Positions 1 to 54,903 of a stretch of 54,903 nt of DNA are shown here, piece after piece. How positions within the stretch are numbered: the stretch's first letter is position 1; each line of letters opens with the position of its first letter. The notes beneath the pieces are model-generated. The model saw only the letters and a program-made list of their open reading frames with translations. It did no database searches and was not told the origin of the DNA. This stretch comes from Clostridia bacterium DTU030 (GTDB lineage Bacteria; Bacillota; DTU030): positions 4,284 to 59,186 of the forward strand of contig LFSN01000056.1 of the NCBI GenBank assembly GCA_001513125.1, given 5' to 3'. A program made the position numbers and the translations under genes.

Positions 1-20
1 TTTAGAGGGCGGTGAAACAA

Positions 21-1109
21 ATGACAATCTCACTAATTTCTCCAGGCCGTTATGTGCAAGGTGAAGGTGCCCTGAAAGACCTGGGTAAATACCTGGAATC
101 CTTTGGTAAGAAAGCCCTGGTAGTTGCCAGTGGATCTGGACTTAAGGCGTGGGGAGAAGAACTTAAAGCGGGTTTGAAAGACAAGGAATACGTTATCGAT
201 AATTTTGGCGGCAAGGAATGTTCCCAAATACAGATCAATCGGTTGGTAGAATTAGGTAAACAGGAAGCCGTAGATTTCGTCATTGGTTTCGGTGGCGGTA
301 AACCCATTGATACCGCTAAGGCTGTAGCCCATAAGCTCGGCAACATCCCTGTAGTGATAATCCCTACCATCGCTGCAACCGACGCTCCCACCAGCGCCCT
401 TTCTGTCATCTATACAGAAGAAGGCGTTTACGAAGCTGTCTGGACATTCCCCAATAACCCCAACCTTGTCTTGGTTGACACCGGAATTATCGCCAAGTCT
501 CCAGCCCGGTTCTTAGTAGCAGGAATGGGCGATGCCCTGGCCACCAAATTTGAAGCTGAAGCCAACTTCCAGGCTAACAACGACACCAATGCCGGTGCTA
601 AGGCCACAGTGACTGCCCGCACCCTGGCAAACCTCTGCTATGAGATCCTCTTGGAATACGGTCCTATGGCCAAGGCGGCTGTAGAAGAGGGTATAGTTAC
701 CCCTGCCCTGGAGCAGGTGGTGGAAGCCAACGTCCTCTTGAGCGGCTTAGGCTTTGAGAATAATGGTGTCGCCGGGGCTCACGCTATGCACGATGGCTTC
801 ACAGTCCTGGAAGATGTCCATGGCTACTATCACGGCGAAAAAGTCGGGTTCTGCACCATAGCCCAGCTGGTAATGGAAGGCCGTCCGGCCGAGCTGATTG
901 AAGAAGTCATCAACTTTAACTATACTGTAGGTCTGCCCATTACCCTGGCCCAAATTGGTGTGACCGAAGATATTCCGGCAAAAATCAAGAAGGTTTCCGA
1001 ATCTGTCCCCGACTACGTTCACAACGAACCCTTTGAGGTAACAGCGAAGAAAATCTATGACGCCATCCTGGGCGCCGATGCCCTGGGTCGGAGATTCTTG
1101 GAACAATAA
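21..1109 (+). CDS. gldA: Glycerol dehydrogenase (NAD-dependent)
   Basis: This cytosolic enzyme of the iron/zinc-dependent alcohol dehydrogenase family oxidises glycerol to dihydroxyacetone with NAD. The protein (362 aa) has the family's full length. The N-terminal Rossmann region carries GFGGGKPIDTAKA (about residues 90-102), which binds the NAD pyrophosphate. It is followed by PTIAATDAPTSALSV and the GMGDALAT segment with the first zinc-ligand Asp. Two His ligands are expected in AHAMHDGF and YYHGEKV. A GTG codon at 12 is in frame, but AGGGCGGTG sits 6 bases before the ATG at 21, so I chose the ATG. A strong hairpin follows the stop, so the gene ends its transcript. Its upstream partners lie outside the window. 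Other polyol substrates are possible, but the whole-length match to GldA is close. Confidence 0.93.
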   Translation: MTISLISPGRYVQGEGALKDLGKYLESFGKKALVVASGSGLKAWGEELKAGLKDKEYVIDNFGGKECSQIQINRLVELGKQEAVDFVIGFGGGKPIDTAKAVAHKLGNIPVVIIPTIAATDAPTSALSVIYTEEGVYEAVWTFPNNPNLVLVDTGIIAKSPARFLVAGMGDALATKFEAEANFQANNDTNAGAKATVTARTLANLCYEILLEYGPMAKAAVEEGIVTPALEQVVEANVLLSGLGFENNGVAGAHAMHDGFTVLEDVHGYYHGEKVGFCTIAQLVMEGRPAELIEEVINFNYTVGLPITLAQIGVTEDIPAKIKKVSESVPDYVHNEPFEVTAKKIYDAILGADALGRRFLEQ

Positions 1110-1130
1110 CCGAGCACCCCTTAGTCAACT

Positions 1131-1180
1131 GGGGCTGCTGAGGCAGTTTTCGCCCTGCCTCGGCAGCCCCCGTATTTTGC
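1131..1180 (+). terminator. Intrinsic terminator after gldA
   Basis: The 16-base arms at 1131-1146 and 1155-1170 pair throughout, with a single G-U wobble, around an 8-base loop. A weak T-rich stretch follows. It lies 21 bases after the gldA stop and also separates gldA from the convergent permease gene. Confidence 0.75.
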
Positions 1181-1272
1181 ATATATAAAGTCAATCCCGA
1201 CGATGACACGTAAATGGTGATACTTCCTATGTCATCCCCATCGCCGTGTTAATCTACACGATCAATATATTT

Positions 1273-3522
1273 TTATTCCGTTCCTGCTTTTAACGCCTCG
1301 CTCATGGAAACTGTCTCCACATTCCTTGCGCACAGCAGCTTGCTAAACTGGAAGGTCAACATAATAGCGGCAAAGGATACTGCCACATAAAGGGGGCTGA
1401 CTATAGGTGGTAAGGTTAGATTTATCATATTGCCGAGATAGCCATAGAGTGCTCCCATTGATGCTGCCGCAATGGGAACAGCGATTATAAATCCGGTCAC
1501 TATAACAAAGGTGGAGCTGTCAAGAATCAGGGACCGGATTTCCCGCCGCCTGTAACCAAATACCTTGAAAAGGGAGATGGTGTTCCTGTTTTCCTCGATA
1601 ATCAATATTGTTACCAGATAGATAATAATCATGGCCACAATACTGGAGACTATTGTCAGCAACACTACCATAGAAATCGTCTGTCCGAAAAATTCATCCA
1701 TTGCCTCAGGCAACTCACCCATAGTTTTGGTTCCGGCCAGCTTTTCTCCGGGAATGTCAAGCTTTTCTGTACTGAAAAGGCCAATATAGCTGTTTTCCGG
1801 GAAGCCCATTATTTCATTAAACTCCCTGATAGGCACAAATATAAACTGCTCGATGTAGGAATCGGCAACTGCATCTATCTTAAAGGAGTAAGGCTTCCCA
1901 TCCTCTTTGTTGATGAAGGTTACTGTATCTCCGGCTTTAATGTTCAGACGCCGGGCTAAAGACCTGGTAATGTTGGTTTGATTGTTGGGAAGAAGATTTC
2001 CTTTCCTGTCTTTCAAAGTCACAAGTGCTGCATCCGGCTCTATCCCGGTTATATAAAACTCAATATCTTCCTTGTCTTCGGGATAAAACCTCCCTGCATT
2101 AAAAACCTCTGCCCCTTCCGGCGCCTCCCCCACTTGCAATTCCCGGAAGGAATATTCGTATTCAAACTGGTAGACATCAAAAGTCTTAAACACATGGTTA
2201 AAAGAGTTCAACATAGTAAAACCAAAGAGCATCAAGACCGAGGCACTGGTGACACCCAAAAAGAGAAACACAAGACGTGGAATGCTTCTTAGCTGTTCCC
2301 GCAGTTTAAATTTGGTACTGAACTTAAACCTATCCAGTTTGAGGGACCGCTCCAAAGGGTTAACCTTGGTTCTCTGCCGGTCTCCTTTCATCAGTTCCGC
2401 CGGAGAACGTTTCAGTTCAGAGTGGATAACCAGATAGCTGCTGAGGCCCAAGAATAACCCGGGCGTCAGTATGCCGATTAATACATTGAAAAAGCTGATC
2501 TCAATACCTGGTACGGGAACATTGTAGTAGGAAGTCAGCGCCTTGAGCATTGGCTCTATAGATGGTAGTGCCAGAACAGTTCCTATCAGCCCGCCCACCA
2601 AAGCCAGCAGCAAGGGAATAGCCATATAGTGGACCAATAATTCCCGCCGCCGGTAACCCTGGGCAGAAAGGGTACCGATAATAACCCCTTCCCGGCGGAT
2701 CAGCCGCCAGAACATGATGCCGATAATTAAACAGGACAAAAGAAACATTGCGACCGGTAAGGGCACACTCATGGTCTGCATCCCGGTGATAGATGCCCAA
2801 ACTAACCTTGCCCGTCTATTATTCATAATGTCAACCCAATCAGAGACAGTAATACCTTCTGCCTGCAGATACTCCCGCAATTGCAGCGCCTGGGTATTTA
2901 GGCTCTGGGTCCTATCATTAAACCTGACGGAATAAATCCGCTCATATCCACCTATATTGACAAAGGCCTCCCGTTCTATAACACCCACACCGAATTCGGT
3001 AGGCGAATAGATTATGTCATTGATGTTTTTTAAGGGATAAATATAATGGGGCAGGGATACAAAACCCACCACAGTAAAGGTTTTGCCCGCCACCGCTATT
3101 TGACTTCCAAGAGAATAGCCATTGGCTCCTGCAAAGGCAGGATCAAGGAGTATTTCACCCGGCCCGGAAAGGGGCCGCCCTTCTGTAACAGCTGGGATAT
3201 TCAGTTTTTCTGTTTTGCTGAGGAGCCTGAGGGTAAGGGTATCGGTAAGGTCGGCATCAAAACTCAGGTAATCCTCAATAATAGCATTGGCCGCTTCCTC
3301 CATCTCTTTATAATCAGGAATAGCCCTGTCCGTCCTAAAGGATAGATCTTCCTGCCTGTGCTCTTCTGTAAAGGTTGTAACCAAACTGGCAAGATTTTGG
3401 GAAAGACCGGCAGCCGCCACAAAGGTGTAGCTCCCCAGGATAATAAGGATAAGAATTGCAAGGTAACGCAATTTGTTTTCTTTCAACATCCGTAAAACTC
3501 TTCTCTGCAGAACCATCACCAC
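1273..3522 (-). CDS. ABC transporter permease, FtsX/MacB type
   Basis: A 749-aa membrane protein that pairs with the ATPase encoded just upstream. It has an N-terminal membrane segment (about 15-40), an extracellular domain, and a first FtsX-like block of three membrane segments (about 255-370). A further segment sits near 410-435, then a second extracellular domain, and a C-terminal FtsX block (about 620-740). This duplicated layout is typical of MacB/YtrF-like permeases that export peptides, lipids or drugs, or that sense cell-envelope stress. The GTG start at 3522 overlaps the ATPase stop. An in-frame ATG at 3516 also fits the AAGGA upstream, so the start is uncertain by two codons. The substrate cannot be told from sequence. 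It is the last gene of the tetR-ATPase-permease operon. Confidence 0.85.
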   Translation of the reverse strand: MVMVLQRRVLRMLKENKLRYLAILILIILGSYTFVAAAGLSQNLASLVTTFTEEHRQEDLSFRTDRAIPDYKEMEEAANAIIEDYLSFDADLTDTLTLRLLSKTEKLNIPAVTEGRPLSGPGEILLDPAFAGANGYSLGSQIAVAGKTFTVVGFVSLPHYIYPLKNINDIIYSPTEFGVGVIEREAFVNIGGYERIYSVRFNDRTQSLNTQALQLREYLQAEGITVSDWVDIMNNRRARLVWASITGMQTMSVPLPVAMFLLSCLIIGIMFWRLIRREGVIIGTLSAQGYRRRELLVHYMAIPLLLALVGGLIGTVLALPSIEPMLKALTSYYNVPVPGIEISFFNVLIGILTPGLFLGLSSYLVIHSELKRSPAELMKGDRQRTKVNPLERSLKLDRFKFSTKFKLREQLRSIPRLVFLFLGVTSASVLMLFGFTMLNSFNHVFKTFDVYQFEYEYSFRELQVGEAPEGAEVFNAGRFYPEDKEDIEFYITGIEPDAALVTLKDRKGNLLPNNQTNITRSLARRLNIKAGDTVTFINKEDGKPYSFKIDAVADSYIEQFIFVPIREFNEIMGFPENSYIGLFSTEKLDIPGEKLAGTKTMGELPEAMDEFFGQTISMVVLLTIVSSIVAMIIIYLVTILIIEENRNTISLFKVFGYRRREIRSLILDSSTFVIVTGFIIAVPIAAASMGALYGYLGNMINLTLPPIVSPLYVAVSFAAIMLTFQFSKLLCARNVETVSMSEALKAGTE

Positions 3523-4214
3523 TCAATCCTTTCTGCTGGCAGAATCGTCTGATTAACCACCTCATCAACAACGACCCCGCTCCTTAGCCTAAACACCCTG
3601 TTTGCCATGGCAGCAATGGCTGTATTATGGGTAATCATCAATATGGTTGTGTAAAAATCTTTGTTCACCTGTTGCAGGAGCTGCAAGATACTGCGAGAGG
3701 TCTGATAATCCAGGGCCCCCGTCGGCTCATCGCAAAGGAGTAACTTCGGATTTTTAACAATGGCCCTGGCAATGGAGACCCGTTGCTGTTCACCGCCGCT
3801 CAGTTCCCTGGGAAAGCGGTGCTTTTTATCAAGCATATCCACTGCCGCTAATACTTCGTCGACATTCAATGGTGCTTTGCTGATATTGGAAACGACCTCA
3901 ATGTTTTCCCCCACCGTAAGATTGGGAACCAGGTTATAGAACTGGAATATAAAGCCAACATCCCCCCGTCTATATTCCGTCAGCTCATCGTCACTCAAAT
4001 TATTTATCTCGACCCCGTCCACGATAACCCTGCCGCTTTCGGCCCGGTCAACACCTCCTATGATATTCAGCAGGGTGGATTTTCCCGAACCCGATGGACC
4101 CAGGATGACCCCTACTTCCCCCCGGTCCATTGCCATACTGATTCCCCTTAATACTTCATTTCTCACCTCACCGGTTATATAGCCTTTCTTCAGATCCACA
4201 ACCTCAATAAACAT
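3516..4214 (-). CDS. ABC transporter ATP-binding protein (LolD/MacB class)
   Basis: ATPase (232 aa) that energises the FtsX-type permease. It has the Walker A motif GPSGSGKST, the signature [15 protein letters not shown], and Walker [13 protein letters not shown]. The H-loop is in MITHN. A longer reading frame runs 18 codons upstream, but the ATG at 4214 is preceded by AAGGAGGAGC at good spacing. The longer form would also overlap the regulator gene, so I use 4214. The start lies one base past the tetR stop and the stop overlaps the permease start, which points to tight translational coupling of the three genes. The LolD/MacB class usually serves export or defence against envelope-active compounds. 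The substrate is unknown. Confidence 0.92.
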
Positions 4215-4215
4215 C

Positions 4216-4848
4216 TTATTGCTCCTCCTTTTTGTAGAAACACCGCCGCAAGATACTAAAATACTCATCCGCTTCCTTCAGGACTTCCGTACCGACCTCT
4301 TCAAAGGACTTTACTTTATCCCTTTCCTCTTCGGCAAAACCCAGCATCGTCCAGTTGATTATCTTAATCATTCTTTCCCGATCAATATCTTCCCGGAATT
4401 TTGACCAATCAATATTTTGGTAACCTCTTTCCAAACCCTCGGCGATAATTGCTTTACCAATTCTATTAATTTCAGGTTTAACTTCAGCCGCATCTTCTCG
4501 GGCTGCAGTCTTAATAAAATTAAAGGCATGGGGATACTTTTTATAAATTTTGTATTTAACCTCCCCCAACTGCCGCATTCGGGTAAAAAAATCTGGTTCC
4601 ATCCAATCCACTTCAGCGTATATTTGTTCTATTATCTTAACTACATAATCAAGGAGGAATAAATAGAGTTCCCTTTTGCTGTTAAAATAGTTGAATAATG
4701 ATCCCTTAGATATTCCTGCTTCCTTTACAATGTCGTTGGTCGATGCCTTGCTGTAACCATTCCGGGCAAACTCTTTTAAGGCAGCGTTTATAATACGTGC
4801 TTTCTTTTCAGATTCCAGACTGAAAAACTTCTGATAGATGATAATCAC
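4216..4848 (-). CDS. TetR/AcrR-family regulator of the ABC operon
   Basis: A 210-aa repressor-type protein. The N-terminal three-helix DNA-binding domain (about residues 12-60) has the classic pattern IINAALKEFARNGY, then DIVKEAGISKGSLFNYFNSK. The rest is a helical ligand-binding domain with no recognisable specificity. The start is GTG with only a weak ribosome binding site (GGGG), and no better start is in frame. It is the first gene of an operon with the ATPase and permease. The promoter upstream is flanked by two identical inverted repeats, so it most likely represses its own operon and is released by a compound the exporter removes (inference). Confidence 0.9.
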   Translation of the reverse strand: MIIIYQKFFSLESEKKARIINAALKEFARNGYSKASTNDIVKEAGISKGSLFNYFNSKRELYLFLLDYVVKIIEQIYAEVDWMEPDFFTRMRQLGEVKYKIYKKYPHAFNFIKTAAREDAAEVKPEINRIGKAIIAEGLERGYQNIDWSKFREDIDRERMIKIINWTMLGFAEEERDKVKSFEEVGTEVLKEADEYFSILRRCFYKKEEQ

Positions 4849-4871
4849 CCCGTTTCTTACTAAATCTCAAA

Positions 4872-4886
4872 TGACCACTTTGGTCA
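4872..4886. promoter_or_regulatory. TetR operator, proximal copy
   Basis: TGACCA-N3-TGGTCA, a perfect 6-base inverted repeat covering the expected transcription start of the tetR-ABC operon. The same 15 bases occur in reverse complement at 4906-4920. Two identical palindromes on either side of a promoter in front of a TetR gene are strong evidence for a repressor site. Confidence 0.75.
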
Positions 4887-4891
4887 TTATT

Positions 4892-4921
4892 ATTGTACAA
4901 CAAGATGACCAAAGTGGTCAA
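4892..4921 (-). promoter_or_regulatory. Promoter of the tetR-ABC operon
   Basis: On the minus strand TTGACC (4921-4916) and TACAAT (4897-4892) are 18 bases apart, a good sigma-A promoter. The -35 box overlaps one of the two operator repeats, and the expected transcription start falls inside the other. Confidence 0.7.
4906..4920. promoter_or_regulatory. TetR operator, distal copy
   Basis: Exact reverse complement of the 15 bases at 4872-4886, centred 34 bases away (about three helical turns) and overlapping the -35 box. Confidence 0.75.
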
Positions 4922-4932
4922 GGCAATCACTA

Positions 4933-4958
4933 AGAAAACCGGGGCGGTTTCGTCCCGG
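4933..4958 (-). terminator. Terminator after the second tetR gene
   Basis: On the minus strand a CCGGG / CCCGG stem with a 10-base loop is followed by TTTTC. It separates the tetR gene ending at 4994 from the promoter of the first tetR operon. Confidence 0.5.
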
Positions 4959-4993
4959 AAAAGTTGCTGGTGATTTTTCTCACTGATTGTTGC

Positions 4994-5581
4994 TTATGAA
5001 CTTGCCTTTCCCAACAAGCCGTACAAAAACAACCTGATAAGCCCCAGCTTGTATTCAGCGCTGGTTTGGAGGTATTGGGGCTCCTGCATGATAGTCTTCA
5101 ATGAGTAAAGGAATTTCATTATTGCCTCCTTTGGGATCCTCTCATCTATCGCTCCTTCTTGTATGCCAAGATCGATAAATTTGGAATAAAGCTCGGCGGA
5201 TTTCTCCGCCACCACATCCCAGTACAGCTGGCGCAGTGTCTTATCGGACCAGGCCTCTTCTTTGAAATTAGATCGGCTCGCCGCAATTATCGCCTCATGC
5301 TTTTTGGCCATGATTATCTCTATTTTTTCTGAAAAAGAAATATCCCTGTCCAGTATCTCCTCATACTCCTGGATTATTTCGTTCAGTATGTAGATAAAAA
5401 CCTCTTTGGCCAGTGTTCTTTTATCTCCAAAGTAGTTGTAAATGGACACCGGCGAAACATTGGCTTTCGCAGCAATTTCAGCAATTCCCACTCCGATAAA
5501 ACCTTGCTTTGTAAAAAGTTCCCTGGCTGCAGCGATGATTGCCTTCCTCTTGGCTTCCGTTCTTCTTGCAAAACCGTTCAT
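4994..5581 (-). CDS. TetR/AcrR-family regulator, divergent to the phosphotransferase-like gene
   Basis: A 195-aa regulator. The N-terminal HTH (about residues 5-55) shows AIIAAARELFTKQGF, then IAAKANVSPVSIYNYFGDK, the standard TetR recognition-helix region. The C-terminal ligand domain is not recognisable. A GTG at 5590 is in frame, but GGGTGAT lies 8 bases before the ATG at 5581, so I chose the ATG. It is transcribed away from the phosphotransferase-like gene at 5719 across a 137-base region holding a 12-base palindrome. Control of that gene is therefore the simplest role (inference). Confidence 0.88.
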   Translation of the reverse strand: MNGFARRTEAKRKAIIAAARELFTKQGFIGVGIAEIAAKANVSPVSIYNYFGDKRTLAKEVFIYILNEIIQEYEEILDRDISFSEKIEIIMAKKHEAIIAASRSNFKEEAWSDKTLRQLYWDVVAEKSAELYSKFIDLGIQEGAIDERIPKEAIMKFLYSLKTIMQEPQYLQTSAEYKLGLIRLFLYGLLGKASS

Positions 5582-5618
5582 ATCTATCACCCAAGATCTA
5601 TCATAACAGAGTTTTGTA

Positions 5619-5630
5619 ATATTGCAATAT
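5619..5630. promoter_or_regulatory. Palindrome between divergent tetR and phosphotransferase-like genes
   Basis: ATATTGCAATAT is a perfect 12-base palindrome. It lies 38 bases upstream of the tetR start and 16 bases upstream of the -35 box of the divergent gene. It is a candidate operator, although short AT-rich palindromes also arise by chance. Confidence 0.4.
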
Positions 5631-5645
5631 ACATTTCAAAACTTG

Positions 5646-5675
5646 TTGACAACCCTATTTTGCAGGTTATATTAT
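5646..5675 (+). promoter_or_regulatory. Promoter of the plus-strand phosphotransferase-like gene
   Basis: TTGACA at 5646-5651 is followed by the overlapping -10 candidates TATATT (16-base spacer) and TATTAT (18-base spacer). It lies about 45 bases before the start at 5719. Confidence 0.65.
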
Positions 5676-5718
5676 GGAATTGTGAGGGAAAATACTACAA
5701 AACACCGGGGGTATCTTT

Positions 5719-8334
5719 ATGAGGTCATATGTTTTAAATTTTCCTGAGATAGACAAAACAATGCAGGCGGACGTGGGAGGCAAAGGAGCAAATCTCGGGG
5801 AATTGACCCGCATTCCCGAAATCCTGGTTCCCGAAGGTTTTTGCATCACTACCACGGCCTATAAAAGATTTATAGAGAACAATAAGCATCTGCAAAATTT
5901 GCTGGATGAACTTGCTGAAATAGGAATTGAGGAAAGTGAGCGTATTGCAAAAATCAGCCAGAGGATTCGCTCGGAAATTCAAAGCTCAGCGATGCTGGAT
6001 GAGATTAAAAATGCCATTTGTGAAAGGCTGGCCAAGTTTGATAGCCACCAGGCCTTTGCCGTGCGTTCCAGCGCAACTGCCGAGGATCTTCCCGACGCCT
6101 CCTTTGCTGGTCTGCAGGATACGTACTTAAATATCAAAGGTAGAGAGGAGATAATTAAGCATGTAATTAAATGCTGGGCTTCCCTCTATACTGACCGGGC
6201 TGTGGTTTACCGGATCCGGAACGGTTTCGATCACCGCAAGGTATCCCTGTCCGTTGTGATCCAAAAAATGGTGCTGTCGGAGGCCTCAGGCATTTTGTTT
6301 ACCGCCGACCCCGTAACCTCCGACAGAAAGACAATGTCTATTGATGCCGGTTTTGGCCTCGGCGAAGCGTTGGTGGCCGGCCTCATTAACCCTGATACCT
6401 ATAAAATTCGGAAGGGAGCAATTTTCTCCAAAAGAATCGGCACCCACACCCTTGCCAGCAAAGGGGCAGAAGGTGGGGGTACTATGATAGAAGAAATCAG
6501 CCGGTCAGGGGAACAGGTTCTGACCGACCAGCAGATCCTTCAGCTGGCAGAGCTTGGTAGGAAGATCGAAGACCATTTTGGCTATCCACAGGATATCGAG
6601 TGGTGTCTTGCCGGCGGCCAGTTTTACATTTTGCAAAGCCGCCCCATCACGACCCTCTTTCCAGTCCCCGAAAGCGATGACAATATAAAACACGTCTATA
6701 TGTCGGTGGGCCATATGCAGGTTATGACTGAACCTATCCTGCCCCTGGGCATGTCTTTTTTCCAGCTGGCATCCCTTTTTCCCGTAGATAGAGCCGGTGG
6801 ACGGCTGTTTGTGGATATAACCTTCGACCTGACCACACCCAAGGGCAGGCGGATGATAAAGCAAAAGGTGGACAATATGGACCCCCTGATGGCCAGTGCC
6901 GTCCGTAAGGTCATGGAGGATAAAGACTATATCAAGAGTCTTCCCAGGGGAAAAGGTAATCTATTAAAGGGGACCAAGCTGTTTTCGTGGCTGAAAGAAG
7001 CTCTCTGGCTGTATATAAAAAATGATCCTGCAATTCTTGACCAATTGATCAGACGAAACGAGGAGTCTCTGGAAAAGCTTGAACAAAAACTACTGAATCT
7101 CACCGGCGATGAAGTGTTTGCTTATATCAGCGAAGATAGAAAAGAACTGCAGGCCAGGTTGTTCGATCCCACTATATTCGGAACGGTACTTGTCTGCCAG
7201 TTTGTAGCAAACTGGCTCAATAAAAATATAAAAAAATGGCTGGGAGCGAAGAATGTTACAAAATTGCTATCTAAATCTGTGGAGCACAACGTTACTTCCG
7301 AGATGGGCTTGGCCATATGCGATCTTGCCGATGTTGTTCGCCAGTACCCCGAGGTTTGCCAATACCTTACCCAGGCCAGGGACGACCACAACTTTTTCGC
7401 CGACCTGGCAAAATTGCCAGGGGGCAAGGAGGCAGAGGCAGCTATCAAGAACTTCCTGCAAAAATATGGTATGCGCTGCCCCGGGGAAATAGACATTACC
7501 AAACCCCGCTTCTCCGAAAAGCCCACCCAGCTGGTCCCTGTGATCCTGAGCAATGTAAAACTCCTTAAACCCGGGGAACATGTTGAGAAGTTTGAACAGG
7601 GAAAACGGGAAGCCAAAGAAAAAGAAAAGGAAATAATTAATGGGCTATTACAACTTCCCGGCGGTGTCCGTAAGGCACGGACGGCGAAAAAAATGATCAG
7701 CGTATTCCGCAACTTCGTCGGTGCCAGGGAATACGCGAAATATTTCTGGATCCGCCGCTTTGCAATCTATAAGCGAACAATTCTGCGGGAAGCAGAAAAA
7801 CTGGCAGCTGCAGGCGTTATCGATAAGGCAAGTGATGTATTCTACCTTTATTTGGACGAATTTCGCGAAGCGGTTAGAACAGGCCGGGTTGACCAAAGGC
7901 TGATTGAAAATCGCAAGAAGGAATATTCCCGTTATGAAAAGTTGACCCCACCGCGCATAATCATATCAGACGGCGAAGTTCCCTCTGGAGAGTATGACCG
8001 CCGCAGCGTCCCCGCCGGCGCCCTCATCGGCGTTCCCGTCTCACCTGGCGTAATCGAGGGCCGGGCACGGGTGGTATCGAGGCTGGATGAAGCCTATGTC
8101 GAAAAGGGTGACATTCTCGTGACCCACTTTACCGATCCCAGCTGGACGCCGGTCTTTGTTACCATTGCCGGGCTTATCACCGAGGTGGGCGGCGAGATGT
8201 CCCACGGGGCGGTCATAACCCGTGAATACGGTCTCCCGGCGGTTGTGGGCGTAGAAAAGGCAACGAAGCTCATCAAAGACGGACAAAGACTGCGTCTGAA
8301 CGGTACGGAGGGATATGTGGAAGTACTTGATTAG
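5719..8334 (+). CDS. Rifampin phosphotransferase-like / PEP-synthase-family enzyme, copy 1
   Basis: An 871-aa dikinase-type protein. Residues about 10-320 are the ATP-grasp domain (PPDK_N), with GGKGANLGEL near 21-30, RSSATAEDLPDASFAGLQDT near 117-136, and DIEWCLAGGQF before QSRPITTL. A long middle domain follows. The C-terminal swivelling domain (about 770-871) carries the phospho-His in MSHGAVITREYGLP (His829). Length, domain order and the SHGA form of the His motif match rifampin phosphotransferase and B. subtilis YvkC better than true PEP synthase, which has a CHAA motif. Known RPH enzymes phosphorylate rifamycins using the beta-phosphate of ATP; the substrate here is inferred. The gene has its own promoter, a divergent TetR gene and a paralog at 9699-12242. 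A plain PEP synthase-like role remains possible. Confidence 0.8.
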   Translation: MRSYVLNFPEIDKTMQADVGGKGANLGELTRIPEILVPEGFCITTTAYKRFIENNKHLQNLLDELAEIGIEESERIAKISQRIRSEIQSSAMLDEIKNAICERLAKFDSHQAFAVRSSATAEDLPDASFAGLQDTYLNIKGREEIIKHVIKCWASLYTDRAVVYRIRNGFDHRKVSLSVVIQKMVLSEASGILFTADPVTSDRKTMSIDAGFGLGEALVAGLINPDTYKIRKGAIFSKRIGTHTLASKGAEGGGTMIEEISRSGEQVLTDQQILQLAELGRKIEDHFGYPQDIEWCLAGGQFYILQSRPITTLFPVPESDDNIKHVYMSVGHMQVMTEPILPLGMSFFQLASLFPVDRAGGRLFVDITFDLTTPKGRRMIKQKVDNMDPLMASAVRKVMEDKDYIKSLPRGKGNLLKGTKLFSWLKEALWLYIKNDPAILDQLIRRNEESLEKLEQKLLNLTGDEVFAYISEDRKELQARLFDPTIFGTVLVCQFVANWLNKNIKKWLGAKNVTKLLSKSVEHNVTSEMGLAICDLADVVRQYPEVCQYLTQARDDHNFFADLAKLPGGKEAEAAIKNFLQKYGMRCPGEIDITKPRFSEKPTQLVPVILSNVKLLKPGEHVEKFEQGKREAKEKEKEIINGLLQLPGGVRKARTAKKMISVFRNFVGAREYAKYFWIRRFAIYKRTILREAEKLAAAGVIDKASDVFYLYLDEFREAVRTGRVDQRLIENRKKEYSRYEKLTPPRIIISDGEVPSGEYDRRSVPAGALIGVPVSPGVIEGRARVVSRLDEAYVEKGDILVTHFTDPSWTPVFVTIAGLITEVGGEMSHGAVITREYGLPAVVGVEKATKLIKDGQRLRLNGTEGYVEVLD

Positions 8335-8417
8335 CCTCTTGGTGGAAACAAGCCTCCAAAACAGGTCCATTGGCTGGGACTATCCATAGCCGCCTCCCAT
8401 TCACTGGCCCGCCCTAG

Positions 8418-9689
8418 CTATGCCTTATAGGCTTTTGAAAAAGATCTTAAGAACAACGCGGAAATGAAAATAATCGTTAATGTAGTCAAGAATATTGTCC
8501 TGTGTATTTCCAGCCAGTTGATGATAAACCCATACAGCAAGGCACCAAGGGGAATGCCTCCCTTCGTTATTAAACCCACGATTGAAAACATCCGCGACAT
8601 GTATTCATTGGGTGTGCCCCTTTGTATAAGGGCCTGAATCGGAACATGGATGAACATGATGGCAACACTTAACAGGAAAAGGGTTCCTGCCAGGATGGAA
8701 AAATAGAAAAGGGTCTCCTTTCCCAGGAGGGATAAGCTGAAGGGGAACAATAATAGCGAAAATATCAACATCATACCCATGAGCATGAGACAGCCGATCC
8801 CAAGAGGTGCAATAACCCTTTTTTCTTTACCGAATAATAGGCCTACCAGAATGCTTCCAAATAACGCCCCCAAGATGATAATCATTTGCAGATAGCCATA
8901 CTGGGTGTCGGAATAATTGAGCTGATTTCTAAAAAACAATGGCAGTACCACTGTGAAAATGGGTTGTATTAGAGCGTACACGAGGAGGAAAAAAACACAC
9001 AACTTACCCAGTATCTTATTAGTCAAAATATATTGCAAGCCCTCTGCTAAATCTGCTACTATACCCTTCGTGCCTTTCCGCCTTATTTGCCCGAAATGCT
9101 TATAGTTGATCAACATTTCGCTGCCTGCCGAGAGCAAAAAGGAGATCCCGTTTAGAAAGAACAATATGGTAATGCCTAAATTAGCGTATAGAGCCGTACC
9201 AATTACAGGGCCCAACAGGCCGGACAGAGTCCTGAGGGCGGCAACGGCCGAATTAGCCCGGGTCAAATCCCCTGCATCTACCAGCTGGGGCAACATTCCC
9301 TTTGTGGCCGGGTCAAACAGCCCATTAAGCAGGGAAACAAGGGTTTGACCAAACAGTAGCAAGGCGAGGCTCATTTTTCCTAAATGAGAGGTAGTGGCCA
9401 AAACAAGTATTATCACTCCACTTGCAATATCCGTTGCCACCATGATTGCCTTTCGATTAAGTCTATCCCCCAGGACACCGGCAAAGGGGTAAACCAGAAG
9501 TGTCGGCGTTAATGCGAGAAAGGAGAAGATTCCTACGATAGCAGCCGAACCGTTTATATCGATAAGATAAAGGGGCATAACGACCATTTGGAGACTGCTT
9601 CCCGTATCGGAAACCATCCTTCCCAGCAATAACAAGATTAGATTGATGTTAAAAGTTTTTTTCTCCCTTGCCCTCTCCAAGCAGAGCAC
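8418..9689 (-). CDS. MFS exporter
   Basis: A 423-aa membrane protein with about 12 predicted membrane segments. Motif A of the major facilitator superfamily is clear (GVLGDRLNRKAIMV, about residues 72-85). The overall look (MVVMPLYLIDINGSAAIVGIF) is that of the MFS_3/EntS-like drug or siderophore exporters. The GTG at 9689 stands directly on the AAGAAGGGG site, so a TTG nine bases later, with 8-base spacing, may be the real start. The gene begins about 10 bases after the stop of the second phosphotransferase-like gene and is surely co-transcribed with it and the TetR gene at 12286. Export of a drug that the enzyme also modifies is a reasonable inference. The region 8335-8417 between the two convergent genes shows no clear terminator. 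Confidence 0.88.
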   Translation of the reverse strand: MLCLERAREKKTFNINLILLLLGRMVSDTGSSLQMVVMPLYLIDINGSAAIVGIFSFLALTPTLLVYPFAGVLGDRLNRKAIMVATDIASGVIILVLATTSHLGKMSLALLLFGQTLVSLLNGLFDPATKGMLPQLVDAGDLTRANSAVAALRTLSGLLGPVIGTALYANLGITILFFLNGISFLLSAGSEMLINYKHFGQIRRKGTKGIVADLAEGLQYILTNKILGKLCVFFLLVYALIQPIFTVVLPLFFRNQLNYSDTQYGYLQMIIILGALFGSILVGLLFGKEKRVIAPLGIGCLMLMGMMLIFSLLLFPFSLSLLGKETLFYFSILAGTLFLLSVAIMFIHVPIQALIQRGTPNEYMSRMFSIVGLITKGGIPLGALLYGFIINWLEIHRTIFLTTLTIIFISALFLRSFSKAYKA

Positions 9690-9698
9690 CCCTTCTTG

Positions 9699-12242
9699 TT
9701 ATTCCAGGATTTCCACATACCCTTCTGTTCCATTTACGCGAATCCTTTGCCCATCCTTTATCAGTCTGGTCGCGTTCACCACGCCGACAACCGCCGGCAG
9801 GCCGTATTCCCGGGCTACTACAGCCCCATGGGACATCATGCCACCGGCCTCTGTAACAAGGCCAGTAATAGATACGAATATGGGTGTCCAACTAGGATCT
9901 GTGAATGTTGTAACGAGAATATCCCCCTTTTCGATATGAGCATCTTCAAACTTTTTTACCACACGGGCCCGGCCTTCAACAATACCCGTCGATACCCCAA
10001 GCCCCGCCAGGGCGCCGCTGGGAATATGGGCAGAATAGGATACGAGAGGTACTTCTCCATCGGAAAAAATAATCCGGGGCGGTTTAAGGGCAGCATATGA
10101 ACGATAAGCACTTTTGCGTTCTTCTATCAAATCCTGATTTGCGTACCCGGACCTTACTACTTCAATCAGTTCTTCTATTGACAAGTAATAAGCGTCCCTA
10201 GGGTCTTTTAGCACACCGGTCTCCACAAGTTTGTTTACTTCTCTCATAATAGCCTGCTTATACACATCATAATAGCTCATCCAAAAATATTTCGGATATT
10301 CCCTTATACCAACAAATTTTCGATATATTTCTATTTGCCTTTTTAACTTCCTGGCCTCGCCTTTTCCATAGGCAGTCTCCACCTTTGCTACCAGCTCTTT
10401 TATTAATTGTTCCACTTCCTGTTTACCTTGTTCAAAAGAAGCTGCTGCATGACCGGCAGGTAGATTTTTAATATTGTTCAGCAAGGAAGCGCAAAGTAAG
10501 CCTGGACGTTCACGGAAACGGTCACGGGTTATATCAATTTCACCAGGGCAGCGCATACCATATTTTGCCAAGAACCCTTCCAGCTTGTCGGCCACCTCTT
10601 GGCCTCCAGCCACTTTTCTGAGTTCTTCCAGGGATAAATCCTCTCCCACTTGTTCTAGATAAGAAACTATTTCCGGATATTTTCTTGCCACATCGGAAAC
10701 TTCACTTAGTTTTAACCCCATTTCGGAGGAAACATTATGCTTTACCGATTTTGCCAGGCGGTTGGAAATAGCCTTTTCGCCCGTGATTTTTTCTATGGTT
10801 CGATCAATTAGAGTGGCAGTCAACATGGCCGTAAGAACGGTACCTGCACCTGCTGGATCACAGATGGTGATACGCATATTTTTCTGGTCGTCCAGTATAA
10901 ACTGCAAGGCTTCCACCCCAGAAAGCGCCTCTAATTTACGCTGCGCGGCTTTGATCGCAAATTTTTGCCTCTGAACGTAGGCGTCGATCTCCGCCTCATC
11001 AGGTCTGAAATAGGCACTGATAGCCCGCCAAATTATTGCCGCCCTGCCCTCAAGGGAAATTGCACTGCTGGGACCTTTGGGAATTTTCCTGACATATTCC
11101 TTTCTTCTAGTAATTTCTTGCAGCGCATTATGCAGCAGCGGATCCTTGATCCTGGCTTCCGACAAGAAGACTCGGCGTCCTCTCAGCGTTCGCAGGTCGT
11201 GCGTGATATCCGTGTACATCCGTCCACCCAGCTCATAAAAGCTATAAAACCTTGATTTTTTGAGCATGGACAAACCTAAAGGCAGAATCGTGTCAGTCAT
11301 CATTTGCAGGTGGCCCACAGAAATGGCACAATGCTTATAACCATCAGGACTTGGTGGCAGGGGATACAGGGTGGTGATGGGCCTGGCTTGAACGATAAAG
11401 AAACCATCTTTGTTATAACACCATTCAATATCCTGTTCGCAGCCGAAATCCCTCTCAATTTTCTTACCAATTCCCGCTAATTCCCAAAGTTGCTCTTCTT
11501 CAAGGGGCATTTCCCCTTCTCCTTCCCTTGTCTTCATCAGCCTGCCTTCCCGCAACTTCCATTCAAAGGGGTTTTTCCGCCCGGATACCAAATCATCCCC
11601 CAAACCTCTAACCGCTTCAATAACAGTTGTAAAACGATCGGAAGTCATCGGGTCGGCAGTAAACATTACACCTGATACTTCCGGAACAACCATTTTCTGA
11701 ACCACCACAGCAATTGCGACTTTGCTATGGGTAAAACCGTTTTTTATGCGGTAAGCAACAGCCCGTTCATTAAACAGGGATGCCCAACACCTGACAATTG
11801 CCTTGCAAATGTTTTTAACACCAATAACATTTAAAAATGTATCTTGCTGACCGGCGAAGGAAGCCCCGGGCAAGTCCTCAGCTGTGGCACTGGAGCGCAC
11901 CGCGTATGGCAATGAATCACCATGCTTTGCTAGCACCTCACCAATTATTTCTATGAAGCCAACAGGAAAGCTTAATTTGATGATTTCTTCCCTTATGTGT
12001 TTACTCAGTTGGGATATGGTTTTAGTTTCCTCTGCTGTAATCTCCTCTAACCGGGATAACAATTTTCCAATTTCCGGTTCAGACAAGATCAACTCCTTGT
12101 AAGCCTGGGCACTAACAACAAATCCATCCGGTACAGGAATACCCGGGATATGGTGCAGCTTGGCCAGATTGGCACCTTTCCCCCCAGAAATAGACAGTTC
12201 ACAGGCCCTATTGTCGTTTAGTTCAATAATATATTTTTTCAC
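9699..12242 (-). CDS. Rifampin phosphotransferase-like / PEP-synthase-family enzyme, copy 2
   Basis: An 847-aa paralog of the 5719-8334 protein with the same three-part layout. The ATP-grasp domain has GGKGANLAKL and RSSATAEDLPGASFAGQQDT, then DIEWCYNKDGFFIVQARPIT. The middle domain is shared with copy 1 (MRCPGEIDIT in both). The C-terminal domain has the phospho-His in MSHGAVVAREYGLP (His805). The GTG start has GGGAGGG 7 bases upstream. It is the second gene of a tetR-enzyme-MFS operon. The two copies are clearly diverged, so they are not a recent duplication and may act on different compounds or respond to different inducers. As with copy 1, the rifamycin substrate is an inference from family resemblance. 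Confidence 0.8.
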   Translation of the reverse strand: MKKYIIELNDNRACELSISGGKGANLAKLHHIPGIPVPDGFVVSAQAYKELILSEPEIGKLLSRLEEITAEETKTISQLSKHIREEIIKLSFPVGFIEIIGEVLAKHGDSLPYAVRSSATAEDLPGASFAGQQDTFLNVIGVKNICKAIVRCWASLFNERAVAYRIKNGFTHSKVAIAVVVQKMVVPEVSGVMFTADPMTSDRFTTVIEAVRGLGDDLVSGRKNPFEWKLREGRLMKTREGEGEMPLEEEQLWELAGIGKKIERDFGCEQDIEWCYNKDGFFIVQARPITTLYPLPPSPDGYKHCAISVGHLQMMTDTILPLGLSMLKKSRFYSFYELGGRMYTDITHDLRTLRGRRVFLSEARIKDPLLHNALQEITRRKEYVRKIPKGPSSAISLEGRAAIIWRAISAYFRPDEAEIDAYVQRQKFAIKAAQRKLEALSGVEALQFILDDQKNMRITICDPAGAGTVLTAMLTATLIDRTIEKITGEKAISNRLAKSVKHNVSSEMGLKLSEVSDVARKYPEIVSYLEQVGEDLSLEELRKVAGGQEVADKLEGFLAKYGMRCPGEIDITRDRFRERPGLLCASLLNNIKNLPAGHAAASFEQGKQEVEQLIKELVAKVETAYGKGEARKLKRQIEIYRKFVGIREYPKYFWMSYYDVYKQAIMREVNKLVETGVLKDPRDAYYLSIEELIEVVRSGYANQDLIEERKSAYRSYAALKPPRIIFSDGEVPLVSYSAHIPSGALAGLGVSTGIVEGRARVVKKFEDAHIEKGDILVTTFTDPSWTPIFVSITGLVTEAGGMMSHGAVVAREYGLPAVVGVVNATRLIKDGQRIRVNGTEGYVEILE

Positions 12243-12285
12243 TTGAGATCCCTCCCAAAGCTAAATTGTTATCTTAGCCAGATTA

Positions 12286-12879
12286 TTACCTTACACTTAC
12301 ACCTTCCCGCATGATTTTTATGGCTTCATCCAGCGTGGCCATGAATTTTTCTTCATCATCAAGTCCTGTCCTATAAAAATTCAGCAATAAAAAACTATAA
12401 AACATATCTATCATTACGTCAGCATCAATTTCCTCTTTTATTAAGCCGCTCTTTTTATCCCGCTCAATGATCTCTTTCCAGCGTTTTGTTGAATCTCCCC
12501 GCACCTTCCGAATGAAATCACTGTCATCCATTTCTTGCAGCAGAGCAATATGCGCATAGTCCGGGTTCTGCTTTCTCAATTCAATGAGGGCTATAAGTTT
12601 TTCCCTAATTATGTTAAAAAAATCTCCATCTATATTATCCACACCCGCTTGTTCCAGCGCATCCCATTTATATTTTGACAATTCCTTGATAATGTAAAGA
12701 TAAAGGTCTTCTTTATTATCAAAGTATTGATAAAAACTGCCCCAGGGTATTTTAGCAGTCTTAACAATTCGATTTAGAGACGCTTCGCTGAACTTGTGAG
12801 ATGCAAATTCCTGGACCGCCGCTTGAAAAATCCGCCGCTTTTTTTCTTCCTTCAGGTTGTAGAAGGTTGGCTTTGGCAT
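12286..12879 (-). CDS. TetR/AcrR-family regulator of the phosphotransferase-MFS operon
   Basis: A 197-aa regulator. The HTH domain (about residues 10-60) reads RRIFQAAVQEFASHKF, then IVKTAKIPWGSFYQYFDNK. The C-terminal half is helical and of unknown ligand. The ATG has an excellent AGGAGGTG site. It is the first gene of the operon with the enzyme (43-base gap) and the MFS exporter. Its promoter is framed by two similar inverted repeats, pointing to autorepression of the operon. Confidence 0.9.
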   Translation of the reverse strand: MPKPTFYNLKEEKKRRIFQAAVQEFASHKFSEASLNRIVKTAKIPWGSFYQYFDNKEDLYLYIIKELSKYKWDALEQAGVDNIDGDFFNIIREKLIALIELRKQNPDYAHIALLQEMDDSDFIRKVRGDSTKRWKEIIERDKKSGLIKEEIDADVMIDMFYSFLLLNFYRTGLDDEEKFMATLDEAIKIMREGVSVR

Positions 12880-12902
12880 AGTTGCACCTCCTAGGAAGGA
12901 TA

Positions 12903-12916
12903 TGAGATGGTTCTCA
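12903..12916. promoter_or_regulatory. Candidate TetR operator, proximal
   Basis: TGAGATGGTTCTCA has 5-base inverted arms (TGAGA/TCTCA). It sits at the expected transcription start and resembles the repeat at 12947-12960. Confidence 0.55.
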
Positions 12917-12923
12917 CAATTGC

Positions 12924-12952
12924 ATTATAATATATTAATTGCCAAATGATAA
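12924..12952 (-). promoter_or_regulatory. Promoter of the tetR-phosphotransferase-MFS operon
   Basis: On the minus strand TTATCA (12952-12947) and TATAAT (12929-12924) are separated by 17 bases. The -35 box lies inside the distal repeat and the start point would fall just before or within the proximal repeat. Confidence 0.65.
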
Positions 12953-12960
12953 GTATCTCA
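12947..12960. promoter_or_regulatory. Candidate TetR operator, distal
   Basis: TGATAAGTATCTCA shares the TGAKA-N4-TCTCA-like pattern of the proximal site and overlaps the -35 box. The two centres are 44 bases apart. Confidence 0.5.
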
Positions 12961-12990
12961 CATGCATATTGCCGACTAATTTAATCCAGA

Positions 12991-13016
12991 CAAAAGAAAA
13001 ACCGGCACAAGCCGAA
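12991..13016 (-). terminator. Terminator after the AlkD-like gene
   Basis: On the minus strand a CGGC-TTGT-GCCG hairpin is followed by GTTTTTCTTTT. It ends the transcript coming from the DNA-repair gene before the tetR promoter region. Confidence 0.65.
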
Positions 13017-13031
13017 TTGGTTCTCTTTTCC

Positions 13032-13694
13032 CTAAATATATTTGCTCCCTTCCCGTACACTGAGTTTGGGTAGTTCATTATTGGCTATGAATTTTCTAAC
13101 TGATTCGGGATTTGTCTTGGAGTATTCCCGCAGTGCCCAGCCGATGGCCTTCTGGATAAAAAACTCTTTGCTGGCGAAATGATACTTAATAAATGTATAT
13201 AATAGCTCCTCATCGGTCCTTTCCTTGTACTTCAGCTGAAACAGCAGGGCAGCCCTCTGCAGCCAGAGATGATTGCCAAAGGCCCAGCCCACTATGGTCT
13301 CAGGGATAACTTCGGGAAATTTAAGGGCAATGGTGCCGACGGGATGCTGGGCCAGCATATCGACGGTATCCCACCAGGGTTTTGTTGTAATCAACTTTTC
13401 CATTAGGGGCAAGTCGGTTTTATCGAGTTTTTTAAGTGAGCGCCTTATATAATCCAGGGCAGCGTATTGGTACTCCCGCTCCTCCAGCTCCCAGAGGGCT
13501 AAAACCAGCTCCCCGTGAAAGGGTTCTTTGAGGATACCGCTTTCCTTATAAAAGATTTTCAGCAGCTCTTTCCTGGTTGGTGTTTTAATCCCAAGGAAGG
13601 GGAAATTATTCTTCATGTATTTGGCCATGGGGATGGCGTTGTCCCTGTTCCCCTTCTCTTCGAATAAAGATATTATTTGCTTTATCTGGTTCAT
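13032..13694 (-). CDS. DNA alkylation repair protein, AlkD-type glycosylase
   Basis: A 220-aa HEAT-like repeat protein of the AlkC/AlkD family, which removes 3- and 7-alkylated purines without base flipping. The N-terminus (GNRDNAIPMAKYMKN) and FPFLGIKTPTRKELLK match the family. The pair WWDTVDMLA (Asp around residue 112) and WLQRAALL (Arg around 147) corresponds to the catalytic Asp and Arg of B. cereus AlkD. The length is usual. A CTGGAGGTC site precedes the ATG. It lies 64 bases downstream of the threonine dehydratase gene and may be read through from it, with a terminator beyond its own stop. Confidence 0.88.
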   Translation of the reverse strand: MNQIKQIISLFEEKGNRDNAIPMAKYMKNNFPFLGIKTPTRKELLKIFYKESGILKEPFHGELVLALWELEEREYQYAALDYIRRSLKKLDKTDLPLMEKLITTKPWWDTVDMLAQHPVGTIALKFPEVIPETIVGWAFGNHLWLQRAALLFQLKYKERTDEELLYTFIKYHFASKEFFIQKAIGWALREYSKTNPESVRKFIANNELPKLSVREGSKYI

Positions 13695-13757
13695 AAGATT
13701 GACCTCCAGGAGAAAGGATTATTGGGCTGGTTTTAAAGCAGGCAAAACCCTCCTTGT

Positions 13758-14990
13758 CTAGTCGAGAAAACGGGTCCTGTATCCCTTTTCGATTAAGGAA
13801 TTGATAATCAGCTGGGAATGCTCCGCATCCCTGGTTTCCAGATCCAGCTCAACTTCTGCGATGCCCAGTTCAATACCCATTTTTTCCCGGTGGTGATAGA
13901 TATTAATTATATTGGCCCCCATTTGGGCCAGATGACCGAGGAGTTGGTAGAGCTGGCCGGGTTTATCTTCCAGATAGGTTATAATCTTTACCCGCCGCCC
14001 TGCCTTGACCAGGCCCCGCTCGATGATCTGGGCCAAAATATTGACGTCTATATTTCCCCCACTTAAGATGGCTACTATTTTTTTCCCGGCCAGGTTTAGC
14101 TTCTTGTTGAGTAAAGCAGCGATGGGGACAGCACCGGCCCCCTCAACGATTAATTTTCCCCTCTCCAACAACATTAGAATCCCGTTGGCTATTTCCTCTT
14201 CATTGACGGTGACCACATCATCGACATACTTTTTGGCAATCTCATAGGTAAGGCGACCCGGTGTCTTTACTGCTATTCCATCGGCCAGGGTTTTAACGGA
14301 CTCCAGTGTCGTTACCTTACCCTTTTGCAGGGAAGCCTGCATCGAGGCTGCCCCCTCTGCCTCGACACCAATCACCCCTATGGAAGGTTTCAACTCTTTG
14401 AGGACTATGGCCGTCCCTGCAATCAGGCCTCCGCCGCCAACGGGCACAAGGACCACCTCTGCCTCCGGTAAAGCGGCCATAATCTCCAGCCCGATGGTCC
14501 CCTGGCCGGCAATAACATAGGGGTCGTCAAAGGGGTGGATCAAAGTCGCCCCGGTCTCGGCCTGCAGTTCCTTCGCCTTAATGGCACACTCATCAAAGAA
14601 CTTGCCAAATAATTCTACATGGGCACCGTAGCCCTTGGTGGCCATAACCTTAGCTATGGGGGCGTTCTCCGGCATTACTATGGTAGAGGGAATGCCCGCC
14701 CTGGTCGCGGCCAGGGCTACACCCTGGGCATGATTGCCCGCCGAAATGGCTATAACGCCCCTTCTTTTTTCCGCCGCTGTCAAATGTCTAACCTTGTTCA
14801 ATGCCCCCCGGAGTTTAAAGGAGCCCGTCTTTTGTAAATTTTCCGCCTTTAAATAGACCATGTTCCCACTTAATTCACTGAAGGTCCGGGATAGGAATAA
14901 AGGGGTATGATGAATTTCATCTTGAATGCTGGCGGCGGCCTCCCGTATAGATGCCAGGTTAACCTCCACTGCCTTCACCTGCCCTCCCAT
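13758..14990 (-). CDS. ilvA: Threonine ammonia-lyase with ACT domain
   Basis: A PLP enzyme that deaminates threonine to 2-oxobutyrate, for isoleucine synthesis or threonine catabolism. The N-terminal fold carries the PLP-binding Lys in KTGSFKLRGA and the phosphate-binding loop PVGGGGLIAG. The C-terminal ACT domain (about the last 80 residues, starting YLEDKPGQLYQLL) is a likely allosteric site. At about 410 aa it resembles the TdcB-with-ACT group rather than the longer two-ACT biosynthetic type. The frame is open to a TTG at 15026, but a terminator-like hairpin lies at 14991-15013, inside that extension. Better starts are the ATG at 14990 or a GTG at 14969 (AGGTG upstream). I use the ATG. Confidence 0.85.
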   Translation of the reverse strand: MGGQVKAVEVNLASIREAAASIQDEIHHTPLFLSRTFSELSGNMVYLKAENLQKTGSFKLRGALNKVRHLTAAEKRRGVIAISAGNHAQGVALAATRAGIPSTIVMPENAPIAKVMATKGYGAHVELFGKFFDECAIKAKELQAETGATLIHPFDDPYVIAGQGTIGLEIMAALPEAEVVLVPVGGGGLIAGTAIVLKELKPSIGVIGVEAEGAASMQASLQKGKVTTLESVKTLADGIAVKTPGRLTYEIAKKYVDDVVTVNEEEIANGILMLLERGKLIVEGAGAVPIAALLNKKLNLAGKKIVAILSGGNIDVNILAQIIERGLVKAGRRVKIITYLEDKPGQLYQLLGHLAQMGANIINIYHHREKMGIELGIAEVELDLETRDAEHSQLIINSLIEKGYRTRFLD

Positions 14991-15013
14991 GAAAAAATCC
15001 GGTTGAACCGGAT
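14991..15013 (-). terminator. Terminator or attenuator between glutaredoxin and ilvA
   Basis: On the minus strand ATCCGGTT and AACCGGAT form a perfect 8-base-pair stem with a 2-base top, followed by six T residues. It lies 10 bases after the glutaredoxin stop and touches the ATG of ilvA, so ilvA expression must pass through or around it. Confidence 0.7.
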
Positions 15014-15022
15014 TCTTTCCCT

Positions 15023-15265
15023 TCAAATTCCAGCCTTGGCAATGGCCTCTTCAAGCTTGGCCACATCAAAGCCAAGAATCTCCTCTTCACCAATTACTGT
15101 AACGGGAACGCCTCGATAGCCTTTTTGTATGAGCTCCTGCCGGGCCTGGGGATCGGAAGCCACATCAACTTCCTCAAAAACTAACCCCTTCTGGCTGAGA
15201 AACTCCTTCACCTTATCACAATAGGGGCACGTTGGCGTTGTATAAATAATCGGTTTTTCTGCCAT
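15023..15265 (-). CDS. Glutaredoxin-like thiol-disulfide protein
   Basis: An 80-aa single-domain protein with the thioredoxin fold. The redox motif TCPYC is at about residues 13-17, a cis-Pro at GVPVT, and the C-terminal GFD turn typical of glutaredoxin/NrdH-like proteins. It reduces small disulfides in the cytosol; the electron donor is unknown. AGAAAGGAG lies upstream of the ATG. The gene lies between hfq and ilvA and ends at a strong hairpin. Confidence 0.9.
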   Translation of the reverse strand: MAEKPIIYTTPTCPYCDKVKEFLSQKGLVFEEVDVASDPQARQELIQKGYRGVPVTVIGEEEILGFDVAKLEEAIAKAGI

Positions 15266-15318
15266 CTCTTCTGAACTCCTTTCTCTAGACTACCACTTCT
15301 GGGCCAATAGTCCCTTCC

Positions 15319-15582
15319 CTACAGCTGTCCTTGACTGGGTCCCTGCTGTTCGGTGGGAGCAAGGCCATAGGTTATCGGCCGCATTGGCGTAATAGTAGAA
15401 ATGGCGTGCTTATAGACCAGCATCTGTTTACCATCGGACTCCATGATTACGGTAAAATTATCAAACCCCCTCACAATACCCTTGAGCTGGAACCCATTAA
15501 TCAGATAGAGGGTGACTAGTACGTTTTCCTTCCGCAGCTGGTTTAAAAAACTATCCTGCAGATTCAACTGCCCTTTGGCCAT
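15319..15582 (-). CDS. hfq: RNA chaperone Hfq
   Basis: Hexameric Sm-like RNA-binding protein, 87 aa. Sm1 covers [20 protein letters not shown], and the Sm2 hallmark YKHAIS follows MLVY. The frame stays open a further 28 codons upstream, but those residues do not fit Hfq. AACTGGAGG precedes the ATG at 15582, giving [17 protein letters not shown], the usual N-terminus. It stands directly downstream of miaA, the classic miaA-hfq order seen in many Clostridia. The C-terminal tail is short, as usual in Gram-positives. Confidence 0.96.
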
Positions 15583-15616
15583 AAAATATCGCCTCCAGTT
15601 TATTAATTCCCCCGTG

Positions 15617-16567
15617 CTAGAGTTTATTCGCCGCCAGCCCCAATTTTCCTGCCGCTGTACTAGCAATATCTTCCATGAGCTTCTCCCCTGGTGGCATAGA
15701 AATATGGTACCAATTGATCCGCCTATCCCGGCGAAACCAGGTTAGTTGCCTTTTGGCAAAGCGCCGGGTGTTCCGCTGCAAAATTTCCACAGCTTCTTCC
15801 AGGCTAACCTTCCCTTCCAGATAAGGAATTATTTCTTTGTACCCCAGGCCCTGCATGGAATTTAGGTCCGGCGAATAACCCCTGGCCAACAAATCCCGCA
15901 CCTCATCAACCAGGCCCCTGGCAATCATCCTTTCTACCCGCTCATTTATAAGGGAATACAGGGAGGTCCTATCCATGGTGAGGCCCGCTATATAGAGCAA
16001 ATAGGGGCTCTCCTTATCCTGCTCCCTCTCCCACTGGGAAATGGGACGGCCGGTATACTCATACACTTCCAGAGCCCGTATGATCCGCCGCAGGTCGTTG
16101 GGATGGAGTCTTTCAGCTGCCACCGGATCGACTCCACGGAGTTTTTCCAATAGATAGGCCCCGCCATATTTCTCCCCCAGCTTCCGCATCCGCTGGCGGA
16201 ATTCCCGATTCACAGCGGTACTACTAAAGTTATAGTTATCGATAACGGCATTAATATAAAACCCGGTACCGCCGGCCAGGATGGGAAGTTTATTCCGCTC
16301 CCAAATATCCCTGATAACCCTTTGGGCCAACCGTTGGTAATCGGCGACACTGAATTCTTCATCGGGATTGACGATGTCAATCAGGTGGTGGGGAATTCCT
16401 TCCCTTTCCTCCCAATCGGGTTTCGCCGTTCCAATATCCATGTAGCGATAGACCTGGCGGGAATCGGCAGATACTACCTCACCCTGGAGACGGTGGGCTA
16501 CCTGAATGGCTGTTTTTGTCTTACCCACAGCAGTGGGGCCTACAATTACAAGGAGTGGTATCTTCAC
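15617..16567 (-). CDS. miaA: tRNA dimethylallyltransferase
   Basis: Transfers the dimethylallyl group to A37 of tRNAs that read UNN codons. MiaB then adds the methylthio group, and miaB lies upstream in the same cluster. The 316-aa protein has the P-loop GPTAVGKT near the N-terminus, the [18 protein letters not shown] segment, and [10 protein letters not shown]. The GTG at 16567 has GGGAGG 6 bases before it and gives the normal MiaA N-terminus; the ATG at 16597 would add ten unrelated residues. The gene begins 52 bases after mutL. Confidence 0.95.
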
Positions 16568-16618
16568 TGGTTTCCTCCCCCAACAACATAATCCCAATAA
16601 CAGCTTCCTGGTGGTGAC

Positions 16619-18412
16619 TTACCCTCGTTTAAATTTCTTTTCCAATTCCTCGGCAGAGAGATGAATGATGGTAGGGCGTCCGTGGGGGCAGGTAAAGGGC
16701 TGTTTCGTACTGCCCAGTTGTTGTATCAGAGCCCCCATTTCCTCTGGGCTCAGCACCTTGGCAGCCCTGATGGCACTGTGACAGGCAAGGGACAGGGAAA
16801 GGGACTCCTTGAGTTCCTGGAAAGATTTCCCTTCCCAGCCAGTGTCTAAATCACCCAATACCGCCAGGAGAATCTCCTTCTCCCTACCCTTGGGAATAAC
16901 GGCAGGCACCGAATGAACAATTGCTCCCTGGGAGCCAAATTCTTCGATCCCAAAACCCAGCTCGCGAAACAGACCTATATTTTGCCTTAGTATTTCCCAT
17001 TCATTGTAAGATAATTCCAGGGTTAGGGGAACCAGTAGATTCTGCCTGTCGCCCGGTACTGCCCCGCCTTTCAGCAGTTCTTCATAGACTATCCGTTCAT
17101 GGGCGGCATGCTGATCGATAAGGAACAAGCCGGCCATACCCCGGGCGATAATATAGGTTTGATAGACCTGTCCCAGGGGTTCCAGGAGGGGAAAGGTTGG
17201 ATTGGGTTTCCTGGCCCCCAATTCTGGTTCCATGGTGGAGAAGGAATAGCTGCTGTTCCTTTTTCCCACCGCCGGGACAACTACATTATCTTTTGTCAAG
17301 GCTGCCGGTGTTTGTCCTTCTGCCACCTCCAGGGGCAGAGTGCCCGTTTCCCCCTCCCCTTGGCTCCTGTCTTGATCCCTATAATCTAAATAACTGATAG
17401 TGGGCTTTAGCCCTGGGACCAGATTACTGCGGCCGAGGACAGAAGCCACAGCGGTATAGACTGCCCTCCCTACTTCCCGCTCCCGGGCAAAGCGGATTTG
17501 GAGCTTGGTGGGGTGCACATTGACATCCACTTCCCTGGGGTCCAATTCCAGGGCCAAAAAGGCCACGGGAAACCGGTTTGCCAGCATCTGGTTGTGATAA
17601 GCCCGCTCCAGAGCGCTGGTGAGGAGGGGGTTTTTCACATACCTTTTATTAACAAAAAAGTATTGACAGCTGCGATTGGAACGATTGAGGGAGGGGCGGC
17701 CAATATAACCTGTTATCTTAAGGTAGCCGTCATCGGCCTCCACAGGCAGGAGCTCCTCCCACAGATCACTGCCGAAGATCGCCGGGATAACATCGCCCAG
17801 GGAACCCTTGCCCGTTGTCGTAAGGAGCCGACGGCCATCCCGGGTCAGGCTGAAGGAAACCTCGGGATAGGACAGGGCCAGGCGGACAACGGCTTCCGTA
17901 ATATGGCGTGCTTCTGTTTGGGGCTTTTTTAAGTATTTTTTCCGGGCCGGGGTGTTGAAAAAGAGATCCCGCACCGTTATAACTGTTCCAGCTGGCGCCC
18001 CGTGCTTTTCTACAACAGGTTTCCCTCCCCCCTCTACCTTCAACAAACTGCCAGCCACAGCCCCGGTGGGTGCAGTTAAGATCTCCAGCCGGGATACGGC
18101 GGCAATGCTGGGCAGGGCTTCGCCGCGAAAGCCCAGGGTCATTATTCCTTCCAGATCCGCCTGGGTTTTGATCTTGCTGGTGGCATGCCGGTGGATAGCT
18201 ATGAGGACCTCCTCCCCGGTCATGCCAAAGCCATCATCCCTGACCCGTATAAAATCCAGCCCAGCACCGGTAAAGTCAATATCGACATGGCTGGCCCCGG
18301 CATCAAGGGAATTTTCGACCAGTTCCTTTACTACAGCGGCGGGACGTTCTATCACTTCGCCGGCAGCAATTTGATTGGCAACTTCCTTGTCTAAAACCAC
18401 AATGCGGGACAT
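16619..18412 (-). CDS. mutL: DNA mismatch repair endonuclease MutL
   Basis: A 597-aa mismatch-repair ATPase. The N-terminal GHKL domain has IAAGEVIERPAAVVKELVEN, DDGFGM and GFRGEAL. The C-terminal domain keeps the metal-dependent endonuclease motif DQHA-x2-E-x4-E (in LIDQHAAHERIVYE), plus ACHSAIRA and CPHGRPT, which supply further metal ligands. It is therefore a nicking MutL, as expected where MutH is absent. It starts 17 bases after the mutS stop in a mutS-mutL-miaA-hfq operon. Confidence 0.96.
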   Translation of the reverse strand: MSRIVVLDKEVANQIAAGEVIERPAAVVKELVENSLDAGASHVDIDFTGAGLDFIRVRDDGFGMTGEEVLIAIHRHATSKIKTQADLEGIMTLGFRGEALPSIAAVSRLEILTAPTGAVAGSLLKVEGGGKPVVEKHGAPAGTVITVRDLFFNTPARKKYLKKPQTEARHITEAVVRLALSYPEVSFSLTRDGRRLLTTTGKGSLGDVIPAIFGSDLWEELLPVEADDGYLKITGYIGRPSLNRSNRSCQYFFVNKRYVKNPLLTSALERAYHNQMLANRFPVAFLALELDPREVDVNVHPTKLQIRFAREREVGRAVYTAVASVLGRSNLVPGLKPTISYLDYRDQDRSQGEGETGTLPLEVAEGQTPAALTKDNVVVPAVGKRNSSYSFSTMEPELGARKPNPTFPLLEPLGQVYQTYIIARGMAGLFLIDQHAAHERIVYEELLKGGAVPGDRQNLLVPLTLELSYNEWEILRQNIGLFRELGFGIEEFGSQGAIVHSVPAVIPKGREKEILLAVLGDLDTGWEGKSFQELKESLSLSLACHSAIRAAKVLSPEEMGALIQQLGSTKQPFTCPHGRPTIIHLSAEELEKKFKRG

Positions 18413-18428
18413 TTTCCTTTCCCCCTCT

Positions 18429-21017
18429 TTATTCCCCCTTGAGGAGTGACTGTAAAACGACCAGCACCTGCAACGCTTCCAGAGGGGTCATGTTCAAGGG
18501 ATCCAGATTCTGTATGGCGGCCAGCACCTCCCTTTCCTGAAAGGAAAAAAGGTCTAGCTGCACCGGTTCAGGGCCGCTGCTGGCTATCTCCTCGGCCGTG
18601 TCCTGGTCCCCTTCCAGCAGGGTCAGTATTTCTTCGGCCCGCCTAATCACAGCCTCCGGCAATCTGGCCAGGCGGGCCACATGAACACCATAGCTCCGGT
18701 CACTGGCACCGGGAATAATCTTGCGCAGGAAAATAATATCCTTACCCTGTTCTTCCACGGCAATGGTATAGTTTTTAACCTGCTGGTAATCATTGGCCAG
18801 GGTGGTCAATTCGTGGTAGTGGGTGGCAAAGAGGGTCTTGGCCCCCAGCTTTTCCAGGATGTATTCGGCAACGGCCCTGGCAATGGCGAGGCCATCATAG
18901 GTGGATGTGCCCCGCCCAATTTCATCCAAAATAACTAAGCTGTTGCCGGTGGCATTGCGCAGGATATTGCCCACCTCATTCATTTCCACCATAAAGGTAC
19001 TCTGGCCGGAAGCCAGGTCATCGGCTGCCCCAACCCGGGTAAAGATCCGGTCAACCACACCGATTTCCGCAGCCTTGGCCGGGACAAAACTCCCCATCTG
19101 GGCCATCAGGACGATGAGGGCCACCTGCCGGATATAGGTAGATTTCCCTGCCATGTTGGGACCGGTGATAAGAAGAAACTGATTTTGGCTATCCAGCAGG
19201 GTATCGTTGGGGACAAAGGGGGTATCGGTCAGCATTTGCTCTACCACCGGATGCCGGCCCCCTTGAATTATAATCCGGTTGTCGGTAGTTAAAACCGGTT
19301 TATTATACCGGTTCTTTATGGCGGCCAGGGCCAGGGAGAGGAGGGAATCAATTTCTCCAATGATTTTGGCCACCCGCTGTACCCTTTCGATTTCGCCGGC
19401 TACCCGCTGCCTCAATTCTAAAAACAGCTGGTATTCCAGCTCAATACACCTGTCCTGGGCACCGGTTATTTCTGCTTCCCATTCCTTCAGTTCCGGTGTA
19501 ATGAAACGTTCGGCATTGACCAGAGTCTGTTTCCGAATATAATCCTGGGGTACGGCATCCAGGTTGCTTTTGGTAACCTCCAGGTAGTAGCCAAAGACCT
19601 TGTTGTAGCCAATCTTAAGGTTTTTTATGCCCGTGCGCTCCCGTTCCCTGACCTCCAGTTCTGCCAACCACTTTCTTCCCTTTTGGGCCATGGTCCGCAG
19701 CCGGTCTACCTCCTGGTGGTAACCGGTCTTGATCAAATTGCCCTCCCGCAATCCTGCCGGCGGGTCTTCATTCAAGGCATCCTCCAACAACTGCCAGAGG
19801 TCAGTGCAAGGGTCCAGGGCCTCCCTGAGGGCTGCCAGCCTGGAGGCTTGTACACCTGCTAAAGCTTCCTTGATGGCAGGTAACAGGGCCAGGGATCTTT
19901 TCAGAGCCAGGAGGTCCCGGGCGGTGGCTGTTTGGTAGACCACCTTGCCCATTAACCGTTCCAGATCATAGATATCCTTGAGACTGTCGGGAAGGGATGT
20001 CCGGAGGGCACTGTCGGCGACAAAATCTTCCACTGCCTCCAGGCGCTCTTCAATCCGTTCCTTATTGAGCAGGGGCTGCTCCACCCACTGCCTCAGGGTT
20101 CTGCCACCCATGGCGGTAAAGGTATAATCCAGGACTCCTAAGAGGGTGGCCCTGGTTTTATCACCGCGCAAACTCCTGGTCAGCTCCAGGTTTCGCCTCG
20201 ATGTTCCATCAATTACCATATAATCGCTGACCCGGTATGCCTCGAGCCCTTTGATGTGTATGGGATCCACCTTCTGGGTTTCCCGCAGGTAGAAAAGGAT
20301 CGCACCGGCGGCACAGGCACCGGCCTGAAACTCTTCCCCTTCGGGTAGGTTTACAGACGCCAATTCCCTTTCCAGTAGGGTAAGGGATGTGGGCAAAGAG
20401 AACTCCCCTTCCCTCCTGGGTGAAGGCAGGACTGGAAAGAATTGCTGCAGTTCCTTTATCAATTGCTGCAGTTCCGTATCATCCTGGGGATAAAGGCACT
20501 CGGCCGGCTGCAGCCGCAGCATTTCACTGCGCAGGGCTTCAACCTGCCCCGGGCCATTGAAGCCCGTCACTTTAAAATCCCCCGTACCGGCATCGATGAT
20601 TGCCATTCCCAGGGAGGTCCCATATTGGGCTACTGCAGCCAGGTAGTTATTCTTCTTTGCCTCTAACACCTGAGGGTCGAGGAAGGTCCCCGGAGTCACA
20701 ATCCTGGTAACTTCCCTTTTCACCAGGCCGGTACTGGTCTTGGGATCTTCCACCTGTTCGCAAATGGCGACTTTATAGCCCTTTTCCAGGAGACGGGCGA
20801 TATAGCTGTCTGCTGCATGGTAGGGAACCCCACACATGGGCATCCGTTTCCCCTTGCCTGCATCCCGGCCCGTCAAGGTAATTTCCAATTCCCTGGCGGC
20901 TATTTCGGCATCTTCGAAGAACATCTCGTAAAAATCCCCTAGACGAAAAAAGAGGATTTTGTCCATGTGCTGTGCTTTGATCCTTTTGTACTGGGCCACC
21001 ATAGGGGTATCTGCCAT
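18429..21017 (-). CDS. mutS: DNA mismatch repair protein MutS
   Basis: An 862-aa MutS1. The mismatch-wedge motif F-x-E is present in GDFYEMF near the N-terminus. The ATPase has Walker A GPNMAGKST and Walker B SLVILDEIGRGTSTYDG, followed by FATHYHELT. Recognition of mismatches and recruitment of MutL are the known roles. The frame is open to an ATG at 21038, but AGAGGG spaced 6 bases before the ATG at 21017 and the normal N-terminus favour 21017. It heads the mutS-mutL-miaA-hfq operon behind its own promoter. Confidence 0.96.
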   Translation of the reverse strand: MADTPMVAQYKRIKAQHMDKILFFRLGDFYEMFFEDAEIAARELEITLTGRDAGKGKRMPMCGVPYHAADSYIARLLEKGYKVAICEQVEDPKTSTGLVKREVTRIVTPGTFLDPQVLEAKKNNYLAAVAQYGTSLGMAIIDAGTGDFKVTGFNGPGQVEALRSEMLRLQPAECLYPQDDTELQQLIKELQQFFPVLPSPRREGEFSLPTSLTLLERELASVNLPEGEEFQAGACAAGAILFYLRETQKVDPIHIKGLEAYRVSDYMVIDGTSRRNLELTRSLRGDKTRATLLGVLDYTFTAMGGRTLRQWVEQPLLNKERIEERLEAVEDFVADSALRTSLPDSLKDIYDLERLMGKVVYQTATARDLLALKRSLALLPAIKEALAGVQASRLAALREALDPCTDLWQLLEDALNEDPPAGLREGNLIKTGYHQEVDRLRTMAQKGRKWLAELEVRERERTGIKNLKIGYNKVFGYYLEVTKSNLDAVPQDYIRKQTLVNAERFITPELKEWEAEITGAQDRCIELEYQLFLELRQRVAGEIERVQRVAKIIGEIDSLLSLALAAIKNRYNKPVLTTDNRIIIQGGRHPVVEQMLTDTPFVPNDTLLDSQNQFLLITGPNMAGKSTYIRQVALIVLMAQMGSFVPAKAAEIGVVDRIFTRVGAADDLASGQSTFMVEMNEVGNILRNATGNSLVILDEIGRGTSTYDGLAIARAVAEYILEKLGAKTLFATHYHELTTLANDYQQVKNYTIAVEEQGKDIIFLRKIIPGASDRSYGVHVARLARLPEAVIRRAEEILTLLEGDQDTAEEIASSGPEPVQLDLFSFQEREVLAAIQNLDPLNMTPLEALQVLVVLQSLLKGE

Positions 21018-21056
21018 CGGCATCCCTCTTCTCAGCATACTACTCGCTATTTATTA

Positions 21057-21062
21057 ATTATA
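21057..21062 (-). promoter_or_regulatory. -10 box of a mutS promoter
   Basis: TATAAT on the minus strand, about 40 bases before the mutS start and just after the miaB terminator. The -35 region is a poor T-rich match, so only the -10 is called. Confidence 0.4.
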
Positions 21063-21078
21063 ACATAGGGCCCTTTGG

Positions 21079-21106
21079 AAAAAAAGGAAGAACCAGCCAG
21101 GCTGGT
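21079..21106 (-). terminator. Terminator after miaB
   Basis: On the minus strand ACCAGCC/GGCTGGT pairs tightly and is followed by TCTTCCTTTTTTT. It lies 22 bases past the miaB stop and separates miaB from mutS. Confidence 0.65.
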
Positions 21107-21128
21107 CCTTCTACCCCATTCCCAATTT

Positions 21129-22475
21129 TTATTCTATCTTAACCAACTCCCCGTACAGGTTCCAGGTTTGGGGCCTGGTGATCCGGACCGTAACCAGCTC
21201 CCCCATCAAGTCCTCCTCCCCCGGAAAAAGGACCAACTTGTTGGTCCGGGTCCGGCTTGTGAGGATCTTCTCCTCCTTTTTGCTGGTTCCCTCGACCAGC
21301 ACCTCAAGCTCCTTGCCCCGCAGCTCCTCATTTATATCCCTGCTAATGCGGTCTTGTAATTCCATTAACCGGTTCAAGCGTTCCTTCTTTACATCTTCCG
21401 GCACCTGCTCCTTCATTTTGGCTGCTGGGGTTCCGCTGCGGGGGGAAAAGACAAAGGTGAAAGCGTTATCAAAGCGCACCTGCCGGACAATGTCGAGGGT
21501 GGCGGCAAAGTCTTCCTCCTCTTCACCGGGAAAGCCGACGATAATATCGGTAGTGATGCTGCAGTCTGGCACTTCCTCCCGGATCCTTTCCACCAGCTGC
21601 AGGTATTCTTCCCTGGTGTAACCCCGGTTCATCCTTTGCAAAATCCGGTTGCTTCCCGCCTGGATGGGAAGGTGAAAATGTTCACAGACCTTGTCACAGT
21701 CCCGGACTGCGGCAATTATTTCCGCGGTAAAATCCCGGGGATGGGAAGTTGTATAGCGGATACGCTGGATCCCTTCCACCTGATTAACTTCCCGTAAAAG
21801 CTGGGCAAAGGAAACCCCCTTTCCCAGATCCCGTCCATAGGTATTGACGTTCTGCCCCAGGAGGGTCACTTCCTTGTAGCCTTCTTGGGCAAGCTCGGTA
21901 ACCTCCTGAATGATATCCTGGGGCGGCCGGCTCCGCTCCTTACCCCGGACATAGGGGACAATGCAGTAGGTGCAAAAGTTGGTACAGCCATAGGTAATAG
22001 TAACATAGGCCTTCAGCTTCCCTTCCCTCTGGGCAGGAAGATCTACCAGGGGTACCTGGCCTTCTTCCCAGACCTGCACCAGGGGTTCGGACAGGGCGGC
22101 GGCCTTGCTGATGAGTTCCGGCAGTTCCTGGATATTGTGGGTGCCAAAGACAAAGTCAACATGGGGGGCCTTGGTCAAGACCCTTTCCTTGTCCTTCTGG
22201 GCCATGCACCCACCGACACCAATTAAAAGATCCGGCCTTTTCTTTTTTAGGGGCCGCAGTTCATTTAGGCGGCCATAAATCTTACGTTCCGCCGTCTCCC
22301 GGACGCAGCAGGTATTGAAGAGGATTAGGTCTGCTTCCTCCACACTGGCAGTCCTGGTATAGCCCAGGTCGGCCAAAATACCGGCCAGGGTCTCACTGTC
22401 CCTTTCATTCATCTGGCAGCCATAGGTCCGGATATGATATTTTTTTCCCTTCCCAATTTCCCTGCAAATCTCCAT
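21129..22475 (-). CDS. miaB: tRNA-2-methylthio-N6-dimethylallyladenosine synthase
   Basis: A radical SAM methylthiotransferase (448 aa) acting on i6A37 of tRNA, the step after MiaA. The N-terminal UPF0004 domain has its three cluster Cys in YGCQMN, NTCCVRE and GGCMA. The radical SAM CxxxCxxC motif is in CTNFCTYC. The TRAM RNA-binding domain is at the C-terminus (about 380-448). Length and motif order are normal. A second member of the family, rimO, is at the right edge of the window. Confidence 0.96.
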   Translation of the reverse strand: MEICREIGKGKKYHIRTYGCQMNERDSETLAGILADLGYTRTASVEEADLILFNTCCVRETAERKIYGRLNELRPLKKKRPDLLIGVGGCMAQKDKERVLTKAPHVDFVFGTHNIQELPELISKAAALSEPLVQVWEEGQVPLVDLPAQREGKLKAYVTITYGCTNFCTYCIVPYVRGKERSRPPQDIIQEVTELAQEGYKEVTLLGQNVNTYGRDLGKGVSFAQLLREVNQVEGIQRIRYTTSHPRDFTAEIIAAVRDCDKVCEHFHLPIQAGSNRILQRMNRGYTREEYLQLVERIREEVPDCSITTDIIVGFPGEEEEDFAATLDIVRQVRFDNAFTFVFSPRSGTPAAKMKEQVPEDVKKERLNRLMELQDRISRDINEELRGKELEVLVEGTSKKEEKILTSRTRTNKLVLFPGEEDLMGELVTVRITRPQTWNLYGELVKIE

Positions 22476-22521
22476 AAATTCCTTTAACCCCTTCCCCCAA
22501 AACCAATTCTTCTTTGTTCTA

Positions 22522-22538
22522 TATTATCAATGATAATA
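22522..22538. promoter_or_regulatory. 17-base palindrome upstream of miaB
   Basis: TATTATCA-N1-TGATAATA is a perfect 8-base inverted repeat about 50 bases before the miaB start. It could be an operator. Its half-sites are in the opposite order to a Bacillus-type Fur box, so I name no regulator. Confidence 0.35.
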
Positions 22539-22591
22539 CGCAGCTCGAAGACTAACCTCTAATTCAGTATATCATTAATATATACAACCTT

Positions 22592-23560
22592 CTAGACCGG
22601 ATTCCTTTCCTCCAGCCTGCATTCCAGGGGCGGTATGTCCACCAGCCCCTGGATACTCGGTTGCCTGAGGAGACAGCCTTCCGTCCAGCCCAAATGCTGT
22701 ATCTCTACCGTAAGCCAGGGTTTGACCCACAGTACAGGGGAATGCCCCTGGGGGCCGTTGGCAAAGGGCTCCTCGGTGGTTTGTAGCCGCTGCAGCCTTT
22801 CCGTAAGCCGGAACCACCCTTCCTGGGTCAATTTGCCCGTGCCCACCCGTCCCACATAATGGAGGCGCTCCTCGTCATCGTATAAGCCCAGGAGGAGGGA
22901 ATTGACCCTGGGACCGGCTGTGGTAAACCCCCCAACAACGGCTACCAGGTTACGATAGTTCTTTACCTTCAGCCAGTAATCCTTCTTGGCTCCCAGAATG
23001 TAGGGGGAAGTGAGCTGCTTCATCACAATGCCTTCCATGTCCTGTTCCTTGATGGCTGTAAATAAAGCCCTGCCATCCCTATGGCTGGCTACCCTTCGGC
23101 AGTGCCCGCCGGGAATAATGATTTGGGCCAGTATTTCCTCCCTATCCCGGAAAGTCCTTTCCCTGATCCACTCCCCATTATAATACAGAACATCGAAAAT
23201 CATATAGGCAATGGGTATGGTCCTTTGCAGACCTTTAACCCTTTCCAGGCGCCTGATGCCGTCCCTTTTCATAACCCGGGGAAAGGAAGGCCTGCCGTCA
23301 TTTCCCAGGGCGATAACCTCGCCGTCCAGTATTGCCGACGCGGCGGTGCAGTAAGACCTGATGTCGGTTAGTTCCGGATAATGCCAGGTCCGCTCCCTCC
23401 GCCGCCTATTAAATAGCCGGACTTCCCTCCCGTCCCAATAGGTCAATATCCTGACCCCATCCCACTTGACCTGCCCTATCCATTCTTCTCCTGTTGGGAT
23501 GCTGGTACTGGTCTTGGGCTCCATGGGTATAACCGGCTCCACAACCTTCCCTCCCCGCAA
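22592..23560 (-). CDS. ATP-dependent DNA ligase (LigD-ligase-like, stand-alone)
   Basis: A 322-aa nucleotidyltransferase. The adenylated Lys is in motif I (KWDGVR, about residue 28). Motif III is ILDGEVIAL, motif IV EGIVMK and motif V YWLKVKNYR. An OB-fold domain follows (about 215-310, with VGGFTTAGPRVNSLLLGLYD). This is the size and look of the ligase module of bacterial LigD and its stand-alone relatives, which work in non-homologous end joining or base-excision repair. No Ku or primase gene is in the window, so the pathway is unknown. It lies upstream of miaB with a 116-base gap and downstream of the decarboxylase terminator. Confidence 0.88.
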   Translation of the reverse strand: MRGGKVVEPVIPMEPKTSTSIPTGEEWIGQVKWDGVRILTYWDGREVRLFNRRRRERTWHYPELTDIRSYCTAASAILDGEVIALGNDGRPSFPRVMKRDGIRRLERVKGLQRTIPIAYMIFDVLYYNGEWIRERTFRDREEILAQIIIPGGHCRRVASHRDGRALFTAIKEQDMEGIVMKQLTSPYILGAKKDYWLKVKNYRNLVAVVGGFTTAGPRVNSLLLGLYDDEERLHYVGRVGTGKLTQEGWFRLTERLQRLQTTEEPFANGPQGHSPVLWVKPWLTVEIQHLGWTEGCLLRQPSIQGLVDIPPLECRLEERNPV

Positions 23561-23646
23561 TGTATCACCCTTAGTTTGTGTCCCGGGGAGAAAAAATAAC
23601 AGCTGGCAAAGGAGAAAGGCCGTCAGGCTTTACTGCCGCGTCAAGT

Positions 23647-23672
23647 AAAAAAGGGGCTTTCTGCCCCCTTTT
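23647..23672 (-). terminator. Terminator after the basic amino acid decarboxylase gene
   Basis: On the minus strand a GGGG/CCCC hairpin with AAAG/CTTT flanks is followed by TTTTTTAC. It overlaps the stop codon of the decarboxylase gene. Confidence 0.75.
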
Positions 23673-25185
23673 AACTGCCGACTTCTTCCCCAACGGCCCG
23701 GTGCTGCTGTACCAGGACAAGATTCTGGGCAAGGACCTTCACCTGCTCCAGATGAGGATCCTCTGTCCCCTGTAATATCAGGCCCTCTGCCTTCAGAATC
23801 CTGACATAATCAATAATCTCCCTGGTAAATCTTTCCCCAGGGCAGATTAGGGGAATTCCCGGCGGGTAGGCCATGATCATTTCGGCACTGATTTCCCCTT
23901 CTGCAGCGTCCAGGGTAACTGTCTTGGTTTCACCATAAAATGCATCCCGGGGCGATACCAGGGCAGCGGGCAGGGGCGGCAGGGCGCGGCTAAATTTGCT
24001 GATGCTTCCCCCTTTGCCCAAAGATTGCACCAGATCCTGGATACTGGCTACCAGGTGCTGGACCATTTCCCAGCTGTCCCCTATACTGAGGAGCAAAATA
24101 ATGTTATAGAGGTCCGACAGCTCTACTTGAATCCGGTACTTGTGGCGCAGGATTGACTCGACCTCCTGGCCCGACAAGCCCAACTGCTGGACATTCATGG
24201 TAATCTTGGTGGGGTCCAGATAGCGGCAGCCCGGCCTGCCCTCAATATGCTCCTCCTCCAGAAGCTCGATTCCCGGTAGGCGGGAAAGCTGTTTCCTCAC
24301 CCAGCGGGCTTTCCTGAGGACACCGGCCAGCAATCTGGTCCCCGCCAGGGCCATCTGTTTGCGGGCAAAATCCAGGGACGTCAAGAGGATATAGGAGGGG
24401 CTGGTGGTCTGGGTTAAGTTTAAAACACCCTTAACCCGCTGGGGATTGACCAAATTGCCCTGATGCAGGAGTAGAGAGCTCTGGGTTAAGGAACCCGCCA
24501 ATTTGTGGGTACTGGCGGCACTGAGATCAGCCCCCGCCTCCATGGCGGAAGGGGGCAGTTCCGGATGGAAGCAGAGGTGGGCACCATGGGCTTCATCGAC
24601 CAGTACGGGAACATTCCTGGCATGGGCAACCTCTACAATGCCCGCCAGGTCGGAGGCAACACCGTAATAGGTAGGATTGATGACAAAGACACCCCTGGCA
24701 TCGGGATGCTCCCGAAGGGCCCGTTCAACGTCTTGGGGAGTGATCCCGTGGGTAATGCCGAATCTCTGATCAACCTCCGGCTGCAGGTAAACCGGCTGCA
24801 CTCCACTCAGAATTAGACCACTTATGACAGAGCGGTGGGCATTCCGCGGCACAATAAGTTTTTCACCCGGGGCACAAACGGCCATGATCATGGCTTGAAT
24901 GCCGCTGGTGGTTCCATTCACTAAAAAATAGGCATGCTCAGCCCGGAAAGCATCGGCGGCCAAATCCTGGGCTTCTTTAATAACATCTAGGGGGTTGAGG
25001 ATATTATCAAGGCCTTCCATACAGGTAAGATCAATGCCCAGGGCAGTAGGCCCTAGTTTTTCCGTCAGCTCCGGGTTGCCCCGGCCCTGTTTATGACCCG
25101 GCACATGAAAGGGAATTATCCCTTGAGCCCGATAGGCACACAGGGCATCCCACAATGGAGTTCTCTTTTGTTCTCTTTTTCCCAT
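23671..25185 (-). CDS. Arginine/lysine/ornithine decarboxylase (fold type I, Bacillus SpeA-like)
   Basis: A 504-aa PLP enzyme. The N-terminus (IPFHVPGHKQGRG) is the hallmark of the group. The PLP Lys is in STHKLAGSLTQSS, preceded by the cofactor Asp in LVDEAHGAH. The C-terminal domain includes YPPGIPLICPGE. The length fits the short B. subtilis-type arginine or lysine decarboxylases that lack the N-terminal wing domain. The amino acid substrate cannot be fixed by eye. Decarboxylation would feed polyamine synthesis. It follows the small coiled-coil gene and ends at a strong terminator. Confidence 0.9.
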   Translation of the reverse strand: MGKREQKRTPLWDALCAYRAQGIIPFHVPGHKQGRGNPELTEKLGPTALGIDLTCMEGLDNILNPLDVIKEAQDLAADAFRAEHAYFLVNGTTSGIQAMIMAVCAPGEKLIVPRNAHRSVISGLILSGVQPVYLQPEVDQRFGITHGITPQDVERALREHPDARGVFVINPTYYGVASDLAGIVEVAHARNVPVLVDEAHGAHLCFHPELPPSAMEAGADLSAASTHKLAGSLTQSSLLLHQGNLVNPQRVKGVLNLTQTTSPSYILLTSLDFARKQMALAGTRLLAGVLRKARWVRKQLSRLPGIELLEEEHIEGRPGCRYLDPTKITMNVQQLGLSGQEVESILRHKYRIQVELSDLYNIILLLSIGDSWEMVQHLVASIQDLVQSLGKGGSISKFSRALPPLPAALVSPRDAFYGETKTVTLDAAEGEISAEMIMAYPPGIPLICPGERFTREIIDYVRILKAEGLILQGTEDPHLEQVKVLAQNLVLVQQHRAVGEEVGS

Positions 25186-25205
25186 GACCCACCACCCTTT
25201 ACATT

Positions 25206-25397
25206 CTAATTCAGATAATAAGGAGCCTCCTTCGTCACAACGACTATATTAAAACACACCGGGACCAGTTTGACAAGACTAATTAAACCCAACTTAAATG
25301 CAAAATTTATTAGGGCAAGTGGGCACTTTTCATCAACAGGCTTGTCCACCTTTTTCCTTTCTAACTTCTCTTTTTTTGCGGTACACCCCCCCTTCAT
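25206..25397 (-). CDS. Possible small protein, function unknown
   Basis: A 63-residue frame whose ATG overlaps the stop of the coiled-coil gene as ATGA. It has a basic N-terminal half and a hydrophobic C-terminal half (FKLGLISLVKLVPVCFNIVVV). The overlap suggests translational coupling, but the ribosome binding site is only G-rich and I recognise no family. It may be spurious. If it is not a gene, the 208 bases between the decarboxylase and the coiled-coil gene hold nothing I can name. Confidence 0.25.
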   Translation of the reverse strand: MKGGCTAKKEKLERKKVDKPVDEKCPLALINFAFKLGLISLVKLVPVCFNIVVVTKEAPYYLN

Positions 25398-25663
25398 CCC
25401 CCCAGCTGCCTGAGCTGTTCCTGCAGGGCCAGGATGAGCCGGTTTTGTTCCATCAGCCTTTGGGCATAGCGGCGGTTTTCCCGGCGCAAACGATCATTAA
25501 TCCGTTCCAGCTTCTCCGTTTCCAGCCGCTTTCCCCTTTCTGACGCCTCCAGGATATTCATCAAAACCCTGCGGCTCATACGCAGATTCTCTACTTTGGC
25601 TTCCAAATCCCGTACCCGCAGGCGCAGATCCTCAAGCTCCAGATAATGGTCATAGTCAAGCAT
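25394..25663 (-). CDS. Small coiled-coil protein, function unknown
   Basis: An 89-aa protein made almost wholly of charged heptad-like helix, with Leu, Arg and Glu alternating (for example LEDLRLRVRDLEAKVENLR). A coiled coil of about 80 residues is likely. No membrane segment or catalytic motif is visible. AAGGTGGT lies 6 bases before the ATG at 25663; a GTG two codons earlier is less well placed. It lies downstream of the mmd terminator and upstream of the decarboxylase. I do not recognise a named family. Confidence 0.6.
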   Translation of the reverse strand: MLDYDHYLELEDLRLRVRDLEAKVENLRMSRRVLMNILEASERGKRLETEKLERINDRLRRENRRYAQRLMEQNRLILALQEQLRQLGG

Positions 25664-25753
25664 GGTCACACCACCTTACCGTCAATATCTACAATAATAA
25701 CTATGCCACATGGCCTCGTTTCTATACTTCCCCTGCACGCCTTTTAGTTCTTT

Positions 25754-25784
25754 CAAAAAAAAACGTGGGATCAATATCCCACGT
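25754..25784 (-). terminator. Terminator of the mmdADECB operon
   Basis: On the minus strand a perfect 9-base-pair stem (ACGTGGGAT/ATCCCACGT, 4-base loop) is followed by nine T residues. This is the strongest terminator in the window, 23 bases past the mmdB stop. Confidence 0.92.
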
Positions 25785-25807
25785 CCAGTTTACGCCTTTC
25801 ATCATTT

Positions 25808-26944
25808 TTAGTTTAGGGTGGAGATCAACACTCCCGCAGCAATGGCCGAACCAATTACCCCGGCCACATTGGGGCCCATGGCATGCATGAGCAGGAAATT
25901 CTGTGGATTAGCTTTTTGGCCAACAACCTGACTCACCCGGGCAGCCATGGGTACGGCAGAGACCCCGGCAGAACCGATGAGGGGATTGACCTTGCCGCCA
26001 GTCAATTTACACATCAGCTTGCCCATTAATATCCCTGCGGCGGTCCCCCCAGCAAAGGCGGCTAAACCCAAGAGAATTATAAAAATGGTCTGCCAGGTCA
26101 AGAAGGTTTCCGCTTTGGCTGAGGCACCTACCGTAAGGCCGAGGAAAATAGTGATGATATTGATCAGTTCATTTTGGGCTGTCTTAGAGAGCCGCTCCAC
26201 CACTCCCGATTCCCGCAATAGATTCCCCAGCATCAGTGAACCTATCAAGGGCGTTGCATCAGGAAGAAAAAGGCTGATGAGAATAGTTACGATAATTGGG
26301 AATAAGATCTTTTCGGTCTTACTCACCGAGCGCAACTGTTCCATCACTATCTCCCGTTCTTTTTTCGTAGTCAGTGCCATCATAATTGGCGGTTGAATAA
26401 TCGGCACCAGGGCCATATAGGAATAGGCGGCAATAGCAATGGGACCCAGTAATTCCGGAGCAAGAATGGAAGCTGTATAGATGGCCGTCGGCCCGTCAGC
26501 CCCGCCAATTATGCCGATAGCACCAGCCTGGGCGGGAGTAAAACCGAGGAGGAGGGCTCCCAAGAGGGTGGTAAAGATCCCCAATTGGGCCGCTGCACCC
26601 AGCAGGAGGGTCTTGGGATTGGCCAATAGGGGCCCGAAGTCGGTCATGGCACCTATACCCATGAAAATCAAGGGTGGGTATATCCCCAGTTTAACCCCCT
26701 GGTAGAGGTAATAGAGGAGGCCACCCGGTGTCCCATCTGGCCCTGGCGGATCCATTAATCCGGCCAAGGGTATATTGGAAAGAATGACACCGAAGGCAAT
26801 CGGTAGCAGAAGCAAGGGCTCGTATTCCTTAACTATGGCCAGGTACAGGAGCACACAACCAATTATGAGCATTACACCCTCTTGCCAGGTAAGGCTGAAA
26901 AACCCGAGTGATTGTATAAATTCAACTATAGCCTCGGCTAACAT
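25808..26944 (-). CDS. mmdB: Methylmalonyl-CoA decarboxylase, beta subunit (sodium pump)
   Basis: A 378-aa integral membrane protein of the OadB/GcdB/MmdB family with about ten membrane stretches. It decarboxylates carboxybiotin and moves sodium ions outward. The essential Asp is in the membrane motif [10 protein letters not shown] (about residue 150), and the conserved [18 protein letters not shown] region is at the C-terminus. By itself it could belong to oxaloacetate or glutaconyl-CoA decarboxylase. The neighbouring mutase, epimerase and alpha subunit make methylmalonyl-CoA the substrate. It is the last gene of mmdADECB. Confidence 0.93.
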
Positions 26945-26958
26945 GTCTGTGCCCCCCC

Positions 26959-27390
26959 TTATTCGAGGACTACCAGGAGATCGCCGGTGTTTACCGAGGC
27001 CCCCTTTGTTGTGACAATCTCTTTCACAGTACCATCCTGTGGTGCCACAATCTCATTCTCCATCTTCATGGCTTCCAGGATGACCAGCACATCACCGGCG
27101 GCGACGGCATCTCCAGGCTTTACCCTGACATCCAAAATGGTTCCGGGCATTGGTGCCTCTACCTTGATACCACCGGCAGATACCGGCGCGGCCTTGGCAG
27201 CCGGTTCCGGGCTGGTTTTTTCTGCAACTGGCTGAGGTGTAGCAGCCGGCGGCGCCTCCTGTTTAACAGGAGCCGGGGCTGGGGCAGGTGCCGGAGCCGG
27301 TGCCGGCGCGACCGCTACTGGGCCCTGGCCCATTTCTTCCACTTCCACTTCATAAGCAGTACCATTTACTACTATGCGAAATTTTTTCAT
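26959..27390 (-). CDS. mmdC: Methylmalonyl-CoA decarboxylase, gamma subunit (biotin carrier)
   Basis: A 143-aa biotin carrier protein. The C-terminal biotinyl domain (about 73-143) has the biotinylated Lys in EAMKMEN. An Ala/Pro-rich flexible linker (about 28-70, with repeated AP pairs) joins it to a short N-terminal part. It shuttles carboxybiotin between the MmdA carboxyltransferase and MmdB. It lies between mmdE and mmdB, the position it has in the Veillonella mmd operon. Confidence 0.95.
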
Positions 27391-27410
27391 CCTTTGCCTT
27401 CCTCCTTCAT

Positions 27411-27889
27411 TTTTTCCGCAAGGCCAGATTTCCTAGCCAATCTGGCGCTGGTTCATCAGTTCCTGTCTTCCAGCCATACTCCAGGTAGAAAATGGGTACG
27501 GAAACTGCCTGCGAACAACCCTGATCCTGGCGCCCGCCGGTTCTAAATCCCGATAGGCCGCCAGGGCACTGGCTATAACTGCCATCACTTCAGCGGGTAT
27601 CTGGTCAGCCCCTTGACCAGGCTCTCCTATAGTTTGAATTCGAATTCCCTCCATCCTTTTTCTTCCCCCTTAATTTTCCCGCAAGGCCACAGCCCATCAG
27701 TTCCTGTCTTCCAGCCATACTCCAGGCCGAGAACGGGAACGGAAACTGCCTGCGGACAACCCGGAGCCTAACCCCCGCCGGTTCTGCATCCAGATAGGCT
27801 GCCAGGGCACCGGCTATAACTGCCACCAGTTCAGCGGGTATCTGGTCCTTTGTTTCAGCCCCTTGAACAGGTTCCTCCATAGTTTGCAT
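27411..27889. repeat. Tandem duplication creating mmdD 3' end and mmdE
   Basis: Two direct copies of roughly 220-230 bases, about 27411-27639 and 27672-27889. They share long identical blocks (such as around CATCAGTTCCTGTCTTCCAG) and similarity that continues past the stop of mmdE into the spacer (CCGCAAGGCCA). Nucleotide similarity outside the coding frame shows the copies are recent or kept alike by gene conversion. Confidence 0.85.
27433..27654 (-). CDS. mmdE: Methylmalonyl-CoA decarboxylase, epsilon subunit
   Basis: A 73-aa protein that is a near copy of the C-terminal half of MmdD. By eye about 49 of 62 aligned residues are identical, including RVVRRQFP and WSMAGRQELM in both. It has no membrane anchor. 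In Veillonella the epsilon subunit is likewise a small homolog of the delta C-terminus and stabilises the complex (from memory of the family). The start overlaps the end of mmdD by 50 bases, and AAGGGGG lies about 9 bases before the ATG. A later in-frame ATG exists, but the paralogy with MmdD extends upstream of it, which supports the longer form. Confidence 0.8.
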   Translation of the reverse strand: MEGIRIQTIGEPGQGADQIPAEVMAVIASALAAYRDLEPAGARIRVVRRQFPYPFSTWSMAGRQELMNQRQIG

Positions 27890-28057
27890 AGGCTCCGGCT
27901 TTCTATGCTCTACAGACTCTTCCTGGACCGTCCCTTTGTTTTCCCTACCACAAATACGGGACAACAGACCCACTATCACAGATAACAGGTAGAGGCTGAT
28001 AAAGGTTATGCCCATGCCTATAATCGTTAGCCGGAACCCTAGCATGATATTTTCCAT
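27605..28057 (-). CDS. mmdD: Methylmalonyl-CoA decarboxylase, delta subunit, with read-through tail
   Basis: A 150-aa OadG-type subunit. It has one N-terminal membrane anchor (about residues 8-33), a charged linker, then a C-terminal domain (about 57-121) that is duplicated in MmdE. It assembles the complex and anchors the carboxyltransferase to the membrane part. After WSMAGRQELM the frame continues for 29 residues (rich in Gly, Lys, Arg and Asn) that do not look like the family and overlap mmdE. Comparison with the mmdE copy suggests the ancestral stop was lost in the duplication. The tail may be harmless or may be removed. Confidence 0.85.
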   Translation of the reverse strand: MENIMLGFRLTIIGMGITFISLYLLSVIVGLLSRICGRENKGTVQEESVEHRKPEPMQTMEEPVQGAETKDQIPAELVAVIAGALAAYLDAEPAGVRLRVVRRQFPFPFSAWSMAGRQELMGCGLAGKLRGKKKDGGNSNSNYRRAWSRG

Positions 28058-28080
28058 TGATACCCCTCCCTTCCGGGGTT

Positions 28081-29628
28081 TTAGACAGGAATATTACCGT
28101 GTTTTTTCGCCGGTCTCGTTTCCCTCTTGCTGACCAGCATTTCCAAAGCTGCAATCAAACGGACCCTGGTCTCAGCCGGATCAATGACATCGTCCACATA
28201 ACCCCTGCTGGCAGCTACATAAGGATTGGCAAAGCGCTCCCTGTATTCGGCGATCCTTTCGTCCCGGGTTTTCTGGGGATCGGCACTTTCTTTGATTTCC
28301 TTCCGGAAGATTATGTTGGCTGCCCCCTCTGGTCCCATGACGGCAATTTCCGCATTGGGCCAGGCAAAGACCTGGTCAGCCCCCAGGTCCCGGCTGCACA
28401 TGGCCAGATATGCCCCACCATATGATTTCCGCAAGATAACGGTAAGCTTGGGCACCGTTGCCTCCGAATAGGCATAGAGCATCTTGGCCCCGTGGCGGAT
28501 GATGCCACCATATTCCTGGGCCGTGCCCGGTAAAAATCCGGGTACATCGACCAGGTTCACCAGAGGAATATTGAAGGCATCGCAAAATCTTATGAAGCGG
28601 GCAGCCTTGTCGGAAGCATTGATATCAAGACATCCAGCCAGGATCTTAGGCTGATTGGCGACAATGCCAATTGTCCTTCCGTTCAGACGAGCAAAACCGA
28701 TGACAATGTTCTGGGCGTAGTAGGGCTGTACCTCCATGAAATCCCCCCGGTCCACGATCCTGGTGATAATATCGCGGACGTCATAGGCCCGGTTGGGTTC
28801 CGGTGGGACAATCTCCCGCAAGGACTCATCCATGCGGCCAGGGTCGTCCCCCGTTTCCACCAGGGGTGGATCCTGCAGGTTATTGTCGGGCAAGAATGAC
28901 AGCAGGCGCCGGATGGCCTCCAGGCATTCCTCTTCATTTCTGGCCTTAAAATGGGCTACCCCACTGGTCGCGTTGTGGGTCATGGCGCCACCGAGTTCCT
29001 CGGGAGTTACTTCCTCCCCTGTCACCGCCTTGATAACCTCGGGTCCGGTGATAAACATGTAGCTTGTGCCTTCAACCATAAAGACAAAATCGGTTAGAGC
29101 CGGTGAGTAAACGGCACCTCCGGCACAGGGGCCCATAATAACCGAGATTTGGGGAATTACACCGGAAGCGATGGTATTGCGGTAAAAGATTTGGCCGTAA
29201 CCACTGAGGGCGTCGACTCCTTCCTGGATCCGCGCCCCGCCGGAATCATTGATACCAATAAGCGGGACTCCGGTTTTCAGGGCCAGATCCATGATCTTGC
29301 AGATCTTGCGGGCGTGCATTTCCCCCAGGGAGCCCCCCATGACGGTAAAATCCTGGGCAAAGACGTATACAGTGCGTCCATTGATGGTGCCGTAGCCGGT
29401 AACTACCCCTTCACCCGGGGCTTCCACCTCATCCATGCCAAAATCGGTGCAGCGGTGCCGGACAAAGGCGTCCAATTCGACAAAGCTGTCGGGATCCAGG
29501 AGCTTTGCTATCCGCTCCCTGGCCGTCATCTTTCCCGCCTTATGCTGTCTTTCAATCCTTTTTTCTCCACCGCCAGCAGAAATCTTTTCCTTCCGCCGGA
29601 ATAGTTCCTCTAGGAATGCCCCTGACAT
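28081..29628 (-). CDS. mmdA: Methylmalonyl-CoA decarboxylase, alpha subunit (carboxyltransferase)
   Basis: A 515-aa carboxyltransferase of the PccB/MmdA family, which moves the carboxyl group from methylmalonyl-CoA to biotin on MmdC. Both crotonase-like halves are present. The N-terminal half has [12 protein letters not shown] and [15 protein letters not shown], with [12 protein letters not shown]. The C-terminal half has [26 protein letters not shown] and [16 protein letters not shown]. Length is as expected. It leads the mmdADECB operon behind its own promoter. Propionyl-CoA carboxylase beta is the main alternative, but no biotin carboxylase is nearby, whereas the membrane subunits are. Confidence 0.94.
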
Positions 29629-29675
29629 CTATTCATCCCCCTAACCCAATCGTTATTTCCAGGTAAACTAGTATA

Positions 29676-29704
29676 ATTATACTATTCCCGCCAAATTGAA
29701 ACAA
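29676..29704 (-). promoter_or_regulatory. Promoter of the mmdADECB operon
   Basis: On the minus strand TTGTTT (29704-29699) and TATAAT (29681-29676) are spaced by 17 bases in the gap between mce and mmdA. The -10 lies within a perfect 14-base palindrome, AGTATAATTATACT (29670-29683), that could be a repressor site. Confidence 0.65.
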
Positions 29705-29710
29705 GTAGCC

Positions 29711-30118
29711 CTAGTCATCCCGTTGGCACAGCTCAAGGAGTACACCGCCGGTGCTTTTGGGATGGAGGAAAGCTATCTTTGCCCCCCCTGCTCCCAGCCG
29801 CGGTGTCTCATCTATGAGCCGAATACCAGCCGCCTTAGCCTCTTCCAGCGCCTTTTCCAGGTTGTCAACCCGGAAGGTAATATGGTGTATTCCTTCCCCC
29901 CTTTTTGCAATAAATTTTGCCACTGGACTATCGTCAGTGGTTGGCTCCAAAAGCTCCACTTTGCTCTCACCCACTGGAATAAAGGCCACCTTAACCTTCT
30001 GATCGGGAACCTCCTCCACACCCGTAACCTCCAACTGCAAAATGTCCCGGTACAGTTTCAGAGCTTCCTCGAGATCTTTTACGGCAATGCCAATATGATC
30101 GACCTTGCTGATCTTCAT
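29711..30118 (-). CDS. mce: Methylmalonyl-CoA epimerase
   Basis: A 135-aa protein of the vicinal oxygen chelate fold that interconverts the R and S forms of methylmalonyl-CoA. It links the mutase (R) to the decarboxylase (S). Metal ligands are expected in VDHIGIAV (His), GIHHITFRV (His) and LLELC (Glu). [12 protein letters not shown] is also typical. The frame is open 40 codons further, but AAAGGAGGT precedes the ATG at 30118 and that start gives the usual length. The ATG overlaps the meaB stop (ATGA). Confidence 0.95.
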
Positions 30119-31071
30119 GGTGTACCTCCTTTCCCATTCCCGGTGATGGGTTGCAAAATTTCCCTGGCCGCGGCAAAGGGGTCCTTCTCCCGGGCGGCCA
30201 CCTTCTCCAGCAATTGTTCCAGTCCCCCCGCCGACCAAAGGTCCAGCAAGCGGGCTTTGATTTCCTCCTCCACAATGGCCATAATCTCAGTCCTATACCT
30301 TTCCCGGCGGCGTACTTCCAGCTGGCCATTTTGGCGCAGATGCTGTATGTGTCCTTCGATACCTTCTACAACGGCATCAATGCCCTTATTGGTTGTGGCA
30401 ATGGTAGAATACACAGGGGGCCGCCAGGCAGCCTCCCTATTGCTCAGATCCAGCATCATCTCCAGTTCTGCCACCACCCGGTCGGCACCCTGGCGATCTG
30501 CCTTGTTGACGACGAAAATATCTGCAATCTCTAAAATACCGGCTTTAATGGTCTGGATATCATCCCCCAAACCGGGAACCAGAACAACCAGGGTTGTATC
30601 GGCCGTTTTTACAATATCAACCTCCGACTGGCCGACTCCCACCGTTTCGACGAAAATATAGTCCTTGCCTGCCGCGTCCAATATTCTAATAACATTGTGG
30701 GTAGCCTTGGCCAGGCCGCCCAGGCTTCCCCTGGTGCCCATACTGCGGATGAACACCCCCGGATCCGTTGCCAGCTCCTGCATCCGAATCCTATCGCCCA
30801 ATATAGCCCCTCCTGTGAAGGGACTGGTGGGATCAACGGCGATAATTCCCACCGTCTTCCCCAGCTGCCGCAGTTTTTTTGCCAACCGGCCTACCAGGGT
30901 GCTTTTTCCCGCCCCCGGTGGGCCGGTAATTCCCACGACCAGGGCCTTCCCCGTATGGGGGTAGAGGGCCTGTAAGTCGGAAATGGCCTCCTGGGGGCGG
31001 TTTTCTACCATTGTAATCAGGCGGGCCAGGGCCCGTTGATCCCCTGCCAGAATACCTTCAGCCAGTGTCAC
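30115..31071 (-). CDS. meaB: Methylmalonyl-CoA mutase chaperone, MeaB/ArgK GTPase
   Basis: A G3E-family GTPase (about 318 aa) that loads and protects the B12 cofactor of methylmalonyl-CoA mutase. P-loop GPPGAGKST, switch region [24 protein letters not shown] and the base motif NKAD are all present. A TTG at 31092 is in frame, but the GTG at 31071 has GGTGGTG at 5 bases and gives the familiar [12 protein letters not shown]-terminus, so I chose it. It lies directly downstream of the B12-binding subunit and overlaps mce by 4 bases. Confidence 0.94.
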
Positions 31072-31097
31072 ATTTTCACCACCCGTCTGCAATGGGA

Positions 31098-31499
31098 CTA
31101 GCTCTGCTGTGCACGCTCCTTAATATATTCGATTACCGCCTGGGTAGTAGTACCGGGGGTAAAGATCTCGGCAATACCCGCTTCCTTCAAAGCCGGTATA
31201 TCATCTTCCGGGATAATGCCCCCACCGATAACAAGTATATCCTCGGCTCCCTTTTCCCGCAGCAGCTCCATTACCCGGGGGAAAAGGTGGTTATGGGCTC
31301 CCGAAAGGATGCTCAGGCCGATAACATCCACATCCTCCTGGATGCCAGTTTCCACGATTTGTTCCGGTGTTTGCCGCAAGCCGGTATAAATGACCTCCAT
31401 TCCTGCATCCCGTAGAGCCCGGGCCAGCACCTTGGCCCCCCGGTCATGGCCATCTAGCCCTGGCTTGGCAATCAAAACACGAATGGGTCTATCCGTCAT
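31098..31499 (-). CDS. Methylmalonyl-CoA mutase, B12-binding (small) subunit
   Basis: A 133-aa cobalamin-binding domain. The base-off/His-on motif D-x-H-x-x-G is in [10 protein letters not shown]. The SxL element (LSILSGAH) and the GG (VIGGGI) element of the B12-binding Rossmann fold follow. In this organism the mutase is split into a catalytic and a B12-binding polypeptide, as in archaea and many Clostridia. It follows the large subunit after 61 bases and precedes meaB. Confidence 0.95.
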
Positions 31500-31560
31500 T
31501 AATTTGCGCCTCCTTCCTCCCCCTAAAGCGGCACATCTACATGGCCTGCTAATAATCTAA

Positions 31561-33243
31561 TTAGAATATTACCGAAGCCTCATATTCACCAAAGACTTCC
31601 CTGAGTACGTCACAGATCTCACCCAGGGTAGCGTAGGCCTTCACTGCCTCAATAATCGGTGGCAGTAGATTGGCATCGGATTGGGCCGTTTCCTTCAGGC
31701 GCTGCAAGGCCCCTTCCACAGCCCCTTGATCCCTGGTTGCCCTGAGTTGGGATAGTTTTTCCTTCTGATAGCGGCCCACAGCCGGGTCTACCTTGAGGAG
31801 GTCCTTGGGTGTCTCTTCCTCCTCCAGCTGGAACTTGTTCACACCAACTACTATTCTCTCCTCGGCTTCTACCGCCTTTTGATATTCGTAGGCACTCTCC
31901 TGGATTTCCCGCTGCATGAAACCCTGTTCGATGGCCTTCACGGCACCACCCAGAGCATCGATCTTCTCGATATACTCCATGGCCCTCTCCTCGATCTGAT
32001 TGGTCAAACTTTCCACATAATAGGAGCCGGCCAGGGGGTCAATGGTATTGGCCACCCCGCTCTCGTGGGCGATAATCTGCTGTGTCCGTAGGGCAATCCG
32101 GACCGAATCTTCACTGGGCAGGGCCAGGGCTTCATCCCGGGAATTGGTGTGCAGGGACTGGGTGCCGCCCAGCACTGCCGCCAGAGCCTGTAGTGTTACC
32201 CTGACCACATTATTGTCGGGCTGCTGGGCCGTCAAAGCACAGCCGGCCGTCTGGGTATGGAACCTGAGCATGAGGGACTTGGGATGCTTGGCCCCAAAGC
32301 GTTCCTTCATAATCCGGGCCCACAGCCGCCGGGCAGCCCGGAACTTGGCTACCTCCTCCAACAGATCCATGTGGGCGTTGAAGAAGAAGGAAAGGCGAGG
32401 GGCAAATTTATCGACATCAAGTCCTGCTTTGACAGCCGCATCCACATAGGCAATCCCGTTGGCCAGGGTAAAGGCAACCTCCTGCACCGCCGTACACCCG
32501 GCCTCCCGGATGTGATAACCACTGATACTAATGGTGTTCCAATTGGGAAGATTTGCGGAACAATAGGCAAAGGTGTCAGTGATCAGGCGCATGCTGGGTT
32601 GGGGTGGAAAAATGTAGGTACCCCTGGCCACATATTCCTTCAAAATATCGTTTTGTATTGTCCCCGACAGCTTCTCAGGAGCTACTCCCTGCTTTTCGGC
32701 AACGGCAATATACATTGCCAGGAGGATGGCCGCCGGCGCATTTATGGTCATGGAAGTACTTACTTTGTCCAAAGGTATGCCGGCAAAAAGGGTTTCCATA
32801 TCCTGCAGGGAGTCGATGGCCACGCCAACCTTCCCCACTTCCCCTTCGGCCAAGGGGTGATCGGAATCCAGGCCGATTTGTGTAGGAAGGTCAAAGGCAA
32901 CACTTAAACCAGTTTGGCCTTGTTCCAAAAGGTATTTATAGCGCTCGTTTGATTCCTCGGCTGTACCAAAGCCGGCATACTGGCGCATGGTCCAGAGACG
33001 GCCCCGGTACATGGTAGGCTGAATACCCCGGGTATAGGGGTATTCGCCAGGCATGCCCTGATCCCTTTCGTAATCCTGATCGGCCACATCAAGAGGCGTG
33101 TAGACCCGTTGGACGGGTAGGCCCGAAAGGGTGCGGAACTCTTCTTTCCGCTCAGGGAAACGATCTATAACTTTCTTGAGGGTAGTTTCTTCCCACTTAC
33201 GCTTTTTCTCCCTGATGCTGTCCACCTGCTCCTTGACAAACAT
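31561..33243 (-). CDS. Methylmalonyl-CoA mutase, catalytic (large) subunit
   Basis: A 560-aa TIM-barrel subunit that rearranges succinyl-CoA and R-methylmalonyl-CoA by a radical mechanism. Substrate-specific residues fit the methylmalonyl rather than isobutyryl type: Tyr in [12 protein letters not shown] and Arg in [13 protein letters not shown]. The active-site His is in [13 protein letters not shown] at 33267 is in frame, but the ATG at 33243 is better placed behind GGGAGG. The start lies 27 bases past korC, so the mutase is transcribed with the oxidoreductase that makes its substrate, succinyl-CoA. Confidence 0.95.
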
Positions 33244-33269
33244 CTCCCCTGGTTTCCTCCCTTCCACAA

Positions 33270-33815
33270 CTATTTTTCCAGCTGCTCCTGCCCCAGCTGA
33301 AAACCGAGGGCCAGGGCTTCCCTATTGAGCTCTTCAGTGCCCTTGGGCACCCTGCTCAATACTGCCTTCTCCAGGGCTTCCCTGCTGACAGCCCCTGTTA
33401 TCGCAACCGTTACTCCCAGGGCAACTATATTGGCTACAATAACCTTGCCCAATTTATCCCGGGCTAATTCGGTAATGGGCAGAGAATAGACCCGGGCCCG
33501 GGTTTCTGGGACCTTCTTCACATAGTAGGAATCGACGATAAGGATACCATCATCCCGGAGGGAGTCGATATATTTGTCACAGGCCTCCTGACTCATGGCC
33601 AGCAGCACAGAAGGTTCCTTAACCTTCGGGTAATCGACGGTGGTGTCGCTTATAATGACCTCTGACTTGCTGGCACCACCCCTGGCCTCCGGTCCGTAGG
33701 ACTGGGTTTGTACAGCCTGCTTTCCCTCTTTTATCGCCGCATCGGCCAGGATTATTCCCGCCGTGATCAGACCCTGTCCCCCAAAGCCGCTCAAGCGAAT
33801 CTCCAACTGAGCCAT
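33270..33815 (-). CDS. korC: 2-oxoglutarate:ferredoxin oxidoreductase, gamma subunit
   Basis: A 181-aa subunit of the 2-oxoacid:ferredoxin oxidoreductase family, with the signature [10 protein letters not shown] at the N-terminus and [15 protein letters not shown]. It completes the CoA-binding site of the complex. It lies 4 bases after korB. Pyruvate or branched-chain 2-oxoacids are alternative substrates, but the neighbouring glutamate dehydrogenase and methylmalonyl-CoA mutase favour 2-oxoglutarate. Confidence 0.92.
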
Positions 33816-33819
33816 ACCA

Positions 33820-34641
33820 TCACTCCCCTTCCAGCATATCGATTATCCGCTGGTACTCTTCAACATACTCGGGTCTATCTCCCCGGTGGAGCTCACCGAT
33901 GACAAATTTGCCCGCCATTTTTTCCGGGGGCAGTTTAGCCGCCGCCTTGACGGGAACTGCATGTTCCTTCTGCCATTTGAGCATGTCAACGGCGTCTCCC
34001 ATCTTGTTCCTGCGGCCGAAATAGGTGGGACAATGGGTAACAACCTCGATGAAGGAGAAACCCTTATGCTCAATTCCCTTGGCAATCAAATCTATGAGCA
34101 TCTGGGTATGGAAGACGGTACCCCTGGCCACATAGGTAGCACCGGCTGCTATCACCAGTTGGCAGAGATCGAAGGGATGATCCACGTTGCCATAGGGGGC
34201 TGTGGTGGCAAAGCGCTTGTGGGGCGTCAGGGGGGAATACTGCCCGCTGGTCATCCCGTAAATATTATTGTTAAAGACCACGGTGGTCAAATCTATATTG
34301 CGCCGGGCAGCATGGATGAGGTGATTCCCGCCGATGGCGGCACAGTCCCCGTCCCCGGTTAAAACTATCACTTCCAGTTCGGGACGGGCCAATTTTACCC
34401 CCGTGGCAAAGGCCAAAGCCCGTCCGTGGGTTGTGTGCAGGGTGTCAAACTTCATATATCCTGGCGCCCGGCTGGAACAGCCGATCCCTGATACTACTGC
34501 GGTCTTAAAGGGATCCAGATCCTGGCGCTGTATTGCCCGGAGCACCGAACCCAGGATAATGCCGTGGCCACACCCTGCACACCAGATATGGGGCAGTTTC
34601 TCCATCCTTGTGTACTTGGTCAACAATTCCTTTACCGCCAT
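33820..34641 (-). CDS. korB: 2-oxoglutarate:ferredoxin oxidoreductase, beta subunit
   Basis: A 273-aa thiamine-diphosphate-binding subunit. WCAGCGHGI near the N-terminus and GDGDCAAIGGNH, followed by NNNIYGMTSGQ, form the ThDP/magnesium motif. It oxidatively decarboxylates the 2-oxoacid to an acyl-CoA and reduces ferredoxin. The start follows korA by one base. The size matches the KorB/OorB type of four-subunit enzymes. Confidence 0.94.
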   Translation of the reverse strand: MAVKELLTKYTRMEKLPHIWCAGCGHGIILGSVLRAIQRQDLDPFKTAVVSGIGCSSRAPGYMKFDTLHTTHGRALAFATGVKLARPELEVIVLTGDGDCAAIGGNHLIHAARRNIDLTTVVFNNNIYGMTSGQYSPLTPHKRFATTAPYGNVDHPFDLCQLVIAAGATYVARGTVFHTQMLIDLIAKGIEHKGFSFIEVVTHCPTYFGRRNKMGDAVDMLKWQKEHAVPVKAAAKLPPEKMAGKFVIGELHRGDRPEYVEEYQRIIDMLEGE

Positions 34642-34642
34642 C

Positions 34643-35779
34643 CTATTTCACCTCCTGAATCTTGGCCAATATTTCATCGGGGGTGATGAGTTCGGCATCT
34701 ATCCGGTTCAAGCCGTATACACCAGCCTTGCCGCAAGCACAGCGCTCAACTTCCAGAATAACCTGACCTAAATTCATTTCCGGCACAACGAAAGCCCTTA
34801 CCTTTTCGGCCAGATCCCTGATGGCTTTTTCCGGGAAGGGCCAAATGGAAATGGGGCGGACCATACCAACTTTGATGCCCTCTTCCCGGGCCAGGTCAAC
34901 TGCCCTCTTGGCAGACCGGGCCACAGAACCACAGGCAACCACCGCAAGCTCAGCATCCTCGGTCAAATATTCTTCTACCATGGGGACAAAATTGTCCTTA
35001 ACCTTGTTTACCAAACGGCGGACAAGATAATCCCCATCACTGCCCCGTCCCCGGGGAAAGCCCGTTTCATCGTGGACCAAGCCGGTCACGTGGTAGCGAT
35101 AACCATCACCGAAATTGGCCATGGGCGGTATTCCATCGGGATCTGCTTTGTAGGGGAGATATTCTTCCGGGGGAACCGTTGGCTTTTTTCGCTCTTTAAG
35201 GACTATTTCTTCCTTTTGGGGCACAACTATTCCTTCCCGCATGTGACCGACCACTTCATCCATGAGGAGGATAACCGGTGTCCTGTACACCTCGGCCAGA
35301 TTAAAAGCCTCTATAGTCAGGGTCAGGCATTCCTGCACCGAAGCCGGCATGAGGGCAATGGCAGGATGATCGCCGTGGGTTCCCCAGCGGGCCTGCATGA
35401 TATCTGCCTGGGCAGGAGAGGTAGGTAAACCCGTACTGGGGCCGTAACGCTGGACATTGACTACCACACAGGGCACTTCCGCCATGGCAGCAAAGCCGAT
35501 ATTCTCCTGTTTTAGGGAGAAACCAGGACCGCTGGTTGCCGTCATGGCCTTGGCCCCGGCCAGGGAAGCACCGACAACCGCTGCCATACTGGCAATTTCA
35601 TCTTCCATCTGAATAAACTTGCCTCCATGCCTGGGCAGGCGTACTGCCATTCCCTCGGCAATTTCCGTAGAGGGGGTTATGGGATAGCCGGCAAAAAATT
35701 TGGCACCTGCCAACAGGGCTCCTTCAACACAGGCTTCATTCCCCGACATCAGGACAGCTTGTCGTTCATTTTCTCCCAT
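34643..35779 (-). CDS. korA: 2-oxoglutarate:ferredoxin oxidoreductase, alpha subunit
   Basis: A 378-aa alpha subunit with GNEACVEGALLAGAKFFAGY and PSTEIAEGM, then TSGPGFSLKQENIGFA, the pyrimidine-binding domain of the family. The ATG at 35779 has AGGAGGTG at 7 bases, inside the end of korD, and a GTG three codons earlier is less well placed. The 14-base overlap with korD shows tight coupling. Confidence 0.93.
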   Translation of the reverse strand: MGENERQAVLMSGNEACVEGALLAGAKFFAGYPITPSTEIAEGMAVRLPRHGGKFIQMEDEIASMAAVVGASLAGAKAMTATSGPGFSLKQENIGFAAMAEVPCVVVNVQRYGPSTGLPTSPAQADIMQARWGTHGDHPAIALMPASVQECLTLTIEAFNLAEVYRTPVILLMDEVVGHMREGIVVPQKEEIVLKERKKPTVPPEEYLPYKADPDGIPPMANFGDGYRYHVTGLVHDETGFPRGRGSDGDYLVRRLVNKVKDNFVPMVEEYLTEDAELAVVACGSVARSAKRAVDLAREEGIKVGMVRPISIWPFPEKAIRDLAEKVRAFVVPEMNLGQVILEVERCACGKAGVYGLNRIDAELITPDEILAKIQEVK

Positions 35780-35984
35780 CAGGGTCACCTCCTACGCTTA
35801 TGGCAAAATCGGGGCAGCGCAGCTCACACAGCTTGCATTGAATGCAATCCTCCGGGCGGGCTACCTTAGGCTTGCCATCTGGCATTCGGTCATACACCTT
35901 CTTGGGGCAAAAGGCTACACAGATCCCACAGCCCTTGCACCAATCCAGATTGACGTCAATCTCTACCTTTTTAGCCGTTTCCAA
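35766..35984 (-). CDS. korD: 2-oxoglutarate:ferredoxin oxidoreductase, delta subunit (ferredoxin-like)
   Basis: A 72-aa protein with two 4Fe-4S motifs, CKGCGICVAFCP and CIQCKLCELRCP, which carry electrons from the ThDP centre to ferredoxin. The start is TTG, with GGGAGGTGA about 10 bases upstream. It is the first of korDABC and starts 60 bases after the gntR stop, so it may be read from the gntR promoter. Confidence 0.93.
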   Translation of the reverse strand: METAKKVEIDVNLDWCKGCGICVAFCPKKVYDRMPDGKPKVARPEDCIQCKLCELRCPDFAISVGGDPDGRK

Positions 35985-36044
35985 GTTCCTTTCACCTCCC
36001 GCTTTCCTAGCCCTTCAGCTTACCATACAAAATGGAAGGGGTCG

Positions 36045-37025
36045 TCACTTCTCCTGCAGTTCCAGAATAGCTGACTTGACATTATTAATAGAGCCCAGGT
36101 CAGGACGATACCTTAATTCAATAATTGGCTTCCCATCACCGACAATGGTAAGAACGTCTTCCATACGATCAGAAGATACGGCTACTATGTCTACCATTTC
36201 CAGAAAACTACGCAATTCATCGCCAGAGCTGGCCTGGGTTACGGACATCTGGTAATTGCCGAAACCAAAAGAATCCGACATTTCCAGGAAATTTTTTGCA
36301 AAGGATTCTGAACGGCAAACCAAGCCAACTTTTTTCCCTAGGGGAATGCGGGCCAATTCCACAATGGTTTCCGGCTCCAGGTTCATGGCAATACCGATGA
36401 CGGGTTTATCCAGGTGGGAAAGGAGCTGCTGGACCTCATTTAAGTAGAAAAAGGTGGTAACAACCAGATCTACATCGGCAAAGGTTTTAGTCAACAAGCC
36501 TTTATTTTCATAGAGTTGGGAAAGTAATACCGGTTTGACGGTAACCCCTGCTCTGGGTTCCAATACCTGCACAAAATACTGGCAGTATTCTTCGGTGCTG
36601 GCAACAAAGGCCAAACGTACCAGGCGGAGAAACTCCTTCTTTTCCCGGGCCCGCTCCAGGGCGATGGCCAAAAAATCATCGAGGCGGAAGGATAGTTGGG
36701 TAGCCTCCTCTATGGCCAGGTCGATGACCTTTAGGAGTTTAGCCTTCCTGTCCTGTCCTGTCCACAGTTCAGTCTTATCGGCCACAAAGGTCCCCCTTCC
36801 CTGTTGGGATATAAGGATGCCCTCTAATTCCAGTTCCTTATAGGCACTACTGACCGTATTGCGGCTGATCCCCAGCTCCTCGGCCAATTCCCGCTCTGTA
36901 GGCAGCTTCTGGCCAGGGGACCAATGGCCCAATTGGATCCGCTTCTCGATCTGGTTCTTCAGTTGGATGTAGAGGGGGATCCCACTTTTGCGTTTTAAGC
37001 TGATCCCAGTCCTATTCTTTGTCAC
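36045..37025 (-). CDS. GntR-family regulator with a large effector domain
   Basis: A 326-aa regulator. The N-terminal winged HTH (about 10-80) reads IPLYIQLKNQIEKRI, LPTERELAEELGISRNTV and QQGRGTFV, the standard GntR domain. The C-terminal 230 residues resemble neither UTRA nor an aminotransferase domain. They look like an alpha/beta ligand-binding fold (KKVGLVCRSESFAKNF, DIVAVSSDR). The GTG at 37025 has GGAGGA at 7 bases; an upstream in-frame TTG at 37064 has no good site. Lying between gdhA and korDABC, it is the natural candidate to control glutamate catabolism, perhaps sensing glutamate, 2-oxoglutarate or an acyl-CoA (inference). Confidence 0.88.
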   Translation of the reverse strand: MTKNRTGISLKRKSGIPLYIQLKNQIEKRIQLGHWSPGQKLPTERELAEELGISRNTVSSAYKELELEGILISQQGRGTFVADKTELWTGQDRKAKLLKVIDLAIEEATQLSFRLDDFLAIALERAREKKEFLRLVRLAFVASTEEYCQYFVQVLEPRAGVTVKPVLLSQLYENKGLLTKTFADVDLVVTTFFYLNEVQQLLSHLDKPVIGIAMNLEPETIVELARIPLGKKVGLVCRSESFAKNFLEMSDSFGFGNYQMSVTQASSGDELRSFLEMVDIVAVSSDRMEDVLTIVGDGKPIIELRYRPDLGSINNVKSAILELQEK

Positions 37026-37107
37026 AGCACTTCCTCCAGAGCTGAACAGTTCTCCCTGCTTCAAGAGCTAGTTCTCAGTGGCAATAATGGCCCAAATTTG
37101 GAAAAGA

Positions 37108-37143
37108 AGGTGGGGTGTTGAACCCGGGAAAGGTTCAACACCC
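37108..37143 (-). terminator. Terminator after gdhA
   Basis: A perfect 12-base-pair stem (arms 37113-37124 and 37132-37143, 7-base loop) lies 13 bases past the gdhA stop. The following T tract is interrupted (CTTCTTTTCC), so termination may be partial and allow some read-through into gntR. Confidence 0.7.
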
Positions 37144-37155
37144 GGGTTCCTGATC

Positions 37156-38415
37156 CTAGTACCATCCCTTGGCCTTCATAGCCCGGGCTATCTTATCGAT
37201 GGCTACCATATAGGCGGCCGTACGCATATCTACATTTTGCTTTTTATGCATAGCATACAGATCATCGAAGGCCTTGTTCATGTTGATCTCTAACTTCTCA
37301 TTTATTTCTTCTTCTGTCCAATAGTAGTTTTGGAGGTTTTGCACCCACTCGAAGTAGGAAACGGTGACCCCTCCTGTATTGGCCAGCACATCGGGCACTA
37401 CTTTAATGCCCCGTTCTTTCAGGATTTCGTCCCCGGCGGCGGTGGTGGGCCCATTGGCCCCTTCAATAACATATTTCGCCTTGATCCGGGACGCATTTTC
37501 TTCGGTAATTTGGTTTTCCAGGGCACAGGGGAAGATGGCGTCGGCCTCTACCTCCAGGGAATACCTGGTGTCGGCAAAGACCTCATGATCTCCCGGTGCT
37601 TCCTTTAGATTATCCGGATTCTCTTCCGCATACTTGGCCAGGGCAGGGACATCCAGGCCCTTGCTGTTGTAAATGGTACCAGAAATGTCACTGAGAGCCA
37701 CAACCTTACAGCCTAACTCGTGGAGATGAAGGGCGGCACTGCGGCCCACATTGCCAAAGCCCTGGACAGCCACCCGTGCCTCCTTGGGATCAAAGCCTTC
37801 TGCCTCGGCAAAGCGCTTGAAGGTCAACATTATACCCCGTCCTGTGGCAGGACCCCGCCCCAAAGAGCCGCCGACAATAATGGGCTTGCCGGTAATTACG
37901 CCCGGTGCATGGTAACCGACCTGCTTGCAGTACTCATCGACCATCCAGCCCATAACTTTAGGATTAGTGCCCATGTCAGGAGCAGGAATGTCTACGAGGG
38001 GACCAACATAGGGAGCTATGGCCCGCATATAGCCGCGGCTGACCCGTTCCAACTCCCCTTCCGAAAGTTCCCGGGTATCGATGATAACTCCACCCTTACC
38101 GCCCCCATAGGGCAAGTTGGCAATGGCACACTTGATGGTCATCCAGGCGGATAGGGCTTTAACTTCGTCAGCATAAACACCCGGGTGGAAACGCACGCCC
38201 CCCTTTGCCGGTCCCAGGGCATCGTTATGCTGGGAACGGTAACCCTTAACCATCCTGACCGAACCGTCGTCCATCTTGACCGGGAAGCTAACTTCGTAGA
38301 AACGCAGAGGCTCCTTTAAGATTTCGTATACCGCCGGTTCCATTCCCAGGGCATCGCAAACCTTTTTAATGTGCTCTTGGACACCAGTTAAAACATTGTT
38401 CTTTTCCTCTCCCAT
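37156..38415 (-). CDS. gdhA: Glutamate dehydrogenase
   Basis: A 419-aa hexameric-type enzyme converting glutamate to 2-oxoglutarate and ammonia. The substrate domain has GPAKGGVRFHP (catalytic Lys) and LPYGGGKGGV, then PAPDMGTN. The nucleotide domain has GFGNVGRSAA, followed by an Asp at the end of the second strand (ALSDISG), which usually favours NAD over NADP. AAAAGGAGG lies upstream of the ATG. It is preceded by a promoter and a leader of about 135 bases and followed by a strong hairpin. With korDABC and the mutase and decarboxylase genes it supplies 2-oxoglutarate to the propionyl-CoA route. Confidence 0.95.
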   Translation of the reverse strand: MGEEKNNVLTGVQEHIKKVCDALGMEPAVYEILKEPLRFYEVSFPVKMDDGSVRMVKGYRSQHNDALGPAKGGVRFHPGVYADEVKALSAWMTIKCAIANLPYGGGKGGVIIDTRELSEGELERVSRGYMRAIAPYVGPLVDIPAPDMGTNPKVMGWMVDEYCKQVGYHAPGVITGKPIIVGGSLGRGPATGRGIMLTFKRFAEAEGFDPKEARVAVQGFGNVGRSAALHLHELGCKVVALSDISGTIYNSKGLDVPALAKYAEENPDNLKEAPGDHEVFADTRYSLEVEADAIFPCALENQITEENASRIKAKYVIEGANGPTTAAGDEILKERGIKVVPDVLANTGGVTVSYFEWVQNLQNYYWTEEEINEKLEINMNKAFDDLYAMHKKQNVDMRTAAYMVAIDKIARAMKAKGWY

Positions 38416-38552
38416 ATCAGCCGTACCCTCCTTTTAATCTCTTAACCTTCCTCCCTACTCCCCCTTGATTAGGTTCTTAGGTTCCTGCACAGTCCCCCCC
38501 TTCTTGCGCCAAAGGCCCTGTCCTTTGAAAAGGACTTTTGCCGACCGCCAGG
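38416..38552 (-). promoter_or_regulatory. Structured leader of gdhA (candidate)
   Basis: The 135-base leader starts with a nested structure. GGCGC at the expected 5' end (38555-38551) pairs with GCGCC (38510-38506), and inside it GTCCTTT/AAAGGAC forms a 7-base-pair hairpin (38535-38520). No T-run terminator follows, and I cannot match it to a known riboswitch. It may only protect the mRNA end. Confidence 0.35.
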
Positions 38553-38557
38553 CGCCA

Positions 38558-38587
38558 ATTATATTGTCCAGGGACTACTAGGGCCAA
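38558..38587 (-). promoter_or_regulatory. Promoter of gdhA
   Basis: On the minus strand TTGGCC (38587-38582) and TATAAT (38563-38558) are 18 bases apart. A perfect palindrome AATAGCTATT lies further upstream at 38623-38632. Apart from the leader, this promoter and the terminator at 38757-38783, the 420-base gap 38416-38836 shows nothing else. Confidence 0.55.
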
Positions 38588-38756
38588 AAAGGATCAATGG
38601 TTTGGTTAATGGTTCTTCTATTAATAGCTATTCGGTTTTCTGGTAAAAAATCCTCCCGGTTCAAAACAAAAAAATATAACACAATTTATTTTCCATCGGC
38701 ATTTCCGGAACAGATTTCCGCAAATTAGCCGGTTATGGGGCAGCCAATTCCCCAAA

Positions 38757-38783
38757 ATAAAAAAATAGCCTTGCAGGCAAGGC
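38757..38783 (-). terminator. Terminator after the membrane-anchored protein gene
   Basis: On the minus strand GCCTTG-CCTG-CAAGGC is followed by TATTTTTTTATTTT, 54 bases past the stop at 38837. Confidence 0.8.
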
Positions 38784-38836
38784 ATTTTCCATCATTGGAC
38801 CGTCATAATGGAGATATTGTGCTGTCCTTAATCAAT

Positions 38837-39544
38837 TTATTTTGCAGCCAATTCCGGCGGGGAGATCACTAACTTGGCATCGTAGTCAAATATTTCTAGG
38901 GAAACTTGTAGACTATCGGCAGAGCCTATACTGGTCCCATGAAGCTCCAGACGCCGCAGGCGTATTTCCCTTTTATCAATCCACAGCCGACAGGTAAAAT
39001 CCTGCCAAAATACCTGCCACAAGGGATTGGATACACCCGCCAGTTTACCTTCTAACAGATAACACCTCTGCCCAGCAAAATCCCTTTCCTCCACCAGCTC
39101 TACAGAATGAAGGCGCCGCAAATCGGCAAGGGGACTTTCGGAAAACAAGACCGTTTCCCTGAGCAGGGAGGGCCCCTGCCCACCCTGGAAGCTGATCCAG
39201 GCATCCTGGGGGTCACGTACTATATATTCATTACCGATAATGTAAGCTTCCAAAGGATTGGCCAGGGTCTCACCTTTAATATAAAAACGGTCTGGAGCAT
39301 TATAAATTCCTTCTATTTCTGTTAAGACAGTCTCATTTCCATCAATATAACTGACGGCCATCAGGTTGTACTTGTAGCTGTAGGCAGCGTCGAGATTGTC
39401 CAACCCCTTGCCCACAATCTCCTGGGCGCTGAGGGGGGGATGTTGGGCCCGATAAACTAACCTCCCACCCACAAGGAGTATAAGCAGTACGAGAATTATT
39501 ACTGTTCGTCGTCCCAGGCGGTGATCTACAAAAAGAAACCGCAT
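38837..39544 (-). CDS. Membrane-anchored extracytoplasmic protein, LolA/lipoprotein-sorting-like fold
   Basis: A 235-aa protein with one N-terminal membrane anchor (about residues 13-30, preceded by Arg residues). An extracellular domain rich in beta strands follows. Patterns such as YSYKYNLMAV, DRFYIKGE, QRCYLLEGKL and LWIDKREIRLRRLEL are like those of LolA/LppX-type or outer-membrane-lipoprotein-sorting-like proteins. No lipobox Cys is seen. Function unknown; Gram-positive members may bind lipids or act in the spore or envelope. It sits downstream of the PHP gene and ends at a good terminator. Confidence 0.6.
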   Translation of the reverse strand: MRFLFVDHRLGRRTVIILVLLILLVGGRLVYRAQHPPLSAQEIVGKGLDNLDAAYSYKYNLMAVSYIDGNETVLTEIEGIYNAPDRFYIKGETLANPLEAYIIGNEYIVRDPQDAWISFQGGQGPSLLRETVLFSESPLADLRRLHSVELVEERDFAGQRCYLLEGKLAGVSNPLWQVFWQDFTCRLWIDKREIRLRRLELHGTSIGSADSLQVSLEIFDYDAKLVISPPELAAK

Positions 39545-39609
39545 GGATTCTCCCCCTCCCTGATCACCCTTCCCATTAATTCTAAGCTGAGGGCGGGGGA
39601 ATTAGAACT

Positions 39610-40470
39610 CTAGCGCCATTTTTTCCTATCTGCCCGGTCTGTCTCCCTGTTCATAAGGGAAAGGCGGGCCTCTAATAAGGCAGAAACATATTCCTCCGGT
39701 ATGGTAAAGGCCCCCGGCTCCCATCCCTCACCGGGCAGGCCGTGAAAATCGGACCCACCTGTCAGGAGTAGAGACCAACCCCTGGCCAGCCGGTATAACC
39801 TGCGAGTAGTGGGCAAGTTATGCCGGGGATGGAAGACTTCCAGGCCCATCAGCCCCTCGGCGACCAGTTTCCGCAGCCGCTCCCGGGCTATCCAACCTGG
39901 ATGGGCAAGGATAGGTATCCCCTGCACTTGCCGGATGAGTTTGATTGCCTCTTCCGGTCTCAGCCTGGGACGGGGGACATAGGCCGGACAGCCCTTGCCG
40001 ATATACCTGCTGAAGGCCTCGCCAACGGAAGAAACATAGCCCTTTTCCAGCAAGGCCCGGGCCAAATGGGGACGCCCCACTGCTCCCCTGCCAGCCAGTT
40101 CCCGGACCCGGGACCAGGATACCTGCAGGCCCAGCTTCATAACCCTCCTGGTCATTTCTTGCATCCGCCGCCATCTGGCCTGACGCAAGGCGGACAGGAC
40201 CCGCTTCAGGGTAGGATCCTGGTAGTCGATAAACAGGCCCAGGATGTGAAGCTCTTCTTCATCTTCCAGGACAGTGCTCATTTCAACGCCGGGGATAACA
40301 TGCAAGCCAAATCTTCGCCCTGCCCGCAGGGCACGGCTGATTCCTTTCGCCGTGTCGTGATCGGTGATGGCAATGGTTGTCAGTCCGAGGGCAACGGCCC
40401 TGACCACAAGCTCTTCTGGATCCAGGGTACCATCAGAAGCGGTGGTGTGAAGGTGTAAATCGGCGACCAT
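39610..40470 (-). CDS. PHP-domain phosphoesterase (nucleoside 3',5'-bisphosphate phosphatase-like)
   Basis: A 286-aa metal-dependent phosphoesterase. Metal-binding motifs in order are DLHLHTTASDGT, TDHDT, GVEMS, AHPG and SDFHG. This is the TrpH/RNase AM-like group, which hydrolyses nucleoside bisphosphates or short RNA 5' ends; the exact substrate is inferred. GGAGGAGGT lies 10 bases before the ATG at 40470, which also gives the normal MVADLHLHT start; an upstream TTG is less likely. It lies between spoVS and the membrane-anchored protein. Confidence 0.88.
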   Translation of the reverse strand: MVADLHLHTTASDGTLDPEELVVRAVALGLTTIAITDHDTAKGISRALRAGRRFGLHVIPGVEMSTVLEDEEELHILGLFIDYQDPTLKRVLSALRQARWRRMQEMTRRVMKLGLQVSWSRVRELAGRGAVGRPHLARALLEKGYVSSVGEAFSRYIGKGCPAYVPRPRLRPEEAIKLIRQVQGIPILAHPGWIARERLRKLVAEGLMGLEVFHPRHNLPTTRRLYRLARGWSLLLTGGSDFHGLPGEGWEPGAFTIPEEYVSALLEARLSLMNRETDRADRKKWR

Positions 40471-40528
40471 TGTTTCTGCAACCTCCTCCAATCGAAAAAA
40501 GACATTCCATCTATCTGCAGCTTACCAA

Positions 40529-40566
40529 TAAAATAGCCTGTCTATTCCTTAAAGAATAAACAGGCT
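40529..40566 (-). terminator. Terminator after spoVS
   Basis: On the minus strand AGCCTG..., with an inner TATTC/GAATA arm, folds back to CAGGCT and is followed by ATTTTATT. It lies 25 bases past the spoVS stop. Confidence 0.75.
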
Positions 40567-40590
40567 TATGATCAACCTGGTAGATTTTTT

Positions 40591-40851
40591 CTACCGGGGT
40601 TCGACAATCAGTTTGATTGCCGTTCTTTCTTCGCCGTCAATTTCGATGTCTGTGAAAGCAGGGATACATATGAGGTCTACGCCACCCGGGGCAACAAAAC
40701 CACGGGCTATTGCCACTGCTTTCACAGCCTGGTTGAGGGCCCCGGCACCGATGGCTTGTACTTCGGCGCACCCACGTTCCCTTAGTACTCCTGCTAAAGC
40801 CCCTGCTACAGAATTGGGATTTGATTTAGCTGAAACTTTCAAAACTTCCAT
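40591..40851 (-). CDS. spoVS: Stage V sporulation protein S
   Basis: An 86-aa Alba-like protein, highly conserved in spore formers. It starts MEVLKVSAKSNPNSVAGALA and contains IGAGALNQAVKAVAIARG and PAFTDIEIDGEERTAIK, which match SpoVS throughout. It affects sporulation and septation; the molecular role is unknown. AAAGGAGGG precedes the ATG. The promoter upstream fits sigma-H, as in B. subtilis. It is an independent marker that the organism forms, or descends from, spore formers. Confidence 0.96.
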   Translation of the reverse strand: MEVLKVSAKSNPNSVAGALAGVLRERGCAEVQAIGAGALNQAVKAVAIARGFVAPGGVDLICIPAFTDIEIDGEERTAIKLIVEPR

Positions 40852-40905
40852 CCTGTTTAGCCCTCCTTTTTTTACCCTTTCTTGATTATTTCCTTGTTAC
40901 ATGAA

Positions 40906-40934
40906 GTATTCGCTTGAAAAGGCAAAATTCCTGC
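40906..40934 (-). promoter_or_regulatory. Sigma-H-type promoter of spoVS
   Basis: On the minus strand GCAGGAATT (40934-40926) and AGCGAATAC (40914-40906) are separated by 11 bases. The sigma-H pattern is RnAGGAwWW, 11-12 bases, RnnGAATww. Only the last base deviates. Confidence 0.65.
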
Positions 40935-40982
40935 CATCGAATAAAAACATGCGAAAAAATTTATAACATTATTTCTTTACCC

Positions 40983-41762
40983 TCAGCCGCATTCGGTGAT
41001 TCTTCTTATTCCCAGGCTGGTACCCGTAACTTCATCGATTTCCAGCAGTATCCCGTTTAGTTCTCCCGGACCCCTGGCTGGATAGAAACGTTGGGGCATC
41101 TGGGTTAAAAATCTCTTGATCACCGTTTCCCTTTCCACCCCAATAATACCTTCGGCAGGTCCCGTCATGCCAATATCGGTTATATAGCCAGTCCCTTTGG
41201 TCAAGATCCGCTCATCGGCCGTCTGGACATGGGTATGGGTGCCAAAAACAGCAGATACCCGGCCATCTAAATACCAGCCGAAGGCCTGTTTTTCCGAAGT
41301 TGCCTCTGCGTGGAAATCTACCAGGATTATCCTAGTTTCTTCCTGCAGGTGGGCAAGCAAGGCATCGGCACGGCGGAAGGGACATTCTAAGTTATCCATA
41401 AAGGTGCGGCCGGCAAAATTGGTAACGGCAACGGGAATGCCGGAGGCACTCCTCACCACAACCCAACCCCGTCCCGGGGTACCCGGTGGATAGTTCTCCG
41501 GTCGAATTAGCCGCTCTTCCTGATCGAAATAGGGTATTATTTCCTTCTTATCCCAGATATGATTCCCGGAAGTAAGAACATCGATCCCGTAGCCAAAGAG
41601 CTCCCTGGCTATAGGAGGGGTGATGCCCGCCCCCCCGGCTGCATTCTCACCGTTGGCAATTACTAAGGCGGGAGAATATTTTTCCCTCAATTCTGGAAGC
41701 AACCTTTGCACCAGTTGACGTCCCGGGCGGCCGACTATGTCGCCAATAACCAAAATCTGCAT
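40983..41762 (-). CDS. ymdB: YmdB-family metallophosphoesterase (2',3'-cyclic nucleotide phosphodiesterase)
   Basis: A 259-aa calcineurin-like enzyme. Motifs GDIVGRPGR, NGENAAGG, SGNHIWDK, DFHAEATSEK and GTHTHVQTADE carry the metal ligands. In Bacillus YmdB hydrolyses 2',3'-cyclic nucleotides and affects the switch between motility and biofilm. The frame extends 24 codons upstream, but AGAGGGA before the ATG at 41762 and the family N-terminus support this start. It follows rny by 75 bases, the conserved rny-ymdB pair. Confidence 0.94.
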   Translation of the reverse strand: MQILVIGDIVGRPGRQLVQRLLPELREKYSPALVIANGENAAGGAGITPPIARELFGYGIDVLTSGNHIWDKKEIIPYFDQEERLIRPENYPPGTPGRGWVVVRSASGIPVAVTNFAGRTFMDNLECPFRRADALLAHLQEETRIILVDFHAEATSEKQAFGWYLDGRVSAVFGTHTHVQTADERILTKGTGYITDIGMTGPAEGIIGVERETVIKRFLTQMPQRFYPARGPGELNGILLEIDEVTGTSLGIRRITECG

Positions 41763-41837
41763 CAGAATCCGTCCCTCTCTATGGTATTCATATCTCGCCA
41801 AAAGTCTACTTTCACAAAAAGTAGGCGGTAGCACCGC

Positions 41838-43373
41838 CTACTTTGCATACTCAACAGCCCTCGTTTCCCGGATTACATTTACTTTAATCTGTCCGGGATA
41901 ATCCAATTCCCTTTCGATCTTTTTGACAATATCCCTGGCCAGCCGAATTGTGGCCAGATCATCGATTTTTTCCGGTTTTACCATTATCCTTATCTCACGG
42001 CCGGCCTGAATGGCAAAGGCTTTATCAACCCCATCAAAGGAATCGGCTATTTCCTCCAGTTTTTGCAGGCGTTTGATATAGGCCTCCAGGGTTTCCCGCC
42101 GTGCTCCTGGGCGGGCAGCAGAAATAGCATCAGCTGCCTGAACCAATATAGCCTCCAAGGAATTAGGCTCAATATCGCCATGGTGAGCGGCAATTGCGTG
42201 GACAACCTCCGGCGGTTCATTATAACGCCGGGCCAATTCTTCACCGATCTTCACATGGGGCCCTTCTACTTCATGGTCTACAGCCTTACCGATATCGTGC
42301 AGGAGACCTGCCCGCTTGGCCAGTTGAATATCAGCGCCTATCTCAGCAGCCATTACACCACAGAGGTGGGCAACCTCAAGGGAATGTTGGAGGACATTCT
42401 GCCCGTAGCTGGTGCGGTATTTAAGGCGTCCCAGGAGTTTAACCAATTCGGGATGGAGACCGTGGACACCAGCTTCAAAGGTCGCCTGTTCCCCTTCCTC
42501 CCGGATAATATTCTCCACTTCCTTAGTTGCCTTTTCCACCATTTCTTCAATACGGGCCGGGTGAATGCGACCGTCAACAATGAGTTTTTCCAGGGCAATC
42601 CGGGCAATTTCCCGCCTGATGGGATCAAAACCCGACAAAATCACAGCTTCCGGTGTATCGTCTATAATGAGATCTATTCCCGTTAAGGTTTCCAGGGCCC
42701 GGATATTCCTGCCCTCCCTACCGATGATCCTGCCCTTCATTTCATCGCTGGGCAGGGAAACAACGGAGACCGTTGTTTCCGTAACATGGTCGGCAGCACA
42801 GCGCTGTATGGCCAGGGCTATATGTTTCTTGGCCCGCTTCTCAGCCTCTTCCTTCGCCTGGCTTTCAATTTCCTTGATCATCATTGCCGCCTCATGGCGG
42901 ATTTCCTTCTCGATATTGGTCAGGAGTATGTTCTTTGCCTCTTCAGAAGACAGGCCCGATAATCTTTCCAATTCGGCCAACTGTTTCCGGTAGAGTTCCT
43001 CAAGTTCTTCCTTTATCCTTTGTACATCGGCCTCCCGGGAAACAAGTTCATTTTCCTTCTTCTCCAAAAGCTCCATTTTCCGGTCCAGGGCTTCTTCCTT
43101 TTGGACAACCCTTCTCTCCATACGCTGCAGTTCATTGCGGCGTTCCCTGTATTCCCGCTCCTGATCCGCTCTGAGCTTATGGACCTCTTCCTTTGCTTCC
43201 AGGGTTATTTCCCGTTTCTTGGCCTCTCCTTCCTTTTCTGCCTGTTCCAATATCCTCTTAGCTGCCTCTTCAGCCGAAGCAATCTTTGCCTCGGCGATAT
43301 ATTTACGAGCCCAGTAACCCACTATAAAGGCTACCAGGACAAGCCCAAGGATTGGAATTATTGACCCAAAAAT
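41838..43373 (-). CDS. rny: Ribonuclease Y, apparently with an ATT start
   Basis: Membrane-bound endoribonuclease that starts mRNA decay, about 511 aa. The N-terminal membrane segment ([13 protein letters not shown]) is followed by a long charged coiled coil (about 30-190). The KH domain has [15 protein letters not shown] and the HD domain has [10 protein letters not shown] and LLHDIGK. The first ATG/GTG/TTG start in frame is the GTG at 43322, which would cut off most of the membrane anchor. Upstream the frame stays open for 19 codons and encodes the missing anchor. GGAGGTGA stands 9 bases before an in-frame ATT at 43373, which I take as the start. Confidence 0.85.
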
Positions 43374-43586
43374 ATCTCTTCACCTCCCCCCTTTTAAGTT
43401 TAATCGCAAAATAAGCCGAGTCGGAACTCGGCTTTTCAGAGACACCCCTCAGCAAGATTTCTTCCCCTTTGAGGCTTAACCTCGAAAACAGATTGTTCCC
43501 AGTATCCCCAATGTTCAGTTCCCACATAGGTTGTTTAATAATTCTATATGCCTTCTGCTCACCAAGCTGGCAAACATGAACCTTTA
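43374..43586 (-). ncRNA. Leader of rny or separate small RNA (candidate)
   Basis: From a strong promoter at 43593-43621, a stretch of about 210 bases runs to rny. It includes a hairpin CATATAG/CTATGTG (about 43539-43519, on the minus strand). Near its end is a terminator-like hairpin with 8-base-pair arms (43413-43434) followed by ATTTTG. RNA ending there would be about 180 bases long. A 95-codon frame in the region looks spurious. I recognise no known RNA family. The remaining gap, 43622-43697, is empty. Confidence 0.4.
43405..43434 (-). terminator. Terminator-like hairpin in the rny leader
   Basis: Arms AAGCCGAG and CTCGGCTT (43413-43420, 43427-43434) with a 6-base loop; the minus-strand tail is ATTTTG. 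It lies between the promoter at 43593-43621 and rny, so it could attenuate rny or end a small RNA. Confidence 0.55.
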
Positions 43587-43592
43587 TCATAG

Positions 43593-43621
43593 ATTGTATA
43601 GGGTTTTAAAAGCCTTGTCAA
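43593..43621 (-). promoter_or_regulatory. Strong sigma-A promoter upstream of rny
   Basis: On the minus strand TTGACA (43621-43616) and TACAAT (43598-43593) with a 17-base spacer, a near-consensus promoter between recX and rny. Confidence 0.8.
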
Positions 43622-43697
43622 GTAGAGGGGGATTAGACTTGGCAATGGCGGTCACCAGCTGGAGAAGAGAATTACACCATCGCCCCGGTGGGATAAG

Positions 43698-44168
43698 CTA
43701 TTCCCTGGGAGGTAAAACCTCCTCCAAAACCTTCCGGCTTATGTCCGGTGCAAACCCCTGTCGGGTCAAATACTGGGCCAGGCGGCGATAAGTCTTGGGT
43801 CTACTGCTCTTTGCCAGGGAACGTACTTTCCTCCGGGCTAATGCCCTGGCCCGGTCTAACTCCGCGCTGTCGGGTATTTCCTCTAACAGGGATTCCGCCA
43901 AAGAACCTTTGATCCCCCGGGACAATAATTCCTGGAGCAGGCGTCTCTTCCCATAGCCCCGCCGCTGGAGCAGGATCTCTATCCAGCGGCGGGCATAGGC
44001 TTCATCATTAAGATAGCCATAATCGGTCATCAGGGCAATAACCTGGCCGGTAGCAGCTTCTGTAAAGCCTTTCTTGCGGAGGCGCTGTCTCAACTCCTCC
44101 ACGCTGTAGGGCCGGTAGCTTAACAGGTTAAGGGCATATCCTTTCGCTTCGACAAGATCATCGGGCAT
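43698..44168 (-). CDS. recX: RecA regulator RecX
   Basis: A 156-aa helical protein that modulates RecA filaments. The three-repeat layout is visible: YALNLLSYRPYSVEELRQRL, then VIALMTDYGYLNDEAYARRW, then the C-terminal RLAQYLTRQGF. It follows recA after 20 bases, the usual pairing. Length is normal. Confidence 0.93.
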   Translation of the reverse strand: MPDDLVEAKGYALNLLSYRPYSVEELRQRLRKKGFTEAATGQVIALMTDYGYLNDEAYARRWIEILLQRRGYGKRRLLQELLSRGIKGSLAESLLEEIPDSAELDRARALARRKVRSLAKSSRPKTYRRLAQYLTRQGFAPDISRKVLEEVLPPRE

Positions 44169-44188
44169 TATCCCACTCTCCCTTGCCT

Positions 44189-45217
44189 TTACTGGGTTTC
44201 TTTTTTATCCCCACTGGCGGCTTCCTGGATTACTGGCAGATTAAAGGCTTCCCGGAGCCGGTTTTCCAATTCCAGGGTCAGCTCAGGATTATTTTTAAGA
44301 AATTCCCGGGCATTTTCCCTGCCCTGCCCTATGCGGGTATCCCCATAGGAATACCAGGCTCCGCTCTTTTTGATTATATCCTGTTCCGCCGCCAGATCTA
44401 AGATAGTGCCTTCCCTGGAAATCCCCTCGCCGTAAATAATGTCAAACTCCGCCTGTTTGAAGGGGGGAGCAATCTTGTTTTTTACCACCTTAATCCTTAC
44501 CCTGTTGCCGATTATGTCATTGCCCTGCTTCAAACTTTCTGTTTTCCTTACTTCCAGGCGCACAGTAGAATAAAACTTCAGTGCCCTCCCTCCCGGCGTA
44601 ACTTCCGGGTTCCCAAACATAATACCTACCTTTTCCCGGATCTGGTTGATGAAAATGGCCGTAGTCTGAGATTTACTGATAGCACCGGCCAATTTCCGCA
44701 AAGCCTGGGACATCAAGCGGGCCTGTAAACCCACATGGGAATCCCCCATATCCCCTTCCAGCTCCGCCCTGGGGACCAGGGCGGCAACGGAGTCCACCAC
44801 CACCACATCAATGGCACCACTGCGGACCAGGGCCTCGGCAATTTCCAGGGCCTGTTCCCCTGTGTCCGGCTGGGAAATCAGAAGGTTTTCCACGTCAACA
44901 CCGAGGTTGTGGGCGTAGACCGGATCCAGGGCATGCTCGGCATCGATAAAGGCGGCATTGCCCCCCATTTTTTGGGCTTCCGCAATGATATGCAGGGCAA
45001 CGGTAGTCTTCCCCGAAGATTCGGGCCCGTATATCTCCACTACCCTGCCCCTCGGTACCCCCCCTGCACCTAAAGCCAGATCGAGGGTCAAGGCTCCCGT
45101 TGGTATCACTTCAACATTCAGCTTCGCCGAGGCTTCCCCCAGCCGCATAATAGAACCCTTACCAAATTGTTTTTCAATTTGCATCAATGCCATTTCCAGT
45201 GCCTTTTGTTTCTCCAC
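44189..45217 (-). CDS. recA: Recombinase RecA
   Basis: A 342-aa recombinase for homologous recombination and SOS induction. It contains Walker [10 protein letters not shown], the VVVDSVAAL Walker B strand, loop regions around [21 protein letters not shown], and the [16 protein letters not shown] segment. A GTG at 45217 preceded by GGGGGAGGA (8 bases) gives the normal [20 protein letters not shown] start; the frame upstream to 45262 overlaps thpR and is not needed. I saw no Bacillus-type SOS box (GAAC-N4-GTTC) just upstream, so any control lies further up the operon. Confidence 0.97.
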
Positions 45218-45245
45218 TTCTCTTCCTCCTCCCCCAGTTTCCTTA

Positions 45246-45824
45246 TCACCTTCCCAGGTCAAAAGGCTGTATAACCTTGTAGATTGGCCCCTGCGGTGTT
45301 AGTATGCTCTGAATGAGGGCAATATCCCCGGCAGTGAAATTACCGTAGCTCACCTCCCCCCGCTGCCTTATCTCTGACTGCAAGGGGACAGCGGCTGTGG
45401 GAGGTTTGCGAAACCTGCCCAGGGTAACATGGGGTGTGTAGGCTCTTCTTTCCAGGGCAAAACCTGCCCTTTGTAATTCTTTGCCCAAACGGGTGTGCAA
45501 TTCCTGTAATTCTTCCCTTCCCCTTCCGATTCCTGCCCAGAAAACCCTTGTTTTCCCACGGGGGGGAAACACCCCCAAACCCTTGATTTCTACTGGGAAG
45601 GGCTCCATATCCCGGGCAACAGCGCCAGCGCAGCTGCAAGCTTGCCCTACCTCCCTTTCCGAGAGAGAGCCGAAAAAATGTAAAGTGATATGTAAATTGG
45701 CCTCTTTGACCCATTTTATCTCCCGATCCAAAAAAGAAAACTCATCCTGGAGAAGCCGCAAGTTTCTTTGGATCGGAGCAGGAAGCTCAAGGGCCAGAAA
45801 AGCCCTTATCCTTTCCAATCTCAT
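45246..45824 (-). CDS. thpR: RNA 2',3'-cyclic phosphodiesterase
   Basis: A 192-aa member of the 2H phosphoesterase superfamily (2'-5' RNA ligase family). The two catalytic HxT motifs are in LHITLHFFG and PHVTLGRF. The start is uncertain: ATG at 45824, GTG at 45827, and TTG three codons after the GTG all follow GGGGAGGG. It overlaps the end of the upstream metallophosphoesterase gene and lies just before recA. The cinA-thpR-recA order is common in Clostridia. Confidence 0.88.
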
Positions 45825-47208
45825 CACCCTCCCCTAGAGGAGAAAATACTGTCCGCCGAAAGCCGAAGGCGGCCTGGCGGTAATAGAGGGATATGGTGTC
45901 GGCGGCCACCAGCCTCCAACCTCCTCCTACCCTGCTGAAATGGAGCAACACCAGTGTATAGGGTATTTCACTGGTACCCTGCAAACCCCTTATTCCCGCC
46001 GCCCCGGAAGTGCCGGCATCGATGACTACACTGTCCTCTACTTCCCGGATCTGGGGTGTATGGCTGTGTCCATGGAGAATAACCGGGACTCTTCCCACAA
46101 AGGGCATGGCCATCCCTGGTTCATGGACGGCCAAAAGATCTGGTTTCCCTTCCCGGGCCAGCACCTCCTCCAGTTGGATCACAGCAGCCTCCATTTCTCC
46201 GGGCTCAGCCGGGGCCATTACTTCCCTTTGAGCAGCCGGATCAGGAGCACCCAGTATCTTGAGGCCGGCCACCTCCACCACCTCCCCATTGAGGAGGGTA
46301 ACGGCCGGGATAGTGGCCAGGTGGTTGGCAACAGCAGGAGAATCATGATTTCCCAGGGCCATCACATAGGGAACAGGCCAATCATCCAACCTGCTCAAGA
46401 GTTCCACTTCCAGGGGCGTGCCAAAATCGGTAATGTCGCCGGTATCGACGACAAGATCTACGGCAAAGGTTGCAACGACCCTCTCCACCAGCTCCAGGGC
46501 CACCGGGTTGTTGTGAATATCGGAAACATGGAGGGCCCTGAGATCAATCCCGGCCAATTCCGCCTGCCCAAAATCCTCCACCCTCTGCAGCAGGCTATAG
46601 AGATTGGTGGACATCAGCTGGATATGTTCCGCCATGGTTTCGACTTTGCCAAAGGCCTCCTGGAACAGGGACACCATCCAGGGTGCCGCCTGCAGCATGC
46701 CCTGATATTCAAGCTCGGTGAAGCCCGCCGGAGTATAGGTGACAAAGGTCAAGAAAAGGATAAAAAATACGGCCAGCAAGCCAATGGCACTTCCCTTAAA
46801 AATGCTGAACCAGCTGCGATATCCCAATATCAGTACCCCCAGGCCGCCACCCAGGGCTGCCAGCAGGAGGATACGCACACAAAAATCAAGGATAATTTTT
46901 TGGCCCGGCTGGAGAAAGCGGGCGTAGATCTCTTCCTGGGACAGTCCCGAGAGAAGTAAAACCCGCAGCCCTTCCAGGTCTACACCCTGCAGCGCTACCT
47001 GCAAACGCAGGGGGGAAAGATGGGTCCGGGCCCTGATAAAGCCGAGGGGGGGAATTTGCAACTCACTGACCCCATACTCGAAAAAGGCAATGGAGACCCG
47101 AATTTGGAAGGCATCGAGAACATAATCTGCCCGGCCAAAGCTGGCAATAGAAACCAAGGCAAAGGCAATGGCCACAACAAAGAAAAGAAGCCTTTTTCCC
47201 CTAGCCAT
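45787..47208 (-). CDS. Membrane-anchored metallophosphoesterase
   Basis: A 473-aa protein. Residues about 8-25 form an N-terminal anchor. An extracellular part follows, and two further membrane segments (about 108-165) lead into a calcineurin-like domain (about 225-430). That domain has the metal motifs VSDIHNN, DTGDITDFG, GNHDS and HGHSHT. Because the membrane segments number about three, the side on which the catalytic domain lies is unsure. The substrate is unknown. AAAAGGAGG precedes the ATG, which overlaps cinA by 8 bases; the end overlaps thpR by about 40 bases. It is an accessory insertion in the usual cinA-thpR pair. Confidence 0.85.
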   Translation of the reverse strand: MARGKRLLFFVVAIAFALVSIASFGRADYVLDAFQIRVSIAFFEYGVSELQIPPLGFIRARTHLSPLRLQVALQGVDLEGLRVLLLSGLSQEEIYARFLQPGQKIILDFCVRILLLAALGGGLGVLILGYRSWFSIFKGSAIGLLAVFFILFLTFVTYTPAGFTELEYQGMLQAAPWMVSLFQEAFGKVETMAEHIQLMSTNLYSLLQRVEDFGQAELAGIDLRALHVSDIHNNPVALELVERVVATFAVDLVVDTGDITDFGTPLEVELLSRLDDWPVPYVMALGNHDSPAVANHLATIPAVTLLNGEVVEVAGLKILGAPDPAAQREVMAPAEPGEMEAAVIQLEEVLAREGKPDLLAVHEPGMAMPFVGRVPVILHGHSHTPQIREVEDSVVIDAGTSGAAGIRGLQGTSEIPYTLVLLHFSRVGGGWRLVAADTISLYYRQAAFGFRRTVFSPLGEGDEIGKDKGFSGP

Positions 47209-48472
47209 TATCCTCCTTTTCCCCGCTTAAATATCCCAGTAAGTACCTGCGAACCAGGTTTAGGGCGGCCTGGCTGGCCCTCTTTTTTATAATAGGTCTT
47301 GGCCCCCGTAAATTATGTCCTTCCACATAGACCCCATCCGGGGTGGCGAGGGCCATATAGACCAAGCCCACGGGTTTGCCGAGCCGGCCTCCCCCTGGTC
47401 CGGCAATACCCGTTACTGCCAGGCCCAGAGAGGTTTTACCCAGTTCCCGCACTCCAACCGCCATGGCCCTGGCCACCTGGCTGCTCACGGCTCCAAAACG
47501 GTGCAGCAGTTCTCCGTCTACCTTTAACAGCTTTTCCTTGGCTTCATTGCTGTATGCTACTACTCCATAACGGAAATAGGCAGAACTGCCGGGCACCTCT
47601 GTCAAGCGGTGGCCAATTAACCCCCCTGTGCAGGATTCGGCGACACTAATGGATTTGGCCCTTTCCTTGAGTAGTATCCCCACTGCTTCCTCCATAGTTT
47701 CATTGTCTACAGCAAAGACATACCTACCGACAAGACTTCTTATTTTTTCCTCCATCTCTGCAAGGAGGCTTTCCGCTTCTTGCGGCAAGTTGGCCTTGGC
47801 AGTAAGGCGTAAATGGAGCTCATTTTCCTTGGCCAGGGTCGCCAGGGTCGGATTAGATTGCCTTTCCAGCAATTCCTGCAGCATGGTTTCCAACTGGGCT
47901 TCTCCAACTCCATAGAGTTTTAGCACCCGAGATTTTATAAGCTCCCGCTGCCCACTAAGACGCTTTTCCAGACGGGGCACAACTTCCCTTTCGAACATGG
48001 GCACCATTTCAAAGGGAGGTCCGGGCAGCATGACGACAACCTTGCCTTCCAGGACCAAAAACACCCCGGCTGCGGTCCCATTGGGATTGGGTAATATTTG
48101 GGCCCCGGCAGGAAAGTAAGCCTGCTTTTTGTTGTTATCAGTCATCGTCCGGCCCCGACTGGCAAAATAGTTCTGCAAAGTGCTTAAAACTCCATGGTCC
48201 AGCACCAATTCCAGCCCTAAATACTCGGCGACAGTCTCCCTGGTTAAATCGTCCATGGTAGGACCTAAACCACCCGTTAGGATAATCAGATCCGAACGCT
48301 GCCAACCCTGGGCAAAGACCTCCCGTAAACGGGCTGCATTATCTCCCACGGTAGTAGTGTAATAGACATCGATGCCCAATTCGGCCAATCTCTGACTGAT
48401 AAAGGAGGCGTTGGTATTGACGATCTGGCCTAAGAGAAGCTCTGTCCCTACAGATATTATTTCCCCTTTCAT
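47201..48472 (-). CDS. cinA: CinA-family protein (NMN deamidase / ADP-ribose pyrophosphatase-like)
   Basis: A 423-aa two-domain protein. The N-terminal MoCF-like domain (EIISVGTELLLGQIVNTNA, LTGGLGPTMDDLTRE) hydrolyses ADP-ribose-type substrates in studied relatives. The C-terminal domain (about 265-420, VAESCTGGLIGHRLTEVPG and GIAGPGGG) is the NMN deamidase. It functions in pyridine nucleotide salvage and is often next to recA. It heads the cinA-metallophosphoesterase-thpR-recA-recX run. The 180 bases upstream contain the terminator of the FtsH-like gene, but no promoter I would call. Confidence 0.94.
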   Translation of the reverse strand: MKGEIISVGTELLLGQIVNTNASFISQRLAELGIDVYYTTTVGDNAARLREVFAQGWQRSDLIILTGGLGPTMDDLTRETVAEYLGLELVLDHGVLSTLQNYFASRGRTMTDNNKKQAYFPAGAQILPNPNGTAAGVFLVLEGKVVVMLPGPPFEMVPMFEREVVPRLEKRLSGQRELIKSRVLKLYGVGEAQLETMLQELLERQSNPTLATLAKENELHLRLTAKANLPQEAESLLAEMEEKIRSLVGRYVFAVDNETMEEAVGILLKERAKSISVAESCTGGLIGHRLTEVPGSSAYFRYGVVAYSNEAKEKLLKVDGELLHRFGAVSSQVARAMAVGVRELGKTSLGLAVTGIAGPGGGRLGKPVGLVYMALATPDGVYVEGHNLRGPRPIIKKRASQAALNLVRRYLLGYLSGEKEDNG

Positions 48473-48610
48473 AATTTTCCATCGCCCTCTCTGAATAGTT
48501 TATCACCGGGAAACAGAGACCATTTCCATCTCCCATTTACTTTTCTTCAAAGTAGGGTCGAGACCCTGCCTCCTGTAAAAAAAGTCCGGGCCATGCTTCC
48601 CCAGTCTCAG

Positions 48611-48655
48611 AAAAAGCAGCAACAACCGGCCTGGGCCTGGTTGTCGCTGCTTTTT
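48611..48655. terminator. Bidirectional-looking terminator after the FtsH-like gene
   Basis: Seventeen-base arms (48611-48627 and 48639-48655) pair almost perfectly, with A-tract and T-tract at the two ends. It overlaps the stop codon of the FtsH-like gene. In practice it serves the minus strand. Confidence 0.9.
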
Positions 48656-50159
48656 ACGCCAGCTGCGCCCTTTCCAGGGGCTGGGGCTTGTCCCCACCCG
48701 CAATAAGCTGCCGCAGCCTCTCCCCCGAAAGCTTCTCTTCCTGCAGTAGTTCCTTACTTACGCAGCATATTACTTCCACCTTGTCCTGCAATTCGCCTCT
48801 GACGAGCTCCTCTTGAGTTTGCAAAATTTGGGCTACAGCCTTGTGCAACAGCTGCCGGGGTAAACTGTCGGGATCGACTATCCCCAGCTCTGACATGCCG
48901 GCATATACCATTTTTTTGGCCAGCTGGGCTGCCTCGAGAAAATCGTTGCTGGCCCCGGTACTCCTGCTCTGGAAAAGAATTTCTTCCGCAATGGAACCGG
49001 CTACTAAGAGCTGGATTCTCTCTTCCAGCTGTCGGCGGGTCTGCAGATAGGAGTCGGCCTCCGGCACCTCCCGCACATATCCCAGGGCACCACCGCGGGG
49101 TATGATGGTAACCGTCGAAACAGAACCGGGCCTAATCCGTTCAGACACCAGGGCATGCCCAATTTCATGCACGGCTATCCGCCTCAATTCGTCTTCATTG
49201 GGCTGCCTGTCCATCTTTTCTCCCAACATGACCTTATCGATGGCCTCGAGGAAATGCTCCTGCCTCAGTTTTTTCTCCCGCTCCCGAAAGGCAAGGATAG
49301 CCGCTTCATTGGCCAGGCTTTCCAGATGGGCACCGGAAAAACCAAAGGTCTGGCGGGCAATGCTTTCCAGATTTACATCGGCTGCCAGGGGCTTATTGGC
49401 CGTGTGAAGTCTAAGGATTTGCAAGCGACCATCTTTGTCGGGTAGATCAACATGAATTATGCGATCAAAGCGCCCCGGCCGCAGTAAGGCCTCATCCAGC
49501 AAATCAACCCGGTTGGTTGCCCCTATGAGCAAGATGCGGAACTCATCACTGGCCGTTATACCATCCATCTCCACCAGTAACTGGTTCAAGGTTTGATCAT
49601 ATTCCAGATGGCCGGTATGCTGACCCCTCTTGCCCCCCAATACATCGATCTCATCGATAAAAATGGTTGCGTTCTTCCGGTTATTCTGCCTGGCCAGCTC
49701 CCGGGCCTGGTGAAAGAGTTCGCGGATGCGTTGGGCACCGACACCGGCATACATTTCCACAAATTCGCTACCCGCTGCCGCTATAAAGCTGGCCCCAGTG
49801 TAGGCGGCGGCGGCCTTGGCCAGAAGGGTCTTACCGGTTCCCGGCGGTCCGACCAGTAGTATTCCCTTCAGGGGCCTGATCCCAAGCTGGCGGGCGGTAG
49901 AACTATCCCTGACAAATTCCAAAGCTTCTCTGATTTCTTTCTTCGCATTTTCCTGCCCACCGATATCGGCGAAGGTTATCCTCCCCGTTGAAGGCGATGC
50001 CTGGCCTTGAAAGCCCTTATTGAGGACCTTCAAGCCAGAGAGATTATATAGCAGATAACCTAAAGCACCGAGAAGGAGAAGGGGCAGCAGGTTTACACCC
50101 TGGAGAGCTAGGAAAATCACGGCGGCAATAACAATTCCAACAGCGATTTCTTTAATCAA
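48654..50159 (-). CDS. Short FtsH-like AAA metalloprotease
   Basis: A 501-aa membrane protease. Two close hydrophobic stretches at the N-terminus (about 5-45) replace the usual pair of anchors with a periplasmic domain. The AAA domain (about 60-310) has FADIGGQENAKKEI, Walker A GPPGTGKT, IFIDEID, and the arginine-finger region LLRPGRFDR. The zinc site is HEIGH (about 342). STGASNDF matches the third-ligand region. It is about 100 residues shorter than standard FtsH, so it is a paralog and probably not the main housekeeping copy. The TTG start overlaps the stop of the upstream gene. It degrades unfolded or regulatory membrane and cytosolic proteins (family knowledge). Confidence 0.9.
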   Translation of the reverse strand: MIKEIAVGIVIAAVIFLALQGVNLLPLLLLGALGYLLYNLSGLKVLNKGFQGQASPSTGRITFADIGGQENAKKEIREALEFVRDSSTARQLGIRPLKGILLVGPPGTGKTLLAKAAAAYTGASFIAAAGSEFVEMYAGVGAQRIRELFHQARELARQNNRKNATIFIDEIDVLGGKRGQHTGHLEYDQTLNQLLVEMDGITASDEFRILLIGATNRVDLLDEALLRPGRFDRIIHVDLPDKDGRLQILRLHTANKPLAADVNLESIARQTFGFSGAHLESLANEAAILAFREREKKLRQEHFLEAIDKVMLGEKMDRQPNEDELRRIAVHEIGHALVSERIRPGSVSTVTIIPRGGALGYVREVPEADSYLQTRRQLEERIQLLVAGSIAEEILFQSRSTGASNDFLEAAQLAKKMVYAGMSELGIVDPDSLPRQLLHKAVAQILQTQEELVRGELQDKVEVICCVSKELLQEEKLSGERLRQLIAGGDKPQPLERAQLA

Positions 50160-50683
50160 CCCCTATCCTCCCCCTGTCTGGGTATAACTTCATAGAGATA
50201 GTAACCATCCTGGGCAAACTGCAGATAAACCCGTTTACTGTCAATGGTAAGGCGGTAGTCCTCAACTCCAGAGGAGCGGGCTTCTTCCGCGACCTTTTCT
50301 GCCAGAGAGACAAAATTGCCCCTGGCGATGGCTTCATAGACGGCAAAGTGAACTCGATGATAAAGCAGGTCCAAATCCTTGTTTCGGCGGTCCCTTAGAA
50401 TTATAGCATGGGTTCCCTTCCTGAAGCTTTCCCGTAATTTACCCTCGATTTCACCATAGACCCTGGCCAAATCCGCACCAGCCGCCAGCTGGAAGGCAAA
50501 GGCTTTCCCCTCCCCGGCGGGTAGTACCTGCACCCCTTCTACTCCCTTTATGGCTCCCAGCTCCTTGAGTATGGGGTTCAGGACAAAATGGCGCTGGTAT
50601 AAGGACTGCCCAACAAAGAACAGGACTAAGGACAAGAGGGCAGCCGCGGCTATAATCCCTACGTGAAAACCTTTAATCTTCAT
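50156..50683 (-). CDS. Membrane-anchored protein of unknown function, coupled to the FtsH-like protease
   Basis: A 175-aa protein with one N-terminal membrane segment (about residues 5-27) and a soluble domain with alternating strands and helices. It includes an EGVQVLPAGEGKAFAFQL strand and RLTIDSKRVYLQFAQDGYYLYEVIP near the end. I recognise no family. The ATG at 50683 has AGGAAG upstream; a TTG eight codons earlier is less likely. The stop overlaps the start of the FtsH-like gene by 4 bases, so the two proteins are made together. It may be an adaptor or regulator of the protease (inference). Confidence 0.65.
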   Translation of the reverse strand: MKIKGFHVGIIAAAALLSLVLFFVGQSLYQRHFVLNPILKELGAIKGVEGVQVLPAGEGKAFAFQLAAGADLARVYGEIEGKLRESFRKGTHAIILRDRRNKDLDLLYHRVHFAVYEAIARGNFVSLAEKVAEEARSSGVEDYRLTIDSKRVYLQFAQDGYYLYEVIPRQGEDRG

Positions 50684-50718
50684 CGCTATCTTCCTATCCT
50701 GCGGCAATTATATGCCCT

Positions 50719-50728
50719 ATTATACCAT
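50719..50728 (-). promoter_or_regulatory. Extended -10 promoter of the FtsH-like operon
   Basis: TGG-TATAAT on the minus strand, about 36 bases before the start at 50683. The -35 is poor, but the TGn extension compensates. The 260-base gap 50684-50943 holds this and the hairpin at 50819-50842. Confidence 0.5.
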
Positions 50729-50818
50729 ATATTAACTGGCCTGGGCCGATGTAATCTTTGGTAGCGGTATACGTCAGAAGGCGCGGCTAAACATTAATTT
50801 CACAAAGAAATGTAAACT

Positions 50819-50842
50819 ATAAAAGACGGCCGTAGACCGTCC
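50819..50842 (-). terminator. Terminator after the PII-like gene
   Basis: On the minus strand GACGG-N7-CCGTC is followed by TTTTATAG, about 100 bases past the PII-like gene stop. Confidence 0.55.
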
Positions 50843-50943
50843 AGCAATAACATAATTGGATTCTAAGGGGAACAAGGGCAGCCTGCCACACCGGACCTGT
50901 AAAATACTAAATCCTACACCAGTACAATCAAACCACCATTATT

Positions 50944-51753
50944 TCAAGGTTCATCGATATTCTCTAGAACTGCTTCCAAACCAATGGCATGATTGACGGG
51001 CAGGGAAAAGCAGATACCCATTCCCTCTGTATTTAGTCCCACCTTGTGAGTTATGCTTTCCATAATAGCGCGTCTTTTCTCCTGCGGGGCAAGGATCAGG
51101 ACAAGATCCTTCTCTGGTTGTATGGTTATGCCGAGATATTTGATGGCTTCCTTGGAGCCAAAACCATGGGCATGGAGGAAGGTACCGCCAGTTGCCCCGG
51201 CAGCCTTGGCTGCTTCCATGACCTGTTCGAAATACCCGCTATTTACTATAGTTACAATTAAATGATAGGCTTCCTTTGGTGATGCTGTCACCTCATCACT
51301 TCCCATCTCTAAATTTTCCATCGCCCGCATAATAGTCATCGAAAGGGCGCTGCTGATGCTACTTAAGCTTATGGTACAGGCTATTCCTGTCCCCGGTTTG
51401 CTAAAATCTATTTCCTGCTGAAGTTGATTTAAAATATATTGGGACATTTTTTCTGTCTGCAGGCTGAGGGAAATAGCCTTCTTCGGGCCACCATAACCGA
51501 GGATTTCATAAATAACCGATTCTGCCGTACCATAACCATGGGTAAATAGGAATACCGGCGTATTGCATTTTTGCAATAGCTTAATTAAAACATCCCTCGA
51601 GTCGTAATCCATTATAGCTATTAGTGCCTCATATTTGGTCACTGAACTTTCTCCCATTGATAACCCTCCGTCACTGCCCATTTTATAACCCACAGGGTTT
51701 ACAAGCTTCAATGCGATACCATCCTTTGTAAAAGCAAGGATCACCATGCCCAT
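50944..51753 (-). CDS. Tandem PII-like signalling protein
   Basis: A 269-aa protein containing two PII-like (GlnB fold) domains in one chain. The first covers about residues 41-145 (YEALIAIMDYDSRDVLIKLL) and the second about 162-266 (YHLIVTIVNSGYFEQVMEAA). Aligned features include THGYGTAES against AHGFGSKEA and PGTGIACTISL against EGMGICFSLP. PII domains bind nucleotides and sense metabolites, often docking on a membrane transporter. The gene begins 6 bases after the DUF1538 membrane protein, its likely partner. An internal ATG at 51657 with GGAGGG upstream gives a 237-aa form lacking 32 residues that belong to neither domain, so the start is uncertain. Confidence 0.75.
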   Translation of the reverse strand: MGMVILAFTKDGIALKLVNPVGYKMGSDGGLSMGESSVTKYEALIAIMDYDSRDVLIKLLQKCNTPVFLFTHGYGTAESVIYEILGYGGPKKAISLSLQTEKMSQYILNQLQQEIDFSKPGTGIACTISLSSISSALSMTIMRAMENLEMGSDEVTASPKEAYHLIVTIVNSGYFEQVMEAAKAAGATGGTFLHAHGFGSKEAIKYLGITIQPEKDLVLILAPQEKRRAIMESITHKVGLNTEGMGICFSLPVNHAIGLEAVLENIDEP

Positions 51754-51759
51754 GTCTTC

Positions 51760-53289
51760 CTATTCTGCATCAACCTGACCAGCAGTATAGTCCAAATCGA
51801 TAATGGTGTCCTCTGCAGGGATAACAGCTTCCTTTTCCAGCCTTCTAGCCTTAATGGCATAGGCCAAACCAAAGAGTGAAATGGTGATAACCGGCATCAT
51901 AGCAACGAGGGCAACAATGCCGAAGGCGTCGGTAAAAATGTTGCCACCGATGCTTTCACTGGCTCCCAGGGCAAGGGAAAGCATAAAGGTGGCCGCCAGA
52001 GGCCCTGAAGCAACGGCCCCCGAATCGAAGGCGATTGAGGTAAAAAGGGGCGGAATGTAGAATGACAGGAGGAGGGCAAGAAAATAACCGGGAACGATGA
52101 AATATAAAATAGATAATCCTGTAACAACCCGGAGCATAGCTAAAGCTACAGAGATGCCGACCCCAAAGGATAAGGCTGTGCCCATGGTTTTACCAGAAAT
52201 TACCCCTTCTGTAACATCTTCTACCTGCCTCTTTAAAACGAAGACAGCTGGTTCAGCAGAAACAACTAGGAAACCTATGGCAAAGCCAATGAGAATCAAG
52301 AGCCAGGGGCTGATATTTTGTACGAGGATGTTTCCCAATTGATATCCTGCCGGCATAAAACCGATATTGGCACTGGCCAAAAACAACACCAGGCCTATGT
52401 AAGTGTATATCGTGCCGACAAAGATTTTCAAGATTGTCTTTGCTGATAAGTGCAGCTTCCAAACTTGAAAGATTGCAAAGGCAAAATAAACAGGAAACAA
52501 GGCTACGGCTACTTGGGCAAAGTATCCCCCAATATTAGCCCGATAAAGGGAGACGATATCGGAGAAGGAATTGAGGTCAGGCACTGCCAGGGCGCTGCCC
52601 CCCGAAGGACTGAAAAAAATTCCCAAAATCAGGACAGCAATAATAGGTCCGATGAGGGTAAGGGCAACGAGGCCAAAGCCATCTTCCTCAGAGGTTTTAT
52701 CTCCCCGCACCGACGCCAGTCCAAGGCCAAAAGCCATAATAAAGGGCACCAAAATCGGGCCTGTGGAAACGGCGCCCGACTCCCAGGCTATGGAAAGAAA
52801 TTCAGGGCCCGTGAAGCCGGAAAGAATGAAGGCGCTCAGATAACAGCCAATCAGAATATAGGACAGGGGCACCTGAAACAGTATGCGCAGAAAAGCCGTT
52901 GCCAGGGCCAGACCTACGCCAACGGCTACCACGATGATAATGATGAGATCTGGTACGCCGCTTACCTGCCCAGCCATTATAATTAGATCGGGCTCTGCTA
53001 TGGTAACAAAGACACCCAAAATAAAGGTCATTACAACGATCAGGAAAAGATTTCTGCTCTTGACAATGGAAGAACCCAAATGTTCGCCAACAGGAATTAA
53101 AGATATGTCTACACCCAGATTAAACAGGGCTATGCCGAAAATCATAAGGGAAGCACTTACCAAAAAAAGAAGAGTGCCATTCCAGAGGGGCATCGGTGCT
53201 ACGCTAAAATTTATCAGCATTACTAATATTATAATTGGCACTATTGATGAGGTAGATTCCTTCAGCTTGTCTAACAGTAACTTACCCAT
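51760..53289 (-). CDS. DUF1538 membrane protein, two tandem repeats
   Basis: A 509-aa integral membrane protein with about 12-14 hydrophobic segments and a clear internal duplication. SIAWESGAVSTGPILVPFIMA in the first half matches SIAFDSGAVASGPLAATFMLS in the second, and VTIAEPDL matches VSAEPAV. These are DUF1538-type repeats, a family of probable transporters of unknown substrate. AAGGGGGA lies 7 bases before the ATG at 53289; the frame extends 11 codons further without a better site. Coupled to the PII-like gene below it, it is probably a metabolite-gated carrier or channel (inference). Confidence 0.8.
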   Translation of the reverse strand: MGKLLLDKLKESTSSIVPIIILVMLINFSVAPMPLWNGTLLFLVSASLMIFGIALFNLGVDISLIPVGEHLGSSIVKSRNLFLIVVMTFILGVFVTIAEPDLIIMAGQVSGVPDLIIIIVVAVGVGLALATAFLRILFQVPLSYILIGCYLSAFILSGFTGPEFLSIAWESGAVSTGPILVPFIMAFGLGLASVRGDKTSEEDGFGLVALTLIGPIIAVLILGIFFSPSGGSALAVPDLNSFSDIVSLYRANIGGYFAQVAVALFPVYFAFAIFQVWKLHLSAKTILKIFVGTIYTYIGLVLFLASANIGFMPAGYQLGNILVQNISPWLLILIGFAIGFLVVSAEPAVFVLKRQVEDVTEGVISGKTMGTALSFGVGISVALAMLRVVTGLSILYFIVPGYFLALLLSFYIPPLFTSIAFDSGAVASGPLAATFMLSLALGASESIGGNIFTDAFGIVALVAMMPVITISLFGLAYAIKARRLEKEAVIPAEDTIIDLDYTAGQVDAE

Positions 53290-53396
53290 AAAATCCCCCT
53301 TAAACCTGATCTTCAGTGGCACAAAAGTACTGAGTTTATTATTTTGGCTTGGGACGGCCTACTACATAAATTAGTTCCATACTGCCCGGCCCTTGT

Positions 53397-53939
53397 CTAA
53401 TTGCGGAGGACAATCAAATTCCGTGCCTTAATAAAATAATCAATGCCAGAAAAGATCGTAAAAAAGACTGCCAGCACAAGGGCAATATTGCCAATGGGAA
53501 TATGAAGGAGACTAAAGGGATAATCTTGTACGAGTATGGCAAGGATGGCTATAATCTGAAAAACAGTCTTCCATTTGCCCAGCTTGCTGGCTGCAATTAC
53601 AATACCTTCAGAGGCAGCGATTACCCTGAGCCCGGTTACTGCAAATTCCCGCCCAATGATGATCATAGCCACCCACGACCCAAGACGCCCCATCTCCACC
53701 AGGCTCAGTAGGGCAGCAGTAACCAATAGTTTATCGGCCAGGGGATCAATAAACTTGCCGAAGTTGGTAACCTCGTTTCTTTTCCTGGCAATATAGCCGT
53801 CGAGACTGTCGGTGGCTGCGGCCAAAGCAAAGATCCCGGCAGCGATGAAATCGCCATGGGGGATCTTCAGCAAAACAAACAACATAAATACGGGGACCAG
53901 AACAATGCGCAGTAATGTCAGTTTATTGGCCAAATTCAC
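53397..53939 (-). CDS. pgsA: CDP-diacylglycerol-glycerol-3-phosphate 3-phosphatidyltransferase
   Basis: A 180-aa membrane enzyme of phosphatidylglycerol synthesis. The CDP-alcohol phosphotransferase motif D-x2-D-G-x2-A-R-x8-G-x3-D-x3-D is complete (DSLDGYIARKR then GKFIDPLADK). It has about five membrane segments. GGGGAGAGG 6 bases before the GTG at 53939 and the NLANKLTLLRI start favour this over the longer frame. It overlaps rimO by 17 bases. The 107-base gap downstream shows no obvious terminator. Confidence 0.94.
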   Translation of the reverse strand: MNLANKLTLLRIVLVPVFMLFVLLKIPHGDFIAAGIFALAAATDSLDGYIARKRNEVTNFGKFIDPLADKLLVTAALLSLVEMGRLGSWVAMIIIGREFAVTGLRVIAASEGIVIAASKLGKWKTVFQIIAILAILVQDYPFSLLHIPIGNIALVLAVFFTIFSGIDYFIKARNLIVLRN

Positions 53940-54903
53940 CCCTAACCTCTCCCCTGAGATCATAGTCATCGGCTCCAGTAATCTGTACCTTTACAATATT
54001 CCCCCAGGCTTCCTCGGGGGCGGCAACATAAATCAATCCATCTATTTCCGGTGCATCCCGATAGGAACGACCGACCATAAGACCCTCATCGGGCCCCTTG
54101 CCTTCCAGTAAAACATCCAGTTCCTTCCCCAGCCACTGCCGGTTCTTCTCAGCCGATATAGAGCGTTGGAGTTCCATTGCAGCATCATACCGAAGCTTCT
54201 TTTCCTTTTCCGGAAGCTGATCCCGATAGGCTGCCGCCGGTGTCCCCTCTTCCTGGGAATAGATAAAAAAACCGGCCCGATCAAAGCGTACTTCCGCGAT
54301 AAAATCCAGCAATTCGGCAAATTCTGCCTCTGTTTCTCCCGGAAAACCGACAATGAAGCTTGTGCGAATGGCAATATCGGGTATCTCCGTCCGCAACCTT
54401 TCTATTAATGCTAGGATTTCCTCCTTGGTCTGCTTCCGATTCATCCGGGCTAGAATCCTATTGCTTACATGCTGCAGGGGAATGTCGACATAGTGAAGAA
54501 CCTTCGGTTCCTCTTTGAATACCTTGATTAACTGGGGTGAAAGCCGGCTGGGGTAACAGTAAAGGAGCCGAATCCAGCTGATACCCTCAATCCTCGCCAG
54601 ACGCCGCAACAGTTCTGGTAAAGCCGGCTCACCATAGATGTCTTCCCCGTAACGGGTTGTATCCTGGGCGATCAGGATCACTTCTTTAATCCCCAGTTGG
54701 GCCAGGGCTTGGGCCTCCTCAACAATATCCTCCTGGCTGCGGCTCTGCAAGGGGCCCCGCAATTGGGGAATAATGCAATAACTGCAGTGATTGTTGCAAC
54801 CTTCCGCTATTTTGAGGTAGGCAGAGGGTCCTGCCTGGGAAAGGAGCCGGGGCCACTGGCCGGGAAATCTGGCCCGGGGCGGTCCTGTAAAGCGGCACTG
54901 CCG
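53923..54903 (-). CDS. rimO: Ribosomal protein S12 methylthiotransferase RimO, 5' end outside the window
   Basis: The C-terminal 326 or so residues of a radical SAM methylthiotransferase. Its frame stays open to the right edge of the window. The CxxxCxxC cluster motif reads CNNHCSYC, shortly before LRGPLQSRSQEDI. EVILIAQDTTRYGEDIYG and the PDIAIRTSFIVGFPGETE segment distinguish RimO from MiaB. A TRAM domain lies at the C-terminus. It modifies Asp of ribosomal protein S12. The UPF0004 N-terminal domain is missing only because the window ends. Confidence 0.94.
   Translation of the reverse strand, partial: RQCRFTGPPRARFPGQWPRLLSQAGPSAYLKIAEGCNNHCSYCIIPQLRGPLQSRSQEDIVEEAQALAQLGIKEVILIAQDTTRYGEDIYGEPALPELLRRLARIEGISWIRLLYCYPSRLSPQLIKVFKEEPKVLHYVDIPLQHVSNRILARMNRKQTKEEILALIERLRTEIPDIAIRTSFIVGFPGETEAEFAELLDFIAEVRFDRAGFFIYSQEEGTPAAAYRDQLPEKEKKLRYDAAMELQRSISAEKNRQWLGKELDVLLEGKGPDEGLMVGRSYRDAPEIDGLIYVAAPEEAWGNIVKVQITGADDYDLRGEVRGEFGQ

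Follow-up and report, generated by a model that had tools for sequence, protein, structure and literature searches.

The methylmalonyl-CoA decarboxylase operon of Clostridia bacterium DTU030 has very probably undergone a real, recent and lineage-specific tandem duplication, which placed an epsilon-like gene, mmdE, between mmdD and mmdC. Duplication is the best explanation because the repeat runs in register across both coding and non-coding DNA, relatives carry single copies, and the dS between the mmdD and mmdE copies (D and E below) is low. One tandem duplication of about 273 bp, after the split from the sequenced sister species, would have taken in the 3' half of mmdD including the stop codon, the adjoining spacer, and the beginning of mmdC (ribosome site, ATG and about five more codons). 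Judging from the register of the repeat, the joint would have set the mmdC translation start in frame before the soluble C-domain of delta, generating a translatable epsilon-like gene in a single step. Deletions of 15 and 7 bp would afterwards have erased the mmdD stop codon and caused a read-on of 29 codons that overlaps the mmdE start, the direction of this change being given by outgroups.

The operon

The window, that is, the whole 54,903-nucleotide stretch of DNA that was analyzed, carries the operon on its minus strand in the order mmdA-mmdD-mmdE-mmdC-mmdB (Table 1). The mmdD product is a member of the OadG/MmdD family and passes the cut-offs of both PF04277 (OAD_gamma; see Table 1) and TIGR01195 (43.2 versus 36.05 bits). 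It consists of an N-terminal transmembrane helix, a linker, a soluble C-domain and a derived tail. The helix and C-domain are those of known delta subunits, whereas the tail of 29 extra C-terminal residues, encoded by former spacer and the 5' end of mmdE, is not. The mmdE product has no transmembrane helix. AlphaFold2 models of MmdE and MmdD, built from three-row alignments, reached mean pLDDT values of 57 and 54, which makes them usable only for the description "helical", and no solved structure matched the C-domain by sequence. An Rfam search found no RNA element, and scans for promoters and terminators stayed near chance level.

Upstream of mmdA, the translations of 29711-33267 resemble a full methylmalonyl-CoA mutase set (epimerase, meaB, and the small and large mutase subunits), and this set is adjoined by what appears from its translation to be a 2-oxoacid oxidoreductase (33270-34641). 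A 322-aa open reading frame elsewhere on the minus strand (22592-23560) resembles, by eye, an ATP-dependent DNA ligase and is a putative member of that family.

Table 1. Coordinates of the operon genes and of the repeat features within the window
Feature	Position	Strand	Basis
mmdA, carboxyltransferase subunit	28081..29628	-	Pfam Carboxyl_trans 730 bits; TIGR01117 954 bits (cut-off 998.8)
mmdD, delta subunit, OadG family, 150 aa	27605..28057	-	ORF; Pfam OAD_gamma 54.5 bits (cut-off 27)
mmdE-like gene encoding only the soluble C-domain (73 aa)	27433..27654	-	ORF; NF047904 15.3 bits (cut-off 65); C-domain tree
mmdC, biotin carrier subunit; probable donor of mmdE leader and start	26959..27390	-	Pfam Biotin_lipoyl 80.4 bits
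mmdB, sodium-translocating beta subunit	25808..26944	-	Pfam OAD_beta 547 bits
Repeat core in mmdD, 51 C-domain codons	27695..27847	-	88% identical to 27454-27606
Repeat core in mmdE, 51 C-domain codons	27454..27606	-	direct-repeat match to mmdD core
Upstream repeat unit (250 bp), from codon 58 of mmdD to roughly codon 6 counted from the copied mmdC start	27637..27886	-	repeat register, from which the exact ends are estimated
Downstream repeat unit (264 bp), comprising mmdE from its codon 7 to the stop, the spacer, and the ribosome site, ATG and codons 2-6 of mmdC	27373..27636	-	exact ends estimated
Novel joint: mmdC-derived codon 6 in frame with mmdD-derived codon 58	27636..27637	-	at most about 2 nt of microhomology
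Leader and start codon of mmdE, copied from those of mmdC (27386-27426)	27650..27689	-	33 of 39 spacer columns identical
Site of the 15-nt and 7-nt losses (old stop) in mmdD relative to the mmdE copy, with GGCTG (27690-27694) between	27689..27695	-	alignment; spacing 241 versus 263
mmdD derived 29-codon tail: former spacer, copied ribosome site, mmdE 5' end in another frame	27608..27694	-	absent from L003, G003 and G004

The direct repeat and its breakpoints

A first-pass annotation of this DNA described the 3' half of mmdD and all of mmdE as direct copies whose similarity continues past the mmdE stop into the spacer, and the alignment bears this out. The two copies share a gapless core of 153 nt at 88% identity with a spacing of 241, and the similarity is extended in register at 27605-27639/27855-27889 (83%, spacing 250), at 27404-27426/27667-27689 (83%, spacing 263) and at 27386-27405/27650-27669 (80%, spacing 264). 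This is the only direct repeat of at least 45 nt in the window, and the chance of such a match is about 1e-56 per placement. Read as transcribed, the repeat begins at codon 58 of mmdD (CAA ACT) and continues through the C-domain, the stop codon and the spacer into the ribosome site, ATG and next few codons of mmdC. The similarity therefore reaches further than had been claimed, to the mmdC ribosome site and start, and the single span of 27411-27889 originally assigned to it is better replaced by the two adjoining units of Table 1, whose limits are approximate. The segment originally copied would have begun at codon 58 of mmdD and ended near codon 6 of mmdC.

From the CAA ACT at 27636 onward, mmdE tracks mmdD in frame, and the mmdE copy has an in-frame deletion of 9 nt. 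The very short stretch shared at the novel joint would fit illegitimate recombination. It also bears on the trivial explanation that the repeat was created when sequences of two strains were joined during assembly. The source is indeed a draft genome, in 144 contigs, but the shared stretch is too short for k-mer joining, the copies differ by 12% and by several indels, which is beyond the usual variation between strains, and both frames remain open with their near-invariant residues kept. An assembly artefact is thus extremely unlikely.

Origin of the mmdE start

The leader and start codon of mmdE appear to be a copy of those of mmdC (Table 1). The mmdE ATG (27652-27654) corresponds to the mmdC ATG (27388-27390), and the MEGIRI that begins MmdE aligns with the MKKFRI that begins MmdC. 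Over the 15 nt that follow the ATG, mmdE has 8 matches to the mmdC gene of its own operon (P 0.017) and 9 to that of the closest sequenced relative, L003 (P 0.004). As a background, 1.6% of the 1153 contexts in the window with a ribosome site and ATG reach 8 matches, which makes the exact end of the repeat within mmdC likely but not established. By copying the mmdC ribosome site, the ATG and about five further codons, the duplication would have supplied mmdE with its start.

Loss of the mmdD stop codon

The first-pass annotation also proposed that short deletions removed the mmdD stop, and this reading has held up: 15 and 7 nt are missing relative to the mmdE copy, and the frame stays open across the mmdE start for another 29 codons (27694 to 27608), so that mmdD ends at 27605 and overlaps mmdE by 50 nt. 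The mmdE copy terminates in NQRQIG followed by a stop, and the deltas of two genomes of the same family (G003 and G004) terminate in HMRQMG and NLRQMG. The RQ(I/M)G-stop end is thus present in mmdE, G003 and G004 and absent from mmdD. Since mmdE and the two outgroup deltas have the same end, it is mmdE that preserves the ancestral C-terminus of delta, and the tail is a derived feature of mmdD. A long tail shared by relatives would have spoken against this history, and none of those examined (L003, G003 and G004) has it.

The mmdD gene of L003 has 125 codons and a normal stop. In that gene (3309-3686), a short insertion directly after the ELM residues shifts the frame of the last codons, which read RINAR instead of RQxG. 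This end of the protein seems to change freely.

Copy number in relatives and age of the duplication

The closest sequenced relative, a member of the same genus (L003, the G001 sequence), has one mmdD directly before mmdC and no mmdE. In G003 and G004, a single mmdD likewise has its normal stop just before mmdC. The contig of a third genome of the genus (G002) ends inside mmdA and is therefore uninformative on copy number. A survey of the class found the domain in 11 of 13 genomes, with one copy in 10 of these 11 and two copies only in the genome of the window; no epsilon was found in L003/G001, G003, G004 or the other class members that have the domain. In a survey of the phylum, 146 of the 399 genomes drawn contained the domain, and among the matches listed only the genome of the window and one other, G118, had two copies side by side. 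One genome in the survey (G048) contains the C-domain region twice, at places far apart and with equal scores, and an in-frame TAA falls within both matches.

Divergence between the copies is low, with a dS of 0.25 and a dN of 0.092. Between the genome of the window and L003, four neighbouring genes (mmdA, meaB, the epimerase gene and mmdC) have dS values of 0.53-0.99, and all 304 ortholog windows (51 codons each) lie above 0.25. Within the repeat segment itself, dS is 0.41 for D against L003 and 0.73 for E against L003, although the D-E value falls below the D-L003 value in only 83% of codon bootstraps. The D-E dN/dS ratio is 0.38 (95% range 0.12-1.08), which falls short of proving purifying selection. 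In a five-sequence tree D and E are weakly grouped, with bootstrap values of 47 for the core and 80 with the spacer, and the AU test rejects no alternative. Sites common to D and E only number 14 in the core (25 with the spacer), as against 10 (11) and 5 (11) for the other pairs. The duplication is taken here to be younger than the split of the two sister species; the single copies in the sister species, G003 and G004 and the low D-E dS uphold the earlier suggestion that it was recent.

Two other histories can be compared with these data. The duplication might predate the split from the L003 species, with L003 having dropped one copy through recombination between the repeats. Tandem repeats collapse easily, and the five-taxon tests leave a grouping of D or E with L003 possible; on the other hand, this history requires an extra loss, places a D-E dS below that of every ortholog window before the species split, and fits poorly with the excess of sites common to D and E. 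It is improbable. The other history was left open by the first-pass annotation, which suggested that epsilon was either newly made or homogenised. Here an old epsilon would have been homogenised with delta by gene conversion that overwrote the spacer as well. The tandem position of the copies and a D-E dS below the species divergence are also what recent conversion would yield. However, the D-E differences are evenly spread, the longest identical run being 32 nt (P 0.20), and there is no conversion tract; a conversion event with mmdD as donor would not explain the mmdC-like leader and start; and relatives have no epsilon to be converted. Gene conversion is accordingly very improbable, and of the two original suggestions only that of a newly made gene is retained.

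Comparison with the Veillonella-type epsilon

The window's mmdE resembles the Veillonella-type MmdE (NF047904) in several ways. Both are small soluble proteins made of the delta C-domain, both are tandem relatives of their own delta, and both genes lie immediately after mmdD and before mmdC; the order in L019, for example, is mmdA-mmdD-mmdE-mmdC, as in the first four genes of the operon described here. The window's mmdE differs in that it scores far under the curated cut-off for NF047904, groups with its own delta and bears a copied mmdC start. In G000, NF047904 matched nothing at E ≤ 0.01. Within the class to which G118 belongs, epsilons above the cut-off are confined to four genomes from a single family (f72), and in every case the C-domain of the neighbouring delta also passes. 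This family is taken to be Veillonella-like because the NF047904 model describes that type. Literature searches found no papers on mmdE.

In a tree of the C-domain, the window's E and D group with L003 (89/89), and the f72 epsilons group with the f72 deltas (96/94). An alignment of only 55 columns underlies the tree, which samples f72 with two epsilons; the epsilons from L081 and L083 were left out, the latter being identical in the domain to that of L082. A topology that unites all epsilons in one clade is rejected (p-AU 0.0007), and the arrangement of delta plus epsilon therefore arose at least twice. Epsilon had been regarded in the first-pass annotation as an old paralog of delta, but common descent with the Veillonella-type epsilon does not apply here: judged by the C-domain sequences, the window's epsilon is independent in origin.

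Possible function of MmdE

Epsilon stabilises the Veillonella complex, where it supplies the MmdA/MmdC assembly with extra copies of a scaffold domain. Stand-alone forms of the same domain occur in another setting. In six loci of a Bacillota genus (f15/g19), namely L008, L055, L057, L063, L064 and L065 (from G025, G142, G243, G266, G108 and G311, respectively), an open frame of 75-100 aa encoding only a soluble C-domain lies between mmdA and mmdC. These proteins share with the window's MmdE the domain, the lack of a membrane helix and the operon slot, but theirs is the sole such domain, whereas in the window it is added to a full delta. Three of the genomes (G025, G108 and G243) have no match to PF03977 (OAD_beta) or PF04277 anywhere, and their system appears to be a relative of the decarboxylase that is soluble and does not pump. 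The presence of the stand-alone domain in genomes without OAD_beta and OAD_gamma argues that it serves the soluble MmdA/MmdC part.

In oxaloacetate decarboxylase, the C-terminal tail of gamma is required for binding of the alpha subunit but not of beta (PMC7274780), and by analogy the delta C-domain would hold the carboxyltransferase MmdA. A passage in PMC11575231, citing Huder and Dimroth 1995, reports delta to be indispensable for the Veillonella complex. If the C-domain serves the soluble part, then a free extra copy without a membrane helix, such as MmdE, would most likely provide additional scaffold domains on MmdA/MmdC.

It is possible, if rather unlikely, that mmdE is instead a functionless by-product heading for decay, a reading that concerns function only and is compatible with the duplication history. 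Relatives do without the gene, the dN/dS range extends beyond 1, and mmdD acquired an accidental tail. Against this, the mmdE frame is still open after 12% divergence and its 9-nt deletion is in frame, the near-invariant W and GR residues are retained, the gene has its own ribosome site, and the Veillonella-type family fixed the same arrangement.

With added scaffolding remaining the preferred function, a broader proposal can be made, although it is doubtful and offered only tentatively. Epsilon may be a repeatable invention, with tandem duplication having separated the C-domain from delta on at least two occasions, in the present case in a single event that captured the ribosome site and start of the downstream gene, and it may divert some of the MmdA/MmdC to a soluble complex that does not pump, as in the beta-less Bacillota. 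The combination of delta with a soluble C-domain epsilon in the same operon slot appears to have arisen independently in two Bacillota lineages. In the lineage described here, a subunit would have been caught at its birth, with its source, the breakpoints, the start signals that it captured and the damage that mmdD, the parent gene, suffered afterwards all still legible at single-base resolution, and the contribution of epsilon to the pump becomes testable by comparing sister species with one copy and with two.
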